Shown here one piece after another: positions 1-64,000 of a DNA stretch of 64,000 nt. This stretch comes from Nostoc sp. S13 (lineage in GTDB: Bacteria; Cyanobacteriota; Cyanobacteriia; Cyanobacteriales; Nostocaceae), in contig NZ_JAQYWQ010000015.1 in NCBI RefSeq assembly GCF_029379315.1, positions 1 through 64,000 on the forward strand. Direction: 5' to 3'. A program made the translations under genes and the position numbers. Under the pieces are notes generated by a model that worked only from the letters and a program-made list of their open reading frames with translations, had not been told where the DNA came from and made no database searches. The number at the start of each line of letters is the position of its first letter. The first letter of the stretch is position 1.

Positions 1-55
1 ATTGGGCATTGGGCATTGGGCATTGGGCATTGGGCATTGGGCATTGGGCATTGGG
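1..55. repeat. Heptamer tandem repeat (ATTGGGC)n
   Basis: About eight head-to-tail copies of ATTGGGC open the window. This is the short tandemly repeated repeat (STRR) class known from heterocystous cyanobacteria. It is intergenic and non-coding. Confidence 0.95.
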
Positions 56-85
56 AAGAGACAAGAAAGAAACTTGTTTAAGAAT

Positions 86-157
86 TCTCCCCCATCTCCC
101 CCATCTCCCCCATCTCCCCCATCTCCCCCATCTCCCCACTCCCCACTCCCCACTCCC
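86..157. repeat. C-rich tandem repeats (CTCCCCCAT)n then (ACTCCCC)n
   Basis: About five copies of a 9-bp unit run into three copies of a 7-bp ACTCCCC unit. Both are STRR-type sequences downstream of the mrp gene. The same ACTCCCC motif recurs inside the pyrB coding frame, which shows the family is mobile or easily copied. Confidence 0.9.
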
Positions 158-206
158 TAGTATTCCCAGGCTATAGCCCAGGAAGCAAATAGAAATTAAA
201 ATTAAT

Positions 207-1277
207 TTATGTCAAAGCAGCAACTGATACTTTACCAGCAATCGTAAGAGCGATCGCTGTTAATGCTTTTGCCGAAGCCGAATCTGGTTCACCAACTACT
301 ATCGGCACACCACTGTCACCACCAACTCGCGTGGAAATCTCTAGAGGTACACACCCCAAAAGTGGCACTCCTAATTCTGCGGCTGTTTTGGAGCCACCAC
401 CGGAACCAAAGATGTCATATTGCTTATCTGGTTGATCAGGGGGTATAAAATAGCTCATATTTTCCACGATCCCCAATACCGGGACATTCATTTGTTGGAA
501 CATCCGCAATCCCTTGCGAGAATCTAACAGGGCTACAGTTTGTGGCGTGGTGACAATTACTGCCCCTGCCATCGACACTGCTTGGGTTAAGGTTAACTGA
601 GCATCTCCGGTTCCCGGTGGCATATCTACAATCAAATAGTCCAGTTCTCCCCATTCAACTTGATAGAGAAACTGGCGAATTACACCATTGAGCATAGGCC
701 CCCGCCAAATTACTGGTTGATCTCGGTCAATCAAAAAGCCCATTGAAACTAATTTGACACCGTGATTAAAAGCAGGTTCCAAGATGTCACCTGTTTGGGT
801 TGAGCGCACAGTAATTTGGGCATCAGCTAGACCCAGCATGGTAGGGTCATTGGGGCCGTAAATATCAGCATCTAGCAAGCCGACTTTCGCCCCAGTTTGA
901 GCTAGAGCCACTGCTACATTCACAGCCACCGTACTTTTACCAACGCCACCTTTGCCACTGGAAATAGCAATGATATTTTTCACCCCAGAAATGCCAGTGC
1001 GGTCGGGTAAACTTTTTTGTTGCAGTGTTTCTGCCGTCACTTCTATGTTGACATCTGTAACGCCTGGGAGTTTTTTGACAGCTTTCTGACAGTCTTCAAC
1101 GATAAATTCACGTAAAGGACAAGCAGGAGTGGTTAACACTAAAGTGAAACTAACCTTACCAGCGTCAATTTTGACGTTGCGAATCATATTCAGTTCTACC
1201 AGACTTTTGCGGAGTTCTGGGTCTTCCACTGGTCGCAAAACTTCTAAGACAGAGTGAGAATCGAGGACATCGTACAT
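207..1277 (-). CDS. mrp: Mrp/ApbC/NBP35-family Fe-S cluster carrier ATPase
   Basis: A 356-residue cytosolic P-loop protein thought to carry and deliver iron-sulfur clusters. Residues 1-90 form a MIP18/DUF59 domain that keeps the conserved TTPACPLR segment. The ATPase begins near residue 100 with a deviant Walker A (SGKGGVGKST), followed by DADIYGPN and VDMPPGTGD, the usual Mrp signatures. The C-terminal CxxC that bridges a cluster between subunits in bacterial ApbC is absent: after ENMSYF the sequence reads IPPDQPDKQYDIFGSGGG. From memory this matches cyanobacterial Mrp proteins, so it is probably a lineage feature. The ATG start is the first in frame. The gene is monocistronic by position. 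The family call is very secure. Confidence 0.96.
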   Translation of the reverse strand: MYDVLDSHSVLEVLRPVEDPELRKSLVELNMIRNVKIDAGKVSFTLVLTTPACPLREFIVEDCQKAVKKLPGVTDVNIEVTAETLQQKSLPDRTGISGVKNIIAISSGKGGVGKSTVAVNVAVALAQTGAKVGLLDADIYGPNDPTMLGLADAQITVRSTQTGDILEPAFNHGVKLVSMGFLIDRDQPVIWRGPMLNGVIRQFLYQVEWGELDYLIVDMPPGTGDAQLTLTQAVSMAGAVIVTTPQTVALLDSRKGLRMFQQMNVPVLGIVENMSYFIPPDQPDKQYDIFGSGGGSKTAAELGVPLLGCVPLEISTRVGGDSGVPIVVGEPDSASAKALTAIALTIAGKVSVAALT

Positions 1278-1664
1278 AAAAATTCAAAATGAAGAAATAC
1301 ACTCGTGGCGAACATCTTAGTTATCAACTGGATGCTTTCTTAAGTAAGGTCAGCTTAGTGTTTTTACTGTTACTGCCGTAATAAAACTTAGCAAATTGCA
1401 TTATCACCTAATAGAATCTTAACTTTCTTTAGGAACATAAAAAGGTAATAGGGTACAGGTTACAGGTAAGCCAATGCGGTCTTCTCTACGAGAAGGTACG
1501 CAAAGGGGGTTTCCACGCCACTTCCTTCTCCCTACAGCCCTTCTCAAGACATGAGACGATACGCGTAGCTTGCTTGTATTGTAGGGGTACGAACCCGAAG
1601 GGGCACAGATTATTCGCTATCAGCTGTAACCTCTAACCTGTACCCTAACGCCACTCTCCAGTAC
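1278..1664. other. Intergenic region with dispersed palindromic repeats
   Basis: No gene is seen. The stretch holds several GC-richer repeat pieces (TCTCTACGAGAAGGTACGC, ACGCGTAGCTTGCTTG) like those scattered through Nostoc genomes, and the divergent upstream sequence of mrp. No promoter motif could be assigned with confidence. Confidence 0.6.
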
Positions 1665-2189
1665 CTAAAAATCAAAACAACTGTCATTAAGGGATTTTTT
1701 CTTACTAGATACCGTTGCCAATGCTGTCTTTTCTACTGACTCTACTAAAGACCGTGCTACGCGGTCTGCATAAGGACGGGATAAAGACCAAATCAGGGGC
1801 GATAACCAACCCCGTAGCGTTACAGAATAAGACAGACAAGTACCACAAACCGTTGACTCTACTTGATAAGTCACCCGTTCCTCTATCCCAGGAATCGCCA
1901 GCACTCGGATACTCAGCATCTCTCTAGGATTGACGCGTTCGACAAAAATCCGAATGGGAATCGGGGAAAAGCGTGTTACAGCTTGAAAAATCAATCCTGG
2001 TTTGGGTACTAATCCGTATGGGACATTAGTACTCTTAAGTTGTGGATGCCAGGAAACATCTGTTAAGTCAACCACTTTTTGCCACAGTTCGTCTACAGAA
2101 GCAGAACTAATCTCTCGATACGTCCACACCAGAGAAGCGCAAAAACGACGACGTTTGCGGTGGATGAATTTGGATAACCAACCTTGCAT
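1665..2189 (-). CDS. SRPBCC (START-like) family protein
   Basis: The track ORF starts at a TTG at 2252. An internal ATG at 2189, preceded by AGGA a few bases upstream, is the better start and gives about 174 residues (MQGWLSKF). The N-terminus is basic (IHRKRRRF). The body resembles SRPBCC/polyketide-cyclase-like proteins (WTYREISSASVDELWQKVVDLTDVSWHPQL, then a C-terminal helix SRPYADRVARSLVESVEKTA). Such proteins bind hydrophobic ligands in a deep cavity; the ligand here cannot be read. It lies convergent to nothing obvious and about 450 bp from the divergent hemF. Exact function is unknown. Confidence 0.75.
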   Translation of the reverse strand: MQGWLSKFIHRKRRRFCASLVWTYREISSASVDELWQKVVDLTDVSWHPQLKSTNVPYGLVPKPGLIFQAVTRFSPIPIRIFVERVNPREMLSIRVLAIPGIEERVTYQVESTVCGTCLSYSVTLRGWLSPLIWSLSRPYADRVARSLVESVEKTALATVSSKKKSLNDSCFDF

Positions 2190-2642
2190 TTTCCTAATCC
2201 TGCTCCCTTGAGACTTTCTGGTAACTCTGGTATGGTGTGCAACTAGGCTCAACCCCTAAATTAAAACTTTCTCAGAAATGCCCTAAACATAGCAAGCCCC
2301 GATTCCGCGCAGACACCAACAGCCAACATCGGAATATGGCAAAGAAGTTTTGAGTAAGGCAGTCAAACCCTTGATATTTCAAGGTTACGACTAAAGTCTA
2401 GTGTTTATATCAAAATATTCCAATTAAAAATAAAATTTCAAAAAAAACTCAGTCAATATACAAGCGTATACGCATTTGAGGGAAAATAACTCTAGTGATG
2501 CCCATCAATCCTATAAATGCTTAACCAGTAATAAAAAAGCGGGTTGGGCAAATAGAGCTTGATTGTTGGTGCGTGTTTCCCCTAAATTTTAAGATGATAA
2601 ATTTGTGGCTTTCTGGAAATTGTAATTTAGGTTCAAGAATCT
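2190..2642. other. Divergent intergenic region upstream of hemF
   Basis: An AT-rich, gene-free spacer between the SRPBCC gene and hemF. It must carry the hemF promoter, but no clear -10/-35 pair or known operator stands out. Confidence 0.5.
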
Positions 2643-3683
2643 ATGTTGACCAACTCACAAACACCAACTGTAGCAGCATCATCCAAGTCTTTGCCAGCGA
2701 CTGACGCTCAGACTAGGGTCAGTCAGTTTATGAAACAGCTGCAAGACGAAATTACCGAATCATTGGCAAAACTAGATGGTGTGGGTAAGTTTCTCGAAGA
2801 TAGTTGGGAACGCCCAGAAGGAGGCGGAGGCAGATCGCGTATTCTCCGTGATGGTGCAATCTTTGAACAAGCAGGTGTAGGTTTTTCGGAAGTTTGGGGA
2901 GATAGTTTGCCCCCATCAATTTTAACCCAACGCCCTGAAGCAGCAGGACATGGCTTTTATGCCACGGGCACTTCACTAGTATTACATCCTCGTAATCCTT
3001 ACGTGCCGACAGTTCATCTAAATTATCGCTACTTTGAAGCGGGGCCAGTGTGGTGGTTTGGTGGTGGTATTGACTTGACACCTTATTACCCCTTTGCTGA
3101 AGATGCGGCACATTTACACAAAACATTAAAACAGGCTTGCGACCAACACCACCCAGAGTATTACCCAGTGTTTAAGCGGTGGTGTGATGAATATTTCTAC
3201 CTCAAGCATCGTGATGAGACACGGGGTGTAGGTGGTCTGTTTTTTGATTACCAAGATGGTCAGGGTGCTTTATATCGCGGGCCAAACCCCAATGGGGAAG
3301 CGGCTATTTATAGCAACCAGGTGGGAATACCAGCAACCCGCAATTGGGAAGATTTATTTGCCTTTGTGCAAGGCTGTGGCAAAGCATTTTTACCAGCTTA
3401 CGTACCAATTGTAGAACGGCGACATGGGATAGAGTATGGCGATCGCCAACGGAATTTTCAACTCTACCGCCGGGGACGGTATGTAGAATTTAACTTGGTT
3501 TATGACCGAGGCACAATTTTTGGTCTGCAAACTAACGGACGCACCGAATCAATTCTCATGTCCCTACCACCTTTAGTGCGCTGGGAATACGGCTATCAGC
3601 CAGAACCCAATTCCCCTGAAGCCGAGTTATATGAAACCTTCCTCAAGCCCCAAGATTGGATTAACTGGACACCACCTCAATAG
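2643..3683 (+). CDS. hemF: Oxygen-dependent coproporphyrinogen III oxidase
   Basis: A 346-residue enzyme that converts coproporphyrinogen III to protoporphyrinogen IX using O2, feeding heme, chlorophyll and bilin synthesis. Diagnostic family segments are present: [81 protein letters not shown], and the C-terminal [20 protein letters not shown] and [15 protein letters not shown]. The length is normal for a full enzyme. The start is the ATG after a short AT-rich leader. The gene stands alone, with an STRR cluster immediately downstream. The call is very secure. Confidence 0.98.
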
Positions 3684-3696
3684 TGACTTGAAAACC

Positions 3697-3741
3697 GGGC
3701 ATTAGGCATTAGGCATTAGGCATTAGGCATGGGGCATTGGG
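3697..3741. repeat. Heptamer tandem repeat (CATTAGG)n
   Basis: About four copies of CATTAGG followed by variant CATGGGG/CATTGGG units, just past the hemF stop. It is the same STRR family as at the left edge of the window. C-rich STRR pieces follow to about 3830. Confidence 0.9.
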
Positions 3742-3983
3742 AAAACACTTTCTTCATCCCCCTGTCTCCCACCCTGCGGGAAGCTAAAGCTACATCCCCC
3801 TCATCTCCCCACTCCCCATTTCAACTTGCAACTCAGCACTATTTTGGTGAGTTAAACTAAGTAGGTGGGCACTTAGCAGAAAAAGGTGACAATTTTAGCT
3901 ATAGCTTGTTAGTCTCAAGTGACAGCATTAGAAAATTCTGTAAGTAGTTAATCTGACAAAAGAATGCCACGGGGAGGGCTTTA

Positions 3984-4352
3984 GTGATTCATATAGACCA
4001 AAAAAGTTATACAACCCAAGACGGAAACACCGTTATTGTCCTGACGCCAGCAGGTCGCCTAGATATCACCACTGCTTGGCAATTTCGCCTAAAGTTACAG
4101 GAGTGTATTTCCAAACTCAGCCGCCATGTAGTTGTAAATCTGGCTCTGGTAAATTTTATTGATAGTTCCGGTCTTACGTCTTTGGTAGCTGGGATGCGTG
4201 ATGCTGATAAAGTCAAGGGCAGTTTCCGTATCTCGAATGTACATCCAGAAGCCAAACTCGTGTTTGAAGTGACCATGATGGATACTGTCTTTGAAATCTT
4301 TGAAACAGAAGAGGAAGCTTTAGAAGGTGTGCCTCGTAGCATCGCCAGCTAA
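3984..4352 (+). CDS. STAS-domain anti-sigma factor antagonist
   Basis: A 122-residue SpoIIAA/RsbV-like protein. It keeps the STAS pattern: an N-terminal strand pair with DGNTVIVLTPAGRLDITTAWQF, then VVNLALVNFIDSSGLTSLVAGMRDA, where the Ser-Ser pair in DSSG is the usual phosphoacceptor site, and a C-terminal helix. Such proteins bind an anti-sigma kinase and release a sigma factor or a phosphatase pathway; the partner is not encoded nearby. The start is GTG, preceded by a strong GGGGAGGG ribosome binding site six bases upstream, which fixes it. The STAS assignment is secure; the partner switching role is inferred from the family. Confidence 0.93.
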   Translation: MIHIDQKSYTTQDGNTVIVLTPAGRLDITTAWQFRLKLQECISKLSRHVVVNLALVNFIDSSGLTSLVAGMRDADKVKGSFRISNVHPEAKLVFEVTMMDTVFEIFETEEEALEGVPRSIAS

Positions 4353-4362
4353 AAAGGAGTTA

Positions 4363-4441
4363 GGAGTTAAGAGTGAGGAGTTAATTCAAAATTCAAACTC
4401 ATAATTCAAACTCATAATTCATAACTCATGACTCATAACTT
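4363..4441. repeat. STRR cluster (GGAGTTA / TTCATAACTCA types)
   Basis: Degenerate tandem copies of GGAGTTA and of TCATAACTCA/TTCAAACTCA fill the spacer between the convergent STAS and cpcT-like genes. This is non-coding repeat of the same class as others in the window. Confidence 0.8.
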
Positions 4442-4449
4442 TATCTTGT

Positions 4450-5046
4450 TCAATACTGATTTCGCTTGGTGTAGCGATAAGGCCCCATAATCGCTCCCCA
4501 AGTTGCTTTTCCAGTTACTGGATCAATTCCTTTGTCGTAGCTGTGAAATTCGGCTCCAGTGGCTTCAAATCCCAAGGAAACATAGACGCTATTGCCAAGA
4601 TAAGTAAAGCTGCAACGAGTCTCTGATAGTGGGGTAGCGGTAAACTGATAGCGATCGCGGGCCAGTGTTTCCTGGGTAACTGTGAGGATACAACCTGGTA
4701 GTAAATCTAATTGTTCAGGTGTTAGTGTGTTCAGTAGGGCAGGGTTATCACCTGCACCTCTTAATGCACCTGGATCTTGAGGCATGTAGTATTGTACTTC
4801 CAGAGATGCGTCAGAGTTGCTCCTCTGACGCAACCGCATAATTCGCTGGCGGTAAGGTTGATCTATGTTAATAATGTTTGCTTGTTCGGCAAACAGGGTG
4901 ATGCTATCTTCTGTGAACAGATTAACTGGTCTTTGCCACATGCGGAGGTGGACATACCAAACTGGCTCTGCTATGGCTTGTTCCCGATTATCAAATTCAC
5001 CAGCTAGGTACTCACCTAAAGCAATTAACTGGGGCGAGAAGTTCAT
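4450..5046 (-). CDS. cpcT: CpcT/CpeT-family phycobiliprotein chromophore lyase
   Basis: A 198-residue protein of the CpcT/CpeT (DUF1001) family. CpcT attaches phycocyanobilin to the outer cysteine (Cys-153 type) of beta-phycocyanin or phycoerythrocyanin. Family hallmarks are visible: LGEYLAGEFDNREQA near the N-terminus, PVWYVHLRMWQRPVNLF, a central QPYRQRIMRL, CILTVTQ, and the C-terminal EFHSYDKGIDPVTGKATWGAIMGPYRYTKR. The length fits the family. It is not near phycobilisome structural genes here, which is usual for lyases. CpcT versus CpeT specificity cannot be settled from sequence alone; CpcT is the more likely name. Confidence 0.88.
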   Translation of the reverse strand: MNFSPQLIALGEYLAGEFDNREQAIAEPVWYVHLRMWQRPVNLFTEDSITLFAEQANIINIDQPYRQRIMRLRQRSNSDASLEVQYYMPQDPGALRGAGDNPALLNTLTPEQLDLLPGCILTVTQETLARDRYQFTATPLSETRCSFTYLGNSVYVSLGFEATGAEFHSYDKGIDPVTGKATWGAIMGPYRYTKRNQY

Positions 5047-5157
5047 AAATGCGATAAACGAATCATTCAGGATAAGAATTTTTGGCTAGTTTTTAGGGTA
5101 AAGGGTCTTATTCCCTGTGGCTAGCAGCTTATAAAGTACTTCTGATTTAGTCTATAT

Positions 5158-5298
5158 TAGACTTATCCGGAAATGAGAACTTTATTTGGCTGAAACCTAG
5201 CTCTGGAGAGGGTTTTAGAGGTTCCTGTTTTATATAAGCTAAAAAGCCAGCTATGTAAGGGTTTCAGCTATTTTGAGGTTTATTTGTGGATAAGTCTA
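5158..5298 (+). mobile_element. MITE family M1, copy A (141 bp, TA-flanked)
   Basis: A non-autonomous element beginning TAGACTTATCCGGAAAT and ending ATTTGTGGATAAGTCTA, with imperfect inverted ends about 50 bp long and internal secondary palindromes (GCTGAAACC / GGTTTCAGC). By eye it is identical to copy B and matches the inverted copies C and D. The TA at each edge suggests an IS630/Tc1-type target duplication. No transposase is encoded. It sits between the divergent cpcT-like gene and thf1. Confidence 0.93.
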
Positions 5299-5396
5299 TT
5301 GTAAATGAAACCGTCACCAGCTAAAAGCTTAACTTGGCAAAGTTGGCTTTAAGCGAGAAAATAAAGGAACGTCGCCCTTAACATTCTCTTTTCTTT

Positions 5397-6104
5397 GTGA
5401 ACAACGTCCGTACTGTCTCTGATACAAAGCGAACTTTCTACAATCTTCACACCCGTCCGATCAACACTATTTATCGTCGGGTAGTAGAAGAATTGATGGT
5501 GGAAATGCATCTGCTGTCAGTAAATATCGATTTTAGCTACAATCCAATTTATGCCTTGGGTGTCGTCACTACCTTTGACCGCTTCATGGAAGGCTATCAA
5601 CCAGAACGTGATCAAGAATCAATTTTTAACGCCCTATGTCGCGCTATAGAACGAGATCCGCAACACTATCAACAGGATGCCCAAAGATTGCAAACTGTAG
5701 CTAAAGGTTTACCAGTTAAAGATTTAATTGCGTGGCTAAGTCAAACTACTCACTTAGATCGAGATGCTAACTTGCAAGCGCACCTGCAAGCGATCGCCAA
5801 CAATCCTAACTTTAAATACAACCGTTTGTTTGCAATTGGTGTGTTTTCGTTATTAGAACTGTCAGATCCGGAATTGGTTAAAAATGAAAAGCAACTCACT
5901 GAGGCACTAAAAGCGATCGCTGCTGGCTTGCACCTCTTTGATGACAAACTAAACAAGGATTTGGAACTATATCGTTCTAACCTAGACAAAATGGCGCAAG
6001 CCCTGGTGGTGATGGCAGATATGCTCTCAGCCGATCGCAAAAAACGCGAGCAACGTAAACAACAAACAACTACCCCAGTTGCTCCCCCAAGTTCCAACGA
6101 ATAG
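5397..6104 (+). CDS. thf1: Thf1/Psb29 photosystem II biogenesis protein
   Basis: A 235-residue protein of the Thylakoid formation 1 / Psb29 family, needed for normal photosystem II assembly and turnover with FtsH proteases in cyanobacteria and plants. The family N-terminus is clear (RTVSDTKRTFYNLHTRPINTIYRRVVEELMVEMHLLSVN) followed by FSYNPIYALGVVTTFDRFMEGY. A predicted coiled-coil lies in the C-terminal third (LNKDLELYRSNLDKMAQALVVMADML), with a charged, low-complexity tail (KKREQRKQQTTTPVAPPSS). The start is GTG; there is no obvious strong ribosome binding site. M1 copy A lies about 100 bp upstream and may contribute to the leader. The call is secure. Confidence 0.95.
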   Translation: MNNVRTVSDTKRTFYNLHTRPINTIYRRVVEELMVEMHLLSVNIDFSYNPIYALGVVTTFDRFMEGYQPERDQESIFNALCRAIERDPQHYQQDAQRLQTVAKGLPVKDLIAWLSQTTHLDRDANLQAHLQAIANNPNFKYNRLFAIGVFSLLELSDPELVKNEKQLTEALKAIAAGLHLFDDKLNKDLELYRSNLDKMAQALVVMADMLSADRKKREQRKQQTTTPVAPPSSNE

Positions 6105-6117
6105 TTAGGAGTTATTC

Positions 6118-6182
6118 AATTTTAGATTTTAAATTTTAGATTTTAGATTTTTACTCAAATCCAAAATTCAAAATCTAAAATT
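6118..6182. terminator. Inverted TTTTAGATTTT repeat between convergent genes
   Basis: CAATTTTAGATTTT copies on the left pair with AAAATCTAAAATTG on the right. This could fold as a bidirectional terminator for thf1 and the minus-strand holin-like gene, though it is also an STRR-type repeat. Confidence 0.5.
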
Positions 6183-6208
6183 GGGAGAGTTAAGAGTTGC
6201 TCTTAACT

Positions 6209-6571
6209 TTATACGCCCAATAATTTGTAGATTAAACTGTTAATTATAGTGAGCGCAAATGCCCCAATAACAGCACTCCAAATCCCGTAACGCAAGCGAA
6301 AACCTTCTACTAACCAAGCAGCCATACTAAAACAAACCACAGCAATCATAAATGTGAAAATGCTGGATAACAAGTCTAATGTGAGTAAATTTGGTACTGC
6401 AAAAACGAGGCTTAAAATTGGTCTGACTATTGCCGTCACAATACCAAGCACTGCGGCAGAAAAGAAGGCTTTACCTGGAGTATCAATTTCGACTCCCAGA
6501 GGCAATTTGCTAATGATCAACAGACTGATAGCTGTTACTATCCAAACAATTAAAAGCGTCACGAGATTCAT
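6209..6571 (-). CDS. Phage holin family 4 (PF04020-like) small membrane protein
   Basis: A 120-residue, four-helix integral membrane protein of the superfamily named after mycobacterial phage holins but common as a chromosomal gene in cyanobacteria. Hydrophobic segments fall at about residues 4-24, 36-56, 60-82 and 95-115; the conserved segment GKAFFSAAVLGIVTAIVRPILSLVF marks the family. Function is unknown; no lysis cassette is nearby, so the phage name should not be read as function. A paralogue sits at 41733-42131. The start is the ATG at the end of a normal leader. Confidence 0.85.
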   Translation of the reverse strand: MNLVTLLIVWIVTAISLLIISKLPLGVEIDTPGKAFFSAAVLGIVTAIVRPILSLVFAVPNLLTLDLLSSIFTFMIAVVCFSMAAWLVEGFRLRYGIWSAVIGAFALTIINSLIYKLLGV

Positions 6572-6784
6572 GCCACAACCCTTGAAACGTGAATGGCAAT
6601 TGGTGATAAATTACTTTAGTTTATCGGTGGAAAAATCTTTAAAGCTCAACCAATTATTTATAAATTAGCAGTAAATTTTTCTCTAACCAAATTTTATTTT
6701 AGATATCTTTAGGATTGGGAAAGAGCTTGAAGGGGAGTGGAGATAGGGGATGAAGAAGCAGGGGAGGCAAGAGGAGAAATAACC

Positions 6785-6826
6785 AATGCCCCATGCCCCA
6801 TGCCCAATGCCCCATGCCCCATGCCC
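6785..6826. repeat. Heptamer tandem repeat (ATGCCCC)n
   Basis: Six copies of ATGCCCC/ATGCCCA immediately downstream of the exbD-like stop codon on the minus strand. STRR class. Confidence 0.9.
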
Positions 6827-6841
6827 TTATCTCATTTTTTA

Positions 6842-7537
6842 TTAAGAAGTAGGTTGGGTTTGTTTGGGTGCTACAGGCGCTTGAGATGCTGGTGGGTTAG
6901 AAATACCAGGATTGATTGGACTGATGCCTTGTCTAGTTGAAGGTTGACCAGTTACCGTAGGCAAGGGTACAGAATTAGGTGCTAAGGGAAATTTAGGGGT
7001 AATATTCCCTTCGGGATTAATGCCTGGAAATGGTGCTGTGGTGGGTACTGGTGCTGCACCAGGATTGAATGGAAATGACGGGACAGTAGGCTGGTTAAGT
7101 GAGTTTGTGGGTGGTTCAGATGGGCCGGGAATAATTCCCAAAGAAACGCGATCGCCCCCTACTTGCCGTAGCAAGTCCAATGTCTCAATCACATCATTGT
7201 AAGTTGCTGTCCGTGAAGCATTAAGCACCACAATGGCACTGGGATTTCGTTGGAGATACTGTTTTAAGCTCTGTCGCAAATCCTCCCGTTTTACAGGCTG
7301 TTTTTCTATATAAGTATTGCCAACGGCATCGATACTTACAATCAGACTTCCACTCTGTGAGCTTATCCCAGATACTGTACTGGGGCTGGCTTTAGGCAAA
7401 TCAACATTTATTGCTTGTTGCCGGGTAAATTGCAAAGCTGCTAACAAAAAAAACGTCAGGATACAAAAAATTACATCAATTAAGGGAATGATTTGAACTT
7501 GGACTTCTTCAATTGGAGTATGTAGATTAACTTTCAT
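6842..7537 (-). CDS. exbD: ExbD/TolR-family biopolymer transport protein
   Basis: A 231-residue inner-membrane protein. A single N-terminal membrane helix (VIFCILTFFLLAALQFT, about residues 23-40) carries the position of the ExbD/TolR proton-path Asp (PLIDVIFCIL). A periplasmic ExbD domain follows, to about residue 140 (LIVSIDAVGNTYI, LKQYLQRNPSAIVVLNASRTATYNDVIETLDLLRQVG). The last 90 residues are Pro/Ser/Thr-rich and low-complexity, probably a disordered periplasmic tail. It is encoded directly after the ExbB/TolQ-like gene with about 40 bp spacing, so the two form an operon and a proton-driven motor. Whether it energises a TonB receptor or a Tol-like system is not clear, since no TonB is nearby. 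Confidence 0.92.
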   Translation of the reverse strand: MKVNLHTPIEEVQVQIIPLIDVIFCILTFFLLAALQFTRQQAINVDLPKASPSTVSGISSQSGSLIVSIDAVGNTYIEKQPVKREDLRQSLKQYLQRNPSAIVVLNASRTATYNDVIETLDLLRQVGGDRVSLGIIPGPSEPPTNSLNQPTVPSFPFNPGAAPVPTTAPFPGINPEGNITPKFPLAPNSVPLPTVTGQPSTRQGISPINPGISNPPASQAPVAPKQTQPTS

Positions 7538-7577
7538 TGTCTCACTCTAACGTCTAGTTCAGGGGTTGAATTCTTGA

Positions 7578-8309
7578 CTATTGCTCAGATGAATTTGGAG
7601 GTTCAGGGGGTTCAGAAAGCTTAGTCTTTCCTGGCTTGCGGGGTGGAGTAAAATTTTCCCCCACAATTGCTGATGTTCTATTACTAAAATCAGGGGGGGA
7701 CTGGCGGTAGAGCAATTCCATCTCATTCCCTGCCTTCCGAAAAACTTTAACTTGGTTGACTACAAAACTTTGAAATAGGCGGTAAAATGCCAAACTAATA
7801 ATCGCAACGATTAGCCCAGTTGCCGTAGCAATCAGTGATTCACCAATACCAGTTGTCACTCCAGCTGTAGATTCAGTTCCCAAATCGCCAATCCGAATTG
7901 AGCGCAAAGCGCGGATCAAACCCAAAACCGTACCTAACAATCCCAGCAGTGGCGCTAGGGCAATTACGGCTTCTAAAAGTTTTTCGCCCCGCCGCATTCC
8001 AGCTAATTCATCTTCCGCCGTAGCCTCCAGTGCTAGTCGAAAGATTTCCGCATCACTTTTTGTGAAGCGTAGAGGGGCATAGAGAAAACGCCCGACAGGC
8101 TGATGGCTTGCTTGTCTTGCAATGTCCGCAGCTAGTTCCCAATTATCCTGGGCAGCATTCAGGATGCGATCGACTATTTGCTTTTCCTGAGTCAAAATTC
8201 GCAACCAGAACCACAAACGTTCAAAAATCACACTTAAAGACAGAATCGAGAGAACTAGCAAAGGCCACATCGCGGGCCCGCCCTTATAAAATAAATCTAA
8301 AATATCCAC
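7578..8309 (-). CDS. exbB: MotA/TolQ/ExbB proton channel family protein
   Basis: A 243-residue integral membrane protein with three membrane helices (about residues 12-36, 115-140, 155-180), as in ExbB/TolQ. The conserved MotA_ExbB segment is visible: [28 protein letters not shown] and [27 protein letters not shown]. It works with the adjacent ExbD-like protein to use the proton gradient for envelope work. The start is GTG, with GGAGG about a dozen bases upstream. The C-terminal 40 residues are charged and Pro-rich. Confidence 0.93.
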
Positions 8310-8823
8310 TGTTTAAGTTTCCTCCCTCCATGACTAGAGCAAATATGCTAAAGCATTTTAATTCTAGAGATTAATGCAAAATGAGGGACTTCCAAAAAAT
8401 AAATTTCTCGAAAACCTAAAAAGACGGTGTAAGTATGGCGTATTTGACTTTGACTGCTGTAGAAACTTGGTGCTGGGTAGGCAATTGAATGATAAACTGA
8501 CTTCCTTCACCAAGAGTAGAAAAACATTAATGGGACGACCTGCTGAAGCAGCGATGTATGGATGATTGGGATAATTCGAGGTGAAAATCCTCGACCAAAT
8601 AGGTTTACCAAGTTTCCTTAAAGTTGTCCCAATCATAAATAGTAGTAACATGGGTGCGATCGCCCTGATTATTTGTTGTCAGGGAATTACTAGACTCTTG
8701 TGTAGAATCGCAGAGGAGGTATTTGGTGACGAGTAGCGTCTTCCAGACTAACTAGGGCGGTTATTCCCACCAGGAATTTTTAGGATAATTTGTCAAAATT
8801 AAAGATAACTAGAGGTTCAAAAT
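8310..8823. other. Intergenic region with a possible sensor-kinase remnant
   Basis: No intact gene. On the minus strand near 8450-8510 one frame reads EGSQFIIQLPT, resembling the last beta-strand of a histidine kinase ATPase domain, and a GGGACTTCCAA sequence like the end of MITE family M3 lies at 8385. Both suggest debris of an older gene broken by repeats; the evidence is thin. The 95-residue track ORF here is not convincing as a gene. Confidence 0.35.
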
Positions 8824-9138
8824 ATGAAATTTTCAATTCAATCACTTTACACTTGGTATGGCAATTTGCTTCGTAACCCCAAGTACCGTTGGTGGGTAAT
8901 TTTAGGAACGTTAGTCTATTTGGTCAGCCCAATTGATATTGCCCCAGATTTTATACCTGTTGTGGGACAGATTGATGATGTTTTCCTTTTGACCCTGCTA
9001 GTTAGTGAGGTATCCGGGCTAGTAATTGAAGGCTGGAAAGCTCGTAAAGGTGATGTGGATACTGAAGTAGCTAATAGTACTGAGGGTTCTACCTCCACTG
9101 GAAGCACCATTGATGTTGATGCTGTTTCTGTTAAGTAG
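8824..9138 (+). CDS. YkvA/DUF1232 family small membrane protein
   Basis: A 104-residue protein with the DUF1232 signature: NPKYRWWVILGTLVYLVSPIDIAPDFIPVVGQIDDVFLLTLLVSEV. One or two membrane-associated helices span about residues 22-65. The C-terminal 30 residues are Ser/Thr-rich and variable. The family is widespread and of unknown function; the SPIDxxPDxIP motif is its hallmark. The start ATG follows an AGAGG-like site. It stands alone between the exbBD operon and a GxxExxY gene. Confidence 0.9.
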   Translation: MKFSIQSLYTWYGNLLRNPKYRWWVILGTLVYLVSPIDIAPDFIPVVGQIDDVFLLTLLVSEVSGLVIEGWKARKGDVDTEVANSTEGSTSTGSTIDVDAVSVK

Positions 9139-9169
9139 ATTTTTAAGGCAAAGGAACGCGGAGGAAGAG

Positions 9170-9547
9170 TTAGAGGTTGTTGACTACGCGTTTAAGACCT
9201 TCTTTGAGGTGGAGGACGTTGAAGTTGATGAGAAGACCTAGTTTGCAGTTTGCTAGTTTGAGATAGGTTAGGAGTTGAACGGAGTGAATCGGGTGGAAGG
9301 ATTCTACAGATTTAATTTCTACAATTACTTTGTTTTCAACTATCAAATCTAATCGATAAACACATTCCAGTTGCACATCTTGGTAAACCAAAAGCAATGG
9401 AATTTGCTTACCAACATTCAATCCGGCTTCCTTCAACTCGTAATCCAAGCACACTTCATAAGCCGACTCCAATAAACCAGGCCCCAAACCAGTATGCACC
9501 CTCATCGCACAACCAATAATCACTCCACTCAACTCATTCTCTCTCAT
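9170..9547 (-). CDS. GxxExxY family protein
   Basis: A 125-residue protein named for the motif seen here as GLLESAY. The core has the order expected of a small PD-(D/E)xK-like fold: ESAYEVCLDYELKEAG, a strand with VYRLDLIVENKVIVEIKSVE (D-x(n)-E-x-K), then HSVQLLTYLKLANCKLGLLINF. The family is common in cyanobacteria and Bacteroidetes; its function is not established, though a nuclease-like fold is inferred. The gene is bracketed by CTCTGCG/TGCGTTCC-type repeats and sits just downstream of the large GH15-like gene on the same strand. Confidence 0.9.
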   Translation of the reverse strand: MRENELSGVIIGCAMRVHTGLGPGLLESAYEVCLDYELKEAGLNVGKQIPLLLVYQDVQLECVYRLDLIVENKVIVEIKSVESFHPIHSVQLLTYLKLANCKLGLLINFNVLHLKEGLKRVVNNL

Positions 9548-9578
9548 CCTTTGCGTTCCTCTGCGCGTTCCTCTGCGT

Positions 9579-12500
9579 TTAAAAATCTTTCACAAACTCT
9601 GTTAAAAAGCGGAAAGCTTTCAAAATATAACTAGCGCAATCTCTAGAAGAGGTGTTGTAAAACGATCGCCACGCATTAGCCTTATCCTCATCATAGAGAT
9701 CGCCTCTATCGGGATGGTGTTCTAACCATGCTAATCGTACTGCATGACCAATTAACACATCCAACACAATATATTCTTCGATTTGCAGGTTGGGATTATT
9801 GGCAGCGATCGCAGCTAATTCTCTTAATGCTTCAATATTAACTTGGCGATATTCTGGAGCTTCGATTTTATTCAGCAAATGCTCAACTAACAGAGCAAAA
9901 TTTCTTTCCCCGGCTGTCATTTCTGACAACATTAGCTCACTATCTAAACGATTGCGGCGCTCTAGTTTATCGCCAATTACTAGACCCTTGCAATGTTGCA
10001 TTAATAGCCAAACTTGCTTAAAAAACTCTTTTGGTACGCGCCCCGTCGCACCCTCAGCTTGGCGAAATCGTCGCCAACCGTCTGGCGGGACTTCCATTAC
10101 TTCTCCTATTGCTGGTAACACCACCCAAGCAATATCACTTTCTTTTTGCTTGACGTGCAGTGATTCTTGCTGGCGCAACAGGTTACTCATGCCAGCATAT
10201 CTAGTTAATACTTGACGCAAGCGCATTTTCACTTCAAAGGGTGAGAGTTGCATTAAGTGATCGTATGCTTCATCTTGAGTAACATCCAATTCCTGGGCTA
10301 GTTCACTGGTTATCAATAAGATGAGATAGCCGACTCTCAGCGTCAGTAGTCCCTGAAATAGTTCAGATTCTGATCGAATTAAGATACCAAGATAGATTAA
10401 AATCTCTTGAGTTAGGACGCGATCGCGTATATCCTCACGACAAAAATGATTAATTTTATCGGCAATTTCATTGTGGGACATGGGTACGGTAATTAAGGAC
10501 GTTTCACTGTAAGCTTTACCCACAGCAATCTGCTTGCCCCGTACCAAAATACTTGTGACTGCATCTGATAGGCTGATATCAACCATTTGCCGTAATCCCG
10601 CAGCTCGGCGTACCACTGCCCAAATACCTAAATCTCCAGCTTTGGTGTAAACTTCATCTAGTAAATCGGCTACGATCACGGGATGTCCTGGTTCCCCGTA
10701 CCCTGTATCAAATTTCATTCCTTGCAAGCGAGTTAAAGTTTGCAACAACTCAATTTGCTCGTAGATATTCTCTGATGAGCGTAAGTAAGAAAGTAATAAC
10801 CCCAAGTTGGTTTCGCACTCCATTTGAAACTCTTGGGTATTTCTTAAGCGCCAGTTTTTCTCAGGATGATAAGGTAGGTAATAGCAACGTAGCCCAGCAT
10901 TTTTCACTGGCGATCGCGAGAATTCTGCATTTGGAAGAAAATCAATTCTTTGGATTCCAGCTGTCAGCATTAGCTGATTTAGCCGCCCTAATTTCACCCG
11001 CACACCGTTACAAACACCATTTTTCAGTTCTTGCATTAGTTCTAGTAATGCCTCAGAACCGATTTCTAACATGGTATGCGTCAACATTAAAGTCAAAGTA
11101 GGACGCCCTAAATCATTCCAATATTTTTGAATGTAAGCTAGTTCGCTTCTAATTTGATCCAGGAGAAAATGGTAATCAAGGGTTAAGTAAAACTGTTGAG
11201 AGTCGGAAAAGGAAGGTAAAAATACAATTGTTTCGCCACGAATCCGAAAGATTCTAGATGTTGTTAAACTCCGCAGCCGCCGCACTGGACGCCCAGTTAA
11301 ACCAAGTTTATCGTTACGTCCAATTTGGGTATAAATAGCGGAAAAATCTCCAGCTTTTCTCACCTGAATCGGTTCTACTTGGGTAGGCGTTTGTGTTTCA
11401 ATTCCGTGAACTTCTAGTTTCGTCTGTAAATCTTCATCTTCTGCTAAGAAAGCGATTTGTACCAACGCTTCACGCTGTTTTCCCACACACAAATGTCTCC
11501 CCAAAGGGTCGATATCACCAACCGCGACTAAGCCTTCACTCAACATTTGACTGAGAAAATATAAACTCTGCGCCCACACCAAGGGAATATTTTCATTGGG
11601 CAAACGTGGTTGCGTTTGGGGTGCTAACTTTTCTGCTTCTATGTTTTCTGCTGGAACATAATAAAGTTCTGGCAATAAACGCAACCCATTTTGTTCTATA
11701 AGTAATGATTCTAAAAGCTCTTGGTATTTTTTAACTTGCTCTTGCTCGCCGCTAAATAAGCCATCTAGAACTAAATAAGTGAAAAATAACGGCCATTCGC
11801 ATTCAATATGCTCAAATTGCTTGAGTTCCCACGGTTCGTAGTGCAAGCGTTGATGATCTTCTAAAACGGTTTGGTGTCCATCACGTAGAAAGCGTTTGCA
11901 GCCGTATTTACCTGCGAGTTTATTGATGATATCGTTCAACGTGCGATCGCGTAACTGCAAATCTTCCACTGCAAAGGCAGGATAACTAATAATACTTAAC
12001 AACGCTGCATCAATTTCTTTGGAACCAGATTCTCTCGGTAATAAGGATTCTAAAGTAATCCGGGCGCGGGCGATTTCATCTGGTAGCACATGAATCACCG
12101 ATGCTTGACTACCACGCACACCAAATAAATTTAGTCCGTTGATAGCTTCTAAAGCAGCTTTTGCCATGCCTACGGAACTGGCATTTAACTCAGCACTACC
12201 ACGATTAATTTTATTGCCACGTTCCCAAATGCCGTAATCTGGTGTGCGGTAAGCTCGTCCAATGTAGTAAACCAAATTTTGGACGAAATTAACTTCATCA
12301 ATGGTAAAAATTATTTGCAATCCGGCTGCGGTCATTTGTGCCAACATCAGTAAAAATATAGATGTGGCATCCAGTTGTAAATGTCCCCATTTGTCATCAC
12401 CAACAACAATGTCGCCGGTTGCGGTATTATATTTAGCGTGCAGTCCATCCAGTAGCGACTGAGTATGTTTAAATGTCTCTACTTTATGAGCCTGTCGCAT

Positions 12501-12785
12501 CATTGCAAAGAGCAACCCGCGCATCAGTTTGATCACACTGTGTTCTAGCTCATAAGTGCGTCCCTGATCGTCATCAATCTTGCGGTATGCAAGTCCTAAA
12601 CCCCAAACTGCCAAAATGCTGTAAACGTTGTCTCGTACCCAAGCATCAGTATAATCGCCGTGGGCTGTAATCGCTGTACTCGCAGGTAGTAAACCAGTAA
12701 TCGGATTCTGCCGAGTCAGGATGATCGTTTTGATTTGCTGGTAATAATACTCCAGGCGAGCTAGCAATTTGGTAGATGTTTTCAT
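9579..12785 (-). CDS. Very large GH15 / phosphorylase kinase alpha-beta-like protein
   Basis: About 1068 residues from the ATG at 12785 (the track uses an upstream TTG). The N-terminal third is a GH15-type (alpha/alpha)6 barrel: NPITGLLPASTAITAHGDYTDAWVRDNVYSILAVWGLG is the hallmark shared with the alpha and beta subunits of eukaryotic phosphorylase kinase, and DKWGHLQLDATSIFLLMLAQM and YEPWELKQFEHIECEWPLFFTYLVLDGL follow. The C-terminal half matches the extended architecture of that superfamily rather than a simple glucoamylase. Cyanobacterial members are conserved but uncharacterised; a role in glycogen or oligosaccharide metabolism is a guess. No signal peptide, so cytosolic. It is the largest ORF in the window and is intact. 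Confidence 0.85.
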   Translation of the reverse strand: MKTSTKLLARLEYYYQQIKTIILTRQNPITGLLPASTAITAHGDYTDAWVRDNVYSILAVWGLGLAYRKIDDDQGRTYELEHSVIKLMRGLLFAMMRQAHKVETFKHTQSLLDGLHAKYNTATGDIVVGDDKWGHLQLDATSIFLLMLAQMTAAGLQIIFTIDEVNFVQNLVYYIGRAYRTPDYGIWERGNKINRGSAELNASSVGMAKAALEAINGLNLFGVRGSQASVIHVLPDEIARARITLESLLPRESGSKEIDAALLSIISYPAFAVEDLQLRDRTLNDIINKLAGKYGCKRFLRDGHQTVLEDHQRLHYEPWELKQFEHIECEWPLFFTYLVLDGLFSGEQEQVKKYQELLESLLIEQNGLRLLPELYYVPAENIEAEKLAPQTQPRLPNENIPLVWAQSLYFLSQMLSEGLVAVGDIDPLGRHLCVGKQREALVQIAFLAEDEDLQTKLEVHGIETQTPTQVEPIQVRKAGDFSAIYTQIGRNDKLGLTGRPVRRLRSLTTSRIFRIRGETIVFLPSFSDSQQFYLTLDYHFLLDQIRSELAYIQKYWNDLGRPTLTLMLTHTMLEIGSEALLELMQELKNGVCNGVRVKLGRLNQLMLTAGIQRIDFLPNAEFSRSPVKNAGLRCYYLPYHPEKNWRLRNTQEFQMECETNLGLLLSYLRSSENIYEQIELLQTLTRLQGMKFDTGYGEPGHPVIVADLLDEVYTKAGDLGIWAVVRRAAGLRQMVDISLSDAVTSILVRGKQIAVGKAYSETSLITVPMSHNEIADKINHFCREDIRDRVLTQEILIYLGILIRSESELFQGLLTLRVGYLILLITSELAQELDVTQDEAYDHLMQLSPFEVKMRLRQVLTRYAGMSNLLRQQESLHVKQKESDIAWVVLPAIGEVMEVPPDGWRRFRQAEGATGRVPKEFFKQVWLLMQHCKGLVIGDKLERRNRLDSELMLSEMTAGERNFALLVEHLLNKIEAPEYRQVNIEALRELAAIAANNPNLQIEEYIVLDVLIGHAVRLAWLEHHPDRGDLYDEDKANAWRSFYNTSSRDCASYILKAFRFLTEFVKDF

Positions 12786-13176
12786 TGTTTGGTTCAGAAC
12801 AACTTGCAAAATTTGACCCTGTGACTGTCAAGTGAATTACCTAAACCAAGCCAGAATAAGTTCTGTAATGGTTGATGGGACAACAGCTGAAGGTGATGTG
12901 AGCTTATTATTATCTCGTGTAAATAGGTTTATGGGTACTTAATTTTAGCGATCGCAAACTAAAATATGATCTTTATTCAAATATTTATCAGTACGTAGAA
13001 TAATTTATACTTAACCTATACCTTTTCTTAAGGCATAATGAATTCTTTTGTTGATAGTTTACATTAGATAAACGAGCGCTAATTTCAGCGATCACTCGCA
13101 GAACGTTTAGGAAGTTATGAAGCAGAAAGAATTTATTACGATATCTTTCACAGCACTACTACTGAAAGCCTGCAAT

Positions 13177-13220
13177 AAGAGAGCATTTATAAAGTTTAGT
13201 TGACTAAATGAATGCTCTTT
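13177..13220 (+). terminator. Stem-loop AGAGCATT...AATGCTCT
   Basis: An outer stem AGAGCATT/AATGCTCT encloses an inner TTTAGT/ACTAAA stem and is followed by TTTG. It directly follows the stop codon of the ERLGSYEAER remnant, so it may be the surviving terminator of a lost gene. Confidence 0.55.
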
Positions 13221-13781
13221 GTTTTCGAGATAATCAAGGAGTCCGCGAAAGCTTTTACCCTTGGTTTGGTTGCCAATGATTGATCGCGACGATCCTTAAG
13301 TATCAATTTTTGTTTGTATGTCTAAGTATAGAGTAAACTAGGCACACCCAAGAGCGATCGCCAAAGCTCAAACAGATTACTGCAACTATGAAGTGAAACC
13401 TGCTAACCCATTTCTGATTCTTCGTCGTCCAGGTGACTACGCATGAAGTTGCTTGATACCAACAGACTACTTATAAGGTTGTAAATATTTTAACTCGATA
13501 AAGTTTGGGAGTAAATTCGTTGATTGGCTTGACATAGCTTGGAGGAGTAGTAAAATCTGCTTAGTTATACGGAAATTAGCTGAAACTCAGGGCTAATTGA
13601 GTTAGTGAAGAATATCACAAGTACTGAATGCTAATATTCAGTATCTTCCGAAGATTGCTATTCCGGGTTAGGATGATGACTAGCGATGCGTTGATTTAGA
13701 TATCGATATTGAATTGTTGAAATTTTATGGACCATAGTCCACAAGATGGCAGTATCAACCTCCTCTGATCTGGCGAGGAAG

Positions 13782-13809
13782 TCTCCCAGCCCGGGGGAGA
13801 CTTAGGAGA
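13782..13809 (+). promoter_or_regulatory. Strong hairpin abutting the mgtE ribosome binding site
   Basis: AAGTCTCCC pairs with GGGGAGACTT across a short GC-rich loop, ending at the AGGAG Shine-Dalgarno sequence of mgtE. The stem could be part of a longer leader that controls translation. It does not match the M-box riboswitch sequence as I know it. Confidence 0.55.
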
Positions 13810-13817
13810 TATATCTC

Positions 13818-15170
13818 ATGCTCACACAAGATATTCGAGATTTGCTGACTGATACTACCGATTTAAACCAGTTGAAATGGGATTTAAATCGCTTACAACC
13901 GGTGGATGTGGGAGAATATATCACACAATTGCCTGAAAAACAACGGGCGATCGCATTCCGTTTACTCAACAAAGGTCAGGCAATTGATGTATTTGAATAT
14001 CTGCCCACAGAGGTGCAGGAAGAACTAATTAATTCTCTGCATGATGTGCAGGTAGTGCAACTTGTAGAAGCGATGAGTCCCGACGAACGGGCAGAATTGT
14101 TTGATGAACTACCTGCTGGGGTAATCAAACGGCTATTGCAAGAACTCAGTCCAGAACAAAGGCAAGCAACAGCAACGATTCTCGGCTATCCAGAAGGCAC
14201 TGCTGGGCGGGTGATGACAACCGAATATGTCCGGTTGCGGCAAGGATTGACTGTAGGCGAAGCCTTGAGCAAAATCCGCCGTCAGGACGAAGACAAGGAA
14301 TCGATTTACTACGCCTACGTCACAGATGACAACCGGACACTGGTGAGAGTAGTTTCACTGCGCCAGTTGCTGTTTACCTTTCCCGATGTTTTCATCAAGG
14401 ATATTGCTAGCGATCGCGTCATTAAGGTGACAACTGAAACCCCCCAAGAAGAAGTGGCGCGAATCATGCAACGTTATGACCTAATCGCTATTCCCGTAGT
14501 TGACCGAGAAGACCGATTGGTTGGCATTGTCACCATTGATGATGTTATGGATATTTTGGAAGAAGAAGCCACAGAAGATATTCAAAAACTGGCGGGTGTG
14601 AGTGGTGATGAAGCAGCTTTATCCTCTCCCCTACTCACCATCCGCAACCGCTTGCCTTGGCTGTTGGGCATCATGGCACTGTATATTGGTGCAGCCAGTG
14701 CGATCGCGCCTTTTCAATCTGTAATTGCCGCAGTGCCAGTTCTAGCAGTAATCATGCCGATTTTTTCTAACACTGGTGGTACTGTTGGTATTCAATCATT
14801 AACGGTAACAATTCGCGGCTTAGGGGTGGGCGAGGTAACACCCAAAGATACCTTGAAAATTCTTCGTAAAGAACTTTTAGCCGGTTTAGCTACAGCCCTA
14901 GTTTTAGCCACAACGATGATCCTGCTTTCCTTAATTTGGGCACGACCTCAAGAGCGATGGGTGGCTTTAATTGCCGGAATGGTAATGGCAACTAATACAA
15001 TTGTGGCTGTTACACTCGGTACTTTACTGCCAATGGGTTTGAGACGACTGAAGCTTGACCCGGCACTAGTTAGTGGGCCGTTGGTGACTACAATGCTAGA
15101 TACAATTGGGTTTTTAACGTTCCTTACCCTGATTTCGTTTGCTTTGCAGGTATTACATTTACCAAGTTAA
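13818..15170 (+). CDS. mgtE: MgtE-type magnesium transporter
   Basis: A 450-residue inner-membrane Mg2+ channel/transporter. Order: an N domain of helical repeats (about 1-130, with LPEKQRAIAFRLLNKGQAIDVFEYL and MSPDERAELFDELPAGVIKRLLQELSPEQR), a tandem CBS pair (about 133-255, GYPEGTAGRVMTTEYV and the second CBS IPVVDREDRLVGIVTIDDVMDILEEE), a connecting helix, then five membrane helices (about 285-448). The pore signature PIFSNTGGTVGIQSLTVTIRGL is intact. The length is normal. The AGGAG site seven to eight bases before ATG fixes the start; a GC-rich hairpin overlaps its upstream edge. Confidence 0.96.
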   Translation: MLTQDIRDLLTDTTDLNQLKWDLNRLQPVDVGEYITQLPEKQRAIAFRLLNKGQAIDVFEYLPTEVQEELINSLHDVQVVQLVEAMSPDERAELFDELPAGVIKRLLQELSPEQRQATATILGYPEGTAGRVMTTEYVRLRQGLTVGEALSKIRRQDEDKESIYYAYVTDDNRTLVRVVSLRQLLFTFPDVFIKDIASDRVIKVTTETPQEEVARIMQRYDLIAIPVVDREDRLVGIVTIDDVMDILEEEATEDIQKLAGVSGDEAALSSPLLTIRNRLPWLLGIMALYIGAASAIAPFQSVIAAVPVLAVIMPIFSNTGGTVGIQSLTVTIRGLGVGEVTPKDTLKILRKELLAGLATALVLATTMILLSLIWARPQERWVALIAGMVMATNTIVAVTLGTLLPMGLRRLKLDPALVSGPLVTTMLDTIGFLTFLTLISFALQVLHLPS

Positions 15171-15231
15171 TGGACGTATGAAAGACCAAGAAAATCTGAA
15201 GTCTCCTAACGTTTTAGAGCACATTCAGGCA

Positions 15232-15269
15232 GAGTCTGAAGCCCTAAATTTTCGTATGGCTTCAGACTC
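15232..15269 (+). terminator. Probable mgtE terminator
   Basis: GAGTCTGAAGCC pairs perfectly with GGCTTCAGACTC around a 14-base AT-rich loop, 60 bp past the mgtE stop, and is followed by a short T-rich stretch (GTTCTTTTC). Confidence 0.75.
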
Positions 15270-15675
15270 ACTGACAGGTTCTTTTCTAAATTGATGATAT
15301 GTTGCCTCAAGCCATGTGGTCTGAGGATCAGGCTTCAAAAGCTAGCCAGCTGATTTCAAGCTTAGAATGCAGGAGCGATTTGACGCTTTCAAAAATTAAC
15401 TGGTCTACAGGGTTAGTAATTGCAGCGAAAGTTAGAGGGGAGACAGCGGTAGGATTGCCAGGAGAGGGATTTTTTTCGGGGGAGATGGGTAACAATTAAG
15501 TGATTTATGTAATACCTGCTCCAATTGACAAGCGCTATATAAATCCTTGATGCTAGAAAGAACAAGTAGGTAATTTGATATAAAACAGGTGATATCATTT
15601 CCTCTGCATATGTAAATTAAAAAGCTATAGAGACGCGATTGCTCGGATCTCTATGCAGGAAACTGATTGCTATTT
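15270..15675. other. Intergenic region between mgtE and pyrB
   Basis: No convincing gene; the 66-residue track ORF has no recognisable domain and crosses repeat-like GGGGAGACAGCGG sequence. The region should carry the pyrB promoter, which I cannot place. Confidence 0.5.
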
Positions 15676-16728
15676 ATGCCTACTACCACTTGGAATCGTC
15701 ATCACATTCTTTCCCTAGCTGACTTCACTACCACTGAATATGATACAGTTTTGCAAACTGCTGCCAGTTTTCAAGAGGTGCTATCACGGCGGACGAAGAA
15801 AGTGCCAACCTTGCAGGGACAGGTGGTGGCGAATTTATTTTTTGAACCCTCTACTCGGACTCGTAGCAGTTTTGAAATCGCTGCCAAACGCTTAAGTGCG
15901 GATACGCTGAACTTCGCCGCAGCCACTTCCTCTATGACTAAGGGAGAGACAATTCTCGACACGGCGAAAACCTATTTGGCTATGGGAACTGATATTATGG
16001 TAGTCCGCCATCGAGAGGCAGGAGTACCGAATGCGATCGCGGCTGAAATGGATCGTTTAGGTGTAAAAGTTAGTGTCCTCAATGCTGGTGATGGTCAACA
16101 TGAGCATCCTTCCCAAGCCCTGCTAGATTTATTTACCATTTGTACTCTAATTGACCCAGCGAGTCCCCGACTGGATCTTTTAAAGGGTAAAAAGATTGCC
16201 ATTGTTGGGGATATTCTCCATTCTCGTGTGGCGCGATCAAATATCTGGAGTTTAATTGCTAGTGATGCCGAAGTGCATCTGGCAGCACCACCTACTCTCT
16301 TACCCAAGTTATTTGCCGAATTTCTCTTGGAATCAGGAGTCAGGAGTCAAGAGTTTATTATCTCTTCATCCCCCTCATTCCCCACTCCCCACTCCCCAAA
16401 TCAACAACTTTTTCTACATTGGCAACTAGAACCAGCTTTACAGAATGCCGATTTTGTCATGACTTTGCGCCTGCAAAAGGAACGCATGACGGCTCATTTA
16501 CTGCCAAGTTTGCGAGAATATCATCAGCTGTTTGGCATTACACGCACAAAGCTGCAACTTTGTAAACCTAATGTGAAAGTTTTGCATCCAGGCCCAGTTA
16601 ACCGTGGTGTCGAAATAAGCTCTGAGTTGATGGATGACCCGGAATTTAGTCTCATTCAATCGCAAGTTACCAGTGGTGTCGCCGTTCGCATGGCCCTGCT
16701 GTATTTATTAGGCAGCGGCAAAGCTTAA
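15676..16728 (+). CDS. pyrB: Aspartate carbamoyltransferase catalytic subunit with in-frame repeat insertion
   Basis: About 350 residues from the ATG (the track uses a TTG three codons earlier). It condenses carbamoyl phosphate and aspartate in pyrimidine synthesis. The carbamoyl-phosphate site [13 protein letters not shown], the [14 protein letters not shown] loop, [11 protein letters not shown], and the C-terminal [12 protein letters not shown] and [13 protein letters not shown] are all intact. Between LPKLFAEF and [16 protein letters not shown] lies an unusual segment, [23 protein letters not shown], encoded by intergenic-type repeats. It falls in the aspartate domain on the way to the conserved HPGP loop, most likely a surface loop. 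All active-site segments survive, so the enzyme is probably functional. Confidence 0.95.
16333..16400 (+). repeat. STRR-type repeat inserted inside the pyrB frame
   Basis: CAGGAGTCAGGAGTC followed by C-rich CCCACTCCCCACTCCCC is the same repeat pair seen in intergenic DNA at 86-157 and 59256-59282. Here it lies within the pyrB coding sequence and keeps the frame. Confidence 0.88.
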
Positions 16729-16871
16729 TAACAGGATAAACTCAAGCTAAATCCTAGCAATACATTTTCACCTGATAATCTTGTAGGTAGATTTCGCACT
16801 TCTACATTCTGTCCTTGGCAATAGCTGCGGCAAGTTTGAAAGATTTTTTGACCTGAAAGTTTGCTTCTGTA

Positions 16872-17022
16872 TATAGGACTGATATTTGATTTTTGAAATA
16901 TACGTAGGGTGCGTTACGTCAAAGGATAACGCACCACCTCTGATTCCAGGTGCGTTACGCTACGCGATAACACACCCTACATATACTTAGATTTTTTCAC
17001 AAATCAAATCGGATTGCTATAT
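16872..17022. mobile_element. MITE-like element with GTAGGGTGCGTTA core
   Basis: Outer inverted repeats (GATTTGATTTTTGAAA-type left, revcomp of TTTCACAAATCAAATCGGATTGCTATAT on the right) enclose a core with GTAGGGTGCGTTACG and its inverted partner GATAACACACCCTAC. Non-coding, about 150 bp, no transposase. It lies downstream of pyrB. Confidence 0.75.
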
Positions 17023-17074
17023 ACCCATTAGTAACAAGTTAAGGCTGTAAGAGACCATTTATAAAGTAAATCTT

Positions 17075-17240
17075 TAGAGGCTATTTATAAAATAAATATT
17101 AAGTAGGGTGTGTTACGGCTATGCAAGGATTTGGGAGTTTGAGAGAGTGAGAAGTAGCCGTAACGCACCAGTTTCTCGGTGCGTTAAGCATTGCTATAAC
17201 GCACCCGACAATTTAAGGTTTACTTTATAAATCATCTCTA
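17075..17240. mobile_element. MITE-like element with TAGAG...CTCTA ends
   Basis: The left end TAGAGGCTATTTATAAAATAAA mirrors the right end (reverse complement TAGAGATGATTTATAAAGTAAA); the core carries GTAGGGTGTGTTACGG and TAACGCACC palindromes. A third half-end (GAGACCATTTATAAAGTAAA) lies just to the left at about 17050, so an older partial copy may be nested here. Confidence 0.75.
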
Positions 17241-17600
17241 AGATAAGCGTAAATCCTTGAGATTACTGGTTTTGGGGTGTGGGGAATTAAGAGACAACTG
17301 ACGGCTGCCTCTAACCCCTTCCTGTTTTTTTAGTTATCATTCTTAGATTGGATTAATTTCTATACTTGGGCATATTGACAAAATTTGCTCGTTTTTAACT
17401 TGTTACCAATGCTATATGCCTAAAGTTATGACTTAAAATCTTTTAATTTTAGTCCTATGGGACTAGCTCAGAGAAGAATACCTCATCTCATAGAAATTAT
17501 ATCTTCCTCCGATCGCATGAGGACAGAATCCTGTAATCTTGGCACACTGGTAGCGTAGAAGTTAAGAATTTAATGACTTCTAGAAGTGTCGGAGGTAAAT
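17241..17600. other. Leader region of the pentapeptide-repeat gene
   Basis: AT-rich, no gene seen. It presumably carries the promoter of the pentapeptide protein; no clear motif assigned. Confidence 0.4.
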
Positions 17601-18041
17601 ATGAAACGAATTTTTTTGACGGCAGCAGCCATACTCAGCACGCTATCTTTAGCTGCTCCTATTCCCGTCAAAGCAGAAAACTCCGCCCCTGTCCGGCGTT
17701 TGCTGGAAACTAGAGCATGTTTGGGATGTAATTTAGCAGGTGCAAACCTCAAAGGCGCTCATCTGATAGGTGTTGACTTGAGAAATGCAAATTTAAAAGG
17801 AGCTAATCTCGAAGGTGCTAACTTAGAAGGTGCCGATTTAACTGGTGCCAATTTGAAGTCTGCTAATCTCACAAAAGCATTCGTCAGCGATACTATCTTA
17901 AATAATGCTAATCTCACCAACGTTAATTTGAGTAATTCGCGTTTATATAACACTGACGTAAATGGCGCAGTTATGGCTAATATTGATTTAAGCGGTGCTG
18001 ATGTATTTAATACTGCCATTAGCGTCGGTGGTGAATATTAA
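17601..18041 (+). CDS. Secreted pentapeptide-repeat protein
   Basis: A 146-residue protein. The track begins at a GTG, but ATG at 17601 is preceded by GGAGG five bases upstream and opens a classic signal peptide (MKRIFLTAAAILSTLSLAAPIPVKAEN, cleavage probably after KAE or VKA). After a short linker with a CLGCNLAG pair of cysteines, about 17 A(N/D)LXX pentapeptides run to the end (ANLKGANLEGANLEGADLTGAN), which fold as a right-handed quadrilateral beta-helix. It is likely periplasmic or thylakoid-lumenal. Such proteins are very numerous in cyanobacteria and mostly of unknown function. Confidence 0.92.
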   Translation: MKRIFLTAAAILSTLSLAAPIPVKAENSAPVRRLLETRACLGCNLAGANLKGAHLIGVDLRNANLKGANLEGANLEGADLTGANLKSANLTKAFVSDTILNNANLTNVNLSNSRLYNTDVNGAVMANIDLSGADVFNTAISVGGEY

Positions 18042-18058
18042 TGGTGAGTAACAATTTC

Positions 18059-18104
18059 AAAGTGATGAGTTAAGAGTCATATTCAACTCCTAACTCTGCA
18101 CTTT
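18059..18104. terminator. Bidirectional terminator hairpin
   Basis: AAAGTGATGAGTTAAGAGT pairs imperfectly with ACTCCTAACTCTGCACTTT, followed by TTAAG. It lies exactly between the converging pentapeptide and tldE-like genes. Confidence 0.7.
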
Positions 18105-18111
18105 TTAAGTT

Positions 18112-19452
18112 TTATTCACCAGTAATCGACAGTTCATCAACCCAGATTTTCGGGCAAACTCCCCCTGGCGTTAACTCCACCTCTTTTTCCACATAAATAA
18201 TTGACTTTAAGAGTTCTAAGAAATCGCCAGCAACAGTTGCTGACTCAATACTCGTCTTGACACCCTTATTAACTAGCCAGCCATCAAACGGCAAAGAAAA
18301 CGAACCTTGCAAGGATTTAACTCCTGCATGGAGAGCTTGTAAATCATCGATAAGAATCACATTTTCAGCCGTTTCTAAGCTAAACTCCTGCTCAGGAGTA
18401 GCTGTTGTAAAAACGTGATAAAAATTGGGACTGACGCTGACTTTTGCGCCAATACTGGCATTACCTGTTGGCTTAGTATTTAACCTTTTAGCAGTCCCTG
18501 CACTGTGGAGAAAGCTGGTTAAAACACCATTTTCAATCAGCGAAATCTGACGAGTAGGAGTTCCTTCACCATCAAAACTTTCTGCTCCTACGTTAGCTGG
18601 GTGTAGTGCATCATCAAAAACTGAAAGCAGAGGCGAAGCAATTTGCTTACCTAAATCATCAGGAGTAGATAGGCTTTGATTGTCCAAAATACTTTGGGCA
18701 TTGAACAAGTTAGAAAAACCACCCAACAGACTTAAGAAAGCTTCCGCTGAGAAAACAACTCGATATTTACCAGTCTTGATTTTTTCATAGTTCAAGTGAC
18801 TGATAGTTTTATCGGCGGTTTCTTTGATGCAACCATTAATGTCTAGTTTATCTAAACTTTGGTTGATTCTAAAAGCACCTGCACTGCGAGGTTTTTTTCC
18901 TTCTTCCTCAGTTTTGCTGTAAAGATAAACTGATGCTAAAGAGTGAGATTCAGTTCTGGCTGCACCGTCGCTATTGAGATAAAACCTGTCAATATCTCTT
19001 TGCGATAAACCATTATAAGGTACACCTTTGATGGCTGGATGAGCTGCCAGTAATTCTTTTTCAGCTACCAACAATCTTTCTATGAGTTCAGCAACAGGTG
19101 CTTGGGGTGTCTTATCCTGAGGTTTATTTGGAATAAGAACAGTAGCCTCTGGACTAAAATCAGGAACGTTTTCTTTAACACCAAAGAAACTGGCTTCGTA
19201 TGCAGTCTTCAAAGCTAATTCTAGTCCCTTGGCATCTACATCTGTAGTGCTGGTGACACCCATTGTATTATCTTCATTCCAGACACGAACTGTAACGCCA
19301 GAGCGATTGGAGGCTTTGACTTGTTTTGGCTCACCTTGGTCTACTTGGACATTAGTGTCATCTACTGTTGAGCCATAAATGTCGAATTTCTTAATACCAA
19401 GCTTATCAGCATTGTCCTTGGCAGAATTTGCAATCTCATTGATATTCGGCAT
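18112..19452 (-). CDS. pmbA: TldE/PmbA-family metalloprotease subunit
   Basis: About 446 residues from ATG at 19452 (the track adds two codons from a TTG). PmbA/TldE pairs with TldD to form a heterodimeric cytosolic zinc protease; in E. coli it trims microcin B17 precursor and degrades the CcdA antitoxin. Visible signatures: GVTVRVWNEDNTMGVTSTTDVDAKGLELALKTAYEA near the N-terminus, SLLGGFSNLFNAQSILDNQS, FDGEGTPTRQISLIENGVLTSFLHSAGTAKRL, and the tail TPGGVCPKIWVDELSITG. It lacks the HExxxH zinc motif, as expected of the TldE partner. It is downstream of tldD on the same strand with a broken four-helix gene between. Confidence 0.93.
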   Translation of the reverse strand: MPNINEIANSAKDNADKLGIKKFDIYGSTVDDTNVQVDQGEPKQVKASNRSGVTVRVWNEDNTMGVTSTTDVDAKGLELALKTAYEASFFGVKENVPDFSPEATVLIPNKPQDKTPQAPVAELIERLLVAEKELLAAHPAIKGVPYNGLSQRDIDRFYLNSDGAARTESHSLASVYLYSKTEEEGKKPRSAGAFRINQSLDKLDINGCIKETADKTISHLNYEKIKTGKYRVVFSAEAFLSLLGGFSNLFNAQSILDNQSLSTPDDLGKQIASPLLSVFDDALHPANVGAESFDGEGTPTRQISLIENGVLTSFLHSAGTAKRLNTKPTGNASIGAKVSVSPNFYHVFTTATPEQEFSLETAENVILIDDLQALHAGVKSLQGSFSLPFDGWLVNKGVKTSIESATVAGDFLELLKSIIYVEKEVELTPGGVCPKIWVDELSITGE

Positions 19453-19531
19453 AGTCAATTTTAGATTTTGGATTTTAGATTTTGGATTGGAAGCGATTCC
19501 ATTTTAGATATTAAATTTTGGATTTTAGATG
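19453..19531. repeat. STRR cluster (TTTTAGATTTTGGA)n
   Basis: Tandem TTTTAGATTTTGGATTTTAGAT units sit between pmbA and the four-helix pseudogene; a matching set (AAAATCCAAAATCTAAAATCT) lies at 19894-19922 on its other side, so the small gene is bracketed by inverted copies of one repeat. Confidence 0.8.
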
Positions 19532-19891
19532 TTATGACTTATATTTTTCTCGTAGTGTTTTTATTGACGAAACAGTCATAGCTAGAATTTCGGTAGCTTC
19601 TTGCATTAGGCTTTTTAGTTTTTCTGCTGTCATTAATCCAGATTCAATAACAAGCTCCAACCAGTAAAGCGTTTCATCAGCTTCTTCTTACACAATACCG
19701 AGTTTGGCAATTAAATCAGCTGTTGATTTAGCTCGACAGGCTGCTCGATAATTAGCACCAACTGAAGTTGCTGAACGTAACAACTGTTTGCCAATGACAT
19801 CAGCAACTCTAGTTTCTGGCAGTTGCTCAACTAGACGAATAACTCCTAATGCCAGCTGCTTTGTTCTAGCCTTAAACTCCTGCTGATTCAC
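19532..19891 (-). pseudogene. Four-helix-bundle (S23/IVS-type) protein, single nonsense codon
   Basis: The first 67 codons (MNQQEFKARTKQLALGVIRLVEQLP...LIAKLGIV) end at a TAA, but the same frame continues without indel as EEADETLYWLELVIESGLMTAEKLKSLMQEATEILAMTVSSIKTLREKYKS and stops at 19532. Together they give the normal family length of about 119. Homologues as I recall read LGIVEEEADETLYWLEL, so the stop is one base from GAA (Glu). The family is small, all-helical, and of unknown function. Either a recent pseudogene or a sequencing/recoding case; a simple nonsense mutation is most likely. Confidence 0.88.
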
Positions 19892-19924
19892 AATCTAAAA
19901 TCCAAAATCTAAAATCTAAAATTT

Positions 19925-21397
19925 TTATCGTCCCCCGAGGGTAATAGAATCAACCTTGATGTGGGGTTGTCCAACTGTGGTGTAAATACTGCCACTGACG
20001 GAGCCACAAAAACCGGGTGCAATTTCCAAATCTTGGGAACACATGGAAATTTTATTCATAATTTCCTTGGCTTCACCGATAAGAATTGCTCCTTTTAAAG
20101 GTTTAGTGATTTTGCCATTTTCAATCAAATAAGCTTCATCAACACTAAAGTTAAATTGGCCTGTAGCACCAACACTACCACCACCCATCTTTTTACAGTA
20201 AATACCTTTATCAACAGAGGCAAATAACTCATCAATGCTGTATTCGCCAGAATCAATATAAGTATTACGCATCCGGCTAGCAGCAGCATAGGTATAATTT
20301 TGGCGGCGTCCACTTCCAGTTCTGGGGTGTCCGGTACGTGTAGAACCTGTTCTATCTGCTAAAAAGTTTTTCAGAACGCCTTTTTCAATTAGTAGGGTTC
20401 TTTGAGCTGGCATACCTTCGTCATCCATGTCAATTGTCCCGAAGGCATTTTCAGAGCGCCCTTCATCCCAGGCTGTCAAACTTTCATGGGCAATTTTTTC
20501 GCCTTTTTTGTCAGCAAAGGGAGAGGTATCGCGTTCAATTTGAGTGGTTTCTAGTAGGTGTCCGCAAGCTTCGTGGAAGATGACACCGCCAAAGTGATTG
20601 GCCATAATGATGGGGTAAGTACCCGATTCCACGTAATCTGCGTAGAGCATTTTTCCCGCAGATTCTGCTATTTTCTCAGCAGCTTGTTGAGAATCCCAAG
20701 TTCTCAAGAAGTTGGCATCGCTAGTATTACCCGCGCGATCGCCAATTGAGGTACGATTAGTACCATCAGCAGACAACAGGTTAAACCCTACTGACTGTGT
20801 AAGGCGAATATCGCGGGCAAAAGTACCATCACTGGCGGCGATTAAAACTTCTTGCCAATCCCGGAAATAGGTAGCACGGCGCGATTGAACGTGGCTAGCT
20901 TTTTGCTTCAGGTGGGCAGTACCATCAAGGAGAACTTCTCCCATTTCTCGGATGGAGCTACATACTGGTAGCCAGGCATCTTTACCTCTTTTGGTGGCGT
21001 AATCTCTCAATAATTCCAGGTTGATTTCTGGAATGAAAGCTTTAGGAGTAGGTAGTTGCAATCCCAAGATAGAAAGACCTTTTTCTAAGGCTGCTTTCAA
21101 ACCGGAAAAAGAAAGGTCATTAGTGCTAACGTAGCAGTCAGCTTTACCGCGAAATACTCTGACTCCCGCACCTGTAGATAGACTGGGTGAAATACTTGTG
21201 ATGGCGTCATCTTCTGCAAGACAACTAATATAGTTGCGACGCTCTAAAAATAATTCGATGAAGTCAGCGCCAGCGGCGCGTCCTAGTCCCAGAAGGGTAG
21301 CCAGGGGGGCTTCCCAGGTTTCATCGAAACGCTCTGGTGTGGAGGAATATTGGAGGGTCGGAAGTTGATTTGAGAGAAGTAGCGTACTTGTAAGCAT
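19925..21397 (-). CDS. tldD: TldD-family metalloprotease
   Basis: A 490-residue zinc protease subunit that works with PmbA/TldE downstream. The zinc-binding HEACGHLLE (HExxxH) is intact within [24 protein letters not shown]. Other family segments: [62 protein letters not shown], and the C-terminal [29 protein letters not shown], which supplies the third zinc ligand region. The length is normal. The ATG is the first in frame. The tldD-pmbA arrangement on one strand supports co-expression. Confidence 0.95.
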
Positions 21398-21772
21398 GGG
21401 TAGCCTCGTCTGCTGGCGTAATTCAGAGATTTGACTGAAAAATCCTGGTGTGTTCAGTCTAACAAATGAGCGAAAGCCAAAGTCGGCAGAAAGGCAGTAG
21501 AGGTTTCCTCACCTGGGAAACTCACTTTCCCCTCTTAAGCGTCAATGAAATATTGTCAGTAACCCCCTTTCCAGAGCGATGCCTACGGCGGTAAACTACG
21601 CACTTCATGTAAATTCGAGATAGAATACAGTTTCATTTTGCGACAATAGGGGTAAAAGTTCCACTGCATTGCTAATACCCGCAGGGACTGTTTTACCTAG
21701 AAAAGGAATATAACAAATGAGTTCGTATGCTTTTTGAGTTAATTATTGGTGAGAGCCTATTCCTTCTCAGGT
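21398..21772. other. Intergenic region between tldD and the GT2 operon end
   Basis: No gene. It contains imperfect short palindromes (GAGGTTTCC/GGGAAACTC) near 21505-21530 and the tldD promoter region; no motif could be named. Confidence 0.4.
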
Positions 21773-22597
21773 TTATTTACGATTTCCCATTTTTAGGGGA
21801 ATTCTTGATGTTTCTTGCCCATTGAAAGTCTGACCTAAATTGGAAGTTGGCGCTGCCCCTAATAGATTCTTAAACAAGAGCTTTAGTATTCTAGTAATAG
21901 TTTTAATAACTTTCATTTTACTGGCAGTCGGCTTTTGATCGTATCTCAAAACCATTGGAATTTCTACGATTTTTGGTTTGAGTACTTTGGCTTTCAGCAG
22001 TAAATCTATCATGCAAGCAAATCCACTTTCAGTGAATAAACTGTCCCCATAATACATATCCAGTTTAGTGACGAAAGTACGGTTATACAGCCTGTAACCA
22101 CAAGTGTAGTCTCTTACACCTGGTAGAGGGGCTGCAATTCTAAAAAGCCAGCTAGCTCCGTAACTCATCAGCTCTCTAAATTTTGATAAGCCTATGACTT
22201 TAGAGCCTTTTCGATATCTAGATGCGATCGCAATATCATAGCTGCCAGCTATCATAGTGTCATACATCTTGATTAATAGTTCTGGTGGTTGAGTGTTGTC
22301 ACAATCCATAGCAGCTAAAAAATCACCTTCTTTGGAAATTTCTAAGAAAGTCGCGAAACCTGTTTTAATTGCTTCACCTAAACCAGCATTTTTCGGATGT
22401 TGTACTAATTTCAGTAATATACCCAGTGATTGAGATTCATCTAAAGCAGTCTGAGCAGTTTTATCACTACTGCCATCATCAACAAGAATCAGTTCTATCT
22501 CCATATTAGAGATTTGCTGCAATGTCTGAAACCTTTTGAACAAGGGGCGAATTGATTCTTGCTCGTTGTATGCGGGTAAAAGAACAAAAAGACTCAT
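21773..22597 (-). CDS. DPM1-like family 2 glycosyltransferase
   Basis: A 274-residue GT2 enzyme that, like dolichyl/undecaprenyl-phosphate mannose or glucose synthases, should transfer a sugar from a nucleotide donor to a polyprenyl phosphate or lipid. Motifs: FVLLPAYNEQESI, ELILVDDGSSDKT, the metal-binding AAMDCDNTQPPEL (DxD-like), ASRYRKGS and TCGYRLY. The C-terminal tail is short and basic, with no added membrane helices, so the protein is likely peripheral at the cytoplasmic face. It is last in an operon behind an FAD enzyme and two small transporters, which suggests a flipped lipid-linked sugar. Exact sugar unknown. Confidence 0.88.
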   Translation of the reverse strand: MSLFVLLPAYNEQESIRPLFKRFQTLQQISNMEIELILVDDGSSDKTAQTALDESQSLGILLKLVQHPKNAGLGEAIKTGFATFLEISKEGDFLAAMDCDNTQPPELLIKMYDTMIAGSYDIAIASRYRKGSKVIGLSKFRELMSYGASWLFRIAAPLPGVRDYTCGYRLYNRTFVTKLDMYYGDSLFTESGFACMIDLLLKAKVLKPKIVEIPMVLRYDQKPTASKMKVIKTITRILKLLFKNLLGAAPTSNLGQTFNGQETSRIPLKMGNRK

Positions 22598-22642
22598 AAT
22601 TACCTCGTATGACTTTTAAAATAAAATAATATTTCTCAACTT

Positions 22643-23947
22643 TCAATAATTCAGTAATATTGATTTTTTGAGAAATTCATCGACCTGTCGCACAACTGCG
22701 TTATTATTAACGCTATCATTGACCAACTGTGAGGTATTGACGATGAAAAAATCATCGTTTTCAGTACTCACTTTGGGAACAATATTTGAATAGTCTAAAA
22801 CTTGTAGCGGCTGTACTTTAATAGCTCGATTAATGTGTACTGCCACAATATCATCTGCTTCGAGTTCTGGAAACATCAAACGTATACCCTGGAAAAATAC
22901 TTGGCGCAATTCATCATCTGGTTGTTTTAATAACGGGTCAGTGGAAAGTATATATTTTGGTAGGAATGTCATGTGATATCCTGCCGTTTCTTGCAAAGAA
23001 ACTAAGTTACTCATACCGATAACTCCGGTAAAGGGAATATTTCTATCGGCAATATTTACTACGTAATAAGGAACTATAGCCTTGCGAGTAATAAGTACCA
23101 TGCAGATTACACCCAGGTATTCTACTGTTGCACCAGTGTCTGAAACTTTCACCAGTTCTTTGGCAGCAACCTGTTGCAAAATATTAACCGGGCCAGTAAA
23201 GATGACTTTATCAAAATGTTCCTTTTTACCCTGAGATTCTACCCACATTCCACCCCCTGAATGAGGTGCAATATATTCCACCGCAACACCTGTGCGAATA
23301 TGACCTCCATCTGCATAAATTAATTTTTCTATATGGTCAAAAACAGTTTTGTAACCGCCTGAAACATAACCAAGTTGTTCTTTATTTAATGAAGAATCCC
23401 GCGCTGAAAATAGTCGTTTGATATAAGCCCAGATAAAAACTGCTGATATTCGCTTATAGTTCTCTCCTAATTTGGATAGAAGCAAAGGTTTCCAGAGCTT
23501 TTCGTATGTGTTTTTACCACTAAGTTTCAAAAGCCAATCTTCAACTAAAATCTTCTCTAAGCGCCGCCAATTATTAAGGCGCGAACCATACAGCAGAGTA
23601 ACAGCTAATCTGATTTTACCTATGAGTCCAAACAGAGGAAAGCGCAGAAATTCTATAGTGTTACTAATAGAATAAAATTTTTGATGCTCGTAAAAACCTG
23701 TTAAACTTCGATGCCAACGCAGTTTATCTCCAAGACCAATATCTCTCAAGAAATTTATTAAATGAGTATCAGAAGGTAGGATAACGTGATAAAAGCGATC
23801 CCAGGTAAACAACCCGTAATCATGATAGGTGGTAAGTCCACCAAGCTGCTTATTGCTGTCGAATATAGTTACTATATGTCCTTGATGTGAAAGACGTTGG
23901 GCTAATACTAACCCAGTTATACCCCCGCCAATGATGCCTATATTCAT
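22643..23947 (-). CDS. FAD-dependent oxidoreductase (amine oxidase / protoporphyrinogen-oxidase-like)
   Basis: A 434-residue flavoprotein. The N-terminal Rossmann motif MNIGIIGGGITGLVLAQRLSHQGHIVTIFDSNKQLGGLTTYHDYG binds FAD; the C-terminal FAD contact region is less clear, and ends VNTSQLVNDSVNNNAVVRQVDEFL. The fold class includes amine oxidases, phytoene desaturases and UDP-galactopyranose mutase-like enzymes; members of this subgroup are common in polysaccharide and lipid-sugar clusters. It lies 45 bp upstream of the GT2 gene and 92 bp downstream of the small transporters, all on one strand. The substrate is unknown; oxidation or isomerisation of a lipid-linked sugar is inference only. Confidence 0.82.
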   Translation of the reverse strand: MNIGIIGGGITGLVLAQRLSHQGHIVTIFDSNKQLGGLTTYHDYGLFTWDRFYHVILPSDTHLINFLRDIGLGDKLRWHRSLTGFYEHQKFYSISNTIEFLRFPLFGLIGKIRLAVTLLYGSRLNNWRRLEKILVEDWLLKLSGKNTYEKLWKPLLLSKLGENYKRISAVFIWAYIKRLFSARDSSLNKEQLGYVSGGYKTVFDHIEKLIYADGGHIRTGVAVEYIAPHSGGGMWVESQGKKEHFDKVIFTGPVNILQQVAAKELVKVSDTGATVEYLGVICMVLITRKAIVPYYVVNIADRNIPFTGVIGMSNLVSLQETAGYHMTFLPKYILSTDPLLKQPDDELRQVFFQGIRLMFPELEADDIVAVHINRAIKVQPLQVLDYSNIVPKVSTENDDFFIVNTSQLVNDSVNNNAVVRQVDEFLKKSILLNY

Positions 23948-24039
23948 ATAAATTAGATTCAGATTTTTTCGGGATGTTTGTGAGAACTATATTCAGAAAT
24001 TCTTAATATTAATAACCTAATTTATTGCCTGTTAAGCTA

Positions 24040-24396
24040 TTAATGGACAACAAGAATTACGCCAGTTATAATCACGGAAATTCCTAACCACTGGCTAAAA
24101 ATAACTTCCTCTTTTAAAAGATAGTGAGAAGCAATTGGTATAAGTGCATACATTAATCCTAGAACTGGAAATGCTTGACTCAGAGGAATTGTCCGCAATA
24201 CATAAAGCCACAATATAGTCATAAATGTATAACAGATAAACCAAATCAAAAAATAACGAGAGAATAATAGATTTTTGATAGATGTGCTTTCTCCCTTAGT
24301 AGCGCTAGAAATGTAAAGTCCATACTTGAGTGATACGTTAGCTGTTGTTCCGAGTAAAACTACAAGCATTAAAATTAGCCAAGTAATGATGTTCAT
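24040..24396 (-). CDS. Half-size EamA/SMR-like transporter subunit (ArnF-like)
   Basis: A 118-residue protein with four membrane helices (about 3-20, 46-66, 72-92, 98-117). It resembles small multidrug resistance and ArnE/ArnF half-transporters: LGTTANVSLKYGLYIS near the N-terminus, RTIPLSQAFPVLGLMYALIPIASHYLLKEEVIFSQWLGISVIITGVILV in the second half. ArnE/F together flip aminoarabinose-phosphoundecaprenol. Its start codon overlaps the stop of the preceding half-transporter by four bases (ATGA), a sign of translational coupling and heterodimer formation. Confidence 0.85.
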   Translation of the reverse strand: MNIITWLILMLVVLLGTTANVSLKYGLYISSATKGESTSIKNLLFSRYFLIWFICYTFMTILWLYVLRTIPLSQAFPVLGLMYALIPIASHYLLKEEVIFSQWLGISVIITGVILVVH

Positions 24397-24812
24397 TTGT
24401 CAATACTTTTTGGGGAATTTCCTAGAGAAAATATAGATTTTTTAATGGGAATAACCACTAAAATAACACCTAGAAAAATAGTGATTACTCCTACTATTCG
24501 AGTTAGTGTAATCACCTCATTAAAAAAATAGTATGAACCGAAAAGTATACCGACATAATTTAAACTAGTGAGTGGATAAGCAATACTCAATTTTACAGAG
24601 CGCAGAGCCAATATCCAATTTACTACTCCCAAGCAATAAACACTTACAGCTAATGCTAATTGTTGAATAAATACCCAAGTAAATAATCCTTCATTTACAT
24701 TACTCATGGTATTTTTCATCAGCAATTGCCCAGCAATACTAAATAAAATACTGATAAATAAAAGGGTATAAGGAATTATTTGAAACTGGGAAATTTGCAA
24801 TATAAATTTCAT
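24393..24812 (-). CDS. Half-size EamA/SMR-like transporter subunit (ArnE-like)
   Basis: A 139-residue, four-helix membrane protein (helices about 12-30, 45-65, 72-92, 98-118). Family features: FISILFSIAGQLLMKN and LALRSVKLSIAYPLTSLNYVGILFGSYYFFNEVITLTRIVGVITIFLGVILVV. It is the first gene of the operon and overlaps the second half-transporter by four bases. With the DPM1-like GT2 and the FAD enzyme it suggests a lipid-linked sugar made at the cytoplasmic face and flipped across the membrane. The substrate is not readable from sequence. Confidence 0.85.
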   Translation of the reverse strand: MKFILQISQFQIIPYTLLFISILFSIAGQLLMKNTMSNVNEGLFTWVFIQQLALAVSVYCLGVVNWILALRSVKLSIAYPLTSLNYVGILFGSYYFFNEVITLTRIVGVITIFLGVILVVIPIKKSIFSLGNSPKSIDK

Positions 24813-26508
24813 TGTACATTTGCCTCAATCGAGATAGTAGGTATGAACCGGACAGGAAACAACTTGTTGTTTTGAACGTTTCGGATCTCGGTAACACCTT
24901 CTGTGCAATTCGACTTCCACTTCAGTAAATAGACAACGAAATTAGGAAGGCTATGTTGAAGAAACTGATATCAAAATGACCGTTTCAGCTGATGTCCTAG
25001 AGTTAAAAATTAATAGCTGTATTATCTGAGCCTCCGATATTATCAAAGTAGAGTACGCTAATTAGGTTTAGTGGGTTATACCAGAGAAATCAGTTTTCTT
25101 GCTTGGCAATTGGCATAATTAATTTAGGCTTTGTCCAACTGTGAATTACAGAAATCTTCTGTGTCAGCCAGTTATGCATCAAGACTACTTTTGGCGCGAT
25201 CGCAATATTTATGTTATAAACGATACAGATATAGTCAAGGTTGAGAGCTTTGTCAGTCGTAGACATCGCCTACTGAAATTCTCAAGCCATTAAATTAACT
25301 GGATTGATAAATGTTCTTACTTTCCTCCAGAAAAGTTTATTAATTTACTGATATCCCATAGAATCTCTCTAGGCTCACAGACATATCTGTAACCTCGGCT
25401 GGAAACTAAGCCAATTCATAAAAATTTTTACTCACATTCAGTGTGTATACGTGCTCTTTCTGCACATGGGAACACAATAAGTAATAGAAGTCTGCTTGGC
25501 TGCGGAAACCATAGATAAATCAGTCTACAGGAATGTGCTTTACAGGTTTCTAGGGAATTTTGCTGAATGTGCAAACGGAATTTTTGACCACACTAACGGC
25601 TAATGTAAACTAGCTTTGGCTGATCAACTCGGAGTTAATGTTAATTGCATCTGATTTGAGATGTTTTTACATTACTTAGTATTAGGTTGGCTTAACTTGT
25701 TCTGAATTACATGTAATTTTAACTATAGGTTTACTTTAACTTTATTGTTACATGTAATCACCTACTAGAATACCATGAGAAAAGCGGGTTGCAAATTTAT
25801 CGCCACACTTTATCAAAAATTCATTTACTGAAAATATACTGAAACACAAACTTCATCAAATCGAAATTTTCTCTACATGAATTTTTATTTTTAAGGATTT
25901 GTGCATTTATGAAGCACTTTCTGGCTAAGAAACTTGCCGAAGTAGCGATTTAGCCTCAGACTCTAGAAGTGCAAATGTAAAAGTTTGATAAAGCAGAATT
26001 GAAATTTCAACAACAGTGTAAGCACTGGGAAATTGTAGTATAAAAATACATTATTTACAGCACAAGTTATAAATGCAACCGATAGTCTGAATCGTTTTTT
26101 GTTTATCCAAGAAAATTTTCAAATTTACATATTTCAGACAAAACTTGGTTGATAGTTAATTCTGACACTAAGTAAGTCAAAATATTTTATCTCTGAATTC
26201 TGTCATCAAAGTTTATTTGATACTAAAGATTGATTGTAAGTATACTTTTAAAAGTTAGCGTAGGTTTAGAGATACAAAAGCTCAACAATACCTAACCATA
26301 GCGTTCATGGGGTGAAGGAGAAGATCAAGCTTGCCATTATAAGAAAATATTTCATTTCAAAAGCGAGTATCAAGTGGTCAAAATCATACTCATAGACAAG
26401 AATTTCCCATAAAAAACTACCAACTTCCGTGTTTAAAGACATTACTGGGTTAGCTGTCTGATAATTTCCAGCAGTTTCAAGTTGAGAAAAAATTCGTGAT
26501 ACTCGGTA
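24813..26508. other. 1.7-kb gene-free, decayed region
   Basis: No intact ORF over 60 codons on either strand. Traces of decay are visible: at 25909 a start codon with upstream AAGGA opens MKHFLAKKLAEVAI, and the frame reads on through three stops (TAG at 25951, TAA at 25978 and 26041) as PQTLEVQM, KFDKAELKFQQQCKHWEIVV, each stop one base from a Gln codon. Twin palindromes lie near 25710 and 25752. The sequence is otherwise AT-rich and structureless to the eye. Confidence 0.55.
25707..25762. promoter_or_regulatory. Pair of ATTACATGTAAT palindromes
   Basis: A perfect 12-bp palindrome ATTACATGTAAT and a second copy TTACATGTAA about 40 bp (roughly four helical turns) to the right. Spacing and symmetry resemble a dimeric repressor's twin operator, but there is no obvious target gene. 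Confidence 0.4.
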
Positions 26509-26772
26509 TTATTTAATTTCTCTAAGTTGTTTTCTTCTAGCTTCAGTTTGTTTTAACTCATTTTCCTGCAAAAGCCTGTTGGTAATGATCAAGACAATGA
26601 TTAACAATCCAAACTGAATCTGCCAGGGTGCTAATACTAAAGTTAAAATCAAGCTAATAGCTGCAAATACACCTGCAAGATATGCTATTTCATCAGTACT
26701 TTTTTTAAATAAGTAGCCAGTGGCTAAAGCAGTACATAGTGGTATCAAGAAAAACAAAGGCATTTTACTCAC
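26509..26772 (-). CDS. Small hypothetical membrane protein
   Basis: An 87-residue protein not recognised as any family. Three hydrophobic segments are visible (about 4-22, 27-47, 50-66) followed by a charged C-terminal helix (ENELKQTEARRKQLREIK) that is likely cytoplasmic. Codon use and the clean ATG support a real gene. It stands alone between the decayed region and tex; no functional inference is possible. Confidence 0.65.
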   Translation of the reverse strand: MSKMPLFFLIPLCTALATGYLFKKSTDEIAYLAGVFAAISLILTLVLAPWQIQFGLLIIVLIITNRLLQENELKQTEARRKQLREIK

Positions 26773-27284
26773 CTCTGAACTAAAGGTTGTAGTGTTTATG
26801 AAACAAACTTTTTGGAATTGGGGTTAATTTTACATCCAATCAGGTTTTAGCCACAACAGTCGATCGAAATAAATATTATAGAAACTCAAGATTATGCAAT
26901 GTTGTATATTACACCAATTTGAATAATTATTGCGACAGGTGAAGCTACCCAAAAGCTTGGCGAATAACTCCTTATTCTGTGGTTGTCGGTGGGTTGTGTT
27001 TATTTCGCCAATTGCACTCTTACAGCAGATTTCAAGGAAGGTGAAGTAGACAACGATTCGTTTCAAAGCCAGGTATAAAGCGTGTTTTAATTCTGTTAGC
27101 ACGGGGCGTAGCCTATTCACCAATTCTGACACCTCGGCGGAGTAATCGCAAGTTCCGCTCCTGAATTCTGCTGTCTGAGCAATCATCTGGTAAATTAGCT
27201 TAAAACTTTGGCCTTGCGCCAGGATAAGGATCTAGCATATTACCTTTAGAAGTAGCTTTTTCATTTTTTCATTTTAGACACCTA
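26773..27284. other. Intergenic region upstream of tex
   Basis: The 118-residue minus-strand track ORF here has no domain, odd cysteine-rich composition and no ribosome binding site; I do not accept it. Otherwise AT-rich spacer with the tex promoter, not pinpointed. Confidence 0.45.
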
Positions 27285-29444
27285 ATGCTGAACATTCCCC
27301 AACTACTGGCAACTGAAATAAACCTCAAACCCCATCAGGTGCAAAACGCGCTGGAACTTTTGGCGGAGGGTGCAACAATTCCCTTTATTGCACGTTACCG
27401 CAAAGAGCGCACGGATGAGATGAATGAAGTGCAACTACGTGAACTGGCTGATCGATATACTTATTTAACAGAACTGGAAGAACGAAAATCGGTGATTTTA
27501 AGTGCGATCGCTCAACAAGGTAAACTTACAGATGAACTCAAAGCCAAAATCTCATCCTGCTTACAAAAAACCGAACTTGAGGATTTATACTTACCTTATC
27601 GACCAAAGCGTCGCACCCGCGCCACCATCGCCAGAGAAAAAGGACTCGAACCACTGGCGGAGTTCATCAAGTCGCTAAATGTCAAAAATGCTGCAACGGC
27701 TTCCCTGGAGGAAGAAGCGGCTAAGTATATTTCCCAAACCAAGGGAGTAAAAACAGCAGAAGAAGCGCTCAAAGGTGCTGCTGATATTTTGGCGGAAGAA
27801 GTAGCTGAAAAAGCTGAGTTACGGGCTTATATCCGTGACTACCTTTTAGAAGAAGGGGTATTTGTCTCCCGCATCAAAGATGATTATCCCGAAGGTACAA
27901 CCAAATTTGAGATGTACCGTAACTATCAAATTAGGGTAAAAAATATTGCGCCCCACAATATGTTGGCGTTGTGTCGGGGTGAAACTGAGAAAGTATTAAG
28001 CTTTGAAATTGCTTTTGATGAGGATACGGTACTTTACTATCTTGAGTCGCAAGAAATTAAAACCAAAGTTCGGACAATTCGGGATTTTTATCAGTCAATG
28101 CTGAAAGATGCATTCAACCGTTTGATGAAAGTCTCTCTTATGGGAGAAGTAATTTCTGAGAAGAAAGTTTATGCAGACATGGAATCAATTAAGACATTTG
28201 AAACTAATCTGCGGGAGTTACTACTGTCTGCACCAGCAGGAATGAAACCAACGCTGGCCATAGACCCTGGATTTAGAACTGGGTGTAAGGTTGCAGTCCT
28301 CGACCAAACTGGGAAATTTTTGGAATACCAAGCAGTATTTCCCCATCAAGCGGCTGAACAACGACTCAAAGCAGCACAAACTGTCAAAAATCTGATTGAA
28401 AAGTACAAAATTGAGTTAATCGCCATCGGTAACGGTACAGCGTCCCGCGAGACAGAGGAATTTGTCACACAAGTATTGCAAAGTATAGAACGCAAACCAG
28501 TTAAGGTAATGGTGAATGAGTCTGGCGCATCTATATATTCTGCGAGTACTGTGGCGCTGGAAGAATTTCCCGATTTAGATATTACCGTGCGCGGCGCTAT
28601 TAGCATCGGTCGCCGTTTACAAGATCCCTTAGCAGAATTGGTGAAAATTGATCCCAAATCCATTGGTGTAGGACAATATCAGCACGATGTCGATCAGAAG
28701 TTGTTGAAAAAGAAATTGGATGACACTATAGAAAGCTGCGTTAATTACGTCGGCGTAGACTTAAACACCGCCTCCAAAGAACTTTTGACTTCCGTCTCTG
28801 GAATTACGGCAACAGTTGCCAATAATATTGTTGTCTATCGCAACCAGTATGGAGCCTTTAAAAATCGCCGACAACTTTTAAAAGTTCCCAAATTGGGGCC
28901 AAAGGCTTTTGAACAAGCAGCAGGTTTTCTGCGGATTCGCGGCGGTGACAACCCATTAGATAATACAGCAGTGCATCCAGAGAGTTATTCTGTAGTAGAA
29001 GCGATCGCATCTGATCTAAATGTGCCATTAAATCAGGTGACACAAATTGCCGAAAAACTCAAAAAGACCAACCTGAAGAAATACGTTACCGATAGCGTTG
29101 GCGAACCCACACTACGCGACATCCTCAGCGAACTGGAAAAACCAGGTAGAGATCCTCGTGCTGAATTTAAGTATGCCACCTTCAAAGAAGGAATTAAGGA
29201 AATCAGGGATTTAAAGGTGGGAATGGAACTAGAGGGAATCGTGACGAACGTCGCCAACTTCGGCGCCTTCGTTGATATTGGCGTACATCAAGATGGTTTA
29301 GTGCATATATCCCAACTTGCTGATAGATTTGTAGACGATCCCAACAAAGTTGTCAAAGTTGCACAAGTAGTTAAAGTGCAGGTGTTAGAAATCAATGAGA
29401 AACTCAAGCGGATTAGTTTGTCGATGAAAGCAGTTAAACAGTAA
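27285..29444 (+). CDS. tex: Tex-family RNA-binding transcription accessory protein
   Basis: A 719-residue cytosolic protein, bacterial homologue of the eukaryotic elongation factor Spt6 core. Order: N-terminal Tex helical domain (LNLKPHQVQNALELLAEGATIPFIARYRKERTDEMNEVQLREL and LYLPYRPKRRTRATIAREKGLEPLA), a YqgF/RNase H-like domain (about 320-450, LAIDPGFRTGCKVAVLDQTGK), helix-hairpin-helix segments (NTASKELLTSVSGI and GAFKNRRQLLKVPKLGPKAFEQAAGFLRI), and a C-terminal S1 RNA-binding domain (GMELEGIVTNVANFGAFVDIGVHQDGLVHISQL). All parts are intact and full-length. It is monocistronic. Confidence 0.97.
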   Translation: MLNIPQLLATEINLKPHQVQNALELLAEGATIPFIARYRKERTDEMNEVQLRELADRYTYLTELEERKSVILSAIAQQGKLTDELKAKISSCLQKTELEDLYLPYRPKRRTRATIAREKGLEPLAEFIKSLNVKNAATASLEEEAAKYISQTKGVKTAEEALKGAADILAEEVAEKAELRAYIRDYLLEEGVFVSRIKDDYPEGTTKFEMYRNYQIRVKNIAPHNMLALCRGETEKVLSFEIAFDEDTVLYYLESQEIKTKVRTIRDFYQSMLKDAFNRLMKVSLMGEVISEKKVYADMESIKTFETNLRELLLSAPAGMKPTLAIDPGFRTGCKVAVLDQTGKFLEYQAVFPHQAAEQRLKAAQTVKNLIEKYKIELIAIGNGTASRETEEFVTQVLQSIERKPVKVMVNESGASIYSASTVALEEFPDLDITVRGAISIGRRLQDPLAELVKIDPKSIGVGQYQHDVDQKLLKKKLDDTIESCVNYVGVDLNTASKELLTSVSGITATVANNIVVYRNQYGAFKNRRQLLKVPKLGPKAFEQAAGFLRIRGGDNPLDNTAVHPESYSVVEAIASDLNVPLNQVTQIAEKLKKTNLKKYVTDSVGEPTLRDILSELEKPGRDPRAEFKYATFKEGIKEIRDLKVGMELEGIVTNVANFGAFVDIGVHQDGLVHISQLADRFVDDPNKVVKVAQVVKVQVLEINEKLKRISLSMKAVKQ

Positions 29445-29663
29445 ATCTCAGTATAAATACGAAGAATGCATCTAAACAAGCAGACCTAGAGATGTTAAAT
29501 CTGTCTACTGCCACTGGAGAAATAGACCTGAAGTATTTGGATTAATCAGGTTTCTGTATGTGGAGCGAGCCAAGTTATACATATTACCAACCAGGTGAGC
29601 AAAAACGCTTAAAGTAAACGAAGTACGTGAGTGTAGATTAAACTTCGTCATTTATCTCGTATC

Positions 29664-29866
29664 TCGTTCCCAGTCTCCGACTGGGAATGCCTGATTAGAG
29701 GCTCTGCCTCCAGTCAGAATGTTAGACATCTCCGAAAAAGAATGTAGAGACGCGAAATTTCGTGTCTCTACAAGGGTTCTAGATAACGCATATTTAATTT
29801 CACCAGATGTCTATTGAATCAGATACTCAATGAATGCGTTAAGAGTCTGGGACTGGGAACGAGAAA
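29664..29866. mobile_element. Outer repeat element with CTCGTTCCCAGTC ends, split by M2
   Basis: TCTCGTTCCCAGTC on the left and GACTGGGAACGAGA on the right form inverted ends about 200 bp apart. Inside lies M2 copy 1, so a second MITE has landed within this one. Further short inverted pieces (GACTGGGAATGCCT, AGAGGCTCTGCCTCC) are typical of Nostoc dispersed repeats. Confidence 0.72.
29723..29813 (+). mobile_element. MITE family M2, copy 1 (91 bp, TA-flanked)
   Basis: Begins TAGACATCTCC and ends GATGTCTA, with a long perfect-looking central stem TGTAGAGACGCGAAATTTCG/CGTCTCTACA. A near-identical inverted copy lies at 57080-57170. Ends resemble those of M1 (TAGACTTATCC), so both may use one transposase family. 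Confidence 0.9.
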
Positions 29867-29950
29867 AGCCTGATCAAGCTAGGTTTTTAGGACTTGTGTG
29901 TACACCGTAGGCTTGCTCTTAGGGGGTTGGGGGTGGGGTTCAGTACCTAC

Positions 29951-31234
29951 TCAACCGAGAACCGCTATAAGTGGTAACTTTATCTGGAACGTCGAGCCTT
30001 TACCCTCATTGCTCATCACATGAATGTGACCGCCGTGAGCCTGGACAATTTGTTGAACGATCGCTAATCCTAACCCAAATCCGCCGCTTTCTCTGGCACG
30101 TTCTGTGTCAACCCGGTAAAAGCGATCAAAAATGTAAGGTAAATCTGCCTCTGGAATTCCAATTCCAGTATCGATGACCTGAATTACTGCCCGATCTGGG
30201 TGAGGTTCTAAGCGTAACCAAACAGTTCCACCAGATGGAGTGTAATTGCAGGCGTTGTTGAGTAAGTTTTCAACAGCTAGCCGCAGCAAATCGGGGTCAG
30301 CCCACAACTCAATAGGTTGTTCTGGTAAATGGTTGATCAACTTGATCGACGCTTTTGCAGCTTGAGTATTGTAATAAATAGCTAAATTCTCTAGCAAGCT
30401 ATTAAGATTAACCTTTTTGAGAGATTCGGGAGTTAATTGTCCCTGATGTCGAGCCAACAGCAGTAGGTTATTGACCAAGGTACTCATCGACTTGGCGCTA
30501 TCGATGATGTTCTCCACTGAGGGATGGATTTGGGGATAGTCTGCTGCCATTAGTAACCCAACTTGGGCATTGGTCAAAATTGCAGAAAGGGGCGATCGCA
30601 ACTCATGGGAAGCATCTGATGTAAAGCGTTGCAGTTGATTATAGGCTTGCTGAACTGGTTGCATGGCTATGCCACCGAGTACCCAACCTGTAAGCCCAAT
30701 TAATCCCAGCGCTACAGGTACAGCCAGCGTCAACATTAACTGAAATTGTCTGAGATCGTTTTGAGTCTCTGTAAGTGGGATAGCTACTTGAAGATAGCCG
30801 ATCACCGAATTTCCTCCTTGAACAGGTAGCGTGACTTGACGCAGCCAAAGCGCCTCGTTTGTAAGAGGGTCAACGGACTTAATCGTGAGAAACTCAGATG
30901 CTATTTCTAACTGTTCTGGAGGTGGAGTCCCAAAAAACCGCTTAAGTTTACCTTCAGGGTCATACCAGCGAACATAAACCAGTTCAATATCAGCGGGGTG
31001 AGAACCACTACCCAATAAGGGTATATTGCTCAGATCGACTTGTTTTTGTTTTTGATACAGCCGATACTGCGAACTGGCTGCCATTAGCTCTGCTCTTTTA
31101 TAAAGCAGCTGATCTAATGCTTTGAGCTTGTCTTTTACCTCAAGATTATAAATGACTCCAGCAAAGAGAATCAGAATGCACCCCATTGAAAGGGTAAACC
31201 AACGAGCTAAGTTACGACGACTGCGGTTAAACAC
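29951..31234 (-). CDS. rppB: Sensor histidine kinase, RppB-like
   Basis: A 427-residue membrane sensor kinase. Membrane helices at about 12-30 and 166-188 flank a periplasmic domain with [28 protein letters not shown]. After a short linker come HisKA ([21 protein letters not shown], phosphoacceptor near His210) and HATPase_c with N box ([14 protein letters not shown]), G1 ([20 protein letters not shown]) and G2 ([10 protein letters not shown]). The start is GTG. The pair with the response regulator upstream resembles RppA/RppB (also called NrsR/NrsS) of cyanobacteria, linked to redox or nickel responses; which signal applies here is not known. Confidence 0.88.
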
Positions 31235-31284
31235 AACTCATACTAATTCGTAATTACAAGACTTTTCAAGTAATTGAACTATAC

Positions 31285-31386
31285 TAAGCTGTCGCGCATT
31301 TAATTTGCACAACTAGGGCGGGCAAGATGCCCACCCCACAAGAGATTCATTTTTTTGAGGATGCAAATTAAAAGATTTTTAGCTTA
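31285..31386. mobile_element. MITE-like element between the kinase and regulator genes
   Basis: Inverted ends TAAGCTGTCGCGCATTTAATTTGCA and (reverse strand) TAAGCTAAAAATCTTTTAATTTGCA enclose GGGCGGGCAAGATGCCCACCCCACAA, a core shared with family M3. It sits in the intercistronic gap of a two-gene operon. Confidence 0.78.
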
Positions 31387-31419
31387 CTGCCTACTCTTTG
31401 TCCCAGCCATGATCAAATT

Positions 31420-32100
31420 TCAAGATGGTTCTGGAGGGTTGAGGCGATAGCCCATGCCGTAAACAGTTTCAATCCAATCGGCTGCTGCTAATGTTTGCAA
31501 ACGTTGGCGAAGTTTACGAACTAGAACGGTGATTGCATTGCTTTCTGGCTCACTACCCCACTCCCATACAGCTTGTTCAATCTGGTTACGAGTCAGGACT
31601 TGCTTAGGATGACGCATGAAGTACTCTAACAACTGAAACTCTTGGCTGGAAAGGGATACAATCGCCCCTTGTCGCTCCAAAATTAGTGTATCGAGATGAA
31701 GTTGCAGGTCTAGCAAGCGGAGGATGTCCCCTTGCCAGAGAGGCGATCGCCTCCTCAATGCCCGCACCCGCGCCATGAACTCTATAATATCAATTGGTTT
31801 GACTAGGTAGTCATCTGCTCCCGCATCTAATCCTATGACTTTATCAGGTGTAGTATCTTTTGCCGTAATCATTAATATAGGAGCTGTTTTTCCCGCCGCC
31901 CGATACTGTTGACACAAACTCACTCCACTAATCCGAGGTAACATCCAATCCAAAATCAGCAGATCATATTCTTTTTCAGCCAAAAGCCATTGAGCGGTTT
32001 CACCATCCTTGACACCATCGACGCTGTGTCCAGCCTGAGAAAGAACCGTTTGCAGCGGCATTAATTGCTTTGGATCATCCTCTACCAGTAAGATTTTCAT
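31420..32100 (-). CDS. rppA: OmpR-family response regulator, RppA-like
   Basis: About 226 residues from the ATG (the track starts at a GTG one codon earlier). The receiver domain has the acidic pair VEDD, phosphoacceptor Asp near residue 51 (LLILDWMLP), conserved Thr/Lys (MITAKDT, DDYLVKPID). The DNA-binding winged helix follows (SLSSQEFQLLEYFMRHPKQVLTRNQIEQAVW and NAITVLVRKLRQRLQ, ending IETVYGMGYRL). It is transcribed first in a two-gene unit with the kinase, but a MITE-like element has entered the 185-bp gap, which might weaken coupling. It is divergent from the small gene at 32245. Confidence 0.93.
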   Translation of the reverse strand: MKILLVEDDPKQLMPLQTVLSQAGHSVDGVKDGETAQWLLAEKEYDLLILDWMLPRISGVSLCQQYRAAGKTAPILMITAKDTTPDKVIGLDAGADDYLVKPIDIIEFMARVRALRRRSPLWQGDILRLLDLQLHLDTLILERQGAIVSLSSQEFQLLEYFMRHPKQVLTRNQIEQAVWEWGSEPESNAITVLVRKLRQRLQTLAAADWIETVYGMGYRLNPPEPS

Positions 32101-32244
32101 CACCTTTATACACTTGTGCTTGTTTAAAATAATGTATGTATTGAAGCAATTTCAACGTCTTTCATTAGTCAGATTTCAGGGGATTGTCTACCCCTTTAGG
32201 ATATACATGAAGTGTGACCTAGCAAAATCAGAAGCAGGTGTAGT

Positions 32245-32631
32245 GTGTGGCGTATTAGTAAACGTTGGATGCAAGGGCTGGGATTAGAGTTTTGGTTGCC
32301 TCTACCACTGATAGCGGTTGTGTTTTGGCTTGGCTGTAGTTTCCTAGCTGCTCAAGAGTTAAGCCGACCCTACTCCACGAAGAAAAAACTTCAGTCAGAT
32401 ACTCAACTTGAAGCACGGGTATCAGTCAATGTGTTGCTGATTAACGCCGCCGTCAACCGAACTAAGAGAATTACCCAGGTAGAAGTGGAAACAGCAGACC
32501 CAATCTTGAAGCGATTGGAATTAGAACTTCCAACGATAGAATTTAGCCAAATAGAAACAACAATTGCCCAAGAACTAGGTCTACCCCGTGAGGATGTTAG
32601 AAAGTTAGTGCGCTATGAAGTTGTTGACTAA
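32245..32631 (+). CDS. Hypothetical protein with one membrane anchor, divergent from rppA
   Basis: A 128-residue protein, not recognised. A single hydrophobic helix (LPLIAVVFWLGCSFLAAQ, about residues 18-36) is followed by a soluble part that may be periplasmic (ARVSVNVLLINAAVNRTKRITQVEVETADPILKRLELELPTIEFSQIETTIAQELGLPREDVRKLVRYEVV). The end looks like a small alpha/beta helper domain. The GTG start lies in a short divergent region shared with rppA, so it is a plausible regulatory target or accessory of that two-component pair; this rests on position only. Confidence 0.7.
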   Translation: MWRISKRWMQGLGLEFWLPLPLIAVVFWLGCSFLAAQELSRPYSTKKKLQSDTQLEARVSVNVLLINAAVNRTKRITQVEVETADPILKRLELELPTIEFSQIETTIAQELGLPREDVRKLVRYEVVD

Positions 32632-32699
32632 TATTGATGGTATCTTGCGCGGTCACACTATCCAGGGCGACATTAAGCAGCATCGAATCAGGCAAATGC

Positions 32700-32933
32700 C
32701 TACACGATTTTTATTGGGACTCCAAAAACTAAAACCCTACTAATTAATCCTAGATTTCTTTTAAATAAAGTTCTATCAATATCTAAAACATTGATGTATA
32801 ACCCCAGTGCGATCGCGGTATTCATCAGTTCTTCAAGATAGGGAATGCTTTTGGCATTGATGCCAAACCAAACTGCAAACCAATGAGCTGCAAATCCCAA
32901 CCTAAGTGACAGAATACCTAACTTAAGCAGCAT
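32700..32933 (-). CDS. Small hypothetical membrane protein
   Basis: About 77 residues from ATG at 32933, which is preceded by GAGGTGA (the track begins at GTG inside that site). Contains one clear hydrophobic stretch (LGILSLRLGFAAHWFAVWFGI) and a second weaker one. Not recognised; could be the intact small protein of an unknown family or a fragment of a larger membrane protein. Confidence 0.6.
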   Translation of the reverse strand: MLLKLGILSLRLGFAAHWFAVWFGINAKSIPYLEELMNTAIALGLYINVLDIDRTLFKRNLGLISRVLVFGVPIKIV

Positions 32934-33243
32934 TTTTGTCACCTCAGTAGAAACGTAACCGTTCAGCGGGTAGAAAGAATGTCAACACCTACTGCCCAAT
33001 ACCTCACCACTAAGTGAGATGGTAAAGCACGTTTTCGCTCTTCACCTGCTTTTGCTTTAGCAATCGCTTGTTCTAATCACATCAGATGGAATTGTGGTGG
33101 TTTCTAAGGCTTTAAGCACTGTACTTAATTCGATGACAAGGGATATCAGTGAGAATTCGCCACCGTTGCATTATTACCGAACGCACACTGAAGACAAAGC
33201 TAAGTTTACAGGCTTTTTGGTCTTAACCGAACCGTATTGGGCG
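32934..33243. other. Intergenic region left of the GH32 cassette
   Basis: No recognisable gene; the 74-residue plus-strand track ORF ends inside the 69-bp direct repeat and shares its last residues with an ORF in the other repeat copy, so it is likely a by-product of that repeat. Confidence 0.5.
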
Positions 33244-33312
33244 ACTATGTATCTCACTTTCTGCCCTGCTAGCAACTCTCAACAGGTGATGCTAGCAGTT
33301 GACTTGAAAAAA
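33244..33312 (+). repeat. Direct repeat flanking GH32, left copy (69 bp)
   Basis: ACTATGTATCTCACT...CAACTCTCAACAGGTGATGC...AGTTGACTTGAAAAA. It matches 35701-35769 with about four or five differences, in the same orientation. An internal inverted GTCAACT/AGTTGAC is clear in the right copy. Confidence 0.93.
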
Positions 33313-33492
33313 CGCTAATAGTAATGTTCTTGCATGAATGGAGCGTCATGGAAAGCGGAAAAGTGTTATTTTTTGTTTACTCCATTAAATGCTTACCATG
33401 AAAATTTAATATATATGTAATGCATCCACTTACTTGCGTCAAAGTGGTGAAGTTTCAGCTGGAATTGCAGGGATATTCTTTGGAGAAGAGCG

Positions 33493-35586
33493 ATGAAGGT
33501 GCGTACTGTTTCTGTACTCTATGCGACCGCGGCTTTGTTGATTTTTCCCGTTCCTGCTCGGTCTGCGATCGAAAAGGTTGTTGGAGGTGGTAGTGTTCAT
33601 CAGGGTGAAACACGCCGTATTACTGTGGTCGGAGATGGGATCGATTTTGCGACTTCGGTCGCTTCCTCGGATGCACGGATTAGTGTCAGGCTTCTCAGTA
33701 AGAAAGGACTTGCACAGGGCAGAGCAAAAGGGCAGATTTTACTGGAAGTTGCTGTTCCCCTCGATGTCCCTAAAGATCAGAACTTTAACCTGACGGTTAA
33801 AATAGCCCCAAACCTTTATTACTCCAAGGGAGGTTCTGAAACGGTTCGGCTGAATGTGCAGGAATATCCTAACAGTTCATGGAGACCTTTCTTTCATTTT
33901 GCTCCTTCATGGGGATGGATGAATGATCCGAACGGTCTTGTCTACGTAAACGGGACATACCATCTCTATTATCAGGCAATTCCATTCTCCCGGGATCTTA
34001 ATGGTCAACTAAACTGGGGACATGCAGTTAGCACCGATCTGGTTCACTGGTCTCAGCGCAGAGACGCGATGTTCAGTCCGTCAATGGATCTCCTTCCAAG
34101 TAGCGATGATCAGAATCAAGTCTGGTCTCCTTTCTCGGGGTCTGCGGTGACTGTTAGTGGTGAGGCAGCAAGACAGCTCCCCTGCGACTGCTCAAACCTT
34201 TGTGTTGCTTCTATATTCACCAAGAACACTGCTATTATCTCACTCCAGGATCAGTGGCTTGCGGCTAGCTGCAATGGAGGCGAGTCCTTTAAAGCACCGG
34301 AGAGTGTGTTGCCTAACTTGACACCTCCTAAGCCAGATTTTCGAGATCCGAAGGTATTCCCCTATAAGGGACGCTGGATTATGGTGTTAGCGGTTGGAGA
34401 TAAAGCCGAGCTTTACGGGTCTGCGAATCTGAGACAATGGCACCTCCTTTCTTCTATCCCCCTCTACAGCAGCTTCACCACTTTAGGTCCTTTCGTCGAA
34501 ACCCCAGATTTGTTTGAGTTACCGATCAGCAATTCGGGGACGAACCAGACCAAGTGGATACTGACCTACAGCGAAGGTTTCCTTCCGCCTGTGGTATGCC
34601 AGGGTCTTCGAGACAGTACTGAAATGCCGCTCACTGACCCCAAACTCAAAAAGGACTGTGAAAGATCCCGAAAATTTACGTCACGTAGCTTCTATATCGT
34701 CGGCGAATTTGATGGGAAGCAGTTCAAGCAGGAGTCACAGCCTCGACCTATAGATTTTGGCTCAGATTTTTATGCGCCTCAAACCTGGTCTGGCACTCCA
34801 GGACGACGCATCCTGGCTGGCTGGCAAAATAATTGGCATTACGCCCACCAAACTCCAACAACGCCGTGGCGAGGACAATTGAGCATTCCGCGAGACCTGG
34901 GGTTGATGAGAGATTCTGACACCTATTGGTTGACTCAAACTCCGGTTCAAGAACTAGCGCTTCTGAGAAATTCTGCACTTGGGCGTGTGACTCGGCTGCG
35001 GGATAAACCCTTGACTAACAGGACACCAGAGGAGTTGAAGAATTTTCGTTCCACTGCATTCGATGCTGACCTAGCAATTGATGTTGCTGGTTTGCCCAAA
35101 GTGAACTCTGAAATCAAGATTCATCTTCGAGCGGGTAATACAGGGCAAGGAATGGTGTTGGCATGGCGACGTACTGGTTCCGACAAAGGAGAGTTATCAC
35201 TAACGCGCTCTGCTTCTGAAGCGGGTGGATCGACTTCAGAATTAAAACAACAAGAGTCTGGGTTTATCGGTAAATGGTTGTCTGTCTCTCTTCCTTTTGC
35301 AGCATCCACAATTCAGAGACTCGTATCAAACTTCAGGAATGCCCAACCCAATGAAAGCTCGCAGATCACTCAGGTGCCTGTTGTGACACGTGGCACGAAT
35401 AATAGCCTCTTAAAACTTCGGATTCTCGTGGATCGAAGTTCGGTAGAAGTGTTTGCGGGCGATGGACGAGTAGTGTTAAGTAGTTTATTCTTTCCTAATT
35501 CAGCCAATAAAGAGTTCAAGCTGTATGCAACAGGGGGAAATGCAAAGATAGTGAGCTTGGTTATATACCCGTTCAGTAATGACTGA
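33493..35586 (+). CDS. Secreted GH32 family beta-fructosidase (levanase/invertase-like)
   Basis: A 697-residue glycoside hydrolase with an N-terminal signal peptide (MKVRTVSVLYATAALLIFPVPARSA). Residues 26-125 look like an all-beta accessory domain. The five-bladed propeller starts near 130: nucleophile in GWMNDPNGLVY (Asp about 145), transition-state stabiliser in DFRDPKVFPY, acid/base in FVETPDLFEL (an E-T in place of the usual E-C). A C-terminal beta-sandwich ends LRILVDRSSVEVFAGDGRVVLSSLFFP. It should release fructose from sucrose, levan or inulin-type fructans outside the cell. The ATG has a good GGAGAAGAG site. The 2.1-kb gene contains no GCGATCGC, in contrast to its surroundings, and is flanked by 69-bp direct repeats, so transfer is likely. 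Confidence 0.94.
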   Translation: MKVRTVSVLYATAALLIFPVPARSAIEKVVGGGSVHQGETRRITVVGDGIDFATSVASSDARISVRLLSKKGLAQGRAKGQILLEVAVPLDVPKDQNFNLTVKIAPNLYYSKGGSETVRLNVQEYPNSSWRPFFHFAPSWGWMNDPNGLVYVNGTYHLYYQAIPFSRDLNGQLNWGHAVSTDLVHWSQRRDAMFSPSMDLLPSSDDQNQVWSPFSGSAVTVSGEAARQLPCDCSNLCVASIFTKNTAIISLQDQWLAASCNGGESFKAPESVLPNLTPPKPDFRDPKVFPYKGRWIMVLAVGDKAELYGSANLRQWHLLSSIPLYSSFTTLGPFVETPDLFELPISNSGTNQTKWILTYSEGFLPPVVCQGLRDSTEMPLTDPKLKKDCERSRKFTSRSFYIVGEFDGKQFKQESQPRPIDFGSDFYAPQTWSGTPGRRILAGWQNNWHYAHQTPTTPWRGQLSIPRDLGLMRDSDTYWLTQTPVQELALLRNSALGRVTRLRDKPLTNRTPEELKNFRSTAFDADLAIDVAGLPKVNSEIKIHLRAGNTGQGMVLAWRRTGSDKGELSLTRSASEAGGSTSELKQQESGFIGKWLSVSLPFAASTIQRLVSNFRNAQPNESSQITQVPVVTRGTNNSLLKLRILVDRSSVEVFAGDGRVVLSSLFFPNSANKEFKLYATGGNAKIVSLVIYPFSND

Positions 35587-35700
35587 TGATTTCAGATAAC
35601 GACTGCAAACTAATCAACCATCAGTGCGTAGACGCATTCGCGGAGCGTCTCGTAGAGAAGCGGCTTGTCGCCAGACATCGCTTTATTGATGTTCTAGGCA

Positions 35701-35769
35701 ACTATGTATCTCACTCCCTGCCCTGCTGTCAACTCTCAACAGGTGATGCTAGCAGTTGACTTGAAAAAG
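35701..35769 (+). repeat. Direct repeat flanking GH32, right copy (69 bp)
   Basis: Near-identical partner of 33244-33312, about 2.46 kb away. The two enclose the GH32 gene and its immediate flanks. Confidence 0.93.
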
Positions 35770-36084
35770 CGATTTAGCGCGATGGTCGCTTTGCATTCCC
35801 CGAAGGGGTTCTCGAAGAGTACCGCCGCAAGCATCGCAAATATAATCTTCATTTGCCTTCCTATATATGCTTCATTGTTGTCAAAAACTTCCAAGACTTT
35901 GCCCTGCGTACCCTAATTCACCAGTTCTAAATTTTTTATCTCCAGATTGCCAAGTTAAGGCTTGAGAGCAACTTAGAAGTTACCTTGCTTATTTTTGTTT
36001 CTTACTTGCGCCCAATTTTATAAGCAAATCCCTGATTAATTATTAGTACGCCCCATCAAATCTTTCATAATTTGGGGATTCAGG
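35770..36084. other. Intergenic region right of the GH32 cassette
   Basis: Holds dispersed repeat pieces (ATTCCCCGAAGGGGTTCTCGAAG and similar) and no gene. Confidence 0.5.
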
Positions 36085-36573
36085 CTAGACTTGTGCATTT
36101 AATGAAGTAGTCGTAGTTTGATTAATGCGTTCTGCCTTGGTTTTCAATGTTTGGTTCATCGCTTCAAACCCTTGGCGAACATCAATATTTAATCGACGAG
36201 CCAGCAGAGGTACTAGTAAGCCCTGGAAAGATGCTTGCTGAATGAAGCGGACGCGTAGGCGTAGCCCGTCGTAGATATCGCTTGCTAATGGTTCAATGAT
36301 AAAGCTATGTTCACCGTCAAATAGTCCTGGGCTCAAAAAATGCCCTAACCAGCGCAATTTGCGATTAGGTTCTACCGTAATCACAGTCGGTCGAAAGGTC
36401 ATAATATCTGTACCTGGAGGCTGAAAGTGAACGGTTAGCTGTGCCCCTTCACTCAGCGAGCCACTAATTTGACGAATAAACAGATTCCAATGTGGAAAAC
36501 TGGCAAAATCAGTGAGTAAGTTCCAGACCTGCTTATCGGATGCTTGAATTTCGATTTCAGTGTAGATTTTCAT
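36085..36573 (-). CDS. SRPBCC family protein with in-frame palindromic repeat
   Basis: A 162-residue START/Bet v1-like domain protein (MKIYTEIEIQASDKQVWNLLTDFASFPHWNLFIRQISG; ITVEPNRKLRWLGHFLSPGLFDGEHSFIIEPL; FEAMNQTLKTKAE). Such proteins bind a hydrophobic ligand; the substrate is unknown. Between IIEPLAS and RFIQQASFQGLLVP lies DIYDGLRLRVR, translated from GATATC TACGACGGGCTACGC, a dispersed palindromic repeat of these genomes. The insertion keeps frame and falls where a beta-turn is expected, so the protein may still fold. It is the first gene of the stress-related cluster on the minus strand. Confidence 0.85.
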   Translation of the reverse strand: MKIYTEIEIQASDKQVWNLLTDFASFPHWNLFIRQISGSLSEGAQLTVHFQPPGTDIMTFRPTVITVEPNRKLRWLGHFLSPGLFDGEHSFIIEPLASDIYDGLRLRVRFIQQASFQGLLVPLLARRLNIDVRQGFEAMNQTLKTKAERINQTTTTSLNAQV

Positions 36574-36824
36574 GGGTATGAGTTGATAGGAAAACCAGAA
36601 TTAAAACGGTTATTCCTGCTAAAAATAACCCAATATATTGTTGTCCTAGTACTCGACCAACCCAAAAATTACGGGTGAAGGTAGGTAGATAAAGCAGGGG
36701 AAGCAGGGGGAGAAAAGAACTTGATTTTCCTACCATAAAATAAACCCCGCAAAATTTCTTTGGTGAACTACGAGGAAACTAGATTGTTTCTTGTAAAGCA
36801 TAATCAATACTATTCGTGGAAAAC

Positions 36825-36909
36825 TCACGTTTGAACAGCAAAATTCTGGCGGTTGGTAGACAGTTGTGAAGGAACACAGATATTAGTCCCAGGATCTCCT
36901 GTTTGATAA
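36825..36909 (-). pseudogene. 3' remnant of the MITE-split UspA gene
   Basis: On the minus strand, directly past the M3 element, the frame reads QTGDPGTNICVPSQLSTNRQNFAVQT then stop. QTGDPGTNIC is the middle of a UspA domain. Its continuation should read like AQxWxADLIVLGRRG and does not, so decay went beyond the insertion. Confidence 0.82.
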
Positions 36910-37032
36910 GGGATTTCCAAGAAATAAATTATCCCATCTTGTGGGGTGGGCATCTTGCCCGCCCATGATTACGGGCGGGCAAGATGCCCACCCCACAATA
37001 AATAGTTGTATATTTTTTTATTTGGAAGTCCC
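36910..37032 (+). mobile_element. MITE family M3 (123 bp) that split a UspA gene
   Basis: Ends GGGATTTCCAAGAAATAAA and (reverse strand) GGGACTTCCAAATAAA; between them two GTGGGCATCTTGCCCGCCC arms form a near-perfect hairpin. Flanks read TAA on both sides, so a TAA/TTA target duplication fits. Removing the element and one TTA restores the UspA frame as ESSYQTGDPGTN. A diverged, expanded copy lies at 42604-42810. Confidence 0.9.
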
Positions 37033-37283
37033 TAACTGGATTCTGCCATAATGCCTTGTGTTTTCGCTTTCTGATAGTACAACCGGAGTAAACTTTGTGC
37101 CTGTCGTGTTTCTATTCCCAGGTCTACTAAGTTCACAGTCAGTTGACTAGAAGCTGCTAGCTCAATGCTGTGACTAATCATTAACTGAGCAGCATCTCTT
37201 TGGGCTAACTTTAGCGCTTTTGCAAACACTGTTGCAGTAGCAGGTGAATCATCGACTGCCACCAAAATATTCTTAAAGCTCAT
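37032..37283 (-). pseudogene. UspA-family stress protein, truncated by MITE M3
   Basis: The 5' part of a universal stress protein: MSFKNILVAVDDSPATATVFAKALKLAQRDAAQLMISHSIE, then about 40 more residues ending MAESS. The track ORF adds four codons from a weaker start. A TAG stop is created by the junction of target TA and the first G of the M3 element. The ATP-binding GxxGx9GS motif at the end of the domain is missing, so the surviving peptide is not expected to bind nucleotide. The remainder of the gene is visible beyond the element (36825-36909). Confidence 0.92.
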
Positions 37284-37451
37284 ATCCAGCTCCAATAATC
37301 AATTACTTCATTCACTTGTGTTGTCTTTTAGCTTGAGAGACAAATGTGATTTAAAAGTGAAATTAAGTACGATAAACGATTTATTCACTTTTCGTTCACA
37401 TTCATCAGCAATCCTGGAAAAGAAGCAGAGAAACGAAACTAACCAACTGAG

Positions 37452-37546
37452 GTTTAAAACGAATAGCCGAACTAATACGGTTCATGCTCACACTAGAAAA
37501 CTATAGTTTTTTCCTATTTGGAGATTAATAAAGCTTCGTTTTAAAC
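37452..37546. promoter_or_regulatory. 12-bp perfect inverted repeat upstream of the stress gene
   Basis: GTTTAAAACGAA at 37452-37463 and its exact reverse complement TTCGTTTTAAAC at 37535-37546, 71 bp apart, lie in the leader of the general stress gene. They could be paired operators or arms of a looped site; no regulator is known. Confidence 0.45.
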
Positions 37547-37573
37547 TTACTGATTTTTATAGGAGATGTTGTG

Positions 37574-38116
37574 ATGAATTTCAGTCAAGTTAAAAATTCA
37601 ATCGGTATCATTTCTACCCGTCAGGCTGCAACACAGGTGCTTGATGAACTCAGAGCGATTGACTTTCCTATGCATAAAATTTCTGTGTTCACTTTAGACT
37701 CTGAAGATCAAAAGTTGCACGAGGATGCTAATGGGGGTAAACATACCATAACTCCGATCGCAGGTGCCAAAGCAGGCGCAATTACAGGAGGAACAGCCGG
37801 AGGCTTCCTGGCACTCACAGCCGGACTTGGTGTATTAGTTATTCCCGGTTTTGGGCCGGCATTAGCGGTTGAATCTGTGCTGGGTACACTGCTGGCGGGT
37901 GGAGCAAGTGCGATTTTTGGCAGTGTGTATGGCGCGTTTCAAGGTTGGTTTGCTCCCGAAAGGCAAGCTAGACTCTGTGAGCCAACCACCTGCCAAGAAG
38001 AATTTTTGGTGAAGGTAGAGGGAACAACAGATGAAATCTGGCAAGCAGAATCGATTCTCAGTTATTGGGGTGTGCGGGAATGGCATATTTATGAACTTAG
38101 CAAAAGATTCTCGTAA
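37574..38116 (+). CDS. General stress protein, YflT/glycine-zipper-like
   Basis: About 180 residues from ATG at 37574 (a GTG lies one codon earlier; AGGAG is eight bases from the ATG). The N-terminal part resembles the heat-inducible YflT/GSP17M domain (SIGIISTRQAATQVLDELRAIDFPMHKISVFTLDSED). A glycine/alanine-rich hydrophobic stretch follows (GAKAGAITGGTAGGFLALTAGLGVLVIPGFGPALAVESVLGTLLAGGASAIFGSVYGAFQGWF), suggesting a membrane-inserted glycine zipper, and a C-terminal EFLVKVEGTTDEIWQAESILSYWGVREW returns to an alpha/beta form. Role in general stress is inferred from family and from its USP and P-type ATPase neighbours. Confidence 0.8.
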   Translation: MNFSQVKNSIGIISTRQAATQVLDELRAIDFPMHKISVFTLDSEDQKLHEDANGGKHTITPIAGAKAGAITGGTAGGFLALTAGLGVLVIPGFGPALAVESVLGTLLAGGASAIFGSVYGAFQGWFAPERQARLCEPTTCQEEFLVKVEGTTDEIWQAESILSYWGVREWHIYELSKRFS

Positions 38117-38244
38117 TAACACCAATTTGAAAAAAGAAAAGTACAGATTCAAACAGAGAAATCCCTATTAAATCTGATGAGTCTTAATTACGAACTTGTA
38201 CTGAGCGTAGCCGAAGTATTAGGAATTAGTTTTTGGAGACTGAG

Positions 38245-40995
<2,751 letters not shown>

Positions 40996-41082
40996 GGATA
41001 AAAGTATTTGGTCAATCTTCTTGTCCCAGATCCAAACACGCCAGAAAATAACAAAATGTGACTCTCAAATTAGAAACAGCAG

Positions 41083-41424
41083 ATGGCAGTTTATCAAGTT
41101 CGATTCATCAATCCTAGTCTTGGGTTAGATTGCACCATTCCAGTGCCAGATGATCAATATATTCTGGATATGGCGGAAGATGCTCGTATCCGCCTCCCAT
41201 CTGGGTGTAAACAAGGCGAATGTTCTGCCTGTATTGCCAAACTCATTAGCGGTGAAGTTGATCAAAATGAGCAAAAATTTCTACGTCCAAGTGAAATACA
41301 GGCTGGTTATGTTGTTACTTGTGTAACTTACCCCTTGTCTAATTGCACTTTAGAAACCCATCAAGAACAAGTCTTGTATAAATCAGCCCTTTACTATAAG
41401 CCTGATTCTGGAAAATCTGAGTGA
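41083..41424 (+). CDS. Plant-type 2Fe-2S ferredoxin
   Basis: A 113-residue soluble electron carrier. The cluster ligands follow the plant-type spacing: C-KQGE-C-SA-C (LPSGCKQGECSACIAKL) and a fourth Cys in GYVVTCVTYP. The N-terminus VYQVRFINPSLGLDCTIPVPDDQYILDMAEDARI matches the family. The 15-residue C-terminal extension is polar. It lies 90 bp downstream of the P-type ATPase on the same strand, before a strong terminator, so a shared transcript is possible. The electron partner is unknown. Confidence 0.95.
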   Translation: MAVYQVRFINPSLGLDCTIPVPDDQYILDMAEDARIRLPSGCKQGECSACIAKLISGEVDQNEQKFLRPSEIQAGYVVTCVTYPLSNCTLETHQEQVLYKSALYYKPDSGKSE

Positions 41425-41462
41425 TTGTTGGACTATGACATTAAATTAATCTTAAATTTATC

Positions 41463-41490
41463 GGCTGCGTTAAACAAATTTAACGCAGCC
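41463..41490 (+). terminator. Rho-independent-like terminator after the ferredoxin
   Basis: GGCTGCGTTAAA pairs perfectly with TTTAACGCAGCC over a 4-base loop, followed by TTAAAAAC. It is the cleanest terminator-like hairpin in the window. Confidence 0.85.
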
Positions 41491-41540
41491 TTAAAAACAC
41501 TGCATCACGGCACTTGGGAGTTTTGCAATTAGTCAAATAG

Positions 41541-41576
41541 AGTAGGGACGCATAGCTAGCTGTGCGTCCCTACTTT
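41541..41576. repeat. AGTAGGGACGCA palindrome
   Basis: AGTAGGGACGCA pairs with TGCGTCCCTACT around an AGCTAGC loop. It could serve as a second terminator, but the GTAGGGACGC motif is also a common dispersed repeat in Nostoc. Confidence 0.7.
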
Positions 41577-41732
41577 CTATTGCATGTATATTATAACCGC
41601 TATAGTTTTCTCAATGATAGACCTAATGGTAGAAGTAAATTCTATCTTGCAAGAGAGGTTAAAACGTAGCAGATAGTTAAAGATTAGATAAGAAGTTTCA
41701 AACGAAAAATCTTTAGTTATTAGGTAAAAACA

Positions 41733-42131
41733 ATGTTGACTCCATTATTAACCGCGCTAGCTACAGCTTTGAGCCTGTTGATTGTTGATTTAGTTGTTCC
41801 AGGCGTTAATATTGCTAATTTTCCAGCCGCCTTGATTGCCGGGTTAGTAGTTGGTTTAATAAACGGTTCATTTAAACCAGTTCTCTCTACTCTTTCTTTA
41901 CCACTTAACTTTGTCACGTTTGGAGGATTTTCGCTGATCGTCAACGGTTTTTGTTTCTGGTTAGCATCAGTCCTAATTCCTGGGTTCTCAGTTCACGGAA
42001 TTATTGGTTTTCTTCTCGGGCCAGTAATTTTATCTTTTGCTAACACCTTCATTAACAACTACTTTGTTGAAAGAAACCTTTTAACCGGCAGTGGTAATGT
42101 AAAAAGCCAAGGTGAATTACCTTCAAGATAA
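41733..42131 (+). CDS. Phage holin family 4 (PF04020-like) small membrane protein
   Basis: A 132-residue paralogue of the gene at 6209-6571. Four hydrophobic helices (about 2-22, 27-46, 58-80, 88-108). Family pattern: FPAALIAGLVVGLINGSFKPVLSTLSLPLNFVTFGGFSLIVNGFCFWLASVLIPGF. A short polar tail follows (NLLTGSGNVKSQGELPSR). Function is unknown; position in a stress gene cluster beside a PMP3 gene suggests a membrane-stress role, but that is inference. Confidence 0.85.
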   Translation: MLTPLLTALATALSLLIVDLVVPGVNIANFPAALIAGLVVGLINGSFKPVLSTLSLPLNFVTFGGFSLIVNGFCFWLASVLIPGFSVHGIIGFLLGPVILSFANTFINNYFVERNLLTGSGNVKSQGELPSR

Positions 42132-42253
42132 GTATTAGAAGGAGTAGAAATACCAATCTTGCTTATCACGTCTCTACTCCAAATAAAATATCCGAAGGTG
42201 GATTTCCTCATTCGGCATCTTCAAATTAAACAAAATCAAAAAGTTGTAACATC

Positions 42254-42445
42254 ATGAAATTAGTTCGTTTTCTTCTCGGTTTGTTAGTGCCTCCTTTAGG
42301 CGTTTTCCTGACAGTTGGAGTTGGCCCAACTTTGTTTATTAACATTTTGCTTACAGTTCTAGGTTGGCTACCCGGTAGTATTCATGCAATTTGGGTTATT
42401 GCCAAGCATGAAGAACAACTTAATGAAGGGGGACGTATTTACTAA
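42254..42445 (+). CDS. PMP3/YqaE-family small membrane protein
   Basis: A 63-residue protein with two membrane helices. The PMP3/UPF0057 signature is clear: LLVPPLGVFLTVGVGPTLFINILLTVLGWLPGSIHAIWVI. Homologues are salt- or cold-induced and affect membrane potential in yeast and plants. The ATG is the first in frame, and the spacing from the holin-fold gene (about 120 bp, AT-rich) allows its own promoter. It fits the stress theme of the neighbourhood. Confidence 0.94.
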   Translation: MKLVRFLLGLLVPPLGVFLTVGVGPTLFINILLTVLGWLPGSIHAIWVIAKHEEQLNEGGRIY

Positions 42446-42468
42446 TACGCAAGATTAATTTTAAGCAT

Positions 42469-42527
42469 TTCCAATCAAATAGGGTTCGTTAGCTGGAACA
42501 CCGTAACGCACCCTATTTGATTGGAAT
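42469..42527. repeat. Inverted repeat TTCCAATCAAATAGGG
   Basis: TTCCAATCAAATAGGG and its exact complement CCCTATTTGATTGGAA close a 26-base loop just past the PMP3 gene. It may end transcription; it also resembles short dispersed elements. Confidence 0.75.
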
Positions 42528-42603
42528 CTGCCGTTGTATTAGGTGCATACTTTGTATTTGTAAAGAAAAACATTTATGGAAAACGTCTAACGCACCATCT
42601 TAA

Positions 42604-42810
42604 GGATTTACAACAAATAAATTATCCAATTTTGTCGGGTGGGCATGGTAGTATCTCACTTTCGGATAAAAGCCTTGTAAAACCTCACCCCAACCCTCTG
42701 CGTGGGTTCGGAGAGGGAGCAAGAGTGTTGTTTCTCATCTAGTATATTTGCTTTCACTGAGATGCCCACCCCACAATTAGTAGTTAAGTATTTTTTTATT
42801 TATCAGTCTC
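42604..42810. mobile_element. MITE family M3, diverged and expanded copy
   Basis: Left end GGATTTACAACAAATAAATTATCCA and right end (CCCACCCCACAATTAGTAGTTAAG...TATTTATCAGTC) match the M3 ends, with GTGGGCAT/ATGCCCAC arms retained. About 80 bp of extra sequence fills the centre. The 73-residue track ORF crossing it is not a gene. Confidence 0.75.
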
Positions 42811-42889
42811 TTATACAGCGATGCGTTACGGCTTTAGCCGTAACGCACCCTAATTAAAATTTACTGAGCTAAATCAACACCAAAACAGT

Positions 42890-43690
42890 CTATTTATGAA
42901 TAGTTTCCCGCTCTTTATCAGCAGGTTCCTTATCTTTGAACAAGTCAGCCGCCGTTAAGAGTAACTCCCTTAAAGTTTGTTTGATTTGGTGCTCTTTTCT
43001 CGCTAAAGATGTACCAGCTTCACCCAGTTTATCTTCTAGCTGCGATCGCTTGTCTCCTACCTGTGCAGCTACAGATTCTGCTTGAGGACGAGCTTTATCA
43101 TACCAGTGTTTAGCCTCGTCTAGATAATCTTTAACCTCCAGAGAACGTCCGCCATGACGTGCAGCTAAGTTAGCTCGGACAATGGCTAGCTGCGCTTGCA
43201 GTTGAGCGTAACGCTTCTTTAACAATCCTATTTCTTCACTACCTTTAATAGCATTGACAGCAGAATCAATTGCAGTTTTGGTACTAGCAGGTTTTTCCTT
43301 ACCCGTCTCTTCAATCTCAGCCAAGATTACATCAACCTCTTGTTGGAGTTGTTCTTCTGCACCATCCAGTTGAGCCTGTAGCCGCTTGATATCTGTCTGA
43401 GTTTTAGCAATGTTTTCGTGTCTTTGACTATTAATTCCTTCCAACGCTCCTTCAATGGAAGCTGTCACTTCATCTTTGAGTTCGCTACCTTTTTCTTGGA
43501 AGTTTTCAACTACAGCAGAAACTGCATCTCTAACTAGGCTACGAAGTTCACTAGAACCTTGTTTCAACTCAGAAGCTACTTGAGAAACTGCGGATTTCAC
43601 AATTTCTCGAACCCGCTCAGTTCTTAATTGTCCGGTTTCTTTTGCTTGTTGCAAATCGGCTTGAATTTGTTGTTTGATATTGTTAGGCAT
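42890..43690 (-). CDS. Coiled-coil / LEA-like hypothetical protein
   Basis: About 266 residues from ATG at 43690. No family recognised beyond strong helical, amphipathic character: VREIVKSAVSQVASELKQGSSELRSLVRDAVSAVVENFQEKGSELKDEVTASIEGALEGI near the N-terminus has an apolipoprotein/LEA-like 11-residue rhythm, then long charged coiled-coils (NIAKTQTDIKRLQAQLDGAEEQLQQEVDVILAEIEE; LLKKRYAQLQAQLAIVRANLAARHGG). No cysteine, no signal peptide. It is probably cytosolic, perhaps membrane-associating or desiccation-related; this is inference from composition and from its stress-gene neighbours. Confidence 0.7.
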   Translation of the reverse strand: MPNNIKQQIQADLQQAKETGQLRTERVREIVKSAVSQVASELKQGSSELRSLVRDAVSAVVENFQEKGSELKDEVTASIEGALEGINSQRHENIAKTQTDIKRLQAQLDGAEEQLQQEVDVILAEIEETGKEKPASTKTAIDSAVNAIKGSEEIGLLKKRYAQLQAQLAIVRANLAARHGGRSLEVKDYLDEAKHWYDKARPQAESVAAQVGDKRSQLEDKLGEAGTSLARKEHQIKQTLRELLLTAADLFKDKEPADKERETIHK

Positions 43691-43885
43691 TTTCAACTCT
43701 TGGGATTTAACTAATTTGGATGGATAAAAGTTTCTAGAAATGTTCGTACACCCATATTATGGCGTAGTCTGATTGGGCTAGGCACTTCCTTTAGATAGAA
43801 AATTACAGCCCCAAAGAGGTGATGTGTAATATGTTGCCTATTTATGAGATGATCAAGATTTAGTGGTAGTCATTGGGAGTGAAAT

Positions 43886-44110
43886 ATGTGGCGAGTAAAT
43901 ATTACTTGTTCAAGCGATGCCTGGAAGCGTTATGGTACTGAATTTAAAGTGATCGCAGAGAAATATCAAGGTGAATTGATTGGTTCCAAAAAAATGCCAG
44001 ATGGTACCCGCATCATGTCCTATAAAATCGAGGATGTTAGTGATGCAGAAGCCTTTCAAGAAGATTGTGCAAATTTTACTGGATTTACAACTGACTTTGA
44101 ATCTCTGTAG
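43886..44110 (+). CDS. Small hypothetical protein
   Basis: A 74-residue protein, not recognised. Sequence MWRVNITCSSDAWKRYGTEFKVIAEKYQGELIGSKKMPDGTRIMSYKIEDVSDAEAFQEDCANF suggests a compact alpha/beta ferredoxin-like fold (ACT- or DUF-sized). GGGAG lies eight bases upstream of the ATG (TTGGGAGTGAAATATG), supporting translation. No contextual clue beyond lying between a coiled-coil gene and an aldo/keto reductase. Confidence 0.72.
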   Translation: MWRVNITCSSDAWKRYGTEFKVIAEKYQGELIGSKKMPDGTRIMSYKIEDVSDAEAFQEDCANFTGFTTDFESL

Positions 44111-44243
44111 TATTGGTTCGGACACTTATGCCTGCAAGCATATGTCAAAATCGAGAGAGGTTGAGTGAAAAAACTACTCTTCTCACTTCTGTACAGACGC
44201 GATTAATCGCGTCTCTCCCCACTCCCAACTCCTAAACTTGAAA

Positions 44244-45263
44244 ATGAACTTACCCGCAGCTAGCCGTCTCCAACTTACTCCCGATTTAAACATCTGCCGC
44301 ATATTAAATGGTATGTGGCAAGTCTCCGGCGGACACGGACAGATAAATCCCAATGCCGCCATTGAGACTATGTTCAAATATTTAGATGCAGGCTTTACTA
44401 CTTGGGATTTAGCAGACCATTATGGCCCCGCAGAAGATTTTATTGGCGAGTTTCGCTGCGAACTAATTGATACTCGTGGAAAAGATGCTTTATCTCAGGT
44501 ACAAGCTTTTACAAAATGGGTGCCTCGTCCAGGTAAAATGACGAAAAAACTGGTTGAGGAAAATATTGATATTTCCCTGAGAAGAATGAATGTGCAATCG
44601 TTAGATTTGATGCAATTTCATTGGTGGGAATATCAGGATAAAAATTACCTCGATGCCCTCAAATATATGGCGGAACTTCAGACTGAGGGTAAAATTAAGC
44701 ATCTAGGTTTAACTAATTTTGACACGGAACACTTGAAGATTATTACCGAAGCAGGCATCAAAATTGTTTCTAACCAAGTGCAATTTTCCCTTGTTGACCG
44801 CCGTCCCGAAGTTAATATGGTGGAGTTTTGTCAACAGCATGACATAAAGCTTTTTACTTACGGTACAGTGTGCGGCGGTTTGTTATCAGAAAACTATTTG
44901 GGCAAACCGGAACCGCGAGGATTTGATCTGTCTACAGCAAGTTTGAAAAAATATAAAAATATGATCGATGGTTGGGGTGGTTGGCAATTATTTCAAGAGT
45001 TGCTGGCTATCCTGAAGGAAATTGCTAATAAGCATGGGGTAAGTATTTCTAATGTAGCAGTGCGTTACATTTTAGATCAGCCAACTGTGGGAGGTGTGAT
45101 AGTTGGTGCAAGGCTTGGTGTATCTGAACATATTGAAGATAACGCCAAAATCTTTAGTTTTAGTTTAGATGGTGACGATCGCGATCGCATCAATGCAGTA
45201 TCTCGCCAATCACGCGATTTATATCAGCTAATCGGCGATTGTGGCGACGAATATCGGCGATGA
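44244..45263 (+). CDS. Aldo/keto reductase family protein
   Basis: About 339 residues from ATG at 44244. A TIM-barrel NADPH-dependent oxidoreductase. Catalytic tetrad positions are visible: Asp and Tyr in WDLADHYGPAEDFIGEF, Lys in AFTKWVPRPG, His in DLMQFHWWEY. The cofactor-binding C-terminus includes VAVRYILDQPTVGGVIVGARLGVSEHIEDN. The N-terminus NLPAASRLQLTPDLNICRILNGMWQVSGGHGQI is typical of the cyanobacterial subgroup. Substrate unknown. A dispersed GACGCGATTAATCGCGTC palindrome lies just upstream. Confidence 0.94.
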   Translation: MNLPAASRLQLTPDLNICRILNGMWQVSGGHGQINPNAAIETMFKYLDAGFTTWDLADHYGPAEDFIGEFRCELIDTRGKDALSQVQAFTKWVPRPGKMTKKLVEENIDISLRRMNVQSLDLMQFHWWEYQDKNYLDALKYMAELQTEGKIKHLGLTNFDTEHLKIITEAGIKIVSNQVQFSLVDRRPEVNMVEFCQQHDIKLFTYGTVCGGLLSENYLGKPEPRGFDLSTASLKKYKNMIDGWGGWQLFQELLAILKEIANKHGVSISNVAVRYILDQPTVGGVIVGARLGVSEHIEDNAKIFSFSLDGDDRDRINAVSRQSRDLYQLIGDCGDEYRR

Positions 45264-45307
45264 TAGTTAAGGCTTGAGGAATTGGGTGATAATACGGTGA
45301 AGGTTAT

Positions 45308-45448
45308 TAGACTTATCCGGAAATGAGAACTTTATTTGGCTGAAACCTAGCTCTGGAGAGGGTTTTAGAGGTTCCTGTTTTATATAAGCTAAAAAGCCAG
45401 CTATGTAAGGGTTTCAGCTATTTTGAGGTTTATTTGTGGATAAGTCTA
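45308..45448 (+). mobile_element. MITE family M1, copy B (141 bp)
   Basis: Identical by eye to copy A at 5158-5298. Its right edge lies only 24 bp before the CHAT start codon, so the original upstream sequence of that gene has been displaced. Copy C, in the opposite orientation, lies past the TPR gene. Confidence 0.95.
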
Positions 45449-45472
45449 TTGTAGAAACTACCCCTGCAAGCC

Positions 45473-46654
45473 ATGCCCCTAAACTTTGCCTTCGCCCTCA
45501 GTCAACAGCAAACTTTTGAACTGCGCTTTCAGAATGTTTCACGTCGCTTGGATAAAGCAGAGTTGGCAGCGCTGATTGATTTGTGTGAGCAAAATTACTA
45601 TGCTCAACAGAAAGATCATCTACCCTATCTCACCCAGTTAGGACGGCAACTTTATCAATGGCTGGATGGTAAAGAAGGATGGCTGAGAAAGTCGCTGGAT
45701 GAGGCGGATGAGCAAACGATTCTTCTAGATTTGATTAAAACCAGTGAAGCAAAGGGATTGAACCCGGAAACAGAACGGGTAGCGTTGGGATTGGCACATC
45801 TACCTTGGGAATTGCTACATGATGGTGCAGGGTTTTTAATCGAACGTCAGAATCTTTCCGTCTTACCAGTACGTTCTGTGCAGCGTCAAACCCCACTGAT
45901 TGGCGTGCAAAATCGCCCATTGCGGTTGCTGTTCATGGCGACTTCTCCTGAAGATCCCAGAGTTCCACCATTAGGGTTTGAGCAGGAAGAAGCGAACATT
46001 TTGCAAGCAACTAAAGATCAGCCTTTGGCGTTGATTGTCGAGGAAAGCGGCTCGGTTGCGGAGTTAGCCAATTTGGTGAAATCCTACCCAGAAGACTATT
46101 TTGATGTCTTTCACCTCACGGGACACGGGATAATTTACACCAAAAAAGATTACGGCTCTTTGCTGCCAATAGGTGCAACGTTAGCAGACAATACCCCCTG
46201 CTTCATCACTGAAGATGAGGTGGGGAATTTGCAACTGACTACCGTCAATGATTTAGCTAAAGCCTTTCGCGGACGCTGGCCGCGTGTAACTTTTCTTTCT
46301 GGTTGTCATACGGGACAGGTTTCTAATAAGGGGACAGTACCCTCAATGGCGCAGGCATTGGTAAAGGCAGGGGCAGGTATAGTTTTAGGCTGGGCGCGTC
46401 CGGTGTATGACCGCACGGGTATTGTAGCGGCACAGGCACTTTATCAAGCTTTGGCGACGGGGGCAACAGTTGAAGAAGCAGTCAAAGCGGCGCAGCAGGA
46501 GATGATTGACGAAGAATGCACCGACTGGCATCTGTTGCGGATGTATCGGGATACGCGCCCCATTAACCAACTGGTGACAGCGCTGAGAACAAAAAATCGC
46601 AGATTGGCGATGTCAGAGGTAAAGCCACTACCCTCAACAACATGGCTCTGGTAA
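45473..46654 (+). CDS. CHAT-domain (caspase-like) peptidase, N-terminal part of a split CHAT-TPR protein
   Basis: A 393-residue protein. The CHAT domain spans about 105-365, with the His-Cys dyad in VFHLTGHGIIY (His218) and TFLSGCHTG (Cys278); CHAT proteases belong to the caspase/separase clan. The N-terminal 100 residues are a small helical/strand region without a name. Bona fide coding seems to end at NQLVTALRTKNR; the last 17 residues (RLAMSEVKPLPSTTWLW) are the out-of-frame reading of TPR sequence. The next ORF carries the TPR array in the -1 frame. No strong ribosome binding site is seen; MITE copy B ends 24 bp upstream. Substrate unknown. Confidence 0.9.
   Translation: MPLNFAFALSQQQTFELRFQNVSRRLDKAELAALIDLCEQNYYAQQKDHLPYLTQLGRQLYQWLDGKEGWLRKSLDEADEQTILLDLIKTSEAKGLNPETERVALGLAHLPWELLHDGAGFLIERQNLSVLPVRSVQRQTPLIGVQNRPLRLLFMATSPEDPRVPPLGFEQEEANILQATKDQPLALIVEESGSVAELANLVKSYPEDYFDVFHLTGHGIIYTKKDYGSLLPIGATLADNTPCFITEDEVGNLQLTTVNDLAKAFRGRWPRVTFLSGCHTGQVSNKGTVPSMAQALVKAGAGIVLGWARPVYDRTGIVAAQALYQALATGATVEEAVKAAQQEMIDEECTDWHLLRMYRDTRPINQLVTALRTKNRRLAMSEVKPLPSTTWLW
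46591..46597 (+). other. A_AAA_AAT heptamer at the CHAT/TPR frame junction
   Basis: In the CHAT frame the codons read ACA AAA AAT; sliding back one base gives AAA AAA then TCG CAG ATT GGC, which enters the TPR frame (S-Q-I-G-D). This is a valid X_XXY_YYZ slippery sequence. It could equally be a homopolymer where one A was gained or lost. Confidence 0.6.
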
Positions 46655-48141
46655 TCGCCCAACAAGGAGACATACCTAGAGCGATCGCACTCTGGGAGCA
46701 AAACTTGGAAATATTTGAGCAGATTGGCGATGTCAAAGGTAAAGCCAATACCCTCAACAACATGGCAACGGTAATTATCGACCAAGGAGACATAGCTAGA
46801 GCAATCGCACTCTACGATCAATCCTTGGAAATATCTGAGCAGATTGGTGACATCCAAGGTAAAGCCGTTACCCTCAACAACATGGCTCAGGTAATCGCCC
46901 AACAAGGAGACATACCTAGAGCGATCGCACTCTGGGAGCAATCCTTGGAAATATTTGAGCAGATTGGTGATGTCCAAGGCAAAGCCACTACCCTGAGCAA
47001 CATGGGACAGGTAATCTCCCAACAAGGGGACATCCCTAGAGCGATAGCACTCTGGGAGCAATCCTTGGAAATATTTGAGCAGATTGGTGATATCCAAGGT
47101 AAAGCCGCTATTGTGGGCTGCATGGCTCAGGTAATCTTCCAACAAGCGGACATTGCTAGAGCGATCGCACTCTGGGAGCAAAACATGGAAATATTTGAGC
47201 AGATTGGCGATGTCAAAGGTAAAGCCGCTACCCTCAACAATATGGCTCAGGTAATCATCGCCCAACAAGGTGACATCCCTAGAGCAATCGCACTCTACGA
47301 GCAATCTTTAGAAATAAAGGAGCAGATTGGCGATGTCAAAGGCAAAGCCATTACCCTCAACAACATGGCTGAGGTAATCGTCCAACAAGGGGACATCCCT
47401 AGAGCGATCGCACTCTGGGAGCAATCCTTGGAAATATTTGAGCAGATTGGCGATGTCCAAAACAAAGCCACTACCCTGAGCAATATGGGATGGGTGAGCG
47501 ATCAACAAGGGGACATTGCTAGAGCAATCGCACTCTACGAGCAATGTTTGGAAATAAAGGAGCAAATTGGCGATGTTCAAGGTAAAGCCACTACCCTTAA
47601 CAACATGGCTTCTCTTGCAGGTAAAACTGGAGATAAAGCTAGGCAGTTAGAGCTAAATCTGCAAGCTGCTTTGGCACTAGTACAGGTTCGTGCCTATGCT
47701 CATTTAGTGACAGTTCTGGGTAATTTAGGCGTAGCAGATAAAAGCAACGGTTTGGTTTACCTGGCTCAAGCAATCTGGCTGACGCTGAGGATTCAAACCC
47801 CCTTAGCCAACACTATTCAGTTAATCCGTGTTTTTTTATATAATGCAGTCCCTAAAAACGATGAACTAGAAGTTTTATTAGGAACAACGGCTATGTTCTT
47901 TTGCAACTACCAAAGTGAAGGTCATCCCCAGTTAGAGGAACTTCAAGAGCGTAGTTTCGAGATGATATCAGGGGCGGCAAGTGCCCAAGGAATTGAGACA
48001 CAGGAAGCATTTGATAATTGGTTTGTTCAGCAACGGCTAAATGATCCAGAATATTTCCTCCCCCGACTCAATCAACGTCTAGAGGAGATAGTCGGCGATC
48101 GGTGGTTGTTTGACCGCAGTCAAGTTTCAATGGGTGAATAA
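46642..48141 (+). CDS. TPR-array protein, C-terminal part of a split CHAT-TPR protein
   Basis: A 499-residue track ORF starting at an ATG inside the first TPR unit; the same frame extends upstream into the CHAT gene's end, so this ATG may not be a true start. Eight near-identical 40-residue units (RAIALWEQSLEIFEQIGDVQGKATTLNNMAQVIAQQGDIP) form tetratricopeptide repeats, exactly 120 bp each except one with a 3-bp gain. A distinct C-terminal region of 150 residues follows (LQAALALVQVRAYAHLVTVLGNLGVADKSNGLVYLAQAIWLTLRI...DNWFVQQRLNDPEYFLPRLNQRLEEIVGDRWLFDRS). TPR arrays bind peptides or partners and in this context would sense a ligand for the CHAT protease. Confidence 0.88.
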   Translation: MALVIAQQGDIPRAIALWEQNLEIFEQIGDVKGKANTLNNMATVIIDQGDIARAIALYDQSLEISEQIGDIQGKAVTLNNMAQVIAQQGDIPRAIALWEQSLEIFEQIGDVQGKATTLSNMGQVISQQGDIPRAIALWEQSLEIFEQIGDIQGKAAIVGCMAQVIFQQADIARAIALWEQNMEIFEQIGDVKGKAATLNNMAQVIIAQQGDIPRAIALYEQSLEIKEQIGDVKGKAITLNNMAEVIVQQGDIPRAIALWEQSLEIFEQIGDVQNKATTLSNMGWVSDQQGDIARAIALYEQCLEIKEQIGDVQGKATTLNNMASLAGKTGDKARQLELNLQAALALVQVRAYAHLVTVLGNLGVADKSNGLVYLAQAIWLTLRIQTPLANTIQLIRVFLYNAVPKNDELEVLLGTTAMFFCNYQSEGHPQLEELQERSFEMISGAASAQGIETQEAFDNWFVQQRLNDPEYFLPRLNQRLEEIVGDRWLFDRSQVSMGE

Positions 48142-48142
48142 A

Positions 48143-48230
48143 GGGAAATGCGATCGCATTACTCTTAAATTAATTGGCGACAATGTAACCAGCTTATGCA
48201 ATCCCTCAATATCACACTGCCAGATGCGAT
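48143..48230 (+). repeat. Duplicated ParD-leader segment, copy 1
   Basis: Matches 48542-48625 with a 4-bp gap and about six substitutions; it covers a HIP1-containing leader and the first twelve codons of a ParD-like antitoxin. Confidence 0.85.
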
Positions 48231-48246
48231 ATGGAACCTCAACTAA
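48196..48246 (+). pseudogene. ParD-like antitoxin fragment 1
   Basis: The frame reads MQSLNITLPDAI, the start of a ribbon-helix-helix ParD-family antitoxin, then breaks (WNLN, stop) where it runs into the DUF433 start. About 12 of 80 expected codons remain; no toxin gene follows. Confidence 0.65.
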
Positions 48247-48383
48247 TACAGAGTTCTCCCGACATCCTTTCTGGTACACCAGTTTTCTATGGAACTCGCG
48301 TACCAGTACAAACATTGGTTGATTATCTCGAAGCAGGCGATCGCCTCGACGACACTACAGCTATTAGACTTATCCACAAATAA
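48231..48383 (+). pseudogene. DUF433 protein truncated by MITE M1 copy C
   Basis: A 50-codon frame (MEPQLIQSSPDILSGTPVFYGTRVPVQTLVDYLEAGDRLDD) that matches the start of DUF433 antitoxin-like proteins; it then enters the M1 element, where the last residues (RLIHK) and stop are MITE-derived. The helix-turn-helix remainder is absent. DUF433 genes usually precede a PIN-like toxin gene, and none is present here. Confidence 0.82.
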
Positions 48384-48505
48384 ACCTCAAAATAGCTGAA
48401 ACCCTTACATAGCTGGCTTTTTAGCTTATATAAAACAGGAACCTCTAAAACCCTCTCCAGAGCTAGGTTTCAGCCAAATAAAGTTCTCATTTCCGGATAA
48501 GTCTA
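48365..48505 (-). mobile_element. MITE family M1, copy C (141 bp, inverted relative to B)
   Basis: The reverse complement of copies A and B, TA at both edges. With copy B it brackets the CHAT-TPR locus as an inverted pair 3.2 kb apart. It truncates the DUF433 frame. Confidence 0.95.
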
Positions 48506-48541
48506 TTGTTACATAATTATGATTTATGTTGGATTGCTGAG

Positions 48542-48625
48542 GGGAAATGCGATCGCGTTAATCTTAAATTGGTGACAATATAACCAGCTTATGCAATCCT
48601 TCAATATCACACTGCCAGATGCGAT
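48542..48625 (+). repeat. Duplicated ParD-leader segment, copy 2
   Basis: Second copy of the segment at 48143-48230, on the other side of MITE copy C. Confidence 0.85.
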
Positions 48626-48653
48626 CGCTAATACTCTCAATGCCTATAAGTAA
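48591..48653 (+). pseudogene. ParD-like antitoxin fragment 2, ended by MITE M4
   Basis: Reads MQSFNITLPDAIANTLNAYK then TAA. The first 12-15 codons are ParD-like; the end and stop are supplied by the left edge (ATAAGTAAGT) of the M4 element. Confidence 0.65.
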
Positions 48654-48775
48654 GTCGGCGTTAAAAAATGAACCTATATAACAAAGTATAAAGTCAGCAA
48701 AAAGCTTATAAATGAATCGTTCCATGGTTTTACAAAAATTAATATACCTTGGTTTTATTGTGCCAACTTACTTAT
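48646..48775. mobile_element. MITE family M4 (130 bp, ATAAGTAAGT ends)
   Basis: The left end ATAAGTAAGTCGGCGTTAA mirrors the right end (reverse complement ATAAGTAAGTTGGCACAA), with a palindromic AT-rich interior. Non-coding. It truncates ParD fragment 2. Confidence 0.82.
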
Positions 48776-48921
48776 GATATAACTATCATTGTTGACTTGT
48801 TGCCATCTAAGCAACACAGTAGAAGCTTGAATTACTCACTATATCCGTTACTTTAAGTAATAATGAGTACTTCGTTAGTCTGTAATATGCACAACAGAAA
48901 AATAGCCTGGAGATTAATAAA

Positions 48922-49293
48922 ATGTTGACAGTTATTAAACGTTTGTTCATCGGTACACTAACACTTGTTTTTCCATCTGGTATCTTTTTAACTACTGGAG
49001 TTGGCGTTGCTAAAGCTGACTATTTAGTTAAAAACGCATAGATCACAACTGTTCAAAATACTTCATCTAATGGCGATAATTATGCTGTTGGTGTAAGCGG
49101 TGGAATCGGTCCTTGTATCAATCAGATAGTAATCTTCCCTGCATCAGCAGTACTCAATCGCGATATTCACTCACGTGGCTATCAAGCTGCATTAACTGCA
49201 CTAACTCAAGGATATTTAGTAAGTATTTACGACTATTCTGGTACTTCTTGCAGTAATGGAGGTCAAATATCTATTAGCAAACAATCAAACTAA
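48922..49293 (+). pseudogene. Secreted DUF5992-like small protein with one in-frame stop
   Basis: A 123-codon frame with GGAG ten bases upstream and a signal peptide (MLTVIKRLFIGTLTLVFPSGIFLTTGVGVAKADY). Codon 40 is TAG in YLVKNA-stop-ITTVQNTSSNGDNYAVGVSGGIGPC; downstream the frame stays open to RDIHSRGYQAALTALTQGYLVSIYDYSGTSCSNGGQISIS. Two cysteines are spaced as if for a disulfide. By memory, related small secreted proteins have a Lys at the stop, one base from TAG. Missed by the ORF track because of the stop. Family name is tentative. Confidence 0.75.
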
Positions 49294-49313
49294 GTACAGG
49301 ATTTCATAAGTTC

Positions 49314-49380
49314 GTAGCGTTATTAAATCTTGTAAAGCCTTACTAGTAGGTCGCTCAATTCGTTACGAACTTATAATAAA
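49314..49380. repeat. Inverted repeat ATAAGTTCGTAGCG
   Basis: ATAAGTTCGTAGCG and CGTTACGAACTTAT face each other across about 40 bp, a miniature MITE-like hairpin downstream of the secreted pseudogene. Confidence 0.7.
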
Positions 49381-49565
49381 AGACAGACTGACAATAAGTT
49401 GAAAGAGGCGCTAAACGATTCTGGAATCCCAGATAAAGACCTATAACGCCCAATTACCCCATTGGACTCGCCCTAACGCCCGATGCTGCCTCTAGTAGCT
49501 AGGGTGTTTTGCTTTGTGGTTTAGACGCAGTACGCCACAACACAGCAATGGGCTATACAGACAAA

Positions 49566-49590
49566 ACCCACGGAGGTGGGTTTCAAATTC
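49566..49590. terminator. AACCCAC/GTGGGTT hairpin
   Basis: AAACCCAC-GGAG-GTGGGTTT is a compact hairpin followed by CAAATT. It lies past the stop of the minus-strand DUF4385 gene; on that strand it would end its transcript. Confidence 0.65.
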
Positions 49591-49633
49591 CTGAGTCCGC
49601 GCAGGCGGAGGAAAGATTGTGTAGCGGCGATTT

Positions 49634-50137
49634 CTAATCACCAGGTATATTTATTTGTAAAGGTGAGATGCTCTCATACATCTGTTTATGTTTGGCTAAA
49701 AGGTCTTGATATTTCTCATTTGTCTTTGCTTCTACCCACTTGGCTTTAAATATTGCTGCTGACTCGGCTTTAACTGGGTCTACTTCATAAGGAAGAATCT
49801 CTTTTTTGGAATCTGAAGTTTCCGAATTTTGTTTATATTTCCTGCCACTTTTATGATTAGCATAACGGCGAGAGCGTGTATAGCCCATTTGGATAAACTT
49901 CCTTGCCATATCTGCGCCGACAAAATCATCTTCTTCTAGATATGCAAGAAAAATCTCGTATATTTTTTCACTCGACTCTCTAGCAATATCAGGAGTTTTA
50001 AACCGCCAGTAGGGAAGAATTTCCGATTTGTATGGTTCAACCAAAAGTACACCCTGCTCACCCTTTCCAACACGATAAAGTTCGGGATGTTGGCGAAAAT
50101 CGATATTTTTAAAGTCTAAAGAATAATCAAATGGCAT
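49634..50137 (-). CDS. DUF4385 family protein
   Basis: A 167-residue soluble protein. FDYSLDFKNIDFRQHPELYRVGKGEQGVLLVEPYKSEILPYWRFKTPDIARESSEKIYEIFLAYLEEDDFVGADMARKFIQMGYTRSRRYANHKSGRKY is the DUF4385 core as I know it. No catalytic motif is recognised; function is unknown. The length is near the family norm. It is transcribed away from the VOC gene, with a short shared upstream region. Confidence 0.85.
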   Translation of the reverse strand: MPFDYSLDFKNIDFRQHPELYRVGKGEQGVLLVEPYKSEILPYWRFKTPDIARESSEKIYEIFLAYLEEDDFVGADMARKFIQMGYTRSRRYANHKSGRKYKQNSETSDSKKEILPYEVDPVKAESAAIFKAKWVEAKTNEKYQDLLAKHKQMYESISPLQINIPGD

Positions 50138-50213
50138 GATAGATTTTTATTATTCATAATAAACTTTAAGAAAAAGTTGAACTTCTATCCTAGTAAAGAG
50201 ATTTTGTTCTACT

Positions 50214-50681
50214 ATGCTATCTAGTACCCAATCCGTAAACAGTCTCCTTGCGCCAGGAAATCTGCGTAAAGTACATCACATTGCCCTCAACGTCCAGGAT
50301 ATGCAAGCCTCGCGCTACTTTTATGGCACAATCCTGGGTTTGCATGAACTTACAGGCGACGAAGTACCCGCAACCCTAGTGAAACTTGTCGCATCTGGGA
50401 AAGTAGCCAACTTCATCACCCCGGATGGGACAATTTTGGATTTATTTGGGGAACCAGATTTAACACCACCAAATCCAGACCCAGAAAAGACTTTCACCAG
50501 AGCCTACCATCTCGCCTTTGACATCGATCCGCAGTTATTCGATCGCGCGGTGACAGTGATCAGAGAAAATAAAATAGCGATCGCTCATGGCCCAGTCACT
50601 CGTCCTACTGGTAGAGGAGTGTATTTTTACGATCCAGATGGCTTTATGATTGAAATTCGTTGCGATCCAGATGTCCATTAA
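50214..50681 (+). CDS. VOC superfamily (glyoxalase/dioxygenase-like) protein
   Basis: A 155-residue metalloenzyme-like protein with two beta-alpha-beta-beta-beta modules: KVHHIALNVQDMQASRYFYGTILGLHEL (first ligand His) and RAYHLAFDIDPQLFDRAVTVIREN, then GRGVYFYDPDGFMIEIRC, in which the Glu is the usual last metal ligand. Substrate unknown; members include glyoxalase I, extradiol dioxygenases and fosfomycin-type resistance proteins, so no specific claim is made. Monocistronic; a Uma2 pseudogene follows 40 bp later. Confidence 0.92.
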   Translation: MLSSTQSVNSLLAPGNLRKVHHIALNVQDMQASRYFYGTILGLHELTGDEVPATLVKLVASGKVANFITPDGTILDLFGEPDLTPPNPDPEKTFTRAYHLAFDIDPQLFDRAVTVIRENKIAIAHGPVTRPTGRGVYFYDPDGFMIEIRCDPDVH

Positions 50682-50720
50682 AAATTATTTGTCAGCGAAC
50701 AAAAAACGGTAAATGCTTCT

Positions 50721-51299
50721 ATGACAGCACTGACATTAAACCTTAATTCAATTATTAAACTGACAAGAGAGCAGTTCTATCATCTGTGTGAAGAAAACCC
50801 CGATTTAAAATTAGAACGCAATGTCCAAGGAGAATTAGTCATAATGCCACCAACAGGAGGAGAAACTGGAAAAAGTAATGTTAATTTAATTCTGCAATTA
50901 GCATCATGGAATGAACAAAAGCAACTAGGCGAAGTTTTTGATTCTTCAACTGGATTTACTTCACCAAACGGTGCTGACCGTTCTCCTGATGTTTCTTGGG
51001 TAGAAAAATATCGTTGGGATAGTTTGACTAAAGAACAAAGAGAAAAATTTCTTCCTTTATGTCCTGACTTTATAATTAAAATAATGTCGCCATCTGACAC
51101 TTTAAGAAAAGTTTAAGAAAAAATGCATGAGTATATGTCAAATGGGTGTCGTTTAGGTTGGCTGATAAATCGAAAAAAACAGGAAGTTTAAATTTATCGT
51201 CCCGGACAAGATATAGAAATTTTAAAATCACCTCAAACTCTTTCCGGGGAAACTGTTTTACCCGATTTTACACTCAGTTTGAAAAAAATTTGGGGATAA
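50721..51299 (+). pseudogene. Uma2-family nuclease with two nonsense codons
   Basis: The track ORF stops at codon 132 (LRKV-stop), but the frame continues as EKMHEYMSNGCRLGWLINRKKQEV, a second stop, then IYRPGQDIEILKSPQTLSGETVLPDFTLSLKKIWG, stop at 51297. Total length 192 codons with no indel, normal for Uma2 (PD-(D/E)xK fold; SPDVSWVEK and IIKIMSPSDTLRK hold active-site positions). The stops are TAA, one base from CAA (VQEK) and GAA (VEIYRPG), as homologues read. Almost certainly a recent pseudogene. Confidence 0.9.
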
Positions 51300-51434
51300 T
51301 AATGTTTGAAAATGCCCGCACAGAACATAGGCTAGGCTAGCATAACTGTGCTAGCCTACTGTATTTCACAGAATTGATAAATGCTCGATGCCAAAAGTGG
51401 CAACAATTTTTTAAAGTCCAATAGTTAATCTACT

Positions 51435-51731
51435 ATGATCGGCAAACTCATGCAAATATTTAAAGTAATTGAAGACACAATCACAAAACCACCAATTCCC
51501 CACGAACCATACAAGCAATCATTGAAAGCGTGGGCAATGTATTGTTTGCGAGACAAAGGTTTTATAGTCGTTTATGCTCAAAATGCCGACTTTGCTATTG
51601 AGAGGAAAGGCGCAGAAAATCTGTATTTTAAAGTTTCAAATAGCCCTGATGATTTAGATAATTCTCTAAGCTGGATTGTTTGGGATAGCGCAACTAAAAG
51701 TGCCAGTCTCATTCCCCAAAAAATAGACTGA
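51435..51731 (+). CDS. Small hypothetical protein
   Basis: A 98-residue protein not assigned to a family. The central part AWAMYCLRDKGFIVVYAQNADFAIERKGAENLYFKVS has D-x(n)-E-x-K spacing that loosely resembles a PD-(D/E)xK nuclease core, similar to its Uma2 neighbours, but this is weak. No signal peptide or membrane helix. The ATG is convincing and the frame has normal composition. Confidence 0.65.
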   Translation: MIGKLMQIFKVIEDTITKPPIPHEPYKQSLKAWAMYCLRDKGFIVVYAQNADFAIERKGAENLYFKVSNSPDDLDNSLSWIVWDSATKSASLIPQKID

Positions 51732-51769
51732 TGCCCAAATATTCATCAAATATTTTCCTGATTCTTTAA

Positions 51770-52483
51770 CTATTCTGGCTCTTGAATTCTGACTCCTGAA
51801 TTCTGACTAGACAACTGCTGCACAAATATTTGATATTCTGGTGAATTTAATCCCAACTGCAACACAGCCAATACTTGCTGCATATTCCCAGCAAGTAAAT
51901 CTGACATTGATAACCACAAACCAGGAAATACTTCACTTTTGATAATTCCATCTACTTCCACTTCTAAGGAGACATATTCTCCTTGTTGCAGGCGAAACCA
52001 ATCTAATTTGTTTTCAAATATTTGCCAAATAATGTATTCTTTTACCCCATTGCGACCATAAACTTTTTTTTTGTCATATAAATCAATAGCAACACTGCTA
52101 GCTGCTATCTCTATTACGAGTTCTGGCGCACCTTCGATGTAATCATCATGACTTAAACGAGATTGTCCTTGAGATCTTGGTGTTATTAATAGCACTCCAT
52201 CAGGTTGCGGTTCATTGTCTCGATCTAAGCGGACTGTTGGCTTAATTCCCAATCTCACACCAGGGGTTGATGCTTCATAAACTCCCAACCAAGTGATTGT
52301 ATGACCATGTGGTTCAGCATGACTTTCAAAGCGTAACGGGGATGCCAAGTATACAACTCCTTCAATTAATTCTGCCTTTTGATGACGGGGCATTGCTTGA
52401 TAGCGCCGTTCAAATTCGTAGCGAGTGAGGCGATCGCCATTTTCTAAAGGAGGAATTCGCTGCTTGAGTGATACGTTGACCAT
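51770..52483 (-). CDS. Uma2-family putative restriction-like nuclease
   Basis: About 237 residues from ATG at 52483 (the track begins at a TTG). A PD-(D/E)xK-fold protein widespread in cyanobacteria, function unsettled. Conserved pieces: RYEFERRYQAMPRHQKAELIEGVVYLASP, LDRDNEPQPDGVLLI (catalytic Asp), APELVIEIAASSVAIDLYDKKKVYGRNGVKEYIIW (Glu and Lys). The last residues SSQNSGVRIQEPE come from a CAGAATTCAGGAGTCAGAATTCA dispersed repeat that has become the C-terminus. The core is intact. Confidence 0.92.
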   Translation of the reverse strand: MVNVSLKQRIPPLENGDRLTRYEFERRYQAMPRHQKAELIEGVVYLASPLRFESHAEPHGHTITWLGVYEASTPGVRLGIKPTVRLDRDNEPQPDGVLLITPRSQGQSRLSHDDYIEGAPELVIEIAASSVAIDLYDKKKVYGRNGVKEYIIWQIFENKLDWFRLQQGEYVSLEVEVDGIIKSEVFPGLWLSMSDLLAGNMQQVLAVLQLGLNSPEYQIFVQQLSSQNSGVRIQEPE

Positions 52484-52659
52484 GATTTTCTGCTCTGGCA
52501 AAGAGTCTTACTTTATTATGGCTTAGTGCATATTTTTCTTGTGATCCACTGCCCAAGCCTTATCTTGTCAAATAATCGCTATATAGCCCTTCTGGGTTGA
52601 GTTCAATACAGACCTAATCCCCACTTCCCTACTAGCGTTGGGGAGTAAGCCTCAAAGCT

Positions 52660-52681
52660 TCTCTCCTTTTAGGAGAGAGGT
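52660..52681 (-). terminator. CTCTCCT/AGGAGAG hairpin
   Basis: CTCTCCTTTTAGGAGAG lies just past the stop of the minus-strand methyltransferase; a short, strong stem likely ending that transcript. Confidence 0.7.
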
Positions 52682-52685
52682 CAAA

Positions 52686-53453
52686 TTATATTGCATACAA
52701 ACGAGAAGCGCTAGAATCAGGTTTCTCAAACACCATTAAATGCTGTCGAGGTAACAAGTTTTTAGTTTCACGCCAAACTAAACCAACAGCTTGCATTTCT
52801 TTACGGACTTGCTTTTGAGTCATCTTGTGCAGACCTTTAATCATAATAAAGGGATTTTCACCTCGATACTCAACTAGCACTACCCGACCACCTGGTTTAA
52901 GTCCTTTGACAATTCCTTGCATCACTTCTTGGGGATACTCAAGTTCATGGTAAGCATCCACCATTAACGCCAAATCGACACTTTCAGATGGTAAGTTGGG
53001 GTCGCTAAGGGTTGCTAAAACAGGCTCAACATTAGTGATATTTTTCCCTTTTTTGAACAAATCAATGATTTCCAACATTTCTGGCTGAACATCTACAGCC
53101 AACACCTTACCTGCTGTTAATAAAGGCGCGATGCGAAAGCTCAAGTAACCTGTACCAGCACCAATATCCGCCACCACATCATTAGGTTTTAGATTGAGGA
53201 CACTGACTACCTTACTTGGCTGTTCCTCTCCCTCTCGGCTTGGACGTTCTAGCCAGCCAGCGCCAGTGTATCCCATAACTTTGGCAATTTCTCGCCCCAT
53301 GTAATATTTGCCGATACCATCTGGACTGTGGATTATCCGTTGTTCGTAAACTGTTGTGGATGAAGACGCAGCTTGTACTGTCAGGGTTGGGTTCAGCAGC
53401 AAACAACTCAATATCACAACAAGAGTTACTATAAAGTGGAGAAAATTTGACAT
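52686..53453 (-). CDS. Class I SAM-dependent methyltransferase with N-terminal membrane anchor/signal
   Basis: About 255 residues from ATG at 53453. The N-terminus MSNFLHFIVTLVVILSCLLLNPTLTVQAASS is a signal peptide or anchor, so the enzyme may act in the periplasm or on the membrane, unusual for a SAM enzyme. Rossmann motifs: VVADIGAGTGYLSFRIA (I), VLAVDVQPEMLEII, VDLALMVDAYHELEYPQEVMQGI (II), GGRVVLVEYRG. RIIHSPDGIGKYYMGREIAKVMGYTGAGWLERPSREGEEQP is a conserved pre-domain of this subgroup. Its start lies six bases from the divergent methyltransferase start; the track's TTG start at 53489 would overlap it. Confidence 0.87.
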   Translation of the reverse strand: MSNFLHFIVTLVVILSCLLLNPTLTVQAASSSTTVYEQRIIHSPDGIGKYYMGREIAKVMGYTGAGWLERPSREGEEQPSKVVSVLNLKPNDVVADIGAGTGYLSFRIAPLLTAGKVLAVDVQPEMLEIIDLFKKGKNITNVEPVLATLSDPNLPSESVDLALMVDAYHELEYPQEVMQGIVKGLKPGGRVVLVEYRGENPFIMIKGLHKMTQKQVRKEMQAVGLVWRETKNLLPRQHLMVFEKPDSSASRLYAI

Positions 53454-53459
53454 TTGGTT

Positions 53460-54278
53460 ATGACTGATCAGGATAGCTATAAGCAGCAACTAAGAGAATT
53501 TTATGGTAGTAGAACGACTTATGACTATGAAGAAGGTACTCGCCATCCTCTAGAAGCCAAGCTCTTACTTGAATTTGTGCCACTAAATTCGGGACAGAAA
53601 ATCCTTGATGTGGCAACTGGAACAGGTTTAGTAGCGATACCCGCATCTGAAAAAGTTGGTTCAGATGGTTATGTGATTGGGATTGATATGACCCCTGGAA
53701 TGTTGCATCAAGCAAGACTTAAGATTGCCGCAGCAAGATTACAAAACATTGAGTTGATTGAGGCAGATGCAGAATATTTCAACTTTAGTGATAGTAGTTT
53801 TGATGTTATCTTTTGCTGTGAGGCACTTGTACTTTTTCCTGATATTCTTGCTACTTTGCAAAACTGGTATCGCTACTTGAAAACAGGAGGGTATGTAGCA
53901 TTTACCTGTCCTCCCGAAACTGCTTTTATGGCATCTCTTCAACAGAGGATCTGCGCTAGAGTTTTGGGCGAATCGCTACCACATATCCTTGAACCACTGG
54001 GGACTCCAGAAAAATGTCGAAATTTGCTCAATCAGGCAGGTTTTAGAGATATCGAAATTAAGATTGAGCCATCAGGACGTTATCGCCAGCTTAGGGATAG
54101 CAGATTATCTGGGACAGTAATTAATATAAATTTTAAAGGTAATCCGTTGTTGTCAAAATTATCAGAAGAACAATTAAATCAGTTGCAAGTTGAGTACAAA
54201 GCAGAAATTGAGAAATTAGCAACTGAGCAAGGTCTTTGGGAAGACACTACAAAGTTCTTTGTTCGCGCTCGAAAATAA
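53460..54278 (+). CDS. Class I SAM-dependent methyltransferase (UbiE/MenG-like)
   Basis: About 272 residues from ATG at 53460. Cytosolic Rossmann methyltransferase: GQKILDVATGTGLVAIPASEKVGSDGYVIGIDMTPGMLHQARLKI (motif I and acidic loop), IELIEADAEYFNFSDSSFDVIFCCEALVLFPD, and YLKTGGYVAFTCPPE. The pattern resembles UbiE/Coq5-type C-methyltransferases but substrate cannot be assigned. It is divergently arranged, six bases apart, with the anchored methyltransferase; neither start has a clear ribosome binding site. Confidence 0.9.
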   Translation: MTDQDSYKQQLREFYGSRTTYDYEEGTRHPLEAKLLLEFVPLNSGQKILDVATGTGLVAIPASEKVGSDGYVIGIDMTPGMLHQARLKIAAARLQNIELIEADAEYFNFSDSSFDVIFCCEALVLFPDILATLQNWYRYLKTGGYVAFTCPPETAFMASLQQRICARVLGESLPHILEPLGTPEKCRNLLNQAGFRDIEIKIEPSGRYRQLRDSRLSGTVININFKGNPLLSKLSEEQLNQLQVEYKAEIEKLATEQGLWEDTTKFFVRARK

Positions 54279-54341
54279 ATTGATGAGCAAAGCTTTAGTT
54301 CTAACCTGACCAATGATTCCTTGATGGTACAGAGCAAGTGC

Positions 54342-54476
54342 AATACGCTTGGATTAAGGTAAAATCTTTTGTCAAAGTCAATTTTTTTATCGTAGACGCA
54401 AAGCGGCTTGCCGCAGGCTACCACAGAGGCGCAGAGAACACCGAGACAAGAAAGAAATGCTTAACTGAACTGTATT
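54342..54476 (-). mobile_element. MITE-like family M5, diverged inverted copy
   Basis: TCTTTTGTCAAAGTCAATTTTTTTA on the left and TGCTTAACTGAACTGTATT on the right match, in inverse orientation, the ends of the M5 copies at 57177 and 61612. The interior holds CAAAGCGGCTTGCCGC-type palindromes. Confidence 0.7.
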
Positions 54477-54726
54477 GAGATTTGCGGATTTATTCGTGGG
54501 GTCATCCAAAATCCAAAATCGTTCGACTGAGCGACTTGCCTTGAGCGTACCCCTACGGGGAAGCAAGCTACGCGCAGCGTCTGGTAGAGAAGCCGAAAGG
54601 AGCAGAAGTCTAAAATCCAAAATTGTCTGACAGTTTAACCTCATAGACCGATGTAGAAGTAAATATTTTCAGATTTACTTGAAGCAGCTCCTTTAAAAAT
54701 TCGTAATCCAACCTTTGGACGCTTAT
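54477..54726. other. Intergenic region with dispersed repeats upstream of the antiporter
   Basis: Contains ATCCAAAATCGTTCGACTGAGCGACTTG and AAGCTACGCGCAGCGTCTGGTAGAGAAG-type repeats but no gene. The antiporter promoter must lie near the right end. Confidence 0.5.
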
Positions 54727-56988
54727 ATGCAAAACCTGTCCCTAATGTTAGTGCCTGTACTCGCTGCACAGAAAATAGTAGGTGACGGTTTAATTAAACC
54801 TCTCGGTCATCATGAACTGCTGTTGGTACTGGTGCAACTGTCATTATTGCTTCTGGTAGCACGGGGATTAGGTGAGTTGATGCGCCGGATTAACCTACCG
54901 CCTGTTGTTGGGGAATTATTGGCAGGTGTGCTGCTTGGCCCTTCTCTATTTGGTTTGCTGCTTCCAGACTTACAGGCTCACATCTTTCCCAAAAGTCAAG
55001 AACAATCGAATTTACTTTCGGTGATTTCTTGGTTAGGCGTGTTATTTTTGCTGATTGTGACTGGGTTGGAGACGGATCTGAAGCTGATTCTTCGTAAGGG
55101 TAAAACGGCTCTGCTAATTTCACTGGGCGGAATTATTGTCCCGTTTATCACCGGATTTGGATTGGGGTGGCTATTGCCTGATAATTTTTTAGCCGACCCA
55201 GATAAGCGACTGGTATTTAGTCTGTTCATAGCCACAGCAATGAGTATTTCGGCAGTACCAGTGATTGCTAAGGTGCTCATGGACTTAAACCTGATTCGCC
55301 GTGACATTGGTCAAGTCACCTTAGCAGCTGGTATGACTGACGACACCATCGGCTGGATTTTACTTTCTGTGGTTTCAGGTTTAGCTAGTAGCGGCAAGTT
55401 TGACTTTGGGACAATTTTTCACTCCGTAAGTGCGGCTATATTGTTTCTAGCGATCGCCTTTACAATTGGGCGTACCATCGTAGACCAGATTTTGCGGTGG
55501 GTTGATGACTACGTTGGCGGAATCTCCGCTAGTATCTCGGTTGTGCTAATTCTTTCGCTTTCAGCAGCAGCACTTACCCACGCATTAGGTCTAGAAGCAG
55601 CATTAGGTGCTTTCGTGCTGGGGATTTTGGCAGGTCAATCCCGCCGCTTTAGCAATGAAGCTGGACAGATGCTAGAAGTCTTCACAGCAGCCTTTCTAGC
55701 GCCAATTTTCTTTGCTTCAGCTGGGTTGAAAGTTAACTTGCTAACCCTGTTAGTCCCTCAAACGTTGATATTTGGCTTGATTGTTCTCGTTGTCGCCTGT
55801 GTTGGCAAATTTACAGGTGCTTATATTGGTTCTCGCGTCGGCGGCTTGAGTCATTGGGAAGGTTTGGCGATGGGTTCTGGGATGAATGCTCGCGGGGCGA
55901 TGGAAATTGTCGTGGCCACGATTGGTTTATCTTTGGGAGTGCTGAATCCACAGATGTACTCGATTATTGTTATGGTAGCGATCGCCACTTCCCTAATGGC
56001 TCCACCCCTTTTGCGCTGGTGTTTGTCGAAGGTGGTTATGAGTGAAGAGGAAGCTCGACGTTTGGAACAAGAAGAGCAGGATAGCCACAGCTTTATCAAG
56101 CAAATCCAGCGTGTCTTAATACCCACTAGCGGTGGCCCCAACATCCAACTCGCAGCGCAGCTAGTTGGTTACATGGCTCACCAAAACTCGATAGAAGTCA
56201 CATCTCTATATGCCCTGAGTGACAAGCAACCCCAAAAAAAAGCACGTCGAACGGCAACCCAGCTAAAAGACACTGCCGCCGAGCAAGCTCTTGCCTCTGT
56301 TGCTGAGGAAATGCAGCTACCTGCTGATACCAACCTGCAAACAAAAACGGAGTCTGGGCGTAGTAAAGCGGAGGTGATTCTGAATGAAGCAAACAAAAAC
56401 TATGACTTGATTGTACTGGGAGCTTCTGAACAGATACGCCCGCAGAAAGCATTGTTCAATTTGCTTGTAGACCGGGTAGTACAAGAAGCGCCTTGTGCAA
56501 CGATGGTGGTGAAGTCGCACCTACCCCAACCCAAAGGCGAGATATGCAGAATCACTCAACAACAGCTGACAAAGATTCTGGTGCCAACGGTGGGGACAGA
56601 ATATAGCAAAAATGCTGTAGAGATGGCAAGTACGATCGCTGCTCAAACAGGGGCTTTAGTGATGATCGTTAACGTAATTAATTTGCCACAGGCTGAGTAT
56701 ATTCTTTACGAACAGCGATCGCTAGCTCCAGTCAAGGAAATTGCCCGCGATCTGCTCGAACAGCAAGCAGCAATTGGCCGCAATCTGGGTGCTGATGTCA
56801 AAACCTATATTCTGCAAGGAACCAGCCCAGAAAGGGAAATCCTTAAGTTTGCCCAAAGCAATGAAGTTGACCTAATTATTCTCGGGAGTAGTATCCGAAT
56901 GGTTACGGGTCGCGTTTTCTTCGGTCACAGAGTGGATGCAATTCTGAGTAAAGCCCATTGCCCAGTAGCGGTAATTACTGTACCATAG
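54727..56988 (+). CDS. CPA2-family cation:proton antiporter with two C-terminal UspA domains
   Basis: About 753 residues from ATG at 54727 (track TTG is 12 bp upstream). Residues about 20-440 form a 12-helix CPA2/KefB-NapA-type exchanger: INLPPVVGELLAGVLLGPSLFG, ALLISLGGIIVPFITGFGLGW, SISAVPVIAKVLMDLNLIRRDIGQVTLAAGMTDDTIGWILLS (with the ion-binding Asp pair of CPA2 proteins), GMNARGAMEIVVATIGLSLG. Two UspA-like domains follow (about 465-605 and 615-755): RVLIPTSGGPNIQLAAQLVGYM with LIVLGAS, and KILVPTVGTEYSKNAVEMASTIA ending VDLIILGSSIRMVTGRVFFGHRVDAILSKAHCPVAVIT, which may bind nucleotide and gate transport. Role in salt or pH stress is inferred. Confidence 0.92.
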   Translation: MQNLSLMLVPVLAAQKIVGDGLIKPLGHHELLLVLVQLSLLLLVARGLGELMRRINLPPVVGELLAGVLLGPSLFGLLLPDLQAHIFPKSQEQSNLLSVISWLGVLFLLIVTGLETDLKLILRKGKTALLISLGGIIVPFITGFGLGWLLPDNFLADPDKRLVFSLFIATAMSISAVPVIAKVLMDLNLIRRDIGQVTLAAGMTDDTIGWILLSVVSGLASSGKFDFGTIFHSVSAAILFLAIAFTIGRTIVDQILRWVDDYVGGISASISVVLILSLSAAALTHALGLEAALGAFVLGILAGQSRRFSNEAGQMLEVFTAAFLAPIFFASAGLKVNLLTLLVPQTLIFGLIVLVVACVGKFTGAYIGSRVGGLSHWEGLAMGSGMNARGAMEIVVATIGLSLGVLNPQMYSIIVMVAIATSLMAPPLLRWCLSKVVMSEEEARRLEQEEQDSHSFIKQIQRVLIPTSGGPNIQLAAQLVGYMAHQNSIEVTSLYALSDKQPQKKARRTATQLKDTAAEQALASVAEEMQLPADTNLQTKTESGRSKAEVILNEANKNYDLIVLGASEQIRPQKALFNLLVDRVVQEAPCATMVVKSHLPQPKGEICRITQQQLTKILVPTVGTEYSKNAVEMASTIAAQTGALVMIVNVINLPQAEYILYEQRSLAPVKEIARDLLEQQAAIGRNLGADVKTYILQGTSPEREILKFAQSNEVDLIILGSSIRMVTGRVFFGHRVDAILSKAHCPVAVITVP

Positions 56989-57079
56989 CCGTTCTCAACT
57001 TAGATGCATTTAGTTTGCTTGAATATAGCTATAGTTGCATAGATTACCAATCGAAGGATCTAAGCAAACTTTTATTTAA

Positions 57080-57170
57080 TAGACATCTGGTGAAATTAAA
57101 TATGCGTTATCTAGAACCCTTGTAGAGACGCGAAATTTCGCGTCTCTACATTCTTTTTCAGAGATGTCTA
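57080..57170 (-). mobile_element. MITE family M2, copy 2 (91 bp, inverted)
   Basis: Reverse complement of 29723-29813 with one or two differences in the central stem. TA at both ends. Confidence 0.9.
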
Positions 57171-57176
57171 ATGATC

Positions 57177-57361
57177 AATACAGTTCAGTTAAGCATTTCT
57201 TGCTTCTCTTGCTTCTCTTGCTTCTCTCCTTTGCGTCCTTTGCGTCCTTTGCGACGGCAGTCGCTCATGGGGGAGACCCCCAAGACCGCGCTGCCTCTCC
57301 TTTGCGGTTCGTTAAAAAAATTGACTTTGACAAAGAGTTTTAGCCTTAACTGAACCCTATT
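57177..57361 (+). mobile_element. MITE-like family M5, copy 1 (185 bp)
   Basis: Left end AATACAGTTCAGTTAAGC, right end GCCTTAACTGAACCCTATT (inverted). The interior has tandem TTGCTTCTC and CTTTGCGTC units and a GCGACGGCAGTCGC palindrome. The 60-residue track ORF inside it is not a gene. Confidence 0.8.
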
Positions 57362-57368
57362 GGTCTAA

Positions 57369-57509
57369 TAGACTTATCCACAAATAAACCTCAAAATAGC
57401 TGAAACCCTTACATAGCTGGCTTTTTAGCTTATATAAAACAGGAACCTCTAAAACCCTCTCCAGAGCTAGGTTTCAGCCAAATAAAGTTCTCATTTCCGG
57501 ATAAGTCTA
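57369..57509 (-). mobile_element. MITE family M1, copy D (141 bp, inverted)
   Basis: Same orientation and sequence as copy C by eye, TA-flanked. It lies eight bases from the right end of M5 copy 1. Confidence 0.95.
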
Positions 57510-57755
57510 ATGATTTGACCAGCAATTTTAGATTTTGGGTCGCACCTTTGGTGCGCTTCCAGCGCAATGCCGGATTTTAGATTAAAAGAATTTTTTGGTT
57601 CATGTCCCGTCCCTTGTGGTGTAGGGTCAATCCAAAATTGCAAATCGTTCGACTGAGCGTAGCCGTACTCCTTCTCTACGAGACGCTCCGCAAACACAGA
57701 AGCAAGCTACGCGTAGCGTTCCACAGCAAAGTCTAAAATCCAAAATCGTTTGACC
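57510..57755. other. Repeat-rich spacer downstream of the tolC-like gene
   Basis: Contains TTTTAGATTTTGGG STRR units and GTAGCCGTACTCCTTCTCTACGAGACGCTCCGC repeats. No gene; the 68-residue track ORF is a repeat translation. Confidence 0.6.
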
Positions 57756-59192
57756 TTAGCGCGAAGCCCTGTAAGTGACTGATATTTGCAAATTAGCTAG
57801 AGCGATATTGTAATTCAAAATAGCTGTGACTCGATTACCTTCTGCTGTTGTCAGGTCATTTTCAGCAGCAATCACCTCTGTTTGAGTGCCCACACCAGCT
57901 TGGAACCTCAGCCTTGCTAAATCCAGAGCTTCCCTGGCTTGATTTAAAGCCACACTAGAAGTTTGCACATTATTTAAATTGGATTGCAATTGAAAGTAGT
58001 ACTGTTCTACAGTAAAGCGAATTTGGTCGCGCTGGCTAGCAAATTGAGTCTCGGCGATCGCAATATTCGCTTTTGATTGAGCCGCACTCGCTCTTGCTGC
58101 TCCCCCATCAAACAAAGTTAGACTTCCTTGAATTGCTGCTGAATACCCATCAGTAACGCTGATGCCATCATTATACCGATCTAGCAGGTTGTAGTTGCCT
58201 ACCAAACTCACTTGCGGCCCTAGCTGTGAAAGTGCCTGTCGTCGCTGTTGCTCGGCAATATTACGTTGTGCTAAATACTGTGGCAATTCTGGACGATTTT
58301 GAAACGCTTGGATAATAGTTTCTTCCAGTGTTGGCTGCCAAAGACCAGCTAATTGTACGGGATCTGCGGCAGTGATATCAACTGACTGCGACAAACTTAA
58401 CAGAGTTGCAAGCTGACGACGGGCAATTTGCTGCTGTGAAATAGCATTAGTCAGGAGTTGTTGGGCATTTGCTAAAACTACCTGAGCTTGCAGCACATCG
58501 AACTGCGTACCTACTCCAGCATCTAGTCGAGCTTGAGTATCCCGCAAACTAGCCTGGGCATTCTCCACAGCAGACCGATTAATTCTTACTTGTTCATCGG
58601 CTTGTTGCAAATTGTAGTATTGAGTGATGGCATTCAACCTAATTGTCAAAGACTGACTTTCAACATTAAATTCATCCACACGTAGTTGTTCTTCAGCTGC
58701 TTGGATTGTCGCTTGTCGATTCCCGGAGTTATAGAGGTTATAATTCAGTTGTGCTGAACCATTGAAAGAGCTGCTGGCTTGAGATGAACCGCTGCTAAAA
58801 CCATTTCCACTGTTGGTCAGACTACTGTTAATTGCCAGAGTAGGAAATAAGGCAGCTTGAGACTGACGTAGCGCCGAGCGACTGCGTTCTAACTGCAATA
58901 TTGCTACCTGTAAATCTCGATTGTTGCGTTGTACTAGTTCCAAAGCTTGTGCCAAACTGATTGGCACAGATTTCTGAATCCTTACTTCCTCTGGTTTGGT
59001 AGGAAATTGCAGAGGATTGGGATTGGGGTTGAGATAATCAAGAACCTGTAGAGAGCTTGAGGAATTCTGTGGTTTTGAGGGAGTTGCTGCACTTGCTAAA
59101 GTTGGAAATAGAATCGCGATGCTTGAAGGCAAGGCTACCGCCAACGCTACGCTAACCCAGGTAGAATGCACGAAGATTAAGCTGAAATTCAT
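57756..59192 (-). CDS. tolC: TolC-family outer membrane efflux protein
   Basis: About 478 residues from ATG at 59192 (the track starts at TTG 14 codons earlier). Signal peptide MNFSLIFVHSTWVSVALAVALPSSIAILFPTLASAA, then two OEP repeats of coiled-coil hairpin plus beta strands: SLAQALELVQRNNRDLQVAILQLERSRSALRQSQAALFPTLAINSSL, and PELPQYLAQRNIAEQQRRQALSQLGPQVSLVGNYNLL. It ends ILNYNIALANLQISV, typical of TolC. It forms the outer membrane channel for the upstream adaptor-permease-ATPase genes; in Anabaena the homologue HgdD exports heterocyst glycolipids with DevBCA. Confidence 0.93.
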   Translation of the reverse strand: MNFSLIFVHSTWVSVALAVALPSSIAILFPTLASAATPSKPQNSSSSLQVLDYLNPNPNPLQFPTKPEEVRIQKSVPISLAQALELVQRNNRDLQVAILQLERSRSALRQSQAALFPTLAINSSLTNSGNGFSSGSSQASSSFNGSAQLNYNLYNSGNRQATIQAAEEQLRVDEFNVESQSLTIRLNAITQYYNLQQADEQVRINRSAVENAQASLRDTQARLDAGVGTQFDVLQAQVVLANAQQLLTNAISQQQIARRQLATLLSLSQSVDITAADPVQLAGLWQPTLEETIIQAFQNRPELPQYLAQRNIAEQQRRQALSQLGPQVSLVGNYNLLDRYNDGISVTDGYSAAIQGSLTLFDGGAARASAAQSKANIAIAETQFASQRDQIRFTVEQYYFQLQSNLNNVQTSSVALNQAREALDLARLRFQAGVGTQTEVIAAENDLTTAEGNRVTAILNYNIALANLQISVTYRASR

Positions 59193-59255
59193 AAGATAGA
59201 TGTAGTCATTAATCGGGTTTCTTTGAGGATACAATCAAAATTTTTAATCGAACAG

Positions 59256-59282
59256 AATTCAGGAGTCAGGAGTCAGGAGTCA
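59256..59282. repeat. CAGGAGT tandem repeat in the operon spacer
   Basis: AATTCAGGAGTCAGGAGTCAGGAGTCAGAATTC, three to four copies of the same CAGGAGT unit that entered pyrB and the Uma2 C-terminus. The rest of 59193-59557 carries palindromic repeats and no gene. Confidence 0.9.
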
Positions 59283-59557
59283 GAATTCATTCTGAATTCT
59301 GTACGATTGGTGGATGAATAATCGGCGTTTTTGCACCCCCACAAAACAAGAAAATTTGGTGGTCAACTTTCGTAGTCGCGGGTCTAAATCCCCGACTGAT
59401 AGCGTCACGCTTTCTCGTGTCCGCGTTCGCGCAGCGTCTCGCAGAGAGCGTCTTGATTCTGACTCCTGAATTCTGACTTCTGAATTCTTCTTCAACCTGA
59501 TTGACCTGACAATGGTTTAAATTTTAAATTCCCCCTCAAATGCTTGATATTAACAAA

Positions 59558-60229
59558 TTAGCCGACAATCAAACCATCCTGAACTCGAATAATCCTTTGA
59601 GTTTGAGCAGCGATATCTGGCTCATGAGTGACAATTACAATTGTGATCCCTTGGTCATTAAGTTCTGTCAGCAAACTCATCACCTCACGGGAAGTTTCAG
59701 TATCTAAGGCTCCTGTTGGCTCATCTGCCAAAACTAATGCAGGTCGGTTGACCAAAGCGCGAGCAATAGCTACCCGTTGTTGTTGTCCGCCAGACAGTTG
59801 ACTAGGACGGTTAGCGATGCGTTCTCGTAGTCCTACTTTTTCCAAAGCTTCTAATGCCCTTTCACGGCGTTTTGACTTAGGTAAATTAGCGTAAACCATT
59901 GGTAACATAACGTTTTCCAACGCTGTCGCCCGCGCCAAAAGGTTAAATTGTTGGAAAACAAAACCTATCCTTTGGTTGCGGATATAGGCTAATTCATCAT
60001 CATCAAAAGTCGTCAGGTTTCTGCCTTCAAAAATATAGTCTCCAGTTGTGGGACGATCCAGACATCCCAAAATATTCATCAGCGTGGATTTACCCGAACC
60101 TGACACACCCATAATAGAGACATATTCTCCTTCCTCAATAGAGAGTTGAATTCCCTTGAGTATTGGAACACTAACTTCTCCCAAATGGTAAGTTTTGGTA
60201 ATAGATTCCATCCAAATCATGGTTGGCAT
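59558..60229 (-). CDS. devA: MacB/DevA-type ABC transporter ATP-binding protein
   Basis: A 223-residue ATPase of the LolD/MacB/DevA (heme-export-like) class: Walker [14 protein letters not shown]-loop FVFQQFNLL, signature [15 protein letters not shown], Walker [14 protein letters not shown], and H-loop [10 protein letters not shown]. Short with no fused permease, as in DevA. It lies 82 bp downstream of the permease and upstream of the TolC gene on one strand, after the adaptor, the devBCA order. Paralogues are many in cyanobacteria, so the glycolipid role is not proven by sequence. Confidence 0.9.
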
Positions 60230-60311
60230 AATAATTAGGAGTTAGGAGTTTGGAGAGACGCGATTAATCGCTTTGGAGAGACGCGATTAATCGCGTCTGT
60301 ACAGGAGTTAT

Positions 60312-61592
60312 TTAGTCACTACGTAAAGCATTAATTGGATCTAATTTGGATGCATTCCGGGCTGGAATCACCCCAGCGAGTAAGCCAACCGTTAACGAGA
60401 GTCCAAAGCCAGCAATGATCGACAAGAAAGAAATTACAAACGGAAATTTGAAAATGTTTGCAGCTACAAAGGCTAATAAAACGCCAGTCGCCATGCCAAT
60501 ACATCCGCCCACAATGGAAATCACGATCGCTTCCGTTAAAAATTGATTAAGTATTGCCGAATTGGTGGCTCCTACGGCTTTACGAATCCCGATTTCTCGC
60601 GTCCGCTCAACCACGGAAACTAGCATAATATTGGCAATCCCAATTCCACCAACCACCAGGGAAATTCCAGCGATCGCTACCACCATTACTGTAAATAAAC
60701 CCACAATACTAGTGAAGGTACTAACAATATCAGCTTGATTAGTCAGCCGAAAATCATCAGCTTGCGGCGGATAAATGTTGTGACGCAGCCGTAAGAGATT
60801 GGTGACTTGAAACTGAGCGGCTTCTAACTGCTCCTGATTCGCGCCTTTGACTAAAATTCCATTTACAGAAACGCCTACCAGGGCATTGTTACCAACCAGT
60901 CTCTTCGACATACTAGTTAGAGGGATGAAAATCTGGTCATCTCGATCCATTGGCCCTTGAGCGCCTTTAGGCTCCATCACGCCAATTACTTCATAAGCCT
61001 CTCCCTGAATCCGAATTCGCTCACCGATCGGATTTACACCCTTTCCAAAAAGTGTGGTTTGGACTGTGGTCCCAAGAATGGCCAGCTGTGCGGCAATATC
61101 TAGTTCTTCCTGAGTAAAATATCTCCCTTGCTGAGGGTGGGTATTTCTGACTTCTGGGTAGTTCAAATCTGTGCCATAAATGGTTGTTGAGGTATTCTGT
61201 CCTGCATATACAACTTGGGCGCTGCGTTGGAGATAAGCAGAAACCATCTGTGCTGATGGCGCTTCTGTAGCGATCACTTTAGCATCTTCCCAAGTCAAGG
61301 TGCTGCTAGAACCTACTCCTTGACGGATATTCCCGCTTCTTGCCGCACCCGCCAAAATTTGGATGACATCTGTACCCAATGCTTGTATCTGTTGCTCAAC
61401 CCCCTTTTGCACTCCCTGACCAACAGAAGTAATGGCAATCACTGAGGAAATCCCAATAATCACACCCAACATAGTTAGACCTGTGCGTAATTTGTTACTC
61501 CACAGAGTCTCTGCCGCCATTGTCAAGATTTCCAGCAACGGTACTGTGCGGGTATTCTTAACTTTGTAAAAGCCTTTAAATATCTTAAACAT
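60312..61592 (-). CDS. devC: MacB/DevC-type ABC transporter permease
   Basis: A 426-residue MacB_PCD plus FtsX permease. Helix 1 (LRTGLTMLGVIIGISSVIAITSVGQG, about 37-62) leads to a large periplasmic domain (VEQQIQALGTDVIQILAG to about 295), then three helices near the C-terminus (IVGLFTVMVVAIAGISLVVGGIGIANIMLVSV, ILNQFLTEAIVISIVGGCIGMATGVLLAFVAANIF, FLSIIAGFGLSLTVGLLAGVIPARNASKLDPINALR). ERTREIGIRKAVGA is the coupling helix to the ATPase. A mechanotransmission-type exporter with the adaptor upstream. MITE-like M5 copy 2 lies between adaptor and permease genes. Confidence 0.92.
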   Translation of the reverse strand: MFKIFKGFYKVKNTRTVPLLEILTMAAETLWSNKLRTGLTMLGVIIGISSVIAITSVGQGVQKGVEQQIQALGTDVIQILAGAARSGNIRQGVGSSSTLTWEDAKVIATEAPSAQMVSAYLQRSAQVVYAGQNTSTTIYGTDLNYPEVRNTHPQQGRYFTQEELDIAAQLAILGTTVQTTLFGKGVNPIGERIRIQGEAYEVIGVMEPKGAQGPMDRDDQIFIPLTSMSKRLVGNNALVGVSVNGILVKGANQEQLEAAQFQVTNLLRLRHNIYPPQADDFRLTNQADIVSTFTSIVGLFTVMVVAIAGISLVVGGIGIANIMLVSVVERTREIGIRKAVGATNSAILNQFLTEAIVISIVGGCIGMATGVLLAFVAANIFKFPFVISFLSIIAGFGLSLTVGLLAGVIPARNASKLDPINALRSD

Positions 61593-61611
61593 AAAGTTTT
61601 ATTTAAAACTC

Positions 61612-61835
61612 AATCCAGTTCAGCTAAACATTTCTTCCTTCTCTTCCTTCTCTTCCTTCTCTTGCTTTGCGACGGCAGTCGCTACAACTCTTGGAACCCC
61701 CCTTCGGGTTCACCAGTCGCCTACGGCGGGAAACCCGCCTACAGCGCTGGATTCACCGCAACGCGCTGCCTCTCCTTTGCGGTTCGTTAAAAAAATTGAC
61801 TTTGACAAAGAGTTAAGCCTTAAGTGAACCGTATT
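61612..61835 (+). mobile_element. MITE-like family M5, copy 2 (224 bp), inside the export operon
   Basis: AATCCAGTTCAGCTAAAC at the left, GCCTTAAGTGAACCGTATT at the right, matching M5 copy 1. Interior holds tandem CTTCCTTCT units and the GCGACGGCAGTCGC palindrome. It sits in the only large gap of the adaptor-permease-ATPase operon. Confidence 0.82.
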
Positions 61836-61850
61836 AATTTAAAACTCACT

Positions 61851-63431
61851 TTAAGGGAAACCACCACCTTGAGAACGACCACCACCGCCTGAACGACCCC
61901 CGCCTCCGCCTCCGCCTGCTCCTCCTAGACCAGGAAAAACTCCTCCTCTTGGTGTTGATTGCGGACGTGATCCTGCTGGGAAACTGAGCAATACCCTTTC
62001 GTTTCCTGTCAATCCAGACTTAACTTCGGTAAAGTTATTCGCGGTGACACCAGTCTCGATGGGGGTGAACACAGGTTTGTTATTCTTTCCTGCCACAAAC
62101 ACACCCGTGGCATTTTCTTGGCGCACTACTGAGGCCGTTGGCACTACTAAAACATTTTCAACTTGACCGACTTGAAAATCTACTTCCGCATTCATCCCAG
62201 ACCTTAGTAGTCTTTGAGGGTCTAAAAGTGATACTCTCACTTCAAAACTGGTGACGTTTTGCGTTACTACTGCTTGGGCAGCAATTTGGCTGACTTTACC
62301 TTCAAAGGTTTTTCCTGGGTAGGCATCTGCTTTAATCGAGACTTTTTGACCAAGGCGGATTTTGGAAATATTTGTTTCCGCTAAACTTGCGACAACTTCA
62401 TTGGTGGAAGCCAGAGACAAGATTGAAGAAGAAGAAGAAGAAGCTACTTCACTACTGGCAGTTGTGGGTGTTACGAAAGCGCCTGGATCAGCATACTTCT
62501 TTGTCACCACACCATCAAAAGGTGCGCGAATGATTGTGTCATTGATTTGGGCTTGGATGTTTTGCAGCGAACCGCGAGCAGATGTTACCTGGGCGCGGGC
62601 TGCGTTAATATCTTCTTGGCGCGTTCCGGCTTTCAGAAGTGCCAAAGCTTGCTGTCTCTGCTTCACCACAGCTCGGGCTTGGTCGATGTCTTCTGAACGT
62701 GATCCGGCTTTTTGCAACGCCAGTGCTTGTTGTGCTTCATTTACACTAGCTTGGGCGCTGTCGCGATTGGAACGGTTTTGGTTAAGAGTCTGAAGGGAAA
62801 TACCACCTGCATTGTAAAGTTGCTGATTACGAACAAAATTATCTTCTGCTTGACGAAGGGCGGCTTGAGCGCTTTGCAACCGTGCCTGTGCTTGGCCAAT
62901 ATCTTGAGAGCGATTGCCTGTTTGTACCTTTTGCAGATTCGCCTCGGCTTCGTCTAATACTCCCTGTGCTTGAGCAATATCTTGAGGACGATTGCCTGCG
63001 ATCGCTTTTTGCAAATTCGCATCAGCTTGTGCCAATTGTCCTTGAGCAGAGGTGAGTTGCCCCCGGAGATTGGAATCATCCATGTAAGCGACAATCTGTC
63101 CTTGTTTGACAATATCTCCTTCCTTCGCCAACAGGCTTTTCAGGATGCCGGAATTTTTCGGGCTGAGGTTGATTGACCGCTCAGGCTTCACTGTTCCGTT
63201 CGCTGTAACTGTGATTGTTAAACTCTGCCTTTCTACAGGCTTTGTCAGCACCCGGCGTCTAGCTTCTTGACGGGAAACAACCGTTACTTGGTAATAAACT
63301 GCATAGCCAATTCCACCCAATAGGCAAAGAGCAATTAGCCAAGAGAGCCAATTACGTTTGACCTTTTTTTTCTTTACCTCTGGAACCAAAACTGATGAAT
63401 CTACAGGTTTTGATGTTGTATCAATTTTCAT
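61851..63431 (-). CDS. devB: HlyD/MacA/DevB-type periplasmic adaptor (membrane fusion protein)
   Basis: About 526 residues from ATG at 63431. An N-terminal anchor helix (WLSWLIALCLLGGIGYAVYYQVTVV, about 30-52), a lipoyl/barrel-sandwich start (LSPKNSGILKSLLAKEGDIVKQGQIVAYMDDSNLRGQ), then a long coiled-coil built from four similar blocks opening with (A/T)G-(N/S/T)R-x-(Q/E)DI (AGNRPQDIAQAQ, TGNRSQDIGQAQ, AGSRSEDIDQAR, AGTRQEDINAAR), the return strand (DTIIRAPFDGVVTKKYADPGAFV), a beta-barrel and a Gly-rich tail (AGGGGGGGRSGGGGRSQGGGF). It links the permease to TolC. The coiled-coil is longer than in E. coli MacA. Confidence 0.92.
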   Translation of the reverse strand: MKIDTTSKPVDSSVLVPEVKKKKVKRNWLSWLIALCLLGGIGYAVYYQVTVVSRQEARRRVLTKPVERQSLTITVTANGTVKPERSINLSPKNSGILKSLLAKEGDIVKQGQIVAYMDDSNLRGQLTSAQGQLAQADANLQKAIAGNRPQDIAQAQGVLDEAEANLQKVQTGNRSQDIGQAQARLQSAQAALRQAEDNFVRNQQLYNAGGISLQTLNQNRSNRDSAQASVNEAQQALALQKAGSRSEDIDQARAVVKQRQQALALLKAGTRQEDINAARAQVTSARGSLQNIQAQINDTIIRAPFDGVVTKKYADPGAFVTPTTASSEVASSSSSSILSLASTNEVVASLAETNISKIRLGQKVSIKADAYPGKTFEGKVSQIAAQAVVTQNVTSFEVRVSLLDPQRLLRSGMNAEVDFQVGQVENVLVVPTASVVRQENATGVFVAGKNNKPVFTPIETGVTANNFTEVKSGLTGNERVLLSFPAGSRPQSTPRGGVFPGLGGAGGGGGGGRSGGGGRSQGGGFP

Positions 63432-63744
63432 ATCCACTTTGTTTATAAAGAATGGCTACCGAGCTGGTTATTCACGGCTAAAACTATGCCTGGTAGCCCT
63501 ATACTGACAATTTCTTGAGTTTTTAAGTGTTTTCACAAAAAAGAATTCAGGAGCGGAGCGTCTGGAGTCTCCCCAAGTAGAGCAAGTGGCGTCAACTTAT
63601 GTTCAGAATTAAGCATGAATTGGAGTGCGACTGGCTCCTGAATAAAGGATGAAAAACTATACTAAATCCAAGATTTAGTGGTCAACTCTCGTAGTGGTGG
63701 GTGTGAATCCCCAAGGAATTACATTCTGAATTCTGACTTCTTAT
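63432..63744. other. Leader of the export operon with dispersed repeats
   Basis: Promoter region of the adaptor gene. It contains GGAGCGGAGCGTCTGGAGTCTCC and AATTCTGACTTCT-type repeats; no NtcA-type GTA-N8-TAC site was seen. Confidence 0.5.
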
Positions 63745-64000
63745 TTAAAAAAGGTGTATGTTGATTAGCGATGGTCTCTCAGCTGGAATTACGTAGCCAG
63801 GAGCATAAAATTCCTCCTGTGGGCCAATAATAACCCCGTCGGGAAGTCTGGAGTAACCATTACGAAGTCTGACTACCTCTCTAGCAGAAATAATTCTCCC
63901 ATTAGCCAATCTGAGATCACCATTACGAAGTCTGACTGCTCTGCTATTGTATTGGTTGTCGCGGTTCCAATTGCCCCTGTCTCCAAGGTTTCTAACTTCT
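63745..64000 (-). CDS. Partial hypothetical protein with repeated RLRNG motifs
   Basis: The C-terminal 84 residues of a minus-strand gene cut off by the window edge: NLGDRGNWNRDNQYNSRAVRLRNGDLRLANGRIISAREVVRLRNGYSRLPDGVIIGP, then PGYVIPAERPSLINIHLF and stop at 63745. Two units of VRLRNG(D/Y)xRL(A/P)(N/D)G(R/V)II suggest a repetitive beta structure. Not in the ORF track because it lacks a start. Family not recognised; likely secreted or surface-associated by composition, but the N-terminus is not visible. Confidence 0.7.
   Translation of the reverse strand, partial: EVRNLGDRGNWNRDNQYNSRAVRLRNGDLRLANGRIISAREVVRLRNGYSRLPDGVIIGPQEEFYAPGYVIPAERPSLINIHLF

Follow-up and report, generated by a model that had tools for sequence, protein, structure and literature searches.

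A GH32 beta-fructofuranosidase gene between direct repeats at an accessory-gene hotspot in Nostoc, and its likely horizontal origin

Nostoc sp. S13 carries a complete GH32 beta-fructofuranosidase gene whose horizontal acquisition is well supported by comparisons of gene tree, vertical marker, genomic site and codon usage. The gene lies in the window, by which we mean the whole 64,000-nucleotide stretch analysed here (contig NZ_JAQYWQ010000015.1, positions 1 to 64,000). It is framed by two direct repeats, its tree conflicts with the marker, it occupies a site that is variable among relatives, and its protein is under purifying selection. As a whole, these features are probably best explained by the horizontal gain of a selected, exported GH32 enzyme at a hotspot, with the repeats as a by-product. 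A sequence-only reading of the same DNA had proposed a foreign origin of the gene, and the tree, the marker protein Tex, the site and the codon usage now favour that proposal. The features of the locus are collected in Table 1.

Table 1. Features of the GH32 locus (window coordinates)
Feature	Position	Strand	Remarks
Left flanking conserved gene, 128 aa, no Pfam family	32245..32631	+	adjoins the site in about 20 congeners
Decayed N-terminus of IS4-family transposase	33005..33158	-	58-61% identical in two pieces to IS4 transposase of G249 (PF13006 + PF01609)
IS4-type terminal repeat CTTAACCGAACCGTATTG	33222..33239	+	last base directly before DR-L
Left direct repeat (DR-L)	33240..33314	+	last ~27 bp align with GH32 5' flank in G249
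GH32 5' region	33315..33492	+	conservation with other cyanobacterial copies starts at about 33372
GH32 beta-fructofuranosidase	33493..35586	+	signal-like aa 1-25, Ig-like domain ~aa 26-125, GH32N aa 135-484, GH32C aa 511-692; putative catalytic D145, D285, E336
Interspersed repeat-like sequence between gene and DR-R	35628..35696		longer in G065
Right direct repeat (DR-R)	35697..35771	+	common to G065
Right flanking SRPBCC-type gene (PF10604), 162 aa	36085..36573	-	family from Pfam

The GH32 protein and its possible role

The 697-aa product contains both domains of the GH32 family, PF00251 (E 2e-68, 231.6 bits) and PF08244 (E 4e-20, 72.7 bits), each scoring above the cut-off, and its best solved relative is an exo-inulinase (PDB 8i12). 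These two domains are common to exo-inulinases, levanases and beta-fructofuranosidases of GH32 (e.g. 8i12 and 1y4w), as are a catalytic Asp, Asp and Glu in the motifs WMNDPNG, RDP and E-x-P. By these motifs we assign the nucleophile Asp, the RDP Asp and the acid/base Glu to D145, D285 and E336, which are invariant in 13 GH32 sequences. Unlike enzymes such as 8i12 and 1y4w, the Nostoc protein has an extra N-terminal Ig-like domain, and Thr replaces the usual Cys after the acid/base Glu, as it does in all eight cyanobacterial GH32 copies. The N-terminal domain belongs to no Pfam family; predicted alone, it forms an Ig-like beta-sandwich (pLDDT 84) with no PDB match at an E of 0.001 or better. 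Prediction of the full-length protein gave no usable model (mean pLDDT 52). The ratio dN/dS is 0.15 against the sister species G065 and 0.23 against G226, a member of another cyanobacterial family; the protein is therefore under purifying selection.

The N-terminus, MKVRTVSVLYATAALLIFPVPARSA, has by eye the look of an export signal, and the protein is probably secreted. Its likely role is hydrolysis of sucrose and/or fructans outside the cytoplasm, with both substrate and export read from the sequence. The enzyme would release fructose and glucose there, and these sugars could be imported by FrtABC and GlcP; other Nostoc import fructose and glucose through frtA1A2BC and glcP (PMC10515406). Known routes of cyanobacterial sucrose breakdown run through sucrose synthase, amylosucrase and alkaline/neutral invertases (reviewed in PMC6753628). 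Sucrose hydrolysis is likely shared between these invertases and the Nostoc GH32. However, the invertases belong to an unrelated family (GH100) and are intracellular and sucrose-specific, whereas the Nostoc protein is a beta-fructofuranosidase with a signal-like N-terminus. If active outside the cell, it would add an extracellular sucrose/fructan route to those reviewed. In symbiotic Nostoc, where sucrose acts as a signal that suppresses hormogonia, an exported GH32 might also change that signal. No earlier report of a cyanobacterial GH32 turned up in the open-licence papers that we searched, although one may exist.

Evidence for horizontal transfer

Intact GH32 genes of this kind are found in 5 of 53 Nostoc genomes, in Calothrix NIES-4105 and, from another family, in G226 and G249, and they occupy different genomic sites. 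In the GH32 tree, the copies of the window and of G065 group with those of G226 and G249 (100/100), and the other Nostoc copies group with Calothrix. Forcing the Nostoc copies into one clade costs 46 log-likelihood units and is rejected (AU p = 3e-6). Outside the sister species, the closest copy is that of G226, at 88% identity, while congeners with a Tex identity of 93-97% reach only 84-87% in GH32. Tex alone serves as the vertical marker, and its tree is poorly resolved within Nostoc; as a protein it is 97% identical to that of G071 and G033, 82% to that of G226 and 80% to that of G249. At fourfold sites, the window GH32 gene differs by 0.22-0.23 from G033, G071 and G226 alike, whereas Tex differs by 0.16-0.19 from G033 and G071 and by 0.61 from G226. 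This comparison is independent of the rate of GH32 and further excludes ancient paralogues with losses. Codon usage, suggested earlier as a check, places GH32 as the second most deviant of 33 genes on the contig.

An old cyanobacterial gene that descended vertically with many losses, ancient paralogues included, would account for the finding that all close GH32 relatives are cyanobacterial and for the decayed GH32 pieces in G013 and G066. We strongly disfavour this explanation and consider it extremely improbable: between families, the copies show differences at just 22-23% of fourfold sites, against 61% in Tex, they lie at different genomic sites, and the topologies conflict. The gene does nest within a cyanobacterial clade, as vertical inheritance would have it, but it did not get there by vertical descent. 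In the GH32 tree, suggested earlier as a way to the donor, the gene groups with G226 and G249; no donor outside the cyanobacteria can be named, and the nearest non-cyanobacterial copies among those compared are about 34-38% identical to the cyanobacterial protein. Carriage by plasmid or phage was likewise rejected: the stretch 33180-33380 has no plasmid match, none of the plasmid GH32 matches listed exceeds 33% identity, and there were no matches among viral contigs or phage records.

Between this genome and G065, silent-site divergence is 0.09 in GH32 and 0.20 in Tex. The lower value in GH32 makes a later exchange of the gene between the two species possible. The GH32 case appears to document the transfer, between families of phototrophs, of a single sugar-degrading gene. 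More broadly, an exported GH32 might circulate as a solitary gene between filamentous cyanobacterial families and open external sucrose or fructans to phototrophs, a speculative reading to which we give rather more doubt than credence. Two remnants of the gene were seen in congeners: G013 retains only the N-terminal Ig-like region (L089 6179-6438), and G066 a short decayed N-terminus (L206, G066:C31).

The sequence-only reading had also taken the lack of HIP1 sites (GCGATCGC) as a sign of foreign origin. The gene indeed contains none, but chance suffices to explain this. With 5883 sites in the 7.234-Mb genome, the gene would be expected to have 1.7; the probability of finding none is about 0.18, and 15% of 2094-bp windows on the contig are empty. 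The absence of HIP1 is therefore uninformative, and we rejected it as evidence. Several native genes lack the motif as well, the longest HIP1-free stretch of the contig (32809-38614) takes in native genes too, and the other GH32 copies contain one site or none. The lesson is that a missing HIP1 in a 2-kb gene tells little about foreign origin.

An accessory-gene hotspot

Compared at one genome per species, relatives differ in what lies between the 128-aa gene and the SRPBCC gene: some carry other cargo, some nothing. In nine congeners (G004, G016, G020, G025, G029, G030, G060, G062 and G066) the two genes are separated by 7-68 bp, and in G071 by 343 bp. The same interval contains a reverse-transcriptase protein in G018, G033 and G063, with matches to the PADLOC RT-Protease, RT-TIR and RT-Toprim models, an aldo-keto reductase in G010 and G070, and an alpha-amylase with a DUF1003 protein in G006. 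No long direct repeats flank these other cargoes. Across about 20 genomes of different species, the interval behaves as an accessory-gene hotspot that lacks its own integrase. Horizontal-transfer hotspots without recognisable mobile elements or integrase have been described (Oliveira et al., 2017, PMC5635113), and the Nostoc site resembles them in the turnover of unrelated cargo between conserved genes with no recognisable integrase. It differs in scope: the cargo was compared across species of one genus, in about 20 genomes. The cargo of this small, integrase-free hotspot (sugar enzymes, reductase, anti-phage-type reverse transcriptase) varies between Nostoc species.

In G065 the cassette is surrounded by a second direct repeat, of 203 bp, that derives from the 3' portion of the SRPBCC gene (92%; L068 1071-1273 and 3960-4162), and the locus has an extra 254-aa ORF; the locus has therefore been rearranged more than once. 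Other Nostoc genomes contain scattered fragments of the SRPBCC gene 3' end (window 36083-36255; L030-L036), with a DNA identity of 75-82%. The reverse-transcriptase genes at the site in G063, G018 and G033 (L070, L071 and L084) encode defence-type proteins of ~610 aa.

The direct repeats and the mode of entry

The two direct repeats are 75 nt long, 92% identical and spaced 2457 nt apart; the 69-bp repeats recognised earlier on either side of the gene are their core. Because the sequence occurs nowhere else in the 7.23-Mb genome, the pair is far beyond chance. It is not unique in kind within the window, which also has pairs of 59 nt (95%), 53 nt (100%, 4.5 kb apart) and 52 nt (83%), besides a tandem array. 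The 75-bp repeat occurs in 2 of 391 genomes of the order and is absent from the GH32 gene's other genomic sites. In G065 the same cassette lies in the same place, 95.9% identical over 33186-35636, with both repeats. When the repeats of the two species are aligned, four columns distinguish the left copies from the right ones and no column distinguishes the species; the duplication therefore predates the split from G065. Neither genome has lost GH32 or homogenised its repeats.

The last ~27 bp of DR-L and the sequence after it form an unbroken alignment with the GH32 5' flank in G249. In a shuffle test of this similarity against that one genome, the DR-L score was reached by 5 of 500 shuffles and the DR-R score by none. 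Because the alignment is unbroken, we read DR-L as probably inherited upstream DNA of GH32 and DR-R as probably an extra copy. The second-copy origin of DR-R depends on a similarity of about 27 bp to a single genome. We propose that a complete, selected gene, kin to the source of the G226 and G249 copies, was taken up from another cyanobacterial lineage. Its insertion between the two flanking genes would date from the common ancestor of this species and G065 and would have come about through recombination in flanking DNA or through illegitimate joining. The repeats are then most readily seen as a by-product, with DR-L the inherited 5' flank abutting an IS4-type end and DR-R the beginning of a second copy that the unit once had; about this part we are almost evenly divided, leaning slightly against. 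The second copy would have been made before the two species split and otherwise deleted.

Alternatively, the repeats could be att sites of a small integrative element: a site-specific recombinase acting in trans would have inserted a circular GH32 cassette and duplicated a host attB, and precise excision would be possible. Direct repeats of att-like size do frame exactly one gene, and GH32 is mobile on an evolutionary scale. Nevertheless, we judge this origin highly improbable. The 75-bp repeat was not found, even as a single copy, at the nine empty sites or at the G071 site, so the att-like duplication and precise loss envisaged in the sequence-only reading, with gene-free relatives keeping one copy, did not hold up. 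In addition, GH32 is the only ORF of 80 aa or more between the repeats, and no recombinase gene is present; the repeat is missing from 389 genomes of the order and from the gene's other sites; and the copies are old and unhomogenised. A tRNA target was sought near the locus and not found. Integron attC sites were also rejected, with fold z-scores of -1.5 to +0.6 and no long hairpin over the repeat, and no known RNA element was found at the locus.

Capture by insertion sequences, in which GH32 moved in a composite or IS-bounded element of which the repeats are parts, is also unlikely in our view, if less so than att integration. The IS4-type terminal repeat abuts DR-L to the base; this 18-mer ends many dispersed elements in Nostoc, and none is expected in shuffles of the window. 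Moreover, the G249 copy of GH32 has transposase genes as neighbours, IS66 and IS4 among them, and the Calothrix copy has an IscB-like RRXRR gene upstream. Against capture, an IS end is found on the left only, with none next to DR-R; the 75-bp sequence lacks the dispersed genomic copies that an IS end would have; and the neighbouring elements vary from site to site.

Several further repeats and mobile-element genes were noted. The IscB-like gene of Calothrix NIES-4105 (L127 4683-5732) is ~270 bp upstream of GH32. In the window, near matches to the IS4-type terminal repeat (2 mismatches) surround ORF 54715-56988, at 54460, 57176 (minus strand) and 57345, and the perfect 53-bp direct repeat occupies 57287-57339 and 61762-61814. 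A dispersed palindromic element, GGGCGGGCAAGATGCCCACCCC, occurs on both sides of the locus, at 31316-31343, 36937-36964 and 36973-37003.
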